In this document: positions 1 to 64,000 of the stretch, one piece after another | Layout: every line of letters begins with the position of its first letter | Numbering within the stretch: position 1 is the first letter of the stretch | Program-made: the position numbers and the translations under genes | Assembly (NCBI GenBank): GCA_022829145.1 | Contig: CM040746.1 | Coordinates: 26,472,832-26,536,831, forward strand | DNA length: 64,000 bases | Direction of reading: 5' to 3' | Origin: Albula goreensis | Taxonomy: Eukaryota; Chordata; Actinopteri; Albuliformes; Albulidae | Notes under the pieces: generated by a model | The model's database searches: none | What the model saw: the letters and a program-made list of their open reading frames with translations, nothing else | What the model was told of the DNA's origin: nothing

Positions 1-966
1 CAATTTTCATAAAAGCAAAACTTCACACTCCAAATTGACATGGATAACGTTTCAGAAAGCCAGATGAACGACCATAAAATGACATTGTTCAAAGCCGCGT
101 GGAAGCTGAAGTGAGGCATGCATTTGGGAGTGGGGAGATGATTATGCAGTTGGGGGTACTGGAGGAAGGTACATTTTAAATGCACATTTAAATTTAAAAA
201 CTACATTAAATTAAATTTTAAAAGCACTTGGTTCAAAACTAGTCAGATATGAAATTGAAGCCATAAAATAACCATCACAGTTCAATTGACTGAAATGATG
301 AAAGCAATCTTCCCCTCACAACTGGCATTCGTGGGGCTTGCATGGAGAAGAGTAGTGGAATGTCTTCTAGTACAACTATTTACGTTTTATTCTTTTTCAC
401 TGGATGTCATGTGTCAGTAATTTCACACAGCTTAGTGCCATATAGCACAGTAAAAAAAGTTGTTTGTCTTAAAACATAATGTTTCTTTACTGTTCAATAT
501 TATATTTTTGTGTGTCAGAATCAAATATATGCATAAGTATACAAGTACACAATGCCATATTCACTTGCTGGAATGTCCTCCATGATAACAGCTGATTTCT
601 CGATCAAACTCAATGTATGCACTTTGCAACATGCTCATGGGATATTATGTCAAAAAAAGGATAAGATGATAGCATCTCACGGATATTAGCCCACATATCA
701 TATTTTCATGCAACAAGCCCTGGGTCTCAGTAAAAGTCATTCTGCAGTGTGACCAAAGTGAGCCTTGTGATTTAAGTCCCAATCATTACCAGAAGGTAGA
801 CAGCGATGGACTTTTTTTTTCCCCAAGAGAAACCATTTTAGATTGCATAAAACATATTTTAGTACCAAAACATTAATATGTTGTTGCCTTTTCACATCAC
901 CTCTTTTCAAATATCTAGCTTATTTTGTACCCATTCTTGAGCCATTCCACCCCCAGAACATTTCTT
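1..966. other. zbtb3 3' UTR and downstream flank
   Basis: No gene is visible. The sequence is AT-rich. On the minus strand it should carry the zbtb3 3' UTR. A minus-strand AATAAA (TTTATT at 386-391) lies about 580 bp past the stop codon and is a plausible poly(A) signal. A T-run sits near 811-820. Nothing else stands out. Confidence 0.45.
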
Positions 967-2793
967 CTATGGCTGTGGGGGTGGCTGTGGCTCACTGTCC
1001 ACTCGGCTGCGCTTAGCAGGTAGGCTATGGTCATGGGCTTTACGGATGTGGCGATAAAGGTCCCCAGACTGCGTGTAGCTGCGGTAGCAGTAGCGGCACT
1101 CATAAGGGCGCTCCCGCGTGTGCACAATCGCGTGGCGCCTCAGGGTGTAAGCGCAGGAGAAGGTCTTCCCGCATGTGGCACAAGTTGGCACATCCTCCAC
1201 ATAGGTGCCTAGGGAATCCTGGAAGTCCTGGAAGTATATAGCTTGTAGGTCAGATGACTGTGAGGAGGGTTGGTGGTGGGTCGATGAAAAGACTGTGGCA
1301 GGAAAGGATGGAGAGTCAGACGTGGCTGGGCCATGGGGGGAGAGGGGGAAGGCAAGAGCCTCATGTTGGTGGGAGAGGTGAAGGAGGGGGTGGTGGGGAA
1401 GGAAATGAGGATTAGTCAGATCATCATTTTGGTGATCACTGTCAAACTCGTCTCCTTTGTCTCTTTCCCTGCCTCTCCCTTGGACTCTATCTCCACCCAA
1501 TACCCCTTCCATGTCATCCAGCTCTTCATCAGAAATTACAATGGCCTCCACCTTCACCTTCACCCCATCTTCCTCATCTTCCTCTCTCCCTCCTCTGTAT
1601 TCCCCTATCAAAATGTGAGATTCTCTGGCTGATGTTTGCTGCTTATCCATACTTTCTCCCCCGAGTACCTCTGTCTCACTCTGAGCCTGGATTTGAGGGT
1701 GGAGAGGGGCTGTCAGGGAGAATGGGGTGGTTGGCCGTGGTGTTGAGGGTGAGTCAGGAGCCAGGATAGGTGGTGTCTCATGAGCTGGCAAAACAGTTCT
1801 TTGTACTAACATTGGTGAATCTTCACCAGAAATTAATACACTAGCTTGCTCTGGACTGACAGCACTGCTGTCATTCTCAAGTGTCACTGTGAGTTCTGTG
1901 GTCACATTAGTTTGCACCTCAGAGCTTGGGAGTGAATGTGGAACAAGGGAGGAGGATGAGGAGGGGTGATTGCTGGAGTACATTTCAGTGGAGCTACAGG
2001 GACTGGCAAGCACAGACTCTCCTTGACTTCCAGGTCTGGACTGTGCTACTGCACCAGCTAAGCCAGGCTGAGACCCAACCCTGGATACTCCCAAGTCTCC
2101 TGTGGGAAGAGAATCCATGCCTGGCTGTGTTGTATCGGCAACATCAGGACTGGCAGGCCCAGTGAATTTGTCAGGGTCATTGGGGCTTTGGTTAGCAGGT
2201 TCCTCTGTCTCTTCTGCTTTCTTCTCGGAACTGAGGGAGATGAACTGGCTAATGCGAGGGTACGGAGCTGCTGACACTGGTACAGTTTTGGCAGTCCCTA
2301 GTGCTCTCTCCATCCTATCACCCCCTACTTCCTCCCCTGTTCTCATGGGCAGCCCACCTATCACCCCTGCCACCCCCACTGTTACACACCCTTCTTCTGC
2401 TTTGGTGCTGTCTGCCTCTGCCAGCCCTCGACCCTGCAGCCTCTTCTTGCACACCCTCACAATGTCATTCATGTGCAGGAAGCTGGCTGCTGCCAGTACA
2501 TCCTCTGGTGGTGGCTGGGCAGCTAGTTTCAAGGTACCCTCATACATGAAGTCCAAGAGCAGCCCAAAGGCCATGGGGGTGACAATGTCCCCGTTAATAG
2601 TGACCATTTCTCTCTTACTCAGCGGCTGCTCTGAATAGAACATGTGGAAGAAAGGTGAACAGGAGGCCAGGACAGCACGGTGGGCAAGGAAGCGTGTTGA
2701 ACCAACCTGGACAGTGCAGTCACATAGGAAGCCCTGCAGGCGCTGGGTACGCAAGCTAGCCAAAAGCTGTTGACTGTGCAGAGGAAATTCCAT
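967..2793 (-). CDS. zbtb3: BTB/POZ and C2H2 zinc-finger protein, ZBTB3-like
   Basis: A single long coding exon of 608 codons, close to the roughly 570-residue human ZBTB3. The N-terminus ([18 protein letters not shown]) begins a BTB/POZ domain over about residues 1-120, the dimerisation and corepressor-binding module. A long Ser/Pro/Glu-rich low-complexity linker follows. It holds a SUMO-type VKVE motif and an acidic patch (SDEELDDME). Two C2H2 fingers lie at about residues 538-558 (CX2CX12HX3H) and 566-587 (CX2CX12HX4H), joined by TRERPYE in place of TGEKP. A basic AKRSR tail may be a nuclear signal. The expected role is a nuclear sequence-specific repressor. I start at the ATG at 2793 because the two upstream in-frame codons are GTG and a 3' splice site (cag ending at 2799) sits just before it. 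One or more non-coding 5' exons must therefore lie at higher coordinates; I could not place them. The gene is head-to-head with trpt1. The symbol rests on both ends of the protein resembling ZBTB3 as I remember it. Confidence 0.93.
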
Positions 2794-2799
2794 CACCAC

Positions 2800-5700
2800 T
2801 GGTATAATGTGGGTACCAGACAGAAAAATGGAGTTGGAAAGTCAGGAGATCAGAGTTGAGTGCTACAACTGGTAGGCAGGGCAGGGTAGACACAAGTGGC
2901 ACAGAGATGTCTTGAGCACAGAGTATATGGAAAATTATGGGATAAGGGATATAAAATTGAAATGGCTCAAGCTTGAATGGGACAAAGTCGGGTTGTGCTG
3001 CTGTTAAAACAGGAGAGGGAGATGTGCTCACTCTCCTATGGACTTGGGATAGAAGGAACAACTTCTTGTCTTTCTATTCCTGTTGCCTTTATCACAGTAG
3101 TTGGAGCTGAGAAGACATCACTGCAAACTCCAGCTTTACTGTAGAAGGGTGGAATGAAATCCCAAAACCTCTCTCTTCCCTCATCCCCCTCCCCGAACAC
3201 CAGCAAGGAAGGGGACAGCAGTCTGAAAACAACAGAGGAAGATATTCTTTAGTGTCATGACAATGATAATGTCATCAAAAAAGGTGAATTGCAGATTCAG
3301 AGTATTTCCTTAAGGCGGAGGTGCAATCAGAGCTTTTACCCAGATTATTTCATGTAACAGAAAGTTTGTGATTGCACAAAATGTCACTGCAACACTATAT
3401 GTCTATTTCAAACAATCACACTTAGCTTTTGAACCTGAATCAATTATGGTGTCTGTTCAAATGATGATGTTTGCAGGTCCTGCATTCTATTTCTTATTCT
3501 ATGGAGCAATAGCACAACTCTGCTATTCACATTTTTCAGTTTGCATCCATCAATGTTGCCTACACAGAAATAATGAAGAGCAAATGATAAAACAGCCAAG
3601 GTATCCAACTGATTAAACTACATGTCTTCAAACTACACATTTTCTTCAAAAAAAAATTGCAGAACACAATCAAGATTTATATGAGAAAATGGAAAGATGG
3701 AAAGAGTTAGGTGCCATCTGATTTTAAACAGCAAGGTATTATCAAATCACAAAGATAAGACTCAAAAATACCACACTACAGAGTTGTGCTGTCCTGCTGA
3801 AACTTCAAGATTTCAGTTTGAGCCTACCAGAGGGAGAATAAATTACATTCTGGGACTTCCAAGCAGGAAAGCTGCCAAGAAAAAAAGGCAACTATCAACC
3901 TTTAAACGCGCAGCTCGGTACTCATCCTCAGACCACCACATTTTGACCTCCATGCTATGCCCAAGACTGAGCATGCCACTCTGCACTTCTGTGCTGACAT
4001 CCATGCAGCTACTCAACACAAGCCAAAACATTTGATTCATCATTACTAAAGAGGATCTGGTTGCACTGTTGACCACTCCATCTGAGGTGCTGAAGTCACT
4101 TTTCTGCGCTGTTGAATAATGGTCAGCACTGTGCTGCAGTGAGGTTGTCTTCCAAATGACTGTCTGTAGCCACCTCCTCACAAATGAACTGCGAATGTGT
4201 GGGTTGTGGTCACCTGGTGTTTTAATGGCCAGTCAATCAACAAAAAATGCATAACTACTATGATGCCTAAGTCTCCATGCTGCTCCCCTTGACACTGGCC
4301 TACCAGCTCTAATTCATGGCTGCTGAGCCAGAATGCAGACATAGTTCAGTCCCTATCCATTATGTTTCTTTGGTAAGTGGAACCTAATCTATGTGTATTT
4401 CTTTCTTGATTTTTAACCAGGCTTGAAATTTAACTGGTTGAATCACCTAAAATTGTATCCATTCATACTCAAATCTCTCACTAATAAGGTGATGCAATGG
4501 TTATGCAGCAGTAAATGGGACACTTAAACATATCACAGAGACTGATAGAATGGTAACATTATTCACACTGATGCAAAAATATTAAATGCATCTATAAACT
4601 ACCACAACATCTATACTTAAAAATCTATACAAAAAGCGATACCTTGTTTAAAATACTTTCTGGGATTGCTGACGACAATCAGGAGAACAGTATGAAAATG
4701 AACTTCATACTTCATACTCAATATGAAAGTTTCCAGAGCTGAAGCTCCGACTTGAAAATGCATTGCATTAGCCTTTTCAACAGCAAACAATGATGATGAC
4801 TTTTAGGCGATCTGTTCCAAATCACTGAGGTTTGCTTTCCACAATGCTCAGTCTAATTCGTGGCGCTCAGCTAAAATGACAGTTCTCTGGTGGGTGTTGC
4901 TTGCTGGATGTGATCAGCTAAAGAGCAATCTGTCACTTTACTCGACTTTAGCTAACCGAGTTGGAATGAATGAATCAACTTAACGAGCTAGCTGGAAAGC
5001 TCGGCAACGCTGGCTAGAAACAAAAAACTAGCAGCCAGTTAGCAGTACATTTGTTCAGTGTTTTTATTTGAATAAAACATTGCTACGAAGTTAATTACAA
5101 TGCCATTAACGTAAGGTAAAAATGAATACGGATTGGCTACCGAACAGTTTGTAGCTAGCTAGAAATTAAATAATGTTAGCTCCCTGAACAGCCGACGGTA
5201 GCTTGTAAGACAATACCTTGGAAATTAGGCGTAGAGTATCAGTGACCCCACCAACAAGAATTTTAGTTTAGTTTATGGCTTTTAACCATAACTGTTATAC
5301 GTATACATATCCATAATACATGAAGTGAGCTACATCAACTGCACGTTAGGATTCATTCTAAACCAAAGCTTGCTTGGTGGTACGCAAGCTAACTAGGCTA
5401 TGCAAACAAATCGGCCCCTTTTCTTTTCCCTGGCCCCCCTGTCGGGTACACGAGCTACACATTTTGAGGAACGTCTATTTCTAGAGAATTCTATACTCAC
5501 ACATACACTGGCAAACATAACTACAAAACAGGTTTAGCTTCAGAGCCAGGCAAGCCAATAAACAACAAATGAAAGTCTCACCCCTCACCTCAAAGCAGAA
5601 AACAACGTCCGCCTACCGTGAACCGTATTTCTGCTGTCGGTAAAAAATCTGTCTGTTAATCCAGCCCACTGGTCCCCAATCCTCTGGTTTGATTGGGTGG

Positions 5701-6034
5701 AATCTCAATAAATCATTTGCGTTTGACTCCGATATTCGACGCAGGGTTCGATGTGCTCGGGTATCTATGAATCTTGTCTGCATGACGTGTTGCTGTTCAC
5801 TCCATATGAGTTGCCGTGTAGAAACAGAGGGGGTCACAGCAAAAAACCCACAGTCTGCGAGAGAAAGCAGGTGTGTATTTCATAGGAACTGGTTTTTATG
5901 TGCGTTTGATTGTACAATACTTCTGCTATTGTATATCAGTTATAACGTCCTATTTGTTTGTAGCTGTAACAGTGACTGGCTGTTGGCTTACGTCGTCAGG
6001 CCTCAGATCATAAATTACAGTGAGGTGGTACGGA
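2800..6034. promoter_or_regulatory. Divergent zbtb3-trpt1 intergenic region
   Basis: About 3.2 kb between two head-to-head coding starts. The reading frames here of about 70-110 codons have no family resemblance or splice support, so I call no coding exon. The zbtb3 5' UTR exon or exons must lie here on the minus strand. The part nearest trpt1 (about 5600-6034) has more CpG and a CRE-like TTACGTCG at about 5989, and is the likeliest trpt1 promoter. The stretch 4900-5400 contains GCTAGCTAG and TAACG-rich sequence of a kind common in fish intergenic DNA. No TATA box is placed. Confidence 0.4.
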
Positions 6035-7535
6035 ATGGAAGGCCAGAAAAGAGGGCGAGGAGGAAGAAGGGGAAGAGGTGGTCGTCACCGAGGTGGGGAG
6101 GTGAGAGAATGGTAAACTAATTTAATAACTTGCAGGAGTCTTTCAAATGTAAGGTGATGGTCTGCTCTGTGTCCTTTAGGACAGGGATGTACATCTGTCA
6201 AAGTCTTTGTCTTTTGCTCTGCGCCATGGAGCTGCTCAGATGGGGTTGGACATGAGCTCAGGTAAAGATGTAAAACCGAAGTTGTCACAGAACTCTGAAC
6301 TTGAGTTACAGTGCTGAGTCTCATTCTCATATTGTACCTTTGTGCAAGGTAATTAACATCAGTTTCTGGCAAAAACAATGCTTGCATGAATAGGTTACAT
6401 AGCATTTTACACAGAAGTCATTCTGTTAAAATCACAAAACCATAGATAAATTAATAAATGTCCTTTTTGCAAGACCTCCCACTTTTTTCTGAATCATCTC
6501 TAGATGGCTTCCTCCTGGTGGACGATCTGCTATCACACCCTCAGTTCAGGTCCTTCACATTGGAAGATGTTGAGAGGGTGGTGGCCAGGAATGACAAACA
6601 GCGTTTCAAGCTATGTGCAAACCCAGAAAATGGGCGGCTACAGATCCGGGCCAATCAGGGACATTCTGTGCAGGTGATCCTGACAGGAGTAGTGACAAAC
6701 AACAATACTGTGACAGTCCCCCCCCACAAAGAATTGCACCAGCAACTGATGTAAATTATGCTTTTATCAACTGGTTGACAAGCCCTTCAGAGTTATTCAG
6801 TTGTATATTTCTTGATTACGTTACATTATCAAAATCTGCACTGTAGTTATTCTTCTACAATGTCAGTATTTTTTTTTAACTCATCATGGGACTCCTAATC
6901 TGCCTCTTAGCATTGCATTCTATCATTACTCTTCTCTCTGTCTGTCCAAGGTGGCAGACCTTGAGGTAAAGGAAGTTCAGCTTGATACCCCTGACTGCCC
7001 CAGGGAAGCTGTGCATGGCTCATACCTCCAGCACTGGCCTTCCATACGCTCTCAGGGTCTGCGGAGAATGAAACGCACCCACATCCACCTGGCTGCCGGC
7101 CTGCCAGGGGAAGAAGGGGTTCTCAGTGGTCAGTAAGAGAAAAGAAAAAATGCAATGTGATTGAATTGATTATGAATATATATGAAAGCCAATTTATTTT
7201 TCTCTGTTTAGGCATGAGGAGGAACTGTGACTTGGTTATTTACATTGACGTTCACAAAGCTCTGATCGGTAAGGACACAAGACAACTGAAGTCAATGGTT
7301 TTCTCCTTATTTCATAAATTCATATTTTTAATACTTGCTGTTTGTGCCTCTGTACTGCATTTGTTGTGATATAGATGGAATTCCTTTCTGTTGGTCAGCA
7401 AATAAGGTTCTCCTGACACCTGGAGATTCAGAAGGGAAACTGGCTCCCAAATATTTTACCCGCGCTCTCAAACTGAAACCACCACGTGAGGCTCTCATTG
7501 ATCCTGATTATAATAGCCAGATAACACAGCAGTAG
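6035..7535 (+). CDS. trpt1: tRNA 2'-phosphotransferase 1 (six coding exons)
   Basis: Tpt1/KptA-family enzyme. The family transfers the splice-junction 2'-phosphate of tRNA to NAD+, releasing ADP-ribose 1'',2''-cyclic phosphate and nicotinamide. Exons: 6035-6100, 6180-6261, 6504-6673, 6951-7128, 7212-7268, 7375-7535. All introns are GT-AG and the total is 714 nt, giving 237 residues (human 253). Exon 1 encodes a basic RGG-rich leader (MEGQKRGRGGRRGRGG). The catalytic signatures are present: SFALRHGA with Arg37-His38, IRANQGHS with Arg about 98, and KRTHIHLAAG with Arg about 148. The C-terminal part has DGIPFCWSANKVLLTPG. No essential family residue seems lost. AATAAA signals follow the stop at 7741-7746 and 7825-7830. 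The gene runs tail-to-tail with fermt3, as in human. The start ATG has G at -3 and +4. Confidence 0.95.
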
Positions 7536-7740
7536 CATTACAAGATTTCATGGACCACTTCTTGTTTTCAGAATGTGATCTTCCACTGGAATAGAAGAAA
7601 GCTATGACTGGGGCCAGGTTAGAACCTTTGACTGCATCTGCACTGTACAACTGGATCCACTGATTGGAAGAAGTAACAGATTCACATGGAGATTGACTCA
7701 TTTGGAAGAGGAGCCAGGATAAGAAGAATGTCTGGGTCAC

Positions 7741-7830
7741 AAATAAAGCGCTAGATCTTTAGTTGTGAATAGCAATACCAGATCATTCTGCAGAACTATC
7801 CACTTGATTATTTACTTTCAAAGAAATAAA
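7741..7830 (+). terminator. trpt1 poly(A) signals
   Basis: Two AATAAA hexamers, at 7741-7746 and 7825-7830, lie 206 and 290 bases after the trpt1 stop. Either could direct 3'-end cleavage. Which one is used cannot be told from sequence. Confidence 0.55.
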
Positions 7831-9797
7831 GCCAAACTGCTCTCACACCAGTAGTATGAATATGCATCGATTGCATATTTAAACACTAATACTTGTTTAC
7901 AGTTTCTTGCACTCAGAACTGTGATGTAAAAAGGAGACCGGAAGTATGGACAGTTCACAGATGGTGAGGCGAAAGAGACAGACTGCAAAGCTGTCTGACC
8001 ATATTAGGCAGTGTACATAGTGGAGAGGTTGCCTGTGGTTTCCTGTTCAGTTTCTCAGAATGGCGTTTAGAAAGTAGTTTCCATCTGTGCTGTGCCTCAG
8101 GCGTTTTAACTCACTAACACAGCTGATTGTTGAAATGCAAGCCACAAAAGAACCACCAATCCTGGTCCTCCACAAGTCAAAATCCTGTGTGTTTTGCTGA
8201 CACTCTTCACAGATGTTTTTTGTTCCTAATGGTAATTAGATACATACCTTATGTAAGTGGTTCAGAGAGTTATGAATTCATTTAGAAGTAAATGCCTTAT
8301 AAAATATATACTGCCTATATACATGCTTATATGATGTAAATACTCATAAATCCTTCATGAAGTATTCATTATGCCTTCAATAACATAACATTATAAATAA
8401 GACATATACAAGAAGACATTTTTGTCAGGATTGACCTTAAGGAACACACACACACATATATATGTATGTATAAAACAATTCTCCTTTTCATTCTACCCCA
8501 GTGTACTTGTGCTTTTACTGTACCAAGAGAGTGCACCACTGGCATGGGAAGACTAAGACTGAATACCCAAATAGCTGAAGGAGTTATTGTGTAATGAGTT
8601 GGAAAAACCCTGCTGATCATCACCCTCCCTCTGTAATTCCATGGTCAGTTTATGTCTCCCATTGAAACTGAGTTTGTTGATCAGTTTGTTTTCTAGTTGT
8701 GCATAGACATATCCAAGACAGTAAAATTCAACAGTAAGTGACACTTGGTTTGTCTGTTGTCGGCTGTGTCCCTGTATGTGATTAAGTGACCATGTAACAG
8801 CAGTCTGGATGGTATTCCTCTTGCTGAAACACAAAAATGGCTTGTATGCCTGTATATTTTAATGGAAGGATGTATGGAAGAAAAAAAAATTAAAGTAGCC
8901 AGTAAAGTAACAACTACGTTTAATTAATACAAACAGCTGCAAATTGTTGTACCACATTGTGCAAAATGTTTTTAGAGATTTATTTGGGATTTCAGTAAAA
9001 TATGTCTGAGAGAGAATTCAAATTAAGAAAACTGAGAAAAGGGTATTCTTGATTAAGATTTTGCATAGCATCTGCAGACATAATTAGATTACAGTTAAAT
9101 CACAAGGAAAAATAATGTGCCACAGTTTTTGTTAGAACATAAATACCAGCATAGATAAACAAATATTGATGTACTGAAAATACCGACTTGAAAACAACAA
9201 TCTGATTGAAAGTGAGTTTGGTTGGTGATAAATGTGATTAATAGATAGAATGTGACTCCAGGTTAGAAAACCTGGCAGGTGATGCAAATACAGTATGCAA
9301 TTAAATATTTTAAACAGGTTTCTTACTCTTTACATATCAAGAACCTATACCATGCTGGGAAACCCCTAATTAAAGGTATTGACTGATGATTGTAATGAGT
9401 TAAAATGATTTAAGAAATAATAAAAAAGTCCTGATGTAGCAAATTTTTGGTCGGTCAGTGAAAATCTCATTTCCTTAATCTACCCTGCCAGGCTCCAGGC
9501 TTGTGGAGTATCACTTCTATACAATGACCATCCCTCTGCACTTAATGCTGTCATTACACTGTAAATCACTCATTAATGGGGAGTAATTAAGCCGTATAAT
9601 TGACTCATTGTAGTTATTTAAGAGGAGACATTAAAAGATACAGTGGTCCCCTGAGGCATGGTTCGACAACCTTGGCACAATTTCAATAAGCACAGTATAA
9701 TGAGATGTTTCATCTAGTCTCTCAGGCGATTACAGGGTGCACCAGGGTACACAACTACAGGGGAGTTGCAGGGAGGTCTTTTGAGAGCCAGAGGGTC
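7831..9797. other. Convergent trpt1-fermt3 intergenic region and fermt3 3' UTR
   Basis: No coding exon is recognised. The sequence is AT-rich with short A-runs. The minus strand should carry the fermt3 3' UTR. A minus-strand AATAAA (TTTATT at 8979-8984) about 815 bases past the stop is one candidate poly(A) signal. A short CACACA/TATA patch sits near 8444-8470. Reading frames at 8369-8834 have no family resemblance. Confidence 0.4.
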
Positions 9798-11119
9798 TCA
9801 CAAAGCCTCGTGGCCCCCAGTGAGCTTGTGAAAAAGCTCCTCGTTCAGGGTGTCACTTTGTTCTCTGCTCCGTGTGGACATGAAGATGTAGCCCCCTATG
9901 TACTCATGCACAATCTTGCAGTTGCCAGTCACACAACTGAATGCAATGTTCACATTCCCGTCAAACTCAATGGCCACCTGAAACAGGCAGAAGAAGAGTA
10001 GATGTTTGTGAGGTTTTAAAGAGCTAATGCAGTTACATGACACTGGAAGTGGCATGTGAAAGGTAGACCAAACCAAAATGGAAATACACCTACAAATACC
10101 ATAACTAAATATTGTGATGTCCATGTTTTTCCTTCAGAATGGTATTGTGAATATAGTGTAAACTTAATCAAACCGAAGTATCATGTCTGTACTTTGCACA
10201 GGTTTAAAAACAAGACACAATGCCTCAGGCAAATTTTCTTATAGGGACCTATATTTTTTGGAGATCAAACAAAATGCATTTATACGATCCACTTCCATTT
10301 CTTTATACTTCCTAGCATCTCCAGCCAAGAAGTATGCTACCACATCATGAGTTAGAGAAACAGACAGAGAATAATCCTTCAGATACCCCACCTGCTTGAT
10401 GTCCCAGTTTACATTCCACTGCCTCATGTTATTATAGCGCCAAGTCTTTACCACATCGCCCACACCCAGGTCAATGCGGATCAGACGGTTGTTAGCAATA
10501 CCCATGACTTCGTCTTTTCTGCTGCCCTTAAACCTACAGAGAAGTGAAACAACAGCTTCAGCTTGTTGTCATTTAAACAGCAAGAGAGGTTGGTAAATGC
10601 AACCATATCCCTTCTCTTCATGGATGGAGGTTACCCACAGATAACTGAGAATACGGAGCTTTGATGGATGTTTATGAGTGATATTCATCACTTGGAATCA
10701 ACACCCAAGTTAAGTTAGTGTCAGTGCAACAGAAAACATCATGACCAACAACAAAATATATGTAAGACCCACTCACCTCACCACAAAGTAGGAAATTCCA
10801 AAATCTGGCAGTGCCTGCCAAATCTGGAGGAATCTGAGGATGGCGTCAGTCAAAGAGAGCTGTGCCACATTCTGATAGGCCTCCAGGATGCGAGGTGTTA
10901 ACTGTATGGGAGAGAGACAGGTAAATATTTTACATTTTGAATTGTGTAATATATATGAAATTATATAAATGAAGTAATGAACATTTATGTGTTGTAAAGC
11001 AATATATTTATGAAAGTCTATCTGCATAAGCAATTATTTGGCCCGGCATGTGTACGGGAAATTCCATCTGTTCTAGCCTGGGTGAGTATTTGTGTGGCAA
11101 ATAAAATCTTACTAGTATG

Positions 11120-11150
<31 letters not shown>

Positions 11151-13175
11151 ATAATAATAATAATAATAATAATATGGAATACATATAACTGGATATATCC
11201 TTTAGAAGTAAATGCAATTATCCAATTGTACTGGTGTAATGTGTGAATTTCCATGTGACCAACCTGTTTGGCTTTGTACTTCTTCTGGTAGCGTGGGGAG
11301 ACAAGGCTGTGTGTGTTGATGCTCTCATCAGCCTGGGCAGACTGAGCTCCAGGATTAGAGCGCTGCATAGACAGGAAGGCCTGGATGCTCTCCACCTCAC
11401 TGGAAAAGGAGCTGTCAGCCAGATTCTTCCCCTTGGAGGCCAAGCGACAGGCTGCCATCCACTGGGAATACTGGTTTTCCTGGAGAAGAGTAAGCAGGTT
11501 CAGAAAGAGCCTTAGATTCACAGACAGGTAGGTACATAGCAATACCTCAAAATCAAAAACGTTTAATGTGTTTTATACAGCTATATCTTGGACACTGTTC
11601 TTGGGTAAACTGGTAAATATCTACCTGAATTGTAACTACATGAATACAGTGCACCAGGTGGCTATTGCCGCTTACATAGGTTTGCTTACTCACTGATGGT
11701 CACACAATCACAGCCTAATTACTAGCTATTTGTATAAAAGCACATAAGGAATGTAAACTAATTTTCATCAACGAAAAGGTTGGTCTCTCTGAACTTGTAT
11801 TCATAAGAAGAAAATCATTTTCTTATATGGTATATTTATAATATTGTTTCAACAAATGTTTATTTTCCAAAACTTCCAGTTCACAAAAGCGATGTGACAA
11901 CAAAAGTTAAATAACTTAATATACTGTATTGTGGCTCTCTGTGGTAAAAACACAGATGTTGGAGTGAGCTACCACATACTGCCATTCAGTGAGTTATTTG
12001 AACAAATAAATATCTGTCTTTCATCAGCAGATGCACTGATTTTTATTTTTGAGCTCATGATGTCTTTTTTCTTTCACCATAGGTTGCCATTGGAGATTCT
12101 GTGCTATGAGAGTTGGGTGTTCAGTAAAGCAATGGTAATAGGTAATACCTTAGCTTTTCCAGACACACACAAGCTGCCTTACTCACATTTTCACAGCGCA
12201 GGTAAACCTCATTCATGCCTTCCGGGGCTGGGATCAGTAACTTGATGCAGAACTTCTGGCCTGCCACATTCACATCTGGTGCCACCTCACATCCTGGGGA
12301 AGAGAGAGAGATATGCGTACCTGTTGTGCTATTTCTTGCTAATATTTCTGTCTGTGAGCCTACGCCAAATTGTGTCTGCTTCAAAACCCACATAATTGCA
12401 AATCAATTTATGCTCTTTAACAAGTCTAATGTGTATACTATATACATGTGGGATAGTAGTCTGGCCTTCAAAATGTATTTAAAATAAAAGAGTTTATTTT
12501 TTCTCTACATCTCAGTATGAAATGCAACATTTAGTCATGATTCCCTGTATACTAATACATATATGTATTCAATCTAGAAAGAATCCTGCAGCATTTGCTT
12601 TTATTTCCCTTTTCATTGCTTTGTTTTCAATATATTTCAAAGACCAAACACCTGTCCTCCATAGTGTTTTAATGCTATGTACATATTTGGAGGGCTTCTG
12701 GGTGAGGAATGAATCATGAGTAGATATTTTGGCAGGTTCCTTCTTTTATAAAAAAACCCTATTTAATTTAAGATGCTTAATGTCGTCAAACTAACCTTCC
12801 CATTGGCTATATGTATGCCCAATGTGCACCCAATGGCTATACAATTCATTGCTTAAAAAAGGCCCAGAAATGAGGGCATCCCCTATGGATTCAGAGTGAC
12901 ATAAAACAAAAGACAAAAATATATATTAAAGTTCCTTGCATTATTCTCACCCAAATGCCAAATGATTTCATTAGTAGCATCCTGTTTGGTGTGTCTCAAC
13001 ATGAAGTGTGATTCTCAACCCACCCAAAGTGAGCCATTATAGTGATCCCACTGAATAGCTGTCTCTCGCAGACTTGGAAAGAGGAAGCCATGCATATGTG
13101 ACTCCTCCCATTAATGTGATGATTGGTCTGCACTTTCTATATTGCAAATGTGACACCAATTACTTATTGTCTATG

Positions 13176-13263
<88 letters not shown>

Positions 13264-13294
13264 ATGTGCATGTGCATGTGGGTGTGGGTGTGCA

Positions 13295-13325
<31 letters not shown>

Positions 13326-14883
13326 GCATGTGCATGTGGGTGTGGGTGTGGGTGTGGGTGTGTGTGTGTGTGTGTTTGTAGAGGGGGGTCTTTTTCCATA
13401 CCTTTCAAGTTCATCTGCTGTATTGGCTCCCCAAAACCCTCTTCTTTGCTCTTGTAATAGGAGATGGAGGTATCCTTAAATGTGAACCAGTACTGCTTAT
13501 AGCCTTTCAGTGTCAGCCTCTTTGGTCTAGAATTAAGAGGTGAATCATAGAGAAAGAGAGACACAGAAAAGGGATGGCTTATTGCTCACTTTTCAGTGTG
13601 TGTTTTCAGTATAATGTTTAATTCAAATGCTTCATTTTATGTCTGTTTAATTTACTCTCCTGGTTAGTCCATGAGGAAGGCAGAACAGTCATGCCATAAA
13701 GAAACTATGTGATACGCACCAAACAGGACTGAACATATGAAATCATCCATGTATGATAAAATGGAAACTTACCGGAATATTTTAAGGTAGTCGTGAAGCT
13801 CTGGTGCAGTCATGGTTTCCTGTATAAAAAAGGAAACGTAACCTTTTTTTCTTCTACTCTACCTGGCCTGTTATGAATACATGTCAAACAATGTCAAACT
13901 AAAACATACAAAGTTCTGTGAATGCCGAAAATCAAAACTATCTTTCAGATGAGTGCTCTGACCCTTTCATCTGCTTGTTTTATATCAATGTATCAATGAA
14001 AATGAAAAAATTCAGACAATTCACATAATGGATCAAGAGTGACAAAACATAATGAAGAGTAGATTGGTGTTACCTTATGCAGCTTGACAGTACATATTTT
14101 GACACAAAATTTAACAGCTCAGTTTATACATCAATACAATATACAGTTAAATATTTATGAAATAAAATGCAATGGTCAGGCCACATTTTGCAACACTGGA
14201 ATCTAGCATAAGACTGATTATGTAACACATCACAGTGACACAGGCTGTGGCACAGAGCAACACAGACTGACCAGCATGTCCATGGAACTGCTCTCTCCCT
14301 CCATTTTGACCTCCAGGCACTGCAAAGCTGAGTCCAAGTCATCCATTCCAGGGCATGGTGCAATCCCCTGGGGCTCTGATTGTGACACTTTACTGATGTG
14401 GTACTGAGAGAGGAAGAGAGAGCAGATGAGAGCTAATTTAATTTTCCATTGGATGACAGACTAATCTGACATTTCACAATATTGATATCATGTATATAAT
14501 ATTATATAGCTGATGATGCATTTAACATCTCCCCTGTACCTGTAGGGCACCAAACAGCATCATCTCCTCCTCTGTGCAGTCAATGTCCTCCAGCAGGACG
14601 GCCCACCGAGCCTGCTCATACAGCTGGGTGAGGCGCACAGCATCGTACTACAGATACAGGGATAGGGAAGGTGAGCTTTCACAGAGAGTGTGCGTGAGGC
14701 TTGCCTGGACACTCTTCTGACAGAACACATTTTGCACACACACCTTGGGCTCCAGGTCATAGAAGCTGTAGTATTTGAACCGTAGCCACAGCCTGTCATT
14801 CTCTTGCACTCCCTGCTGCAACAGAGAGCGAGATGAGTCCAGCCACCTGAAAATAAAATGGTTATTATTATTATTATTATAAA

Positions 14884-14921
<38 letters not shown>

Positions 14922-16716
14922 TAAGCTATATGTTTAAAATAGTATGCATTATATACCATGTTAATATGATAGACATGACATAATTACATTCAAACCTTCA
15001 GCACTGAGAGCTGAAATATCAGCCTTGAGAGCCTTGATATTTTGACATATTGTGTCAATACATTATAGTGTCTGAGACTATTCACTAAATGCCATTATCC
15101 AAATCAAAATTCTAGTGCATGACATTAATCACTGTAACATTTGAATAACATACAGAAAGAAGGTATGTAGAGCAGCAGTGACACAAACTGCGGATGGATT
15201 GTCCCACCTGCCGTGGATGTGGGCTTTGTCCACCACACTGGCGGGACGGTACATCTTGGCTATGTGCTCTGGGGCAGGGGCCGGCTGGGTGATGGACAGC
15301 ATCTTATACACAGCCTCAGTCTTGGGGGAATCCGCAAAATGAGCTGGCATGCCATTGTAAAGGCAGGGGTTTGAAACTGAAGCAAAATATATTGTCATGT
15401 GATTACAGGGTCACATATATTTTCAGTCAAGACATGCAGTTTAGTGACTGTATTACAATGCCCTCAACTTGCCTCATTGTTTTGTCTTGTAACTGTGGTG
15501 GGACCAAAATTTATATTTTCAGAGCAAACCTTTAAATATGTTATCAAACAATTAACTGAGTCTACTCTGAAATTACAATAACAGCCTTTCTAGATTGTGA
15601 AGAAGGGAAAAAATAAGAATCTTAATTGTATGCCAATTCTCCTGCTGCAGTTAGGAAGACAGATGTCTGCACCTGACGTAAGAGGTACACCCGTGAGGTC
15701 ATACACCTCCTCTGCTGCCTCCTTATCTTTTTTCTTCTTCTTCTCCTCCACTGGCCGCAACAGAGACAGCTCCTCAGGGTGACGAATGTCTTTTTAAAGA
15801 AAGACAAATTGAATGAGAGAGACAGACAGCATCTTAAAATGATGGCAGGTTCATAAAACGGTCAGGCACAGACAGAGAGCATGGGAAAGAACTATATATG
15901 TAGAAATCTAAGAGATACAGCTCAACTTTGCTTTTTTTCAATGAAAGCAGAGCAATGCTTCTGTTTTCTAGTGTAACATTGTACTATTGCTGAGTGTAAT
16001 TGTTGGCCCATGCAAGGCTTTGGGGAGAGGACTGTCAGCAGTACTGAACACCATTCTTTGCCTCACTTACTCAGCACCCTACAGATGCCCATGACGGTGC
16101 GGAAGACAGGCCCAGAGAAGCAGGCCCGGAGCTTTAGTGTCACCCCATTGGGCAGGCCCAAGAGCAGGGGCTTATGCTGCGGAGTGAAGGTCAGGCGTGC
16201 ATCAGCATGAATCCCACACTTGTCCAATGTCCAGGCCGGCCGAAGGAGCCACTGCTGCTTCTGTTCCCACCACAACGCATGATCAGACCAGTCCCTCTTT
16301 ATCTCTGCGGAACAGCAAAGAGAGACAACATGAGGAGAAGATACAGGGGATTTCTGTGTTTTTCTGCTTCAGTACCTGGAATTATTGGTTTGATACAGAT
16401 TATGATCATATATAAGTTATGAGTTTGTGTGGTGCACAGATAGCTGCAAGTTTTGAACTGAAGGGTATTTGTACATCTGGAACTGCAGGAGCCGTTTTGT
16501 AACAAAGCAAGATATACAATCTACTAATGTGCCAACATGAGAAGAGATTATAAATAGACATGCAACATTATATACACTTTCTAAAGACTCACGTGTCTTT
16601 TCCACAATTTTGAGAATGACACCTCCTATATGTAGGTCAGAGGTCACACTGACAGTGAGGGGAGGGGCCTCAGAGCCCAACTCCTCTACTGTAACAGACA
16701 GATCCCACACTGCCAT
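9798..16716 (-). CDS. fermt3: Kindlin-3 / fermitin family homolog 3 (14 coding exons)
   Basis: A cytoplasmic FERM-domain adaptor that binds integrin beta tails and, with talin, activates integrins. Kindlin-3 is the blood-cell paralogue. Coding exons in transcript order: 16716-16593, 16304-16071, 15789-15691, 15376-15208, 14846-14744, 14647-14540, 14403-14272, 13819-13773, 13526-13402, 12293-12187, 11479-11264, 10901-10777, 10533-10392, 9977-9798. All are GT-AG and phases close, giving 1911 nt and 636 residues (human 667). Visible modules are F0 ([14 protein letters not shown]), F1 ([13 protein letters not shown]) with a short lysine-rich loop, F2 split by a PH domain ([17 protein letters not shown] to [12 protein letters not shown]), and F3. 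The F3 integrin-binding Gln-Trp pair is kept ([11 protein letters not shown], about residues 568-569). The C-terminus KLTGGHEAL resembles kindlin-3 rather than kindlin-1 or -2. The N-terminus is about 15 residues shorter than human. The ATG at 16716 has A at -3 and G at +4. Confidence 0.96.
11119..11174. repeat. (CTA)n/(ATA)n trinucleotide microsatellite
   Basis: About ten CTA units followed by about eight AAT units, in the fermt3 intron between the exons at 11264-11479 and 10777-10901. Confidence 0.9.
13177..13377. repeat. Compound (TG)n microsatellite in a fermt3 intron
   Basis: A pure (TG)n run of about 85 bp is followed by TGCATG, TGGGTG and TG units up to 13377. On the transcribed minus strand it is a CA-rich tract that begins about 25 nt after the 5' splice site of the PH-domain exon (13402-13526). 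Open frames here are repeat artefacts. Confidence 0.95.
14863..14920. repeat. (TTA)n microsatellite
   Basis: TTA/ATT trinucleotide repeat interrupted once near 14880, in the fermt3 intron between the exons at 15208-15376 and 14744-14846. It ends about 17 bp before the downstream exon's 3' splice site. Confidence 0.9.
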
Positions 16717-17708
16717 CCTGAAAGAGAGAGAAAGAGCAATACATCAACAGGGCTGTCTGTCACTGAGTGGAAGTTTATTCATAGGATTGTGCACTTCTGC
16801 ACATTGGCACAGCAGCACCAGTGGTCCCTGAAACAAGCTTCTTATACATAAAATGATAAAAAGGGGCAGTTGAAGAGGTTCATGTGATCATTTCTGACAT
16901 TACTGACAGAGGCACACACATTTGTCATGACCTATCACTTCCTGTTCCTGACTCCCATAATCACACTGAACCATGCTTCCCCTTTGAGTCAGTTACTGAC
17001 ACAATCCCTGGCACACAGCCTCATACGCCTGGCTCACCCTTCTCTATGCTTCTGGTGTGCTTGTGTGTGTGCGCGCGTGCTTTTGTGTGCATCCATATGT
17101 GTTCAAGACAATTCTCCACTAAACAAAGCAACTTTTTTCTTTGTAACATGCTGTCTACTTTGTACATGAAGATGAGAACATGATCAATCGTTTTATCAGA
17201 CTACTAAGACTATAATACATCAAAAATATGGTTAGTGACTTTGTGTATAGAGCTCTACTAACAGATAGGGAACTTTGAGGAGAAACAGAAGAGACAAGGA
17301 CTAGAATGCAAGATCTATATAAATACAATCACTTTGATAACAAGTGGATACAGTTATATTATAACATACTTCCACCTCATTTCCCCTGTGACCAACTCCT
17401 CTAAATGTACACAGAACATATAAATCCATAGACATTAGCATTTAGTGTAAACAAAAATGTAAATTCAGTATCTTACAAAGTGAACGCAAATAAGGTTTAT
17501 CTATAAACCAGCCTCACACTTGAGCAAAACTGAACATCAGCAATTAGGTTCCTTATTACTCTAACGTCGTAGGCCGTGTAAAGCGAGGCCTACCAAAAAT
17601 GGAACCCATCTCAGTTATTCTATACCATCTTCTGGCTTGCACTACTTAGCCATATATGCCGACCAAACAACACTCATGCTTAACAAGCGCAACACTTTTT
17701 TGCCTTAC

Positions 17709-17760
17709 CTTCTCCTTTAGATTCCAAGAAAAGTCCTGGTTTTTAAATTTTATTTGCAAG
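17709..17760 (-). other. fermt3: Candidate non-coding first exon of fermt3
   Basis: A strong minus-strand 5' splice site (GAGAAG then gtaagg, exon end at 17709) lies about 1 kb upstream of the fermt3 start exon, whose 3' splice site is cag ending at 16718. Joining them puts an in-frame TAA nine bases before the ATG, which fits a 5' UTR exon and supports the short N-terminus. The upstream boundary is unknown; the end given is nominal. Confidence 0.35.
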
Positions 17761-18209
17761 GACCCCCGCCCTCTCAAAGTAGTTTGTTCCCTCACTGAAA
17801 TTTGTCTGTGTCACTTCCCTCTCTCTCTCTCGCTCACTGTGTCTGAAGTTGCGGTTTATGTAGGAGTGTATGAAGCCTGACAGAAATGGGTGTTCCTTTT
17901 TTATCAGCCCTTGTGCAGCAGAACTGAGTGTAACAATGTTTTTGTGTGTCACTGGGTGTGCACAAGTTTGTGGGTGTCATTGGGTACAGACGCAGGGCAT
18001 GCATGTGTCATTCAGAGTGGATATATTACTTCACTTTGAGAAGGAACAAGTGAATATTAAAAAAATGTAATCGTTACTTTTACATTGTTGATCATATATA
18101 TTAGTTTGGTTGAATAACATATCTTGCATTTCTTTGGTTGGATTGGAATATCTGTGGAGACATTTGTATATCTTCCCCCTCAACAGAAATCAATTCAGAT
18201 TAATCAAAG

Positions 18210-18643
18210 CTGGGGTCTTCAACTGGGGACCCATTGACCCTTTGGACTTTGATTTTGTCCAGCAAATGATCAGTTCTTACTGACACCCCCCATCTCACCC
18301 AAACCAGAAAATTCAGTTGCAATGCAAGAAACTGCAGGTTCCACAATGTAAATGCAAAAGGGAGATATCAAGAAATATTCATGTTTGGAGACTCTGTCTG
18401 TTATCCCCCATCCCTGCCAGAGCAGAAGAGCTGTGTGCCTGTTATGAGCACCATCTTACTGAGCCACATATAATCCTTTAAGGTCATTTTATATCCCTAT
18501 AACCATCCTTATATCCATATAATCAACACAAATTAGATGTTTTATAGAATAAAACATGAAACAAAATCAAATTTAATAGATAATCTTGGTCTGACCCTCT
18601 ATCTAGGTAAGGGTCCTTTGACTGGAAAAGACTGAAGACCCCT
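18210..18643. mobile_element. Degenerate hAT-like non-autonomous element
   Basis: The left end reads CTGGGGTCTTCAAC. The right end, reverse-complemented, reads CAGGGGTCTTCAGT, so the two share an inverted GGGGTCTTCA core. The pattern CAGGGGTCTTCAAC is typical, to my recollection, of fish hAT-family ends. The roughly 434 bp between has no transposase frame. I could not find a clean 8-bp target duplication, so the boundaries are approximate. Confidence 0.45.
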
Positions 18644-19798
18644 GAATTGGAAGCAACAGAAGTCACTTGGGTGAAGCAGATAATACCTCTCATATCTGCT
18701 ATCAAAATTCCCTGTGATATTTGTGAACATATTTTGGGTATCCTTAAGCTGGTTCCCCACTCGCAATTGTTTCTTTTACAGATCAACATTATAGATGCCC
18801 ATTACCTTGGCAAACTGCAAACTTGAGGCCTTACATGTGAGTATCGGATGTTAGTTCACATTTCGTTTGTAAAATCTGACATTCCAGAATCCTTGTATTT
18901 ACGTGGTCATAGTTACAGGGGCATAGCCAATACTATCAAATACACGTAATAGCAATAGTTCATCCATTGAAATGTCAGTTAGTGAAAAAGATGGTCAGAG
19001 GTAATTAGCAATCATTTTTACCTATCATTTTGCGCTGACTTTCCGAAAAGATTGTAATTTATGGAAATTACCCGTTCTCTCCTTTGTGGTCTTTGTTGTC
19101 TCCTGGGAGTCTGTTAGTACCTGCTTTTTATTCGTGCCAAATTGCACTCACAGTTATATTTTCCAAAATTGCTTAAAGTATTAGTAAAGCAGCAACAAAA
19201 ATGATAAACTATTTGCATGACCACCTCCTATGATTCCGCGCAATAATGTAGGGACGCCCAAGTTCGCATACTCATTGACGTTAAACAGCAAAAACAAAAA
19301 ATCCTTCTATTTTAAAACCTTACATGAACAACTTGCTCCGGATTAGTTAATCAGCTCAGGAGTTGTTTTATGTGTGGTATGAGTTCAACATCTAAATTGA
19401 CCCACAGGAGCAATATTGCCGAGCGGTAACATATAAAAAATATTTCCTTAACCATCACTGCCCCCTAGTGGAACGACAATGTAACTGTATTTTGTTGTCT
19501 AAATTTTCCCACTATAACGTTATCTGAATTAGGTGTTGCCAAATTCTTGAACATGTCACGGTAATATACACTGCATCCAGTCAATCGACCCCTTTAGGAA
19601 TGGATCTTCATGCATCTGTACTATTTGTATCCTGTACTGGACCACACAACACACCACTTTTGTAATTTACTTTATTGCCAACAGAATGACAGCCACACAT
19701 TTAAGCCATTTAAGAACATGTTAAACCATCAGAAGATATTTTTATTTTCCTCACAAATTGTGAAAAGGAAGGGACGTCAGTCCTGGTGATGTTACATC

Positions 19799-20068
19799 TT
19801 ATTCTTTCAGCACTGACACACACCTCACCTTGAAAGTCCAGTTTGATAACATGGGGTAAATAAAAGCCCATGGCCACACAATGGCCCAGCCACTAGGCCT
19901 GGGTGCCTCCTCAATGCTGACCAGAAACTTGCAGCTGGTTAGAGCACCAGTACACAGGTACAGCACAAACCTGGATATGGAGGTCTGCAAATAATCCTCA
20001 AACCATTGGCACCACTTCACAATGTGGTTCACCAACTGCCCTGCATGGACTTTACCTTCGGCGTACAA
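19799..20068 (-). other. Unassigned ORF with downstream poly(A) signal
   Basis: An open frame of 89 codons begins MYAEGKVHAGQLVNHIVKWC and ends KVRCVSVLKE. I do not recognise the family. Three features make it less random than its neighbours. A minus-strand AATAAA (TTTATT near 19670) lies about 125 bases past the stop, the codons read as ordinary protein with Trp-rich and hydrophobic stretches, and a gtgagg donor-like site sits inside it after the codons for WTFK. It could be a terminal exon of a small gene, a decayed retrocopy or chance. Nothing equivalent is known to me between human STIP1 and FERMT3. Confidence 0.2.
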
Positions 20069-20796
20069 TTATTATAGCTCCATATGAGGTCTACAAAGTT
20101 GCAGCACACTGCATGCTAAGTCGTTAAGCAAGATAATTATACAGTTTCAAGGGTATATGTATTACTGCTCCATTTGTGTTATGCCTATTACTAAATATAA
20201 GTTTGGAATCAAGAGTGATGAGGAAAATTCCAAGTTTCCTATGTAATTCACCATCGCAAGGGGGGCGAGGTGTGAAGTACTCAGTCCAATCCAGATTATA
20301 ACAAAATAAATAAACCTAGAACAGGAACCCCATTGCTGTCTTGGCTCCACAGATTTTGTTTCTCTTGTCAAGATCATCCTCCATCAGTGAACTCCAGAGA
20401 AGACAAACACCCCCCTCCCCCAAACACAACACACAAAGTGTCAAATCTCACTGCTACAGTTTAAAAGCTGGATGCCTTGTGAGCTGACCTGAATTAGCTC
20501 AAATCTGAATTGACAAAGCAGGAGCTAAAGATTGTATGACAAGGATTTGAATATTTGACTCTTAATTTTTGACCAACTGATGCAAATATAGTGCTTTAAA
20601 CCTAAATGAAAACCACACTCCCACAATCCCAGTACATTCATAACAGAAAGGATTAGCAAGTGAAAAACAACAAGTCTACATCAGAGAAATAAGAGGAAAA
20701 ATTTCATGCTTTCTTCATTTCAAAACTAGAGTAAAAAAAACCCTGCAGTGATTTTGATAAGGAAAAAAATACAAATATGAAAACAAATATGCCTTT

Positions 20797-20802
20797 TTTA
20801 TT
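20797..20802 (-). terminator. Probable stip1 poly(A) signal
   Basis: TTTATT on the plus strand, hence AATAAA on the minus strand, about 1.05 kb after the stip1 stop. It is the clearest hexamer I noticed, though others may exist. Confidence 0.4.
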
Positions 20803-21851
20803 GAAAATCCCCACACCCATCCCCTTTTGTTGTTGCTGTTGTTTCACCTCCCACCTGTAAAGGAACTGCTTTATCAGATGTTGATCTGAACCATGGCTTT
20901 ATGCATTACAACAAAATAAAACAGCTCAGTCTCAATGTCAGTACTATAAAAGTTATGCATGCCCCTTCAACTGCTTCACCCACTCTAACTTGTAGTGCCA
21001 CATTTCAAGGTAAATCGTACAAAATTAGTTATACACTCATATTTACTGCTACTAATAAATACATTCAGATGGAAAAAGAGGCCTACAGTGTTTAAGCGCT
21101 CAAACTGATTTCAGAGGCTCTGCCTGTCAGTGACAATGGTGGTATCATGGAGAAGCATAAAATCTCAGTCAGACAGGGGGGCTCATTCATGAAGGATTTT
21201 TTTTTTGGTTATCTGATTAACCTGCATGTATTACAACAGCCAGAACACAATACTGTGGATTTTGATTGTCCCCCTCCCCTCCCCATCAGACAGGTTTTTA
21301 ACACACTCAATCACTCGTTTGGGCCAACAGCTATGAGACACCTGTGGGTCTAACACAGATACCACACTGGCTCCGTTCTGAACAATTGAATATGTGGCTG
21401 AAATCTAGAAATGGAGGAACTGATAAAACGGCAATAACATTATAGTCAACTGATAGAACAAATTATTTCAGCAAGCTAATGACAGTATGGCTGCAGAACG
21501 ACATGAATTCTGCCATGTACATATGTCACAGAACATCAATCCAAAATCTTACAGCAGATACTGTATTTAACAAACTGAAATATTAGGCCAATATATTTTT
21601 CAACGTGTTTCACACGGAACAAGTTGAGCCCTGGTTAGAGCCAATAAAGCATGCATTTTAAGAACCGTTTCAAGGGGTGGGCTTCTACAAGTTTCCTTCA
21701 GCTGGCAGTTGGTCTCTTAGAACTGAGGTTTTGGCTCAACTTGAAGATGAGTAGTCTGGTGCTGATGGAGGGGATGGGGGTGAGTGACAGAGAGGTGGGG
21801 GAATGGTTGTCTTGCTCCCGTCTTGTGCCCTTTCTATTGGCCTTGATCTCA

Positions 21852-24800
21852 TCATCGGATGGCTATCAGCCCCACATCAATGAGCTTCTGAATCTTCTGG
21901 GCAATAACTGGGTTCTTCAAGTGACTGGAAAACAAAATAGTGAGGGAAAGATTAGAATTACATGTATGGGCAGGAGCATGTGGTCAATAAAAGGAATTAT
22001 GAGTTTGTGGGGAAATGCATTATTGGATACATGGATAGAAGCTAAGCATGGACTCAGTGTGTATGCGCGTGCGTGTGTGCGTGCATGCGTGAGTGGGAAG
22101 ATGAACATAATCAGGATATTTTAATATAAGTGTGACACAGCAGGGGGGTGTTAGGGTGGGGTCCTTACTCGCTAAGCGCCTGAGGGTCTTTCTGCATCTG
22201 CTCCAGGATGATGCGCATGGCTGGATCACTCATGATCTGCTGCACCTCTGGGTCGGCCATGGCCCTCCGTTTCACTTCCTCTGGACTGTCATTCCGCATT
22301 GCCTGGTTAACCAAGCAGCGCTGCAGGCCTTCTGTGGCCTCCTAACCCAGGGACAGAGAGGAGGCTGTGACGTGACTGCAACAAGGGCTCCTCACATCAT
22401 GGAGAAGGACTCCAAAGCATATCAAGGAGGAGCAAAGTGGAGCAGCATTGAACAAACTAGACTCAAGCTGTAGGCACTGATGGGCATAAGTAGATGTACC
22501 TCACAGGGAGGTATTTAGGTTAGTCTGCAGCTATACAAATTTAATAGTGATCTGGAATTTACAGCTATTAGCCGATTCCAGATTTCAGAAATGCAGAATT
22601 ACTGGGTTACCTTTGAGTTGGCGTCAAGCTCAAGGGCTTTCTGGTAGAAGTCCATGGCTTTGGAGAAATCCTTCATGGCTTCCAGAGCTGCAGCCTTGCG
22701 AGTGTAACCCTTAACTACAGAGAGGAAGATTGAAAGTGATAAGAAACACGATGAAAGAAGGGACAAGAAACACGATGAAAGAAGTGGAAAAACACAGAGT
22801 AAATGCACAGAGAACATTAAGGGGAAGAGGGTCAGAGGGTTCTAGAGAATTTGATTGAAGACATTTTGAAAAGGAATTGAAAGAGGTGGACGGTACTTAC
22901 TGAATGTTGGTTCAAGCCTAATACAGTCCTCACAGTCCTGTGTGAAAATTAGGGAGAGCAAGTGAAAAGGAATGCTAGGACAAATCCAAGTAACACAAAA
23001 CCTTGACAATCAGTACAAATGAGTTTACTTCTACTGAAACAGACAAGACCTAACTTAAAATGCAGGCCCTGGGTCACTGGTGCAGGTGTAACACCAGTCA
23101 TGGTAAGCCCTGTAGCTACACAGTACACCTTCCCCAGTTCACCATACAAAATATTATTTTACCAAATTGCTAAAACTAGCTGAAAGTACTCATTTTAGGG
23201 AACTCCATACCAGCATAGTGAACTTACTCTGTAATAGAGGAAAGTTTTAAGCATTTACATGATGTATATTTAAGTGTTGAAATAAATCCAAAATATTATA
23301 AAAACAAATTGTGGTATAGTATACACAGCCTTATACTAGCAATTTCCTGCATTCCAATTGCATTTTCATTTTCACTGTATTTACCATTTCTAATTGTGCT
23401 GATTCCTGTGTCCTCCTGATGTTCTTTATTTTTCAGATTAACTTACAAGAGGCTTCACAATACTTTTAAATTCCATAATCCGACAAAGTCAGTGATCATA
23501 GTCCTCAGTTTTCAGTTTTTACTGAAATTTCACATTTTATAAATCAGCACAATCTGGGGAGAGTCACCAGAGTACACAGACTTGGCTTGGGTTTTTATAA
23601 TCTTAAATGAACATGACCAGAGGATCTGCTTAACAGTTTTAGTTGTGTTTATTTGCTCTCAATTATGTTTATTTGCTCTCAGTATGTAAGAGGCATGCTC
23701 TGGAGCAGCAGTGGTGGCAGACTATAAAAGCACAGCATGTCCCTTGCTCAGTAACAGAGTGACATCCATGGCAGTGTCAACGCTAGCGCTGATACCTGTG
23801 GGCCCGGGTCACAACATGATGTGCTGATGCGTGTTAAGTGCACTGTACCTTGAGAGCCAGCTGAAACTCTGCCAGCTTGGTGTAGCAGGCTGCCCGGTTG
23901 CTGAACAATTTGGCATCATGGGGATTTCTCTTGATGGCTTCAGTGTAATGTTTCATTGCAACAGGATAGTCACCTGAAGGGTCAAGGAAGGGGTACTTTG
24001 ATACTGGTTGCACTGTGTGATTTCACACATGTATTCTTCTGAGAGATGAGGGAGTGGTCATACAAATTGTATTATTGTTTGTTAACAAAAACAAATGCAG
24101 AATGTTAATTTGGTTGTGCTACTTTGTTCTCCCTGACAGTTTGTTCCAAGTGCTGAAAAAGTATTGATGACATGACAAATACTGAGGATGTACATTCTAT
24201 GATAAAAAGTAAAAGTTTCCAGACAATCACCTCTCTTTTTTTATATATACAACTTTCCCCCTTCAGAATCACTAGCTATGCCTCAGCTACCTCTGCAGGG
24301 AGAACCACAGCAGAAGAGCATTCAATATCCACAGGCTTTTTCTTCTCACTATCTTAATGACTCCTATGTACAATTTTTAAAATCACACACAACACTTTCC
24401 TTGCATGCAGTTAGAACCATCAACTGCACTCTCCATTACACCCTACATCCATCCCCAACCATGGATATTAGTACTAAATGACTTCTTAAGGACTTGGATG
24501 AGGAAAAGCAACTCTGCCCATAAGACAAATTTTCACATAGTAATTAGAATAACTACAGTTTTCATAATGTGATGTACGAGTGTTTGTGTTGCAGCTCCTG
24601 GGGCTGTGTTAAGCATGCATAGTGTCGCGGAATCTCATAAGCATTCCTCATGCTCACCCTTCTGGAAGGCCTCGTTGCCCTTGTTCTTCTCCTCCATGGC
24701 TACTTCAGGGTTGATGTAGGCCAGCTTCTCCTGCTCCTTCACAATCTTTTCTGCCTGCATGGGGTCACGCAGAGAGGGAGAGAGTGATGAGGGCACTGGG

Positions 24801-27800
24801 GCTCTGAATGTGAGGGGAGGGAGACATCCATACTTTTGGGAGCACGGTGCTATACCTGCTGGCACTTTTTGAGCACTTCTGGGGTGCGATGCTCTGTCAG
24901 ACTCTTATTGTAAAATTGTATAGCCTCTACATATTTCTCCTGCTTAAAGTATGAGTTTCCAATCCTGGCATAAGCCCTAAGAGGGAAAGAGAACAAAGAG
25001 GAGTTTGTTCAGTAGAAATGTTTGAAGAAAACAGACACCAAAAGGTGATAAAACAAAAAAATGAGCACAAAAGGTTACTTTATATGCTTCAGAAGACATC
25101 TTCCATGTGACCTTTCTTCATTTAAAACCAACATTTCACAGAACATACACACACAGGAAAAAAGTGAAGTCACTACTTTCACAAACTGCAGGAGTCTCAC
25201 AACAATCATTTCTAGTAAAGATAGTGTAAAACACAAACATACTACAAATAATCAGATGTAGTCTTTGTTCCAATATGTACATCCGTTGGTTTCAATAGAC
25301 AATCAAATGAACAATAATCTCCTGAAGTAAGCACTGGACTGATAGTCCCTTATCATGAAAAATTTTCCATTAATTTATCATTTTTCCTTGTTGATTTCCA
25401 AAACTAGAAATGTGTGGACTGGCTGTTTTTTTCTGCATTAGCAAAAGACAGAAGTGACTCATAATTGCACACTTCTTACATAATGCCCTACTCAACAGTC
25501 CCCCAGAAGTGTAGCAGGATGAGTGAGGGTGGGAGAATACAAGGGGAGAGAGACCTAGAGAGAGGCTGTGAGAGAGAGTGACTCACTTTGCTATTTGTCG
25601 GTAGTCTTCACGGTTCTCCCTGCCCAACTCGATGGCTTTTTCGCACAGCTCCCTGCACTTCTCAAACTCCCCTTTTTCAAAAAATACAGCTGACAGAAAA
25701 GACAGTGTCAATAACATCACCGAGTCAATACCCCAATAGCTTACTGGCAATAAACAGTGCATATACAAGACAGATGTGTATAGGTACATGGAGGTACCTG
25801 CTTGGTTTGAAAGGTAGGTCATGTTAGTGGGATCATGTTGTAATGCTGCCTCATAATGTTTCAATGCCACAACAAAGTCCTTCTTTTTGTAAGCTGCATT
25901 TCCCAGCTCTTTCTCCTTCAGGGCCTGGGGTGAAAAAAAAGACCAACGTACAATTTTTAAAAAATTTTACTCTTTGATTTGATACAAAAACCAGCTACAA
26001 GGTAAACGATCAGCTCCAAAGTAAATTTTGTTCATGTCCAACTGATCCTAGATCAGAGATTAGCAAAACAGTAATATTGAAAGACATGGTAATACTAGAT
26101 CACCCCCTCTGACCCCAATGCTGCACCTGTCTCTTGTTCTCTGGGAGGTCCTCTTCTTTAGGAGGTGGTGGCTGGGGTTTAGGTTTTGGTGATGGGGGTG
26201 GGGCAGGCTCCTCCTCCTCATCTTCTGCCCCAGCCAGGTCAAAGCCCAGCAGGACAGACAGAGTGGTCATTACACGAGGATCCTGCAGCTTCCTGAAGTG
26301 AATGCATAAATACCCGTAAGGTGGAAATTTCCTTTATACTACTTTCAACATTGTACAAGAATGTGTTTGCGGTACTTTTCCATGCGTGTGTTGTGTCAGT
26401 TCTTGCGGTTCCCACAAGTTATCTGTGATGTATACAGACATGTGTATCCCCAAAATTTTCCCTCCATCTGTTACTATCATCCTTTTGACAGCTGTGTATT
26501 CAAACAACCAAAGGTTTGGAACAATAAACCAATCTCCTGGTGCCCTACCAGTCCTATGGCTATGGTCACATGGTGAATCCACCTGTGGAAGCACTTATCT
26601 AGTCAGATAGGCTAACAGTACTGAGAAGACTATTATTTGGAAAAGATCTGTTTAATGGGGGCAAGGATCTGAAACAGCAGGATGCCAGTCCCTCAACTGA
26701 CTCCCAGTATTAAAGAAGTATAACACTAAGTGTAGTGGATCCCAGTATGTATTCATGTCTACTGATGCATCCATCAATCTACAAGTTTGTTCAAATAAAC
26801 AGAAATAAAGGTCATAAAATATAATAAAGTTTAACACACTAAAATATTGAGGCATGCCAACATGTAGGATATATCACAACATTTCCAGGCAGTAAGACGA
26901 ACATTTTTTCCCCCCATGAAGCATGCATGACCATGTGCACATCAATAACAACATATGTGCATGCGAGTGTGTGTACTCACGTCGCAAGATCAGCTGGCCT
27001 TTCCCGTAGCTGCTCCAGTAGCTCCCTGTACCCAGGCTCTGAAAGCAGGGCACGGGTGCGAGGGTCACTCTCCAACTTCTCATACAGGTTGGGTATGGCA
27101 AATGGGTTCATCATCTTTTTCTCTGGAAAGAACATAGAACCATCCATCAGGGCAGAAAGCAGACATGTATGGACCTTGAAGATATTCCCACAGATGGGCT
27201 GGAACTTCAAACAGAACTGCTTTCATTTACAAGGATACCCGTTCATTTCTGTGACTGAGTTACCACTAGCCCCTTTGAAACAAATCAACACTATGATGTA
27301 TCTGTATTTCATTTCCCCAAAACAGCCAACAAAAGTTTTTTTTCCCCCACAAGACAAGGCTGCAAACACAAAATCAGTACAGTGAACCCTCATTATAAAG
27401 GACCTCATTAAAACGGAAAATTCCCCTTTTTCTTTCCTTTACCCTTTTATGACTTCTTTTTCTCTTTGCTCCCATCTCTTTCTCCCCTGTCTCTACCTCT
27501 TATCTCCTTTCACTGTTCTCTTTCTCTTACTTACTCAGCATTTTTTTCTTTACCTCTTTCTCTCTTCCTTTTAATATTCTGTTGTTATTGGTAGGTATTA
27601 CAGTGGTGCCACATCGTATCACAAAAGATTCTTTGGAAACTTAATTAAATTGACACAGTCCAATTATTGTTGTACATCAAACTCTGAGTAAATATGGCTT
27701 GGTAACACAGCTGAGGAGGGACTACTGTTTGTTTTTTTGTATTATCACCCAGTTATACTGTACTATAGGATATACCGTACCCCCCCCCCCCCCCCCATTA

Positions 27801-29786
27801 GTCTGGTTTAACATGGGTTCACTGTATTGGTAAAGTTCACATCATCTTCTCCAGAAGATAACTGATCTTCTCTACCAGCTAATCGTGCCTCCATGTTCTG
27901 AAGACCCTCTTTCAGCTGCTGATTGGACGGTTCATGCTTCAGTCCTTCTTGATAGGTCACTTTGGCCTCCTCAAATCGTTTAAGGAACTCCAGGGCTGCA
28001 GCCTTGCGAGAATATCCCTAAAATGACAAGTACGTTGGATTTTTTTGGCTTGATTTGGCTGGATACAACATATTTGTCTCCATTCATTCATAACCAGGCA
28101 AATCTAAGTCTGAAGAAAGGCAACCTGAATGCAGAGACAATGTCACTCACTTTGCCCCAGTCTGGCTTGATCTCAACGGTCTTGCAGGCATCCTTAAGGG
28201 CACTCTCGTAGTCACCCTTCTTGGCATAGGCAGCCGAACGGTTGCTGTAGAGGACGTGGTTGGAGGGGTCAAGTGCCAATGCCTCAGTGTAGCAGCGGAC
28301 AGCCTCATCGATCTGTCCTCCACTCAGTGCCTTGTTTCCCTTGTCTTTCAATTCTGCTACCTAGGCAGGGGGTAAAGACAGGGTGAAGTGTGACCAGGCT
28401 GAGAGCACCATGGGTATTATTACTAGGTTATTGAAAGTAGGGAGAAAGGGTCATAAGGATTGCCTAGAATGTAGAGCATTAGAATAAGGAAAGTAAGAGA
28501 GGTGTGTGTGTGTCAGGTATGACAGATGTAAGGGAGGACATACAGGGAGGAATAAACATAACATAAAGGCAATGTAAGAAACATTTCACATTGTTGTCAT
28601 GTCACAAGACAAAACCACAGAACACATCAGGCCTGTGGACGAGAATGAGCAGTGATACAAGTAGTTAAAAACAGTCTCAAGTTCATGTCTATTTTCCGCA
28701 GTTTACTCTGGGTGGCAACAAACTGTTAGATCAATTCCCTAATCAGTGACCCATTATTAACATGTATGTCAGACTTATCTCGCCTTACATTACTTTCTCC
28801 TAAAGTTATCGTATAACTTAAATTAAGGATGTCTGCCTTCTGAAAAAGATGGGAGTCATATTTCTCCGTCTTGATTGCTAGCTACATCTGTCCTACACCC
28901 CCACCCCCACGCGTCTCGCATAATGGATAACTAACGTTAGCTAGCATTAGCCAAGACATCGCTAATGACCAACATACCAACTTTGGAAAACTGTGTCGCT
29001 AGCGACATATTGATCACTGATCATACAGTAAACTTACAAACCAGCACCTCATAAGCTGATATACAGCTAAACAATCTCCGACGAGTATTATGTTAAACTG
29101 CATTAACCACCGTTAGCTTATATCGTTAGCCGAGAGCATCCAATGTCAATTAGATGGCTTGAAAGCGTTAATTTTATTCACATAAACAGTCAAGAGGTTC
29201 TCTATGCAAACATTTATTGTCTTGAGTTACGCCAACGTGTCTAGTTATGCTTGCTAATGGTTACACTCTAAGCTAAAGACAGATACTTAGCACAATCTTA
29301 CTGACAATGTAAGGCAGCTAGCAAGCGCTAGCCGTCTGGTTTCCTCAGGTCTGAGGACGGACTCTCCACCGAGGTATAACGTTACTGTCAGCGATAAGTG
29401 GCTTGCTGGCTGTAGCAACAACATTTTTTAAAAAATAGAAACTTGGCTAGGAAGCCATAGACCATATGCTGAAATTTAAACTAAGCAACAAACCTACCTG
29501 GTTAGCAATGTAACAATAAGAAACTGACTGCGAAAGTAACGTTTGCTTCAAATGCCTCTCAAGCTAGCACACTCGCTAACATTAGCTTCAGAATTGTAGC
29601 TGTTTAGCTGGGTGATACGGTGCCCGTCAAAAATCCTCACAGTCGTGCAACTGTTCTTTTGAACTCAGATCATTTGATCCGATTGTAAATATATACTTGA
29701 CCTTCAGAAACTGTGAAAATCAAGATATAAATCTCAACCAACCGTTCAAATTCGTAACTACCGGTACCAATACTTACTTTCTCCAT
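21852..29786 (-). CDS. stip1: Stress-induced phosphoprotein 1 / Hop co-chaperone (14 coding exons)
   Basis: An adaptor that links Hsp70 to Hsp90 and passes clients between them in the cytosol. Exons in transcript order: 29786-29778, 28360-28151, 28017-27876, 27122-26981, 26292-26127, 25924-25798, 25689-25587, 24976-24856, 24754-24658, 23973-23849, 22937-22901, 22714-22611, 22341-22169, 21924-21852. All are GT-AG, with 1629 nt and 542 residues (human 543). Exon 1 codes only for Met-Glu-Lys. TPR1 (about 4-105) has every carboxylate-clamp residue: Lys8, Asn12, Asn43, Lys73 and Arg77. DP1 follows ([17 protein letters not shown]), then an acidic/proline linker ([20 protein letters not shown]), TPR2A, TPR2B ([20 protein letters not shown]) and DP2 ending [13 protein letters not shown]. 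The ATG has A at -3 and G at +4. A perfect heat-shock element lies 381 bp upstream. The gene is head-to-head with macrod1. Confidence 0.97.
22741..22784. repeat. 20-bp direct repeat in a stip1 intron
   Basis: The 20-mer at 22741-22760 recurs exactly at 22765-22784 with a 4-bp spacer. It lies just upstream, in transcript sense, of the exon at 22611-22714, in the pyrimidine-rich approach to its 3' splice site. Confidence 0.85.
23646..23681. repeat. Short direct repeat, period 20
   Basis: TGTTTATTTGCTCTCA occurs at 23646-23661 and 23666-23681. It is a minor local duplication in a stip1 intron. Confidence 0.8.
27780..27796. repeat. Poly(C) homopolymer
   Basis: A run of about 17 C in the stip1 intron between the exons at 27876-28017 and 26981-27122, followed by ATTAGTCTGG. 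Length is likely to be polymorphic or an assembly artefact. Confidence 0.85.
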
Positions 29787-30697
29787 CGTGCTACCATGAG
29801 GTTCCAGAAGCTACTGTGAGGTGACAACCTCCTGTACCGCCTACAAGGGAATATTGATGAACTATGGAGAGGCGGGGATACAAAGGGTCCTTCTCTGGTA
29901 TAGGCCACTAAATATGCCAATACAAAAATTTAACATTTTTATTGGGTTGCTCTGAAGTTGATCCACCTTCTCTTTGCGACGCAAGAAATCTCTTTCAGTG
30001 TGACAGGGGAAACTTCTGTCAGTCAAAGTGGAAATCACTGCTGTCGATTGGCTGATCCGACTGTCAAAACATAATATGAATCATTAAAGGAACTAACCCG
30101 CCTCCTAAGTGACAAAAGTTAAGGCGGGACCCAAATCGAAGTTTCTCGGCCTATCGGTTTCCACTGTTCTGGAAATTTCTTGAATGATTGGCAAAATAGT
30201 ACACCAACCAATAGGTGACACTGGAACAGAGTAGTTTCCAATTGGACATGTAGCCCAAGGAGCGAAATCAACAGATGAATTTGTTGGTTGAATACATGTC
30301 GGAAGTCGTGCAGATTTGAAGGATGTTCTCAGTCCGACATGTAAAAAAACTTAAGTTGGCCGAGGAGTGTACATATCTACAAATTTCAGTGCATTGTCAG
30401 TGCATTTCATGTAAACATAACTACTGTAAGTTTGCAGCTACATTGGACAGCAAAGTCAGGGAACTTCGACCTCGATGTAGCTACATCTCGACGTACGATT
30501 GGCTGGAGAAAGTGTGTGCAAGTCTGTTTGTTTGGTCCTCCTACTTGCTGTTCGTTGAGCCAGAAATCCCCCATATTTGAAAACAGACTGGCGAATGTAG
30601 ACTCCCAAGTGCTTCCGAGAAAACCGAAACCAGTCTCTAGCTAGCTGGATACCTATTTAGCAGCGTGAACCCGATAGTGAATGTCGGTGTCACTAGT
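29787..30697. promoter_or_regulatory. Bidirectional stip1-macrod1 promoter region
   Basis: 911 bp separate the two divergent start codons, so both promoters and 5' UTRs must lie here unless distal exons exist. The region holds a perfect heat-shock element (30167-30184), two extra GAAnnTTC dyads (30009-30016 and 30138-30145), and CCAAT or reverse CCAAT boxes at 29941-29945, 30047-30051, 30187-30191, 30208-30212 and 30238-30245 (overlapping in both orientations). This NF-Y plus HSF layout fits a stress-inducible TATA-less gene. I saw no obvious TATA box. Confidence 0.75.
30167..30184. promoter_or_regulatory. Perfect four-unit heat-shock element
   Basis: The sequence reads TTCTGGAAATTTCTTGAA, which is TTCnnGAAnnTTCnnGAA with every consensus base matched. 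Trimeric HSF1 binds arrays of three or more such units. The site lies 381 bp upstream of the stip1 ATG and 514 bp upstream of the macrod1 ATG. STIP1 is a known stress-induced HSF1 target, so stip1 is the likely client; binding itself is inferred. Confidence 0.85.
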
Positions 30698-33014
30698 ATG
30701 GCGTTTCAAATGTCAATACTTGTCTGTCGTTTTAAAATCCCATCCAGTATCGGTGCACTCACCCACTGTCGTGGAATCAGTTGTGTTAAAGTGTTCGGTC
30801 CGAAATCGAACCCCAATTTAAACAGCAACGTTTCAGCAGCAAATCTTGCACCAAAATCCGTGTGGAATCCAAGTGTACGTAAGCCAACTTGCTCTGTGTT
30901 TACTAGACGTTTTTACTACCCCACACTACATTCGGGGGTAGCGGATTCCGGGACAAGTGCGGCGAAGTTTTCTACTAACTCATCAGCCACAAGGTCCTTT
31001 CAGGCAGATAGTCTTGGGAAATCTTCCCGCAGGAAGAATTGGTCGGTTGCAAAAGGCTGTTTTGTTTTGGTGAGCGCTCTTGGTTTGACTACTATAGTTG
31101 CCTCGTTGCATTCGAGCCCGCTGTGCGCCATGGCCACAGGGTCCGACTCCATCAACTTGGACTCATCCAACACCGACTGGAAAGAGGCTAAAAGTGAGTG
31201 ATCGTCTACGGAGACTGCTGTCACTTTCTAGGGGAGCTGTGGCAGGGGGTGTGTCAAGCTGACCGAAAGGACAAGTAAATACAGTAATAGCAGCCGTTAT
31301 TGAAACAAAACACCAAAGAAAGAGAACTTCTGATCATTTTTTTTACAATAAAATAATCAGTAATAAAATAAAGCAGTGGATTTTAGTCACTGAAATCGTT
31401 ATGGTATTGCCTTAGCACAAAATCCCTTATAGACCTCCTATGTTACAGGGTTTTCGCAATTCTCTCTCCTCACATGCTACTTTAGCTTGTTGGAACAGAA
31501 TAACGTGGACCTTGCTGTAACTTCAGCGATCGTCCGAACTTTAATCACAGACGTTTCATATCAAATTATTAAAATGAGTAGCACTTAAACGTGTTGTAGG
31601 ATTGTCACACGTATCCCAAGGGGAAGATTCGTTTGTGATATGTTTGGTCATGAACGTCTTTATTTGCATAAAATGTTTAATTTACGCTTGGAGTATTAGG
31701 GCTCCTTGCTTTGTCTTTTAGGATTGTGTATTTCGTGTCGTTGATTCCCCCATTCTATCAAATTGAGAAACAACTGAGCATGTATTCCAAACCTTTTTGT
31801 GAAGTAGCAAATGAGCAAACACTGCTTGTTTGGGTGACTGCACTCTGCCTATAACTACACGTGTTACAGTCCTGGTGAAAATTAATTGTGGCTGGCTGCA
31901 TATTTTGTTGAGGACATGCACTAGCAGTTGTTCAAGCACTGAACTAGACTCACACATTTCAAAGCAATTCAGAAGAAGGGCATGTGATTTACTTACCACA
32001 ACAAATGTATTGGCAGTGTGTCAGTTAACTTGGGTGTGGATTTGAGAGCCAAACTGAGAACCTGACCATGACATCCTAATCTGTAACAACTGTGACTGTG
32101 ATCTGTAATGACCAGAGTGGGACTCTTCTGTTTTGCATCAAATCACTGTGTCCTTCCACAGTCCATTACTGGGGTTTTGGGTTTCTACTTAGCTAGGAGA
32201 ACCGGCCTCACAGGTCCACCGAATTTGAGAAAATGAACCCCCTTGCTGGTTCCTTATTGACATGGTGAAGTCCAGCCCTGTTTTTCTTTGCTGTTGAGAC
32301 AAGAAGATTGGCCTGAAATCCCTTCAAAGGACTGAAGCTTAGGGCAGCTTGGCATTTTATATGTGTTTATTAATATAATTGTGTGACTGACTTTTTCTGT
32401 GTCCCTCCTCTAATTTCTCTGTCCCAGAGTTCATGCTCGCAGCATCTCAGCAGGAGAGACAGGCATTATACTGGACTGCTGACTTCCTCTCCCTGGATCA
32501 GGTCCCCATATGGACTCCATCAGGTGAACTGAAAGTCATCATACCTCTACATGTTGAAAAGCAGCAAACATTTTACTTAATGAGAGATGGTGGTGTGAAG
32601 AATGCAAGAGCTATGTGGCTTTATTATATGCTTGTATGGTAAAGTATCAGGGTTGGTTAAGATGAACTTTGATAATTTACATAAAATATAATCTGACATG
32701 CTACACTAATGTCAGTCTACTATTGTATGTGTATACTTAAGTTTAGGATGGCTTCCAGAATTGTGGTCTCAAACATAAATCAAGCAGCTTTTGTCTAGTG
32801 TGATTGTGTTGTACATTTGGCCCACTAACGTCTCGTTTTCTTTTAAAACTGAGCAGCACACTGAATATATAAATCAGCTCTGCATGTTTCATTTGTCTTG
32901 CAGGACAACCCACAGGAGACCAGTCACATCCAGCTAATGAGGCGTTGAACCCCAAAATATCTCTGTTTCGTGGTGACATCACAAAACTGGAGGTTGATGC
33001 AATTGTCAATGCTG
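30698..33014 (+). CDS. macrod1: MACROD1 mono-ADP-ribosylhydrolase, first three coding exons (partial)
   Basis: Exons are 30698-31193, 32428-32523 and 32904-33014. They encode 165, 31 and 36 full codons with phase-1 junctions. The gene is cut by the intron that begins at 33015. Family members remove ADP-ribose from acidic side chains and hydrolyse O-acetyl-ADP-ribose; human MACROD1 is mitochondrial. Residues 1-82 contain no Asp or Glu and many Arg, Ser and Thr, a presequence signature, with RRFYYP at about 70-75. A hydrophobic stretch follows at 120-137. The landmark NTDWKEAK matches human STDWKEAK. Exon 3 opens the macro domain (KISLFRGDITKLEVDAIVNA) and stops just before the expected ANSSLLGGGG loop. 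I found no catalytic-loop exon in the rest of the window. The ATG has A at -3 and G at +4. An in-frame GTG at 30665 was not used. Confidence 0.9.
31194..32427 (+). other. macrod1 intron 1
   Basis: GT-AG intron of about 1.2 kb. No additional gene or repeat is recognised. Reading frames at 31718-32045 on both strands lack family resemblance. Confidence 0.75.
32524..32903 (+). other. macrod1 intron 2
   Basis: GT-AG intron of 380 bp between two in-phase exons. It is AT-rich and I see nothing else in it. Confidence 0.8.
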
Positions 33015-33230
33015 GTAAGAATGATTATCACATAGTCCAAAGTTATTGGCAAAAGGTCTCTCATACTTATATGGTCTAGTTATGGTTCTTTGCCTACACA
33101 GGGCATGATCTGGATTGTTGTCTTTGTAGCCATCTCTTATGCAATGTCCTCAGAGAGCCATTCAAATAGCAATTGCCATATTAAAAGACCTGGGTTGCTG
33201 GCATTTATATTATGGCCCAAAGTCATGTAC

Positions 33231-33306
33231 AGTACCAGTCAAAAGTTTGGATACACTTTCTCATTCAAGTGAATGGAAAAGTGAGTCCAAAGTTTTGACT
33301 GGTACT
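33231..33306. mobile_element. Solo Tc1-like palindromic mini-element
   Basis: The 20-bp ends at 33231-33250 (AGTACCAGTCAAAAGTTTGG) and 33287-33306 are inverted copies with one mismatch, separated by 36 bp. The phrase ACCAGTCAAAAGTTTGG is a widespread end sequence of fish Tc1/mariner-type elements as I recall it. The whole is 76 bp, far too small to encode a transposase. It is followed by TATATA, so a TA target is possible. Confidence 0.7.
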
Positions 33307-36300
33307 ATATATGATGTAAATTAGAGACCTGCCTTGTAACATAGTTAAATAAATAAACCCTGATCCACTGGGAATGTCAGAAATTATTGTATGTCTTACA
33401 ACAAAGCAACACATCCAAGTAAAGTTGTCCTCTGTAAGTTTCTACTAGCTTCTTCAAATTTTGTGAAATTTGCAGATGTACTGCTGGCACTACTCTGCCA
33501 TCAAAGCGGTTATAGAAGAGTTTAATGTAATGGAATAGAACAGAATTTATTAATGTCCTGTGGGGTAATTAATCTTTGCTGCAGATTAAAAAACACTAAA
33601 ATAATAATTATCATAAAGAGTAAAAAAAATGCAAAGAGATGGGGTTGATATACACTCCAAAGAATACACAAGCCTTGAGGAATGCAAAAGTGGAGCACTT
33701 TTAAAATTCATGGCTTTAATCGATGAACCAGATCAGTCTAGTCTTTAACTCAGGCTTCATCTGTTAAATTGTCACCTTAGAGTATGCAGGAGTGAGATCA
33801 GGGTGTTCCCCTTCATTGTGGAAATGCAGGTGATTCTGAAATTATATCAGAGGCTGCTGAGCCTCATGCAGAATAGCAGTCAGTTCATTTTTAGCTGAAA
33901 TTAAAATTCAGTTCATGAATTCAACAGTTCCAGTAATGCTCTATGGGGAGTTTTAAGTCAATGGATTTAGTTTCATGTCATTTCTTGAACTGAATAAATT
34001 GTAATTGAATTTACCTCAGCCTTAGCCCCATAGCTGTAGTTGCCCACAGGTAAATTCCCTGGGGCTGCAGCACATGCACCATCTGAAGCGATGGTTCCTA
34101 ATGCAGGTAAGCCCCCACAGGAGCCAAGCCAGGACTGTGATCATGTCTAAATGGTGTCACTCTGTGATAGTGTTGTGAATATTTATGACTGAAAAGACCA
34201 GTGTTTTCAGGGGTGACTGTTTTAACACCCCACCCAAACTGCAGATGCCTCTAACTGTATATTGTAATATTCCTCTATTTCCCTCCTACAAGACAGACAG
34301 CAACATCATGAGCATGTGCTTTTGCTCTGTGTGCCTCCTGAAGGCCCTGAGAATGAAGGTTTGTGTAGATGGGGTGGATTAGTGTCCAATCCTAAGCAGA
34401 GGGAGGGTTTTCGTGGACTTTCTGAGATAATCTTTGGTATACATGACACATCTAGCAAACTCTGAATTTCAGATAATTTCTCACTTTCAGCAATCAACCT
34501 CCAAGTCCTTACTTACTACTTGTAGTAGTGTGAACACTTCTTCCAAGAGGTCTCATGCCATGAGATTCAAGTTGCACCAACAAGTTAACTTCTGGCTCTC
34601 CATTCAGGAGTAGTCAGGAATGCTTTACTGCATCTGTGTCTTGTAGTTTGTCTTTACATCACTTCCTCCCTTTACAGTTCTCTTTGCCAAGATTGGAGAG
34701 ATTAGTGTGACAGTTCTATTGGTGGCCTGGGATCAGCCACACCTGAGTTGGATCGCAGTTCAGATTTAGCAGTTATTCAACTCCACTTAGCATCTGATAT
34801 GTCTGCAGAAATGCTATCTGAGTCTTAGGGCCTGATCTGCCAGGAGAGGAGAAACTGCAGGACCTTGGCCCTGAACCAGAGGTGCAGAACATGCTTAAGG
34901 CTTCCAACGTGCTTTCCTCTACAATGCGTCAGGTTTTGCTGCTAGTGTCACACAAGAAGGTCATGGTGTCACGGATGTGGTGTCAAGTGACATGTCAGTC
35001 GAGCTGTCCTTCAGTCGTTTTATAGTGGTCTGACTGAGTCAGCCTGGAGGGGCTACCTGGCAGTTATCTTGAAAGGTCATGAATGGACTCATGGCTGCTC
35101 AAGTTATGAATTATGATACACACATATTATGACTAAGACTCTGGACGACCACTGCACTGCTCAACAGTTTTCATTCTGCTTCAGTCAGAAGACCTTATTT
35201 ACACTAGCTGTAAATGGCCAATCTGCCCTTGCTGTAAACCCTCTGAAATGTACCAAAAGGATTCTCTGAGGTTTTAATCACTGACTGTTTTATTCATTGG
35301 GGAGCCCCTGTTTGGTTAAGCAGCATTTCCAGCTTAGGAGGTTTGTCGTCAGATTTAGTGATACATGAGGACACTGAGAATAATCACCACTGTACCACCA
35401 TTTATGAACTGTATTTCTCTGGCACTGGTACATAATTCTACAGCTAATTATGCTGGCAATTTGAGCATCAGGAAATGCACCCACAGCATACTTTTTTCAG
35501 TCATTGCAACGCCCCTCCCCCACTGACCATAGACATAGTAACCTTTTTTTGGAAAATGTGAAAGAAGTTATGTCTTTCTGTTTTATATGTTTGAATCTTG
35601 ACAGCAATGTCCAGTGGTTTGAATGAGATGCAGCTCTCATTTTAAGCCACTAAATGGCAGCAGAGGCCACAAATAATTATATGGAATGAAATTAGCATTG
35701 CAGTCAGGGACAACTCTCACAGCTTTTTTCAGCCCATATTCCTACCCTTATTTATGGGTTCTTTAAAGGCCATCCGCTAACATAAAATGCAGCTTTCAGG
35801 CAGAATTTCAGTGAATGTGCAGTACTTATGTTATCCATAACATAATAAGATCTTTCCCTGTTAGTCACAATGTTTTATCTGATTAATGGTCCATATTTGG
35901 CAGCAATAAGCAGAGTTTTTTTAAAATAGCTTTTGTCAAGCCTTGAAAATAATTTTTACTGAAGACAACATAACACATCACAGATTAAACCACAGCTTCT
36001 CATGCAGGTATTATGTGATATGCTGCTGTTAACCACATTAATCAGCAGGGGGCAACAGTAATCTCAGCAATAGAGAAATGAAGTCATTTAAATGAGACCA
36101 TTTTTCCTTTGTCCATACCTTTCCCCCTCTCTATGCTTGGCACATACCTTATTGGGATACAGATAGAAAACAAGCACTGACACAAGTGCACACTGAATAC
36201 AAAGGCTGGTGAAATGTATTTGCACCCATTCTCACTCTATTGTAGATGTAGAGGTAGAAATGATTTATAATACACAATTTTTTTAAACTACAGATGTGCA

Positions 36301-37752
36301 TTACACTTGGTTGTACAACATTCAGACATATACACAGTTACCAAGACACAAGCCATTAATTAATGTCTCACACATACATTTCCTTTATTATTTTATGTAC
36401 ACATATTCTTACACATAAACTTGTTCATACTCATACGTAGAGACACTCATAAATACAAATGTTAAAAAAACAATACACACATAGGCACATAAAGACGCCA
36501 TTTTCAGGTGCTTGAATTTTACAAAACTAATGTGTAATCAGAAATCTCAATTTAGACCAAGAATCCAAAAGCAGTAGCCTCCTCCCCTAATCTCCACATC
36601 CATAAATGCCCTCTGAAACAAGAACATTTTGGCTGGCTTTTTTACTTTCTAATTTCTGTGATTGCTTATCACCTTTCTTTGGTTCAGATGTGAGGAGTTT
36701 TGGACAGCAGTCTCTAAATCATGTCTGTGTGTGTATGTGTGTATTTGTGAGGGAGTGAGAGAGAGCAACACACAGAGAGTAAGACTGTGTGTGGGTAAAG
36801 ATGTGTGTGTATTGAGCTAATTGGCATCGGCTGATTTTTTTTTTGCTCTGAGAGAGAAGGCAGGCAGGCAGAGAAAGAGGGAGGGAGAGAAGAAAGGTAG
36901 CAGACAGCAAGAGAATAAATTGAAAGAAAGGTGGGGGCAGAGAGAGAACTGAATAAAAGTCTTGTTAGCTAAGAGGACGCTGCACTCCCACTGGGTTTAA
37001 TGAACACCGCTGCCCCCTCAGGTTCACCTAACCTCCAGGTTTGGATCTGCCTGTGGAGGCTTGCATGCTCATGTGTGTCTGTCTGAGGGTGGGGTCAGGA
37101 CAAGGCTGTTTGTGCACGTTACATTGATGTTGAGGCACTGTGATGGAGACTGCCGCGTGCTGAAAAGCCATTTTCAACCTTCATCCAGTCATAGTTCAGC
37201 TTGAACTAGTGGCAACATGTGACAGTGAGTGAACATTTCATATCTGTGGGTGGTTTGAGGTCATTTGCGGTGGTGCCATGCTTGCTGTGTGCATGAATTT
37301 GTATCTTTGGTGGAACACATATTTTGAAAAAAATATGGTTGCCAGCAGTATTTATTATAGATCCATTTAGTTGCCTTTAATTTGTTCTCAATAGTGAAAA
37401 TCCTGTAATTTCTCTTAGAAGTTGCAAAAAAACTGGCATGGGCCAGCTGGCTTTCATGGAAAAGGGAAAAGGGGTGCTTTCATGTAGCTCCTCTCAGGTT
37501 TAGAGGTTAGTACCACCCACTGTTGTGTAAATAAAAGAAAAGAGCACATTCAAAGTGTAAATGAGCTATGCAAGTAACTGTAAATCCCTTGAGAACGTAG
37601 TGAGAATTGCACCAATAACAATTACAACATTTGTGAAATATCATGAGTGAAAGTTATTTTCTCCCTCCTTGGATATTTTTATTAAGTGCAATATTTGTTG
37701 TGACTTCTACATTTTCATAAAAAAATGCTGTCAATTATGAATATGCAGAATT

Positions 37753-37935
37753 GGAAAATCCAAGCTTCAGAAATTACAAGTACTGCCATGTACTTGTTCC
37801 ACCCATGTACTAAACCAGCTGATTTCACAAATGAGTTCCCATAGCTGGTCAAAGAGTTGTTATAATTAGAATCAACTGGTTTAGATCATGGGTGGAATAA
37901 ATACATGGTAGTACTTTCTGAAGCCAGGGTTTTCC
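37753..37935. mobile_element. Palindromic MITE with about 70-bp terminal arms
   Basis: The left arm (37753-37824) and right arm (37870-37935) are imperfect inverted copies. Shared blocks include GCTTCAGAAA, TACCATGTA/TGCCATGTA, TTCCACCCATG, TAAACCAG and GATT. The roughly 45-bp centre is unique. There is no coding capacity. The structure is that of a foldback or MITE element; I cannot name the family. Confidence 0.7.
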
Positions 37936-40312
37936 ATGCCCGTGAATGTGCATTCTTATGTCAGTAACAGTACAGTTCTCATTGGTCTCTCCATAAAATC
38001 ATGATATGATTTTATCATTTCAACATTGGCTGAACATACACTGCAAACAAACCACCCACATCACCTGATTTATTTATAGTTAGAGGTAAATGTTTGAATC
38101 TGTGCAAACTCTGATCAGTCTGTGGGAAGCATTATTCTTTTTATGTAATGGTTAAATGGCAGGTTTAGCATACTATGTACATTCAGACAGTATCAGGCAG
38201 TGGATTTTGCTTTTCATTTAACAAGTTTGTATAGTTTTGTACTTTTCCCACTGTTTGAAATGTGTAATCATAATTACAGGCACCTTTGCTGCAGAGTTCT
38301 GAGGTAATTCAGCAGAGAGCACACAAAAACACATCACATCTACAGTCCATATAGCCAGCTGCCACTTCGGTTCATTGTACAGTCTAACAGCTAAGCTGCA
38401 CAGCCGTTGTGCCAGGGGACTGCATTTCTTGCACAGCAGACTCAGTCAGCTTACAGCACCTGATCTTCTCAGGAGGCGTCCCATTAGAGTATTAACCAGG
38501 CCCAAACCTAGTATCTCTTAGTGGGCGGTTTTCATGTCACTTAGTGACATTTAGCAGCTGGAAAGAGCAGATATTAACTTAGTCCCTGTGTGCTGTAGAG
38601 GTGCAATCCCACTTCATGTTAAATATTCTTCATCTGTGAATTTTCTGTCAGATATTTTCAGTGGATTATTTTCTCTTTTTTTATCAGTGCCATCTTTATT
38701 TGGCGGTCACTGTGTGGAGATTGGAACTGAATGGAGTTATGACTGCTAAATGAGCATGAGTGTATGCACGTTGTCCCCTGTGCCATGTGCTGGGTGGGCT
38801 GTCATGGGCCATGCGCTAGGGAGAGATGAGGAGAAGATGTGCAGAGAATGAATGTGGGAGTTTGGGGGGGGGGGAATGGAGAGAGGGAAGTCAGTCACAC
38901 ATCACTGCACAGCTAGATTGCCTGGAGAAGAAGAGACAGCACTAGGGTAAAAAAAAATGAAAGGGGAAGCATAGAGTGACTGAGGGAGGGACTGAGATGG
39001 AGGGAGCGAGGGATAGATGAGGGGAAGGGGGCATGGAGATATGGAATGGGTAGTGACTGAGAGATGGGAAGGAAGGTAAAATGGATGTAGAGAAGAACAT
39101 TACCACTACATGGGAGATAAAAAGGGGGAGTTGAAGCCAGTTTGCATGGCAGTCCATCGATTAATTTATCCCCATGGTATTGACTGGTTGACTGCACTGT
39201 CTGAGTGTAAACGTGGCAGGATTAACAGACTGCCCTGAAGTAATTAATGGGCTTCATGTGATGGGGACAGGGCTGCAGTAAATTGACATGTCCAGCATTG
39301 TTGAGGGCTGGGCGAAGTTGTGTTTGGTCAGGGTTTCATTGACCTTGTAGCCACAGCAGTGATGGACATGGCCCAGCCTGTGAGGCAGCAGTAGGGATCA
39401 GGGCCGGCCCTGCTCACTCAGTCCCATTTCACAATGCCTCCCACTCTTCACACACTGGAGCAAAGAGCTCTGGTGGTAAACAGCCAGCCAACACCAGAGT
39501 GTCTGTAACACCTCAAGGGAAAGAACAGCACACTCATCTCTGAGCACCTAGAAAAAGGCAGGGTCCCTCTCTAACCAATACCACTGATGTCCTGGACTGA
39601 TCAGTAAACTCCACCCCAGGAGTTACAATCAAAGCTCGTGTTTGTCATGGGAAGAGCTGGCACCAAGAGAAAGATGAGAAGCAATGTCAAGGCTAAAGGA
39701 ATTTAGAAAAATGAATGTACCTTTTACAGGAAGTGTGACAGAAGTGCACCACGGGAGATGTGGAGAGACAGGTGCACGAAAAAGGCGATGCATACGCCAG
39801 ACATGGAAGGCAGAGTGAGCAGACTGCTTCCCCAAAAGAAGGAGAGAGGGAGAGTAGAGGCTGGAGGGAGCTGTAGAGACACGCTGGGGAGAAAAACGGC
39901 GTGTGAGTGCCGGAGACAGAAATGCAGACGCACACAGAGCCCTGGACCTTCACTCACACAGCGATCGATATACAGAGAGGTGGGAGGGAGGACTGTTTGT
40001 GTTGTTCTCACTAAAGATGGGATTTACAGTAATCTAGCCTTCTCCTCCCTCCCTCTCTCACTCTCCCTCACCACATTTTTACTGCACTTGGCTCCTGGGT
40101 TTCCTCTATAAAACACAGTAACATAAAAAGCCACAAGCACTTAAGATCTGTCCCGTGGATGGAAAGGAGGGGGTAAAACAGCCTTTTTACACCACTCAAT
40201 CATTCCATCTTCCTTAGACAGGGAGAGGAAGGCAAGAAGATATACAGTCTCTAATTGGATAGTTGGTAAATATGTTGGTAACTCAATGAATTGTGGTTTA
40301 AGAGCCAAAGGT

Positions 40313-40316
<4 letters not shown>

Positions 40317-40408
<92 letters not shown>

Positions 40409-40437
40409 TTTGTTTGTTTGTTTGTTTGTTTGTTTGT
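40317..40437. repeat. (TG)n(TTTG)n microsatellite
   Basis: About 88 bp of TG followed by about eight TTTG units, inside the macrod1 intron. Overlapping frames are repeat artefacts. Confidence 0.95.
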
Positions 40438-40703
40438 GGACATATGTTTGTTAATGTTAATGCTGCCGTTATGTTAGGAAACTGCTGCGTAAGTATACAA
40501 GGGAGTATTTCATCCGTGCTTAAATTTTATCCAGGCCATATATTTTTACTTGGTGAGGATGAAACACTTGGTGCCAATCAAGTTTTCACAAAATCTGCAA
40601 AGCTGGTTGTATGAAATTTCATTCATATAACCAGCTTTCAATACTGAAGCCTCAATTGCAATGAGAAGCCAGACATCCAGTATCCCCTCTCAAACTTCTA
40701 GAT

Positions 40704-41287
40704 CAGGGATAGGCAAGGAGTGCCGTATCTGCTATTGGATTTCATTACAACTTCTTTCCTTAATTATGCAATTACGGCGGGCATTTTTGTGATCTGACAG
40801 TTTAGCTACATTTTGTTTTTAGTCTCTCTTTTTTCCAAAACAAACACAGTTGAACTGTTCAGCCTCCCATAGCAACCCTCTCCCACTGACTTAAGAGGAG
40901 GCAGCCGTGAAATGTGATTCCTCCAATTCACATGATGACGAGCCCTTACTACTTTCCACACTGCCAGCACACCACCAGTTATGAATTTTCACCCCAACCT
41001 CGCCAATGCAGACATCTCCCCATAGTCAGTATAATGGCATGGCTGGGATTTGAACATCCAGGGCTTGCACCTCCTTTCCTCATGAATGTCTTACATTTTT
41101 TAATAAGCTTATGAATGACTTCTGAAAACTGGTCTTGTGTCTCCAGATGAAATGTTTCACTGTGGACTAATACATACAGTAACTGGCATCGGTGTGTGAA
41201 ACTATATGACTAATCGAGCTGTGGTAACTGGTAAGAATAACAGTTGGCATACTTGCCAGCCATCCAGGAGTGGAATTGCCCACCCTG
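40704..41287. mobile_element. Possible hAT-like remnant
   Basis: CAGGGATAGGCAA at 40704 and the reverse complement of TTGCCCACCCTG at 41276-41287 (CAGGGTGGGCAA) form a short imperfect inverted pair. Both resemble the CAGGG(A/T)GGGCAA end of a common fish hAT family, from memory. No transposase frame is visible between them. They could also be ends of two separate decayed copies. Confidence 0.4.
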
Positions 41288-42746
41288 TCCTAAATATTAG
41301 AGCATTAGCTGTACTGCATGTCGCCCCTATTCTGCAGCCATCCTGCTGTTAGCAGAAACAGGTGGAATTAATATCCTGCCTCCCAAAAGCACTTTAAAAG
41401 TGTGTCTGCATGCACATGCATGCGTGTGTGCATGACAGATTCATAACTACCTACAGCATCGTTCAGGGCTCTGTACCATACCGTGTACCACACGTGATTG
41501 CGTTTTATAACTGTTTCGCATCTCTGTCCCCCCACAGTCATAGATAAGGATAATGCTCTGACACGGATTCTCAGAATGGCCGTGGAGAGAGTGATGGGAG
41601 ATAAAGGCGACTCCCTGTGACAGACTGTGATAGAGCGGGAAGGAGCCGCTGCGCTTTACAGTCACTCAAGATAAGTCCACTGTGTTTTTTTTTATCGAAT
41701 GACAGCAGGAGATGAATCCAAATGCCCAAAGAAATGCTCGACTGTATCTCCACAACGATTACAAAAAATGCCCCAACAGTGAAATGTAGAGCAGCAGTGA
41801 TAAAGAAAATGAAAAATGCTTGTATTACAGCTGGTTAATTTTTAATTGCTGGGTAATTCTAATGTATAATTTACATAGGTACTAACAATCAGCGGGAGAC
41901 TGAAACATTGCCCAATGATGTAATAATTGTGTGTATAGATTTATGGGTTTAATAATTTATCTGTATTATTCTGCAAAAAAGGGTAAGGCAAAACATTGCT
42001 TCTTAAAATGTACAAAATTAGGCAAGGAAAATTGAGCAGAATTAATAAAAGGAAGATGACCGTAACTAAACCAAAAAATATGCAATTTTATATAGCTGTC
42101 TTTCATCTGGGAGTCTTTAGACACTGTGGTTCAAAAACTTGTCTAATTTGCAAAATCTCACTCTAAGCAGTACATACAAAGTTTCATACCCTGGAGGAAA
42201 ATGAAGCACAAGTTTATATGACAGAAGACCTGACTGTTGATCATTTAAAAAATGGTTGAAGGTTCAGTGTGTGGAACATCTTGGACTTAGGTATTTACCC
42301 ACAACGTGTTTATGCTCAGTAAGGTTTGAATTCAAAAAGAACCTCTTACTGGCTTTCCTTGTAGCAGCTAAACAGACAAATACATTAACAATTGGAATAT
42401 TTTAAATAGTAGTAATAACACTTCCCTTTTGGTTAGTCAGCGGAATGACTTGTTTTCCCATTGTGTGTGGAGCAGCTCTAAAGACTGGCTGTACCTGACA
42501 CAATGGGCTGAAATTTCATGTGAGACTCTGTCCTCTGGAAGCATTTATGAGCTCCTCTCCTGAATAGTAATGCTATATGCATAAAGTGCACTGCTCATGG
42601 CTCAGGCTGGAGGTAATGCTCACATCCTGTATGCTTCAGTGACTGCACAATAGTGACTGCTGGAATGTCCCCACAAGAGTTTTCATTCACACACCTACGT
42701 AGTGGTATTTCCATGTCCATGTTGAACATGCCAGTTTATGCTCTTG

Positions 42747-42750
<4 letters not shown>

Positions 42751-42797
<47 letters not shown>
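42751..42797. repeat. (TG)n microsatellite
   Basis: About 23 TG units in the macrod1 intron. Confidence 0.95.
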
Positions 42798-42798
<1 letters not shown>

Positions 42799-43077
42799 GA
42801 TAAGCAAAAAAAATCAGACTGTAAATTGGTAGAATTGATGTCAGCAAACAAAACTAAATGAGATTGCAAAAAAGGGCAATTATTTCTCCTCTTGTTAAAA
42901 GCCAAGCCCCCAAACTCCACTCAAGCCCTGCCCCTCCCTTTCACTGTCTGTACTTAAGCTCAAATGGAGAAAGCTGGATCGTTAGCTCTCAATGAGACTA
43001 ATTAGTTTAATTGCCTCACTGTGGTAATGTAGAAGGAGCCTCCCTGTTCATCAGATGAGACCCCCACTGGAAGGAGA

Positions 43078-43081
<4 letters not shown>

Positions 43082-43119
<38 letters not shown>
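43082..43119. repeat. (GA)n microsatellite
   Basis: About 19 GA units in the macrod1 intron, a possible GAGA-type purine tract. Confidence 0.95.
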
Positions 43120-43122
<3 letters not shown>

Positions 43123-45462
43123 AGAAAGAAGGAGAAGTTTCACTTCCTCTGACTGTCAGTGGATTTTCCTGTCCACTATATTTTTTAACTTGCTTTAGGA
43201 ATGCTTTTTATGTCATAGTCTCCCTTCAAAGGCTGTCTGAATGTTCTATAAAGTAGAACATCTGAAATATGAAGGCATTCGGAATAGAGGCTTTTTGAGG
43301 CACTGAAAAGTTTGGAGCTTTTGAAAGTTTGAATGTTACATCAGAATACACAAATACCATGATTCAGAATCCTTTATTGATGAGAATTGCCACTTTTGGT
43401 TGCCTTATTTTTGAAATGTGGTACTCTCATTTTTATTGTAATATACCGTCATCTTATGGCACCAATCATCAAACCAGTGGTGCTTGGGAGCTTTTCATTT
43501 TTAACATTAAAATTCATAAATATACATCTTGGTTTTAGTAACCTGATATATTTCACTTTTTTCCCCAAAGTGTTTGATTTGGTTCTGGATGTTCTTTGTA
43601 GTTTTATTTTCCGAAATGTTGTAAATTATCTACAGATTGTAAATTCTTTATTGATTGGACTTGTTGCTTACGTACTAGAACTACATGTGTAATCCTATAT
43701 ATGTCATACTACTTGCCATGAAACACTACTTTCTGCAGCTATAAACTGTTATTAAAATAAACCAAGAGTCAAATCATGTAGCAGTGTGATCTCCTGTCGG
43801 CGAACACATCACACATCACATGGCACACGTTTGCCTGGTTCACAGATGCCAAAAATATAGCCTATTATCATATTACTACAAACTGTAAATTGTAATGGGG
43901 AAAAAAAGATAATTTGTGTATTTCAAAGTAACTGAAAGCTGTTAACACAGACTTACAAAAGGTAGAAGGATACACAGGCCAGTCTGAGTATAAAGCTTGC
44001 AGTAGATGGTACTTGTGGTGTCATAAGACTGCCTCTAGCACTGTCAGTAAATAAATGCATCTGTTAATGTGTTCAACAATGCATTCAAAATGAAAAACTC
44101 TTTAATTGTATCAAGCTGTTTTGTCATCTAGCTGACTATCTAATTACCTACCTCACAAAACTGATTTTGCAACCACTGGTTTGAATCTTTGATTGTTGTC
44201 TTAACTTGCTTGGTAGTGAGTAAGTAAAGCCAAATACAACAGAACACAAGGGTTAACGTTTGCTGTTATGCATTTATTTTTGAAATTGAAAAGGCAAGAA
44301 TTCTGGATTGATACATGTTCAGTGTACCAAAATTTCAGTCATTCTGAATTCTATGTTTGAGGTATTTATACTGTAGTTTGAGTTTTTTAATCAATGAATT
44401 GGATGTTCCTTCATCTTTATATCCTCCTTTTTGCTTTTTTGCTACCCCAATAACAACGCTTGACACTGATTTGGGGTAAATGCATATGGTTCTTCTGGTT
44501 TCTTACGTCAATCAGTTACCAGTTAGTTCATAAGTGAGGTTCATGTGTACTGAGGTGATGTAATGTATTTGAGGTGATTAAATATTTTTACCATTGGATA
44601 TTTTAAATTCTAACACCACAGAATGTTTAAGTGGCACCACAATATCTCCACTGCAAAACAAACAGCCAGTTGAATTGATTTGACTGTGAACTTGAAAGTG
44701 AAAAGGCACTTTTTATTGCTGTTATTTCAGCAATTTCAGTGCAAGCGACAGTTAACACAATGCGACAGACTCTGCCAATGCAGGTGCTGTATTTATGGTA
44801 ATCATACTTTAATCAGTTTAATAAATTTGAAGTCATGATGTGCCACCTCGGGAAAATCTAATTCACTGATTATTTACTGTACCCACCTATCCCTAAGTTT
44901 GGCGCTCTCTTTGGAGTGACAGCAAATGTGTCTCTCATTAGGTTGTTCCAGAAGTCCAAATCTCCCTCCAGGACCCATCTCTCAATTTGTCATCAAGATC
45001 CCCCCCAGCCCTTGATCCTGTCCTATCTGTCCCTGACCTGGTTTCTGTTCTGTGGCAGGGCTGTTTGATGCCAGGGGCTCTGCAACAGGGTCTCCTAAAA
45101 GGTTAGGGGGTGTTCCACTCACACAGAATAAGGCTTCTGAATTAATGCTCTAATTGTTTTTTCCAAGGCTCATAGTAATTCAGCAGCCTTTCACATGGAA
45201 ACTGCACATTCAACATCAAATTGTTGATTTGCATTTCAAAAGCCACCTTCCCTGTATTTGCATTAAATTGGATGGAAGAGGAAGCTGTATTAATCAAGGG
45301 AACTACAGGCATATGTAAAATTTGACAAGGACAGAACCAATTATTTTTGGTGTGTTTCTGAATATACATATGCCAGAACACAGTACCATTGGATCCCTAA
45401 CAATATTTTATGTGCTATAGCTTTGTGAGTATGTGTGCATGTGTGCATCGTTATGGATTAAG

Positions 45463-45652
45463 GTGTATAGCAGTGTATCAGGCCGTGTGAGTATGTCTGG
45501 GGATCAGTGCAAGCAGCTGTAGAAATCGATATGTCTTTATCAGAATACAAGAAGAGCTGTGCATAGCAGTGTATAGCTTTGTGTGCATGTCTGTGAGGAT
45601 CAGTGTGTGCAGCTGTGAGAAATCAATATGTCTATCAATGTGAGAGCAGCTG
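45463..45652. repeat. Two-copy imperfect tandem repeat, period about 96 bp
   Basis: Copy 1 starts at about 45463 and copy 2 at about 45559. Both share ATAGCAGTGTAT, GGATCAGTG, GCAGCTGT, GAAATC(G/A)ATATGTCT and AGCAGCTG/AGAGCTG in the same order. A partial earlier copy (TATAGCTTTGTG) begins near 45416. Confidence 0.7.
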
Positions 45653-48600
45653 GGCAGCGCTGCAGAGGGATTAGAGTGTATTTAGGAGTGACTCTGAGAC
45701 AACCTTAATACTGCCTGAGCCTGTCTCTCACCCTGGCCCACACACATACACACTCATTCTGAGCCATGCCTACGCAGACACCAGCACACCCAAGCTGATC
45801 CTCAACAGCTCATACCGTCCGAGCTGCTATCAGAAAGACTTTAGCACAAACGCACGCACTCTCTTCATCGCACACACAGGATCAGCCCCTATTCTGACAG
45901 ATGCTAGTATGCTCTTGTTCACCTATTAACTGATCCACTTTGTGGCAAGCAGGATGCCCACCATTACACACAAACAGACCCACTCTGAAACATACTCAGA
46001 CTGACAGACAGACGCACTCACTTTTACTGATGCATGCTCTTTCTATCATTCAATGACATACAAATAGATTATTATAAATAAATAATGCAGATGAATCCCT
46101 CTTTGAAGCACACACACATACAGCACTGCTCAATGACAGACACTCGCTCAAAGGCACACAGTCATAGACGCCAACAGTGGAAAGTTCAACTGGTGTTTTG
46201 GCTGTGTGACTGTGTTCAGCTCCTCTGAAGTGTGTGTGTTTGTTGTTTGCTTTTGCAGTTAATTTGCTGCAATTGGTATTTCCTTGTCCTGAATTGACAC
46301 TCTGAACATTCTGTCTCTTCCTCAGAAAAAAATGGTGCTCCCTGATTACACCCCTATCCCCCCCACCTCATGCTCATAATAAACTCACAAAATCAGACAG
46401 TGTTCAGCACGCCTCCCCTTTAATCGCATAGAAAAACAAAGAACAAAACAAAAAAGGCCTTCAGACAGAATAGTCCTTCCGCACTTACATCACAGAGTCC
46501 ATTAGGGAGAGAGAAAATGCTTTGAAAGCAGAGACTTAGAAAAAGAGGCTGAAAAAACATATTTTAAGGAAAGACACCAAAGACACACCAGAACGCTTTG
46601 TCTCCATCACTGTCCTTTTCTCCTTCTGAGAACAGATTGGAAAAGACACTGTAGGAAATGAACCACGTTGTACTTTCTGCTGCACACCCCACTGTGACTC
46701 CTGTCTGTTTGTTTAGCAGTATTAACTGCAATCTACAGTCTTGTCTTTCTACCCAGAGCCCCCACTACAATGTCTACTGATAAAAAATAGTTTGTAACAG
46801 GCACATATGCTCACACCCTCTTCCTGTCTGGAGAGGGGAAAGGAAGGGCGCACGGGTGTTACGGAGGGAGCGAAAGTCACATTCACTCAGTGTGCGTGAA
46901 TAATAACTCTCCCAGGCCACAGTTTTACAGTTATCGGTAAGCAGCACTGTGTCCATCTCCCTGCTGCTTCTTATCCTCTCACCCAGACTGCACCGGTAAG
47001 TAACAGTTCAGCTGTGTGAATGGGAAGTACAAACACTGACAGTTATAATCCCATTATATTAGTATGTCCAATTGTTCTGCACGCAACATCGGCAGCCTAT
47101 AACTTTTTTTTTGCCAAACAATTTAAAGGTTTTTTCTGTAGGCAAAAGGAAAAAAGGTTGAATTATTGTATAAACTGATCTGAGCAGAGCTGTGGATTCC
47201 AAGGTTTTTTATTGTAGGCAGACAGTCTGCTGTGAATGTGAAATGGCATCTGTGCAAGGCAACAGCAGGTGGAACGATCACAGCTGAGAGATTACAAGGA
47301 CAAGGTGGAATTTATATCGTTGAACCTGTGTATTAATTCAGAAAAGAAAAGATGTAGCTGGAGATTGGACATTGGAAACCTAGCCCTGCAAGGTTGAGAG
47401 GGAACAGTAGGTACATGTCATCAAAATTTTACATGTATTTAAGGAAGGATGTGGGAGTTATGATGTAAGTTTTTCTACGCACAGTTTCTTAGAATCCAGA
47501 ATGATAACAAAAGAGGAACCTTTCACCAGGGAGCAATTTTTTCCTCATATATTCTTGTTTTGGCAATAGGTGGCATTTTATTTCCTTGTAATAGAGTTAG
47601 GGATTATATTTGAATGGGAGATCCCTACTTTTGGCAGATTGGTGGAATAGGAACACACACATCGGTACCAAAACCATAGAGCACAATGAAAGGGCATTGA
47701 CATTTCAGTTGTTTATACTGATTTAACAAGTACATTATTCAAAATAAAAACTCAGCTTGCTATTTGAAAGTTTTGTCCTTTGTGTTCTGAAAGGCATTAA
47801 CATTTTATTCATAACCAAGCCAATTTTTCCCAGAAGTATATATTTCCCAAGTGAGCAGGAATACACCTACTCTACACATAATCAGTGACTCAAATTTGCC
47901 ACGTTATTACTTTACAATGTATTACTTGACAAGCATGTCGCATAAAAGATTCATACGGATTTCCCATCCTACTGATTTCTGGGCTCAGACAAGCTTGAGA
48001 GATGCTGTACACTAATGAGGGAGATGTTTCAAGATGTAATGCGAATATTTGGATCCCACATTATGCTGCTACTTCGTTAGGGACAGTTGTAGCAAGCAGC
48101 TGTGCTAAAATATTGTACATTAATTAAGTGCTGTCAGTAAATGTTTGCATGATTTATACAAATGCCCTTAGTATTTTGTAGATACTTTTCAAATATTTAA
48201 AACGACCCTGTTTTCCATGAATGCCTTTCATTTTATACTGGGTGCTCAAAAGGTTGGGAATTGTTTCCCCTTTCAAATGGAACATTTACAAATTTTAGCT
48301 TTGAATTACATCAGGGACCTCTGCCCATCTGTAGGACTGTCTTGTGTGGTGTTATACTTAATGATACAAAACAGTGCAATTCATCTTTTTTTCCTAAATA
48401 AAAGTGTAGTGGTTTTCAACAAATGGCAATTGACAAATGTATTTGGTTTGTGGAATTTAATGGTTTGACAAATGCATGTATCCATGTATTAAATTCCAGC
48501 TCCTGTGCCATCTGCCGTACTCCCTCTAATTTTTATTAACCTGGCACGCTGCTATTTTATCAGTGTTTTCTTGCCATAATGTATGCTGCATCATTTACAT

Positions 48601-49996
48601 GAGCTAGTGAGGGGGAACAGGCAGATTGTCCAAAAACTGTAGTATAAACCAGGGTGGAAAATCCAGCATTCTGCCCTCCAGCCATCCACCCACACCAACG
48701 CATCAAGTGTACAGGTCCACAGTGTTGCGGTTTGATATATCCTGATTTCCATGAAAATCTCTAACCCCTCCACCACCATCACTTGAGTTCAAGAGCAGGG
48801 CTGAACTGTTAAGTCTCAGGCCATTTCTTGTGTCACTGTTATTATGCAGTATTTGTCTTTTGAAATTGTATTATTATGGTATCACTGGTGACTGTGTTCA
48901 CCAACTTTCATGGTAATGGCTACAGTTGATTCTTTGACGACAACCAAAGACTTTCTTGATTGTCATTACATATGCTTGTTCCATCATTTCCGGATATATA
49001 GTATGTCTGCTACCTTCCTACACCTATGTTGCAATGGCAAATAGTTTGTTGGAATCAAGGATTAGTCTGAATCTTTAGTCATCAGAGCAAGGGTTATCCA
49101 AATGTTCAGGCAAATGGTTATTAGAGTGGCAGCAATTGAAATATTAAACACGAAATAAAACATTAAATCTGAGCAGTGTAAGTGCAACCACACTGATAAA
49201 CCATAATCCACTTCAGGTTTTGTTGTGTTTTTCTTTTTTTAACATTGGGATGTCTACTTCTCAACTTGTTTGTTATGTTCTGTACTGGGGCATAGTTTAT
49301 TTCTTGCAAGAGTAAAACATTCCCTCCAAACACCCTCACTCCTTTCCTTCATTAAAAAAGAAACCCAACAGCAGTTTGGGTCTCTTCATTGTCAAACCCA
49401 TCATCACCACTGTCAGCTCCTCAGGCAGGAACAAAGACATCTCTCCAATGTACAAAGTAAGTAAAAAAAATAATAAAGGGCAAGCCAAACAGGAAAGACA
49501 GACCTAAGCCTAAGAACAAATAATCCTCTCTTTTGCGGAGTGAAAGTCTGTGTTGTCTATCAGTTTTGACCACAGAACTCCATCATATAGATCTATTTCT
49601 ATGTACACCTGGTTCTCACTGCACTTTAAGTAGAGCCCCCGTTGTGTCTGCTGTGTTTTTCATCGAAGCTAACCTGCTGGCATTTATTTGCCAATCCCCA
49701 TAGCCACCAAGAGTGAGTTGTGCAACTAAGAAAGTGAAATGTAAAGATATTTATAGGTATGTTAAGGAGAAAACTGTTTTGTTTTGTTAACACCTTCATT
49801 GACACTATGTACACTTCTGTTGTTTTCTGCTGGGACCACAGGTTCTTAGGCAGCACGTTTTTTAATGGTTCACCTTGTTGTAACTATTCAGGTGGAATGT
49901 AAATCAGCAGGCACAAGGGGGAGCTTTGGAACCAGAGCTGAAACCATCAGGGCATCTACATCAACAAAGAGCAAAGGGAGTGTGTAAGGGGCTATA

Positions 49997-52078
49997 TCAC
50001 GTGTAGGAATAGTCTATGTCTGGAATGCCTCCTTCCCGGTACCCGCGGTTGGTGCCATAGCCAGTGGTGGCTGCATGGTGGTGGGTGCTCTTGTAAAGGC
50101 TGGTGCCATTGGAGGGGAAGATGGTATGGATGACATAGTCCTCCCGTGGCTTGGGTCGGAGTGGCTGCTGAGCAGCCATGGGTGTCATCTGGAAGCCCGG
50201 ACCCCTGATCTCCAGGATGGAAGTGTCTTTCTTGGTGCCTGATTCAACATAATCATCGTAGTGCTTGCCGCTGCGGGACCCTGCACCACCCCTACTGTAG
50301 GTGGTATGTTCTCGGGTAGAAAGGTACCCAGCGCGGTGCCCATACCAGCAGAAAATACCAAAGATTAGGGCCAGGGACACCAAGGCCGTGGCCCCACCAA
50401 TGATTCCCGCAAGTGGGAGGGCAGTCAGCTGCTCAGAGCCCTGCTCCCCATCAGAGTCTGCACCAGGCTGCCCAGGGTCTGAGGTCTCCGCTTTGGCACA
50501 CACCGGCGTCTCATCTGAGTCTGTGTTAGTGCCTGCAGCACCCTTGCCTGAGCTCCCAACCAGCGGCACCATGCAGATGATGTAGCTGGAGCGGGGCTGC
50601 AGGGCAGTGAGCAGGTATTCACGGCGGTCACCCGGAACCAGAGTCTCTGTGATGGAACCTACAGCAGGACTGGTGCCCAGTCTCAGCCAACTGAGCCGGA
50701 AGGAGGGGGCGGGGTGTGGGGCACGCCAAGTTATATGGATGGTGTCTGGGGTGAGGGGCTTTACTTTGAGGACCAGTGTTTTTCCAACCCCACTGCCTCC
50801 CAGAGGATAGTCCTGACTAGAGTCAGGGAGCCTTAGTCCTGGGCGTTTGGACCTGAGTGTGAAGAGGGAGCCCTGGGGTGGGGGGAGGGTGGTTGAGGTG
50901 GTGGCAACTGGCAGGCCGCCACCTCTTTCCCTCCCCCCAATACTACCCCCTCCCCCACCTTCACATTCCTCCATCTGGCTGGTGAGGTCCCTGAGGGCCA
51001 TACCCCGCACCCTCTCTGGCCCTTGGCAGCTGAGGCCCCGCACGGTGACAGAGGGGCCCCTGGCATGCAGCCAGTCATGTAACCAGCGCAAGTTACAGCC
51101 ACAGTACCAGGGGTTCCCCCGCACCAGCAGCTGTGCCAGGCTGTCCAGGTCCCGGAATAGGCCCCGGGGCAGGGTGGTTAGATTGTTGCCTGACAGATCC
51201 AACTTCTGCAGCCGTCGCATGCCATCCAGTGAGCCCCTGGGCATATGGGCCAGAGCGTTCTCCTGTAGGTAGAGCCGCTGCAGGTGGGCACTGGGCAGGT
51301 TGAGCGGGGGCGTCTGGAGGGAGTTGCGCACTAGTGAGAGCTCGGTCAAGTTAGAAAGACGGGAGAAGGTGTCATCTGCGATACGTTGATTAGCAAGCAG
51401 GTTCCCATCCAGCACAAGGCGACGCAGTGAAGCCAGGCCCCGGAAGGCGTGGGTAGGGATGGTGGAGATGCGGTTGTCATCCAGCCGCAGCTCCTCCAGA
51501 GAAGATGGGAGCCCAGATGGAATGCTTGAGAGGTGGTTGCGGGAGAGGAAGAGAAGGCGTAGACGTGGGTTGTCTGCAAAGGCCTGGTCTTCGATGCTGA
51601 CAGTAGAGACGGAGTTGTCATCCAGATGCAGTTTCTCCAGCAGTGGCAGGCGGGCCAGTGCAGACCGAGGCAAGCTCCGAATGTTGTTGTCCTGCAGGTG
51701 GAGCTCACGCAAAGAAGGAGGCAGGTGCATGGGAAAATCGTCCAGCTCATTGTCATAAAGGTACACCACCTGTACAGTCATTCGCCGCTCCAAAGAGGTG
51801 GGGAGCCCAGCATTGTCGATGCGGTTGTTCTGTAGATAGAGGACAGAGGCCGAAAATGGCAATGGTGGGATGATGCTCAGTCCCCGGTCATTGCAGTAGA
51901 CAAAGCCCTCATCACACCGGCATGCCGTGGGGCAGACTACATCACCCTCCCCCTCTTGGGCAGCCTCCGCAGCGGCAGCAGCGGCAGCTGCCAGCTCCAG
52001 CATCTCAGCCAACAGTGTCAGGCAAAGGAGGAGCAGGAACAGCCAGTCACGGAGCTCTGCCACACCTTCAGGAGCCAT
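49997..52078 (-). CDS. flrt1: Fibronectin leucine-rich transmembrane protein 1, nested in macrod1
   Basis: A single coding exon of 693 codons, as usual for FLRT genes. It is a type I membrane adhesion and guidance receptor; the family binds latrophilins and UNC5 and modulates FGF receptor signalling. Order: signal peptide ([13 protein letters not shown]), an eight-alanine tract (30-37), LRRNT from Cys49 ([11 protein letters not shown]), about ten leucine-rich repeats (e.g. [28 protein letters not shown]), LRRCT ([16 protein letters not shown]), a Gly-rich insert ([10 protein letters not shown]), an FN3 domain, one transmembrane helix (about 555-577) and a cytoplasmic tail ending [10 protein letters not shown], identical to my recollection of human FLRT1. 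The start at 52078 precedes ELRDWLFL, matching human DLRDWLFL. CAG at about 52084 just upstream could be a 3' splice site from a distant 5' UTR exon. It lies on the strand opposite macrod1. Confidence 0.97.
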
Positions 52079-55000
52079 AGTGCTGACGGAGGCCCTTTAC
52101 CCCCACTGGCTCTTTCTTGTTTTAGGTTGACCCCACCCCCTCACACTTTGGGGGTGACAACACCGACTGAGATGCTGTTGATTAGTTTGATCAGGGGACC
52201 ACGTTGCTGCTTCTGTATATCCCTCTCACCCCTATAGAGAAGAAAGGAGGGAGAAAAGAATGTTATTTGGAATACTTGCTCATTGAGTGAACAGTGCAGT
52301 AAAAGGCAGGGCAACTGCGTCACCTGAAGCTTCAAAATCCTGTTGGCATTCATATCTTCTTTTAATTACCTAATTGCTTTTGAACCCATTATTTTGGTCA
52401 GAATTTAAATTAGCTGTCCTAATCCTTTTTGCTCCAAACAAATTCACCATTAGCGCCTGTTGTATGAGCACATGTGTGGTTGGGTGCAGTTCTGTATGAC
52501 ACTGTGTTTATGTGGGCAGTGTGCTACATTAGTGTGCGTTTGTCAGCGGGGAGGAAGTGACAGGGCAAGTGTGTGAAATTGAACGGCTGGGCAAATGACT
52601 CTGTCAAGCAGCTCAGATTATGTGGGTCACTCCTTTCAAGCGAGAGACAGAGGGAAAGTGAGAGTGTGAGGGTGGGAAAGAAAGGGGGAGAGAGTAACAG
52701 AAGGGGGATTATAAAACATATGGAAATGTGATTCTCAGCATTAAGCAGGTGTTGGAGAGAATACCACACACACTCATTCTCTCATATAGATACACCAACC
52801 ACACTCATTCTTCTTCATCAGAGAAACTGTCACACTGCTATTGTTACACATAAACATATATATCAAAGGGAGGACATGGTACTACTTTTGTCCAGGTCCA
52901 TGTTCAATTAAATACAGCATACACAGCAGGTGCATTTTAAAATTAGATTTTGAGTCCTTCTTTGACAAGATCCTCTAATTACCAAAAAAAAGTTGCTCCT
53001 CATCAGTTACAGTATGTTGCAGTTAGTGCTGTTGTTAAACACTGCAGTTAAAATAAAAGTGATTTGTTCAGAGTTGCACCCAGGACGATTTTACACATTA
53101 ATTTGCTTGTCCAGTTTTGTTTTTTTCTGCAGTTTTAATCTTGCATTTATGTTGTAATGTGTTGTATTTGATACAGATTTCGATGTGGGTGGATGTGATT
53201 TGCAATCTTGTAAATATGGCAACTAAACAAATGAAGAGAAATAGATTGCGGTTGGGGGACCACTGAATTTTGAGCTTAGTATTCAAGTCAAAATGCATCT
53301 TATCACATAGATATCTTCCTTTTCATTTCAATTTTGTGTTCCTAAAACTTTAACATTTTCAGGTTATTGTAAAAGAGAATATCAGGTCCCAATCAGGATT
53401 AAACACATAAATACTGATGTGTCCCTATGTGTACCTCTTCTTGTGACAGACCTTGAAATTATAATATCCCTTATTTAAGAATTAATATTCCTATAAGGGA
53501 TCAAACACAATTGATCCTTATGGTGAGAGAGGACAGAATACAGAGAACCTGAAATGAATTGAACTGAAGAGAAAGGACTGGAATCTCCTGAGTGGCATTC
53601 TCCAAGCCTTGGTTTTTTTTTATAAAGGAGTATGTTTCCTAAAATGAAAAGCACTACCTTCACATGCAGCGTATCACAAGGAGGAGGGAGCGTGTAAGTC
53701 CAATGCTCATGAAATTGCCTCTGTGCATTGATATTGGAGTGTGTGCCCCAGCCCTCCAGGCTACAGCTGTGGTAGAGGGGTTAATGTGTTTGGATCACTG
53801 AGCGCAGGCAGACATTGGGGCTGGCTCACCCTGGGCTGCAGAGACCGTCGCCTCAGGCAGTGTATGCAAAGCAGCTCTTTAGTTAGAGTCGCCTCCCATG
53901 CAAAGCTAATAGGACATGCCAATATTGGAAATTGTAGGAGAGCAAACTGCGATGTTTATTTACAGCCAGCAGTAGAGGCTGGAGGGAGGTCTGAGTTTGC
54001 CTGCATGTATGGTTTGTTGCTATATTTAAATGCTTTGGCGATGGTGGTTTGATTTCCATGCCAGAGAATCTTCCTTGGAAGGTGTGAGAGGCTAGAATGG
54101 AGAGTCAGAAATGGAGACCAGATGTAGGAGACAGGGGACTGGAGATAAATTATGTTGGTTGGATGAGAGGAGCCCAGAAAGTGAGGAATTAGAGAGGAGA
54201 TAAATGAAGTAAGAAGGAAATCGATACAAGCGAAACAGAATTTCCCCGAAAAAACCATTATGAGTGACGGTGTAAAGTTTGCTTGTCCCGCTTAATTTGG
54301 CTCAACTAACTGGAATCTGTTAAATTCACTCTGGGGTGGATCACAGCTTGATTATCCACGAGAAGTCATCACTGATGATTTGATGCTAATTACATTCTTT
54401 TCAAGAGCTGAGTTAAACTGAGTCAGATGAAGGGTGAGGGCAGTCCCCCAAACCCCCTGCATAAGCTTTAAATCAGTTAGGTATCAGGCGGCTGTTTTGG
54501 ATTTGTTCAGTTGTTTAATCCAGCTAAAGAGAAATTTATAAATTAAGCCCCAAAATTATGGCAATTTGAGGAATTTCCAGTCACCTAACACTTCTCGAAA
54601 TGAAATGTACTGACGCAAGATGGGGCGACAAAGTAAATAATATAGAAACACAGACTATATACAAAATTCTCACCCTATAAATAAAACCAGAGCATTGTCC
54701 AGAAAAAAAGCAGGTGTGGGGAAAAAATCCACCTGAAGTCATAATCGCGAAATAACTAACTTTGTGCCAAACACATGAGAATTCTCTAGCATTCGGCGGA
54801 AATGCCCATCTGTAAATATATTGCTCAGCCATGCATTTTAGATAGAATGGCTCTCTACTTTAGAGGATATCATTTAGATATTGTTAATTATATTAAAAAT
54901 ATTAAAATATATATTTTTTTCACTTTCGATTTTGGATAATTACCGCGTATAATTGGTAAGATTCAGCTTTACTAGCCGACCGACATTCGAGCATCAAATG

Positions 55001-58000
55001 TCGTATAACCAGTCATGACTGAATGAATCTCAGTAACCCTGTAGCCAATCTTTGATTGGTTTAATTGTGTTTTACTACTGATGAACTAATCCGTAGTTCA
55101 CAGATAACACACAGGGTTTGAATTGACTTATTTCTTATACATCACGTGTTGAGAAAGCTATTTAAACTATCACTGTAAATAACATTATAACATATTATTC
55201 ATACGTTAGCTTTCTATATTATTTCAAATGACATTAAACATTTTCATAAATACCCATACCCAAAGTATTTGCACTGCTGTTAGTCCAGTTTTGGGAAATG
55301 TAGTCCACGTTTCTCCGTGTAATGATCGCCAGTTTGTTTAAAAAAAAAAAAAAAAGACAGAAAATAACTTAATCCATTTAGGACCCAAATACAGACGTGT
55401 CCGTTAATACAAAAAAGTCCTTGGAAGTGGTGAGCGTTCAATCTTTTACATTCGTGTCGGACATCGCATACAGCAGTTACATATTTTGAAGTGGTGTCTG
55501 ACCTCGTTTCTGTTTTTGCGTGTTTGGGTTGATGCTGAAGAGAGGATGCAAATTGCTGTCCTCTGTTCAGCTCCTCCGCCCCCGTCATCTGTCCCTCTTC
55601 TGCCCCGCTCCCTTGCAATAGTCCTGTCACACTTACAAGTTGATTCTGCCTGGTCCTTATAACCTGTTTATCTAACTAGGTCCGTTTGTTTTTGGATTTG
55701 TGCAACCTATGAGTCTTATACATGCGAACATTTTTGACGTAAGACCAAAGAGCAAGGGTCATGAGATTCTTTTTCCATCCACAGCCGCTTTTAACATTCA
55801 GAGACATTGTAAGTAGATAAGTAGTTAGTGTTTTAGTAAAATTGTCACTCTATTTCACATTACATGGCAATTAATTATTGACTTTAATTATCCAATTAAT
55901 TATTGTACATTTTATTTTGGATTATAGGAACTATATTGTAAAGTTAGGTTGTAATCACAAAGGGAAGTTTGAAAGTATATGCATATTTTTGAAAGAGGTT
56001 TATCTTTTCGGTGAATAAGATGAAATCTCTGATAAACGGGGTTTTTTCTGACTTTTTCATTACTGCACAAATATTGTAGCTGACCACACAACAGGTATGC
56101 TTTCACCATTTAGAATATGAGCAACAATGACAAAACTGATTTTTGGACGGACTCTCTTAAATTATATCATATTAAGTGCTATAATTTGTTTACTTTCATG
56201 TTACTTTGTTTGACCAGAGATCCATGGCAAACAAAAATCAAAAGGAACTGGCGTGTGTGTCCTTTAAAAGTCTTGACAACTCACTCCTCCTTTACCTCTC
56301 TCTCTCCCTCTACATATTCAGCCAGTAAAAGTATCCAAACTGCAGCATCTCATATGGTTTCTTGCCCCATTTCTACATGCTTTGCTCATTTACGATTTTC
56401 TCCCTGCCGTGTAGACAATCATCCATCTCTGGTTCTTCAATATTCCTCATGTATACTTCCTATTCTTTTATAATTTATTTAAATTTCCAATTGCTGTTAT
56501 TTTGTCTGTGTATTTCTGTCCTTTCCTGCATGAAAGGTAGCGACTCCCTTTCCTATCCTCATTTTTGTCTTTCCTCAAGCATTCTCTCTAATCTATTTCA
56601 CATATCTGTCCCCCTTTGTTCATTCTTCTTTTTTTCTTTGTTCATCTTTCTTTTTTCCCTCATCTGCCTTGTTCTCTCTCCTTGCACTCTTTACTTTCTC
56701 TGAAATTACTCGTGTTTCCCAGTAGGTTTCACGTTCGTCTCACCCACTCATTTGATCAGTAAAGTACCAGAATTCTTCTGAACTGTATACCTAAAGTGCT
56801 ATTTAAAGATGAAAATTTTATAAATTGAAAACACAGCACATAACAGAAAGAGCACAAATCAGGACAGGACTTGGCTTGGAGTTTCTGTGCGCCTGTTCAT
56901 GGTGGGGGCACTGGTGCTGTCTTACCAGTCAGCAGAACTGGACTCTCCGGCTGTCCCTTGGATCAGCAGTCCTGATACACGTGGGATTCACACTCCGGCT
57001 TACTCTCTGGGGCTGAAAAATCCCCCACCGGTCTTTCTGTCTGTGTTAGCAAGTGTCCAGGTCCTCTCCAGGGGCAGCACAGGAGAATCAGTCACTTCAA
57101 TCTCTGAGAGAAGCATTGCATCACAGGTTTTCCTTTTGGTTTATCCCATCACAATCCCTGCAGCAAACTCCCTGGCCAACTCCCCCCCACTTAGAGTTGG
57201 CGATCGCAGAAAGGACAGCCTCATTCCACCCGTTCCCTCCAGATCCAGGCAGTAAAGGGGGGAGGGGTGTAAGAGATGGATACAGTTGTGATATTTAATT
57301 AATAAAGGCTGGTATAACTTTGGAATGTTGTCTCAGGTCACCGTATTAAATATTGAGTAATTCAGTTATCAGTTTAAGCAAATTCAGACACTTCTTCCTG
57401 CACTGCTTTCTCCTAATTCCATGAGTTCTTATTGGTATTGTGAGGAACTTAGTTTGCAGCGCACCTGATCCATCTGCCCCCTATCAAATCTGTTGTTCTT
57501 TTTCGCTTTTTTTGTTGGAACCATGAAAACAATTGGCAAAATTAAAAGTTCCTTGAACAGATACCCCAAAGGAGCCAGTACATTTCCAGTTGGATGCTCA
57601 GATGCTTGACTGGACCATTCTTCTCTTAGTTGTGGTGAAACTTAATGGAACTTATGACTCAAGTTAGAGAGTCTCTTGATGCTCCTCTTCCATACATTGC
57701 CTGTCATCACATCCAGATAGCACCACCCTGTGGAGGAAACCATAAAGGTGGCATTAGTGAGGGTTTGTGTTTTTCAAATGGGGCAAAAATGCAAACAAGG
57801 TTCAGTAGGGGTGATGTGCATTTCAGTGCCCAAACCCACCTCCATTTTACAGTTCACTGTGAGACCCTTATGTAAGTGCCATCCATTTTGGCTCTAAGGC
57901 AGAAACACCACACTGGCTTCCAGTGAGGCTGTGTTGAAGTTTTTCCCCCACCAAATGCAGCTGATTTACACCCAGGAGTTTTATATTAAATGTCTCCTCC

Positions 58001-58315
58001 GAGCTCAATCACCAGACAGCTTTATTATTCTTCTCCAGCAGAATCTGTGCCCAGGAACCCCTGGAAACCATATTATTGATAAATAACTGGTTGTGCGGAC
58101 AATACTGATGAAACTAAAATGAATCGCTTGTGATGACACTATCCCAGATGAAGATGCAGAAACCGTTTCAATAAAGCTTTCACTCACAGGAGCACATACA
58201 CACAGGAATATTTGTGAATATTCAAAGCAGAAAAACCAAGCAATCCCTAATCAAATAAAATCCTATAGAAATCCCTGCATACTTGTGGTTCTGATGGCAT
58301 GTTTACCTATCTTTT

Positions 58316-58433
<118 letters not shown>

Positions 58434-61400
58434 AGACATACATACAGACATATCTTACATTTACATAATGGTCTGCAGATTTCATTAAATCTCAGTCACA
58501 TATTTTCAGCGTAACAAACAAAAACTGCTTTGACTCAAAGAAAAATTAAACTCTCCACACATTTCAGGAGAATGGAACAGGGGCCTTTAAAGCAGAGAGA
58601 GGGGTGTGGGTGCGTGCATTAGGCACAAATGGGAGAGAGAGCGGAGTGTGTGCTGTATACAAAAAAGGATTCCTTTCTCTCGCTCTCTCTCTGCGCCCAT
58701 TTCTCAACCTACCCGACCCTCAGACGATTACACCATCTGAATCCACTGGCCTTCTCTTTCCCTCTTTTAGTCTCCCTCCTTCTCTTTTATCATCTATGTG
58801 TCCATCTTCCCTTCCTTCTCTATATTTTTCCACTTGCTTCTGAGCAGCTCTTTAATAAAAGCAGCTTAATGGCTTTTCTGACATGACCCTGAATTGAGGG
58901 AACAAGCAACAGAAGATGTTGAGCGATAAGTGGTAATACACTGCAGAGACCATTTTTTTTTAAACACACCTTTTTTGAAACCCTGTGGCAATGAGTAAGG
59001 ACTGAACACAGTTCACAAGGTATTCATTCCCATTGTATGTTGGAATAAATGTTATTTTGGAAGCTACAGTACAGGGACCTTTATTTGTCAGCAAAATCTG
59101 CTCTAGGATTGGTACATTGATTTAGCCAAGGGGGTACTGTAAAGATTCCAGATGAGTGAACTGTGCGTGAGTGCGTGCGTGTGTGTGTGTGTGTATGTGC
59201 GCCTCTGTGCTCATGTGCGTGCATGTGTATACGTGTGTGCAACTCCACATCAGCTTGCATGTGCGAGTGTGCGTGTGTCTGTGTCGAACTGTTTAACTAA
59301 CCAGCACACGTACCCTCCCCATCTCAGCCTTTCAATTTCTCATTTAGGGAGGGAGAGAAGCAGAAAGAGAGAGGCAGATGGAGGGAAGAGGGAGGGGCAA
59401 TGGAGGGAGATTTATGAACCAATTGGAATGTAATTTGGAGGCAGAAATTACTGTCAGACCAAGCAAGGTTTAAATTCAGTGGAGCCTGAATTCACACACC
59501 GACAGACACAGAACGACTGACCAACTGACGGACGAGCTTGCTGCACATTTTGCTTTACTGTTTCCTGAATGTGTGTGTTTGTATGCGCAAGCATGCCTTC
59601 GGTTCTGTGTGCGTGTTCTGTATCTCTGGGCAAATTGCTCGGTGGCTTTTGTGTTCATTGAATATATTTGTGAAAACGTGCGTTTGTGTGGTATGAGCGC
59701 TGTGTTTGTGTGAGTGTGTGCGTCTCCTTGAGTGTGTATGTTAACACATCTGCATCTGTCTCTGTGTGTCGGTAGGTAACTGCTGCCCTGGGACAACAAG
59801 TCAACAGCAGGCAGTAAAATGTGAAGATGTGCCAGTTTTATAGCCAAGTGTTTATTAGCTTGTTCTATTATCAAAATAAGTCATACGCCCTAACTGTACC
59901 TCCTCCTCTCCATAATCTCTCCCAGAGAACGTATCCTTATCCGCAAGTTCATCCACAACGTCCTAGTCTGTTTACAGCAGGGAACACTCAGACTACAGTT
60001 AAAAAAAAAAAAAGCTTAAAGGCAAGCCCAGGAAAATAGCCGTTAGAGTTGAATAGATACTCTTTGGGAAATTGTGTAGCGGCATGGCGTGCCACTGTAG
60101 AGTGCACTCTACTCTCCTGGTAGAAGTGCTGCAGTGTCATATCCACGTCACACACTCTGTCAGCACGCAGTGAATCAACTCAACCTGTTCTCCCTACGGA
60201 TGCACCAGGTCAGCGTATCTCTCTCTCAAGTGCAATGCATCGGCCTCTGCATCTCAGCTGAGTGACTCCAACCACGCGTTCTCCTCAGGCACGTGGGAGT
60301 CGTGTTCTGCAGATCATGTTTGCTCAGGTGATGGAGGTGGCTCTGACACCTCGGAGAAGGTTGCCTTCGCGCTCGGATGAGTGATACACGCGCGGCCTTT
60401 TCATGGCGTTCATTCAGAGTCCCCGAACAGGCAGCGTGCGCAACACTGGGGTTTAACCGCTGACTGACAAGTCCAGAATAAGCAGAGGTGGTTTAATAAT
60501 TTATTAAACAAAGCCAGTTTTGTCAATACATTCCCTGAATAATTTATTTAAGAGGAAATAAATGATTAATTTACAATGTGAGAAAAGACATTTTATGTCA
60601 GGCTTGAGAGGGCAAACAAAAGGCATTTTCCACATATATGTAAGCCTGTGTGCCAGTTTTCTGCTCATATGCACGATGGTAAAACAGCTTTGTGGAGAGA
60701 CAGTCCACTCTGACACTAGATTTGTAGGTCCAAGTCCCCTGCTGAGTGGAATCCAGGGCTTGGGAGAATTTGCCCTGTTGCCTTGCGCTGTGCAGTGATG
60801 GATGGGAGTATTTGCCCCTCAGTGGGCATCCTGTTCAGCATGCACACTTCACTGGGAAGGGAAACCAGGACGTGCCTCTGACCCTATGGGACATCAAGAG
60901 GCGGATGCAGCCTCCATAATATTTTGCAAGGGATTTCAAAACAAAATAATTAACTTTTAATTATCTTTAAATTAAATTTATTCATATGAGGACAGGCGAG
61001 GGAAGAATATCCCAGAACATTCAAAGGCACATTAATACTACACAGTATAACGTTAATACCTGAAGCCCTAGCTTGCAATCTATTTTTGTCATTACAAGTG
61101 AAAATTGGATGTCTAGCCCACAGAATTGTGCAATGTGTTACATTTTATATGTGTGCAAAGGTTTGAATGTTTGTTTGCCACTATGATTTGATATTAATTA
61201 GGCACGGTAATCAGGACCGAGACCAAGAATCGAAAATGGAAGAAGACACAAATGCAGACCCTGAAGGATGTGACTAGACTTTTAAGCCTGTGACACACAG
61301 AACCCATTCAGGGAGAAAGCAAGGGATGAAGGAGAGGAATAGAAGAGGTGAAGAGAGAAACTTGAGAAAGTAGAGGATGACTGTAAGGCACTGATTCTCC

Positions 61401-63745
61401 CTCTCTGTCTCTCTCCCTTTCTCTCTCTCTCGCCCCCAGCCCTCCCAGTAAATAGCATCAGTCCTAACAAGAAAGCTTTTAGCGGGGTTAATTAAGAGAC
61501 ACCCATATGCGGCGCGACACACAATTTATTCTCATTTTTCTCTTTGCTCCCTCCCTCACTCCATGTCTCAGAAGAACGCTACCATTTTCTCTTGAGCAAA
61601 CATTGCTCCGTTTCGCCTTGACAGAAGTCTCCCTTCCTCCCCACATCATTCCAGCTTCCTTTATGGTCATCAACGGACATTTCTTGATAACCTTCTCCTT
61701 TCCCCTATCCCTTCATTCACCCTTCCTTTATGACATCCGTTTACCCATTCTTCACCTCAATTTATGAATGCTTGTACCCAGGAGGGAAGAAAGAGAAAAG
61801 TAGAGTTTTCAAGGAATAAAAAAGGAAAGACATTGCAAGAGGAAGTTTCTTTTAACCATGAGTGAGCCAGGAAAGATGGATGAGGAGTGAAGAGAGAGTA
61901 GAAGCAGGGGAAGGAAAAGAATGGAACATAAGAAAAAACAGGAGGAGAAAAAGGATAGAAGGGTAGGGAGGGAAGGACAAGGAAGCATAAGTGGAATTAC
62001 AGCATAAACAGAGCAAGCGAGGGGGAGCTTTTTAAATATTCATTTTGGTGACGGAGCACTAATTAACAGTACAGGGTACATTATTAGTTGATTAAATTTT
62101 TTTACTGGCAGTTTAATGGCTGTGTCTGCAGCCCCAGGAGAGAAGGGGGGGCATCGTTAAACCTGTCACTGGCTGAGTTCTGTGTACCATGCAGTATCCA
62201 CACACAACTGCGCACACATTGCTGTACACACATTCATTTACTGAGTGTATTGTATGTATAGTGCTCTGCTGGGATGGTGGCTATTTCATCTGTGGGGAAT
62301 ACTCAAAAACAAACAGAATTTATTACCTCACTGCAACATACTTCACTATGCAGATGTACATTAACACTGGTTATATAGACACAGATACTGGCAATACACT
62401 TTACAATCATACACTGACATTGCTATGCACAAAGATAATAAACATGAAAAAATATGCACTGACATCACTTTCATAATTATGCCATTATGCAGACTGCTGT
62501 GTACAAACTGCAGCATAAACATGCATGTAAACACTGATAATCAAGACACTTGACTCATATACACTTATACACTTTCTTTCACATGTTAAAGTGTACAGGG
62601 CAAGATACAATAAGTATTAAAATGCACAGCTTTAAACCAATACTATAACCAACACAGCAAGCACCCAGACAAATTGCATTCATTCCCTCCACTGACTCCA
62701 AGGAACATTGTTTGTTGAACCACAATACCAATCACTGTGGCTCTTGTTCTTTTCAACTCCTGTTCTAAAAAGCCAATCACCAGCTTCACTATCCTACAAC
62801 TCAGCCTTGTCCTCTAGAACCTAGAGGCTTTTCTGGACCGAGTTTGCAGTAGTAACATAACAAACCCTGGCATCTGTTTCAGGGTTAGGCTGCACCATTC
62901 CCTTTATTCCTGCCCTCTATGTCAGTGTGTTGTCAGTGAAGGCATTGAGATAACCTTTTCTAACTAAAATGTGTCAGTCTGTCTGTTTTTAACATGTGAC
63001 AGAACTGCTGATGCTTCCAGCTGCTGCTTGATAAAAACACCAGTCAGAACGTGAAAATGTCATTCAGGGTCGAGTTTCAGGAGTTCTAAACACAGTCACG
63101 ACAAACGTCTGATTGTTACGATGGAAACTGGAACAGGGGACCCATTAGCTAGTCATTTAATGAAAATAAAACACTCATTGCCTCCGGCCACACAAGATAT
63201 CAATACAGGACTGCAAACAGCATGTGCTGCTAGCTGGCTAGCTACCCATTACATTAATATGCATGGCAACCTAGCTAGCTAAGTCCAGATCAATTGATGA
63301 AGGATACAGTATGTCCCATAATTTTTTCCAGTTACAAGTTATTATACAGCATAGTATTGAACTTTCTGAATATAGGCTAGTTTGAATAACCTTCATAACA
63401 TTTTAGGAAAATATACAAATGTAGAATCACTGCAGTGGATAACTGTGTACAAGAATGAGAGTTGTGCAGCATTAGAATTGCTTAGTCTACTTTGTCAGAA
63501 AATGGAAATAGTGCCAGAACCATGTTCCCATGAGCTCTAGGAGCAAAGCTTTTATATTGCTGCCTGTGGCCTTGGTTACAGTGTACAATTTCTACGATGA
63601 AATTTGGATGAATTTCAATATTGCTTTTGATCACTACACCCTTATGCATTTTCAACAATAAACCCGAGTTTCGATGAGCAACTTTGCTCAATGGGTCAAC
63701 TACATGCTAGCGAACACTGTGTACTGACAGTATTGCCACATTGAC

Positions 63746-63855
<110 letters not shown>

Positions 63856-64000
63856 TCATTAATTTTGATACTGGTTTTTTGAGACCGAAATAATTCACCT
63901 GTCCACTCCCACAATTCTCTTTCCTTCACTCATTCACACTCTGTAATAAACTAGTGAAAACTGTAAACAGGATTTTTCTGTCAGTCGCTCACCCTGCATA

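Follow-up and report, generated by a model that had tools for sequence, protein, structure and literature searches.

The stretch of DNA analysed here (64,000 nucleotides from Albula goreensis, contig CM040746.1; the window in what follows) carries two genes that lie head-to-head, with 911 bp between the ATG of stip1 on the minus strand (29786) and the ATG of a macrod1-like exon 1 on the plus strand (30698). Between them lies a heat-shock element (HSE) with four perfect units, which is accompanied by shorter GAAnnTTC dyads and by CCAAT boxes (Table 1). Elsewhere in the window there is a BTB-zinc-finger frame of 624 codons (967–2841, minus strand), whose best solved relative is the BTB domain of ZBTB18, and Rfam at gathering scores gave no matches across the window.

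Table 1. Coordinates of the features discussed, in positions of the window.
Feature	Positions	Strand	Remarks
stip1, open frame with last coding stretch, LIAIR then stop	21855–21983	-	
stip1 exon 2, first TPR domain	28150–28360	-	start exact, end approximate; PDB 7kw7_E, E 3.5e-51
stip1 exon 1, coding part Met-Glu-Lys	29778–29786	-	ATG at 29786; donor GTAAGT from 29777
Third dyad TTCCAGAA	29802–29809	none	15 bases upstream of stip1 ATG
Flanking two-unit dyad GAAACTTC	30009–30016	none	GAAnnTTC scan
CCAAT box AGCCAATCG, stip1 side	30045–30053	-	extended NF-Y-like context
Flanking two-unit dyad GAAGTTTC	30138–30145	none	GAAnnTTC scan
Perfect four-unit HSE TTCTGGAAATTTCTTGAA	30167–30184	none	exact pattern scan
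CCAAT box	30187–30191	-	2 bp from HSE
CCAAT box	30208–30212	+	
Palindrome CCAATTGG	30238–30245	none	two overlapping CCAAT boxes
CCAAT box AGCCAATCG, macrod1 side	30496–30504	-	extended NF-Y-like context
Putative macrod1 exon 1	30698–31193	+	165 codons and one base; ends TDWKEAK; donor GTGAGT at 31194
FLRT-family open frame	49997–52096	-	699 codons stop to stop; where macrod1 intron expected

The gene on the minus strand is identified by its sequence as stip1. Behind an AG acceptor, its exon 2 begins at 28360 and keeps the phase of exon 1. In the PDB this exon matches the chain named "Stress-induced-phosphoprotein 1" (7kw7_E) with E 3.5e-51 and Hop's TPR1 domain (1elw_A) with 1.8e-33; a score as good as the first (3.1e-51) is also reached by one engineered TPR protein. 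More pieces of stip1 follow, the last of them ending in LIAIR with a stop near 21855. Another ATG is found on the same strand at 29797, 11 bases before the stip1 ATG and out of frame with it. A good start context has A at −3 and G at +4, and by this rule the ATG at 29786 is the better placed of the two.

For the plus-strand gene we infer the name macrod1 from the ending TDWKEAK of its exon 1, which we take to be that of human MACROD1, from the basic N-terminal part of this exon (17 Lys and Arg vs 2 Asp and Glu in the first 120 residues), from stip1 as its neighbour and from an FLRT gene downstream. The name is given with this reservation because the search of the remaining window for a macro-domain exon gave nothing credible: 14 motifs of the macro domain, sought in the three plus-strand frames from 31194, gave only a spurious AAGP at 50270, and 10 patterns, sought in all six frames of the window, gave TDWKEA in exon 1 and stray matches at 7083 and 9177. 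Twenty residues of the exon-1 peptide had no match in the PDB at E up to 10, and Pfam returned no family for the exon-1 frame. The macro domain could be encoded outside the window, or split motifs could have hidden it from the scans. The basic N-terminal part suits a mitochondrial protein, and MACROD1 is described as mitochondrial with an N-terminal targeting sequence (PMC5787345). Upstream of the macrod1 ATG there are two further plus-strand ATGs, one opening 85 codons (30323–30580) and one at 30681 whose 46 codons run over the main ATG. They would be of consequence only with a transcription start farther upstream.

The FLRT-family frame is in line with the arrangement in mammals, where FLRT1 lies inside MACROD1. 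Of the solved chains, FLRT3 is the closest to its LRR part and FLRT2 the second closest, the identity to FLRT3 being partial as judged by eye, not counted, and no FLRT1 chain is among the best 60 of 360 matches. If the gene were flrt3, this would point to macrod2 rather than to macrod1. Despite the best LRR match this identity was set aside on gene order, flrt1 being preferred, and the frame is probably flrt1, lying within an intron of macrod1.

An earlier note on this DNA had reported, from the letters, a perfect four-unit HSE with all 12 consensus bases matched, GAAnnTTC dyads at 30009 and 30138 and several CCAAT boxes nearby. All of these are present: the element, at 30167–30184, is unique in the 64-kb window, both dyads were found, and the CCAAT boxes come to nine in 913 bp. 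The element agrees with TTCnnGAAnnTTCnnGAA at 12 of 12 fixed bases, and is given without strand because these bases are palindromic; the scan of the window gave no other exact match, and in 100 dinucleotide shuffles of the window there was none. From a first-order Markov model an exact match is expected 0.0063 times per 64-kb window, 8.9e-5 times in the 913-bp gap and about once per 10.2 Mb, a genome-wide rarity that is calculated from the composition of the window and not counted in the genome. The perfect four-unit pattern appeared in 3 of 20,000 simulated intergenic sequences with the dinucleotide make-up of the gap itself, and a perfect three-unit HSE in 281 of 20,000. Only the perfect match stands out, because the matches with at most two mismatches to TTCnnGAAnnTTCnnGAA (6 in the window vs 3.87 expected) are not enriched, 20 of 100 shuffles reaching 6.

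The array ends at four units, since the adjoining unit scores one of three bases on either side and the best five-unit score is 13 of 15. Canonical HSEs are built of three or more nGAAn units, which alternate in orientation and keep a 5-bp phase, and often have a pyrimidine-purine pair between TTC and GAA of the tail-to-tail pairs (PMC8379338). By this description positions 30167–30184 hold four perfect units, with TG, a pyrimidine-purine pair, in the first tail-to-tail pair and TT, which is none, in the second.

The dyads carry less information. GAAnnTTC occurs 27 times in the window (19.5 expected), a number reached by 7 of 100 shuffles, and a single dyad therefore means little. Five dyads, counted in both orders, begin within 168 bp near the HSE, and nowhere else in the window are five so closely grouped, although three of these five are not independent because they lie inside the four-unit site. 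Likewise, three of the six dyads in the gap between stip1 and macrod1 are inside that site; six or more were reached in 4 of 20,000 simulated gaps. The dyad at 29802–29809, which is an addition to those of the earlier note, probably sits in the 5′ UTR of stip1, and its third unit is imperfect (8 of 9 bases matched over three units).

With respect to CCAAT boxes (1.8 expected in the gap), the gap is among the richest stretches of the window: at least nine were found in 8 of 1262 overlapping steps of 913 bp. It should be noted that the dyad and CCAAT counts were made after the region had been chosen and are thus descriptive. The longer NF-Y-like consensus RRCCAATSR fits only two of the nine boxes. 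It was also observed that a run of ten bases forming an inverted CCAAT box, CGATTGGCTG, is found identically at 30045–30054 on the stip1 side and at 30496–30505 on the macrod1 side.

The centre of the HSE is 389.5 bp from the stip1 ATG, just upstream of that gene, and 522.5 bp from the macrod1 ATG, both distances being taken from ATGs and not from transcription starts. Position alone does not settle which of the two genes the element serves. For stip1 there is, however, much prior knowledge. Human STIP1 is a named example of 162 "core" direct targets of HSF1, and Stip1 is among the targets shared by the mouse (PMC6888953). HSEs in the Hop promoter are stated in a 2024 paper, in which the Hop protein of SH-SY5Y cells exposed to several stressors showed no significant change (PMC12265868). 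In the liver of black rockfish the log2 fold change of STIP1 was 3.97 for high vs normal, 3.47 for high vs low and 0.44 for low vs normal temperature (PMC6002380, Table 3). Weaker support comes from muscle cells of spotted sea bass, where stip1 belongs to the hub genes of a module related to temperature group (PMC9456278), and from warmed salmon, which show enrichment of a pathway term that bears the name of STIP1, the gene itself not being displayed in the part available (PMC8042886). Since STIP1 is an HSF1 target in human and mouse and is raised by heat in rockfish liver, a good HSE beside a fish stip1 is to be expected, and the stip1 half of the reading is well supported by this knowledge and most likely ordinary.

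We consider it probable that 30167–30184 is a working HSF1-type HSE of the stip1 promoter, with a weak or absent effect on macrod1. In favour of this are the exact, unique and rare match at its distance from the stip1 ATG, the TG of its first tail-to-tail pair, and the dyads and CCAAT boxes clustered around it. Points against it are the TT of the second pair, the small share of CCAAT boxes that fit the longer NF-Y-like consensus, the unchanged Hop protein in SH-SY5Y cells and the poor HSE conservation reported for Perciformes (see below). Under heat, or another stress that damages proteins, three of the four inverted nGAAn units would be occupied by an HSF1 trimer. A further trimer may be brought in by the dyads nearby, and NF-Y bound at the CCAAT boxes could hold the region open. 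HSF1 and NF-Y would then jointly raise transcription of stip1 toward the minus strand, and macrod1 would respond weakly or not at all. What has been observed is a rare motif, where it lies, and the stip1 gene beside it; the occupancy by HSF1, the part of NF-Y, the induction and its direction we infer.

That the match is a chance or relict one without HSF binding, stip1 responding via the weaker dyads or another element, appears very unlikely. The likelihood of one match in a gap of 0.9 kb is about 1e-4, and the neighbouring gene is a known mammalian HSF1 target (PMC6888953), against which it can be held that the calculated rate of about one match per 10 Mb amounts to dozens of matches in a fish genome of several hundred Mb. 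Chance is also favoured by the poor conservation of HSEs in HSP70 and HSP90 promoters of Perciformes, where one of 54 conserved regions held one; "hop" and "stress-induced-phosphoprotein" are absent from the available text of that paper (PMC6836667). Even a real site may therefore not be conserved, and conservation of an HSE may be a poor test over long evolutionary distances.

HSF4 is a further heat-shock factor that could bind such a repeat. That the site is bound mainly by HSF2 or HSF4, with developmental rather than heat control, is nevertheless most improbable. HSF1 and HSF2 do bind the same type of repeat (PMC8379338), but STIP1 of human and mouse is an HSF1 target (PMC6888953). The factors are inseparable by sequence alone.

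The preferred reading, an HSF1-type element serving stip1, has also to be weighed against a true bidirectional promoter, from which HSF1 would raise both stip1 and macrod1 on heat in the manner of HSP60/HSP10. In a bidirectional promoter the genes are head-to-head and their start sites less than about 1 kb apart; the 911 bp set beside this limit are measured from ATG to ATG rather than between transcription starts. This short distance and the CCAAT boxes on both sides are in favour. On the other hand, STIP1 and MACROD1 are many kilobases apart in mammals, which means that the close spacing is not general. The mammalian HSP60 and HSP10 genes (HSPD1/HSPE1) are likewise head-to-head and share a promoter that is stated to be heat-activated, in which an HSE occupied by HSF1 comprises four or more inverted nGAAn units (PMC7262932). 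There, however, both genes encode partner chaperonins, whereas the second gene in the fish is not a chaperone. For human stress clusters it was reported that co-induced neighbours with few HSEs of their own may depend on HSF1 at a nearby promoter, MACROD1 and STIP1 being unnamed in the main text (PMC12864986).

The literature listed for macrod1 speaks rather against this reading. Among the listed matches for macrod1 with heat shock, HSF1 or stip1 no title deals with heat control of macrod1, and those pairing macrod1 with HSF1, judged by title and abstract start, include none on this subject. MACROD1 is absent from the main text of HSF1Base (PMC6888953), the sole mention of "heat shock" in the available text of PMC5787345 is the name of a marker protein, and "macrod" is absent from the main text of the fish heat-expression papers (PMC6002380, PMC8042886, PMC9456278). 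Macrod1 was likewise absent among the listed matches on fish heat literature, a weak negative because the search was loose. We regard the bidirectional reading as doubtful, co-induction of stip1 and macrod1 on heat as rather unlikely, and as unlikely that in this fish lineage the short gap brought macrod1, a mitochondrial ADP-ribosylhydrolase, and the cytosolic co-chaperone Hop under joint control by HSF1. Of the earlier interpretation, in which both genes could be under heat-shock control, the perfect four-unit HSE stands, as does its place upstream of stip1 between closely spaced head-to-head genes. The stip1 part agrees with the STIP1–HSF1 literature, and the macrod1 part is possible by position, a guess that can be tested.

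When the locus is compared with known systems, a close likeness is to the mammalian STIP1/Hop promoter, in which HSEs are reported for the same gene, a core HSF1 target (PMC12265868, PMC6888953); in the fish the site is a perfect four-unit array in a 911-bp head-to-head gap. The human stress-cluster Epromoters also are HSE-bearing promoters near another gene. They differ in that the human case includes HSF1 ChIP-seq, PRO-seq, reporter assays and Epromoter deletion, while the fish site is known from sequence (PMC12864986).

As an HSE of stip1 the site is of interest mainly to work on heat tolerance in fish, for which it marks where stip1 is likely to be controlled. Were macrod1 under HSF1 as well, heat shock would be linked to the removal of ADP-ribose marks in mitochondria, and its co-induction would connect mitochondrial ADP-ribosylation with the heat-shock response.
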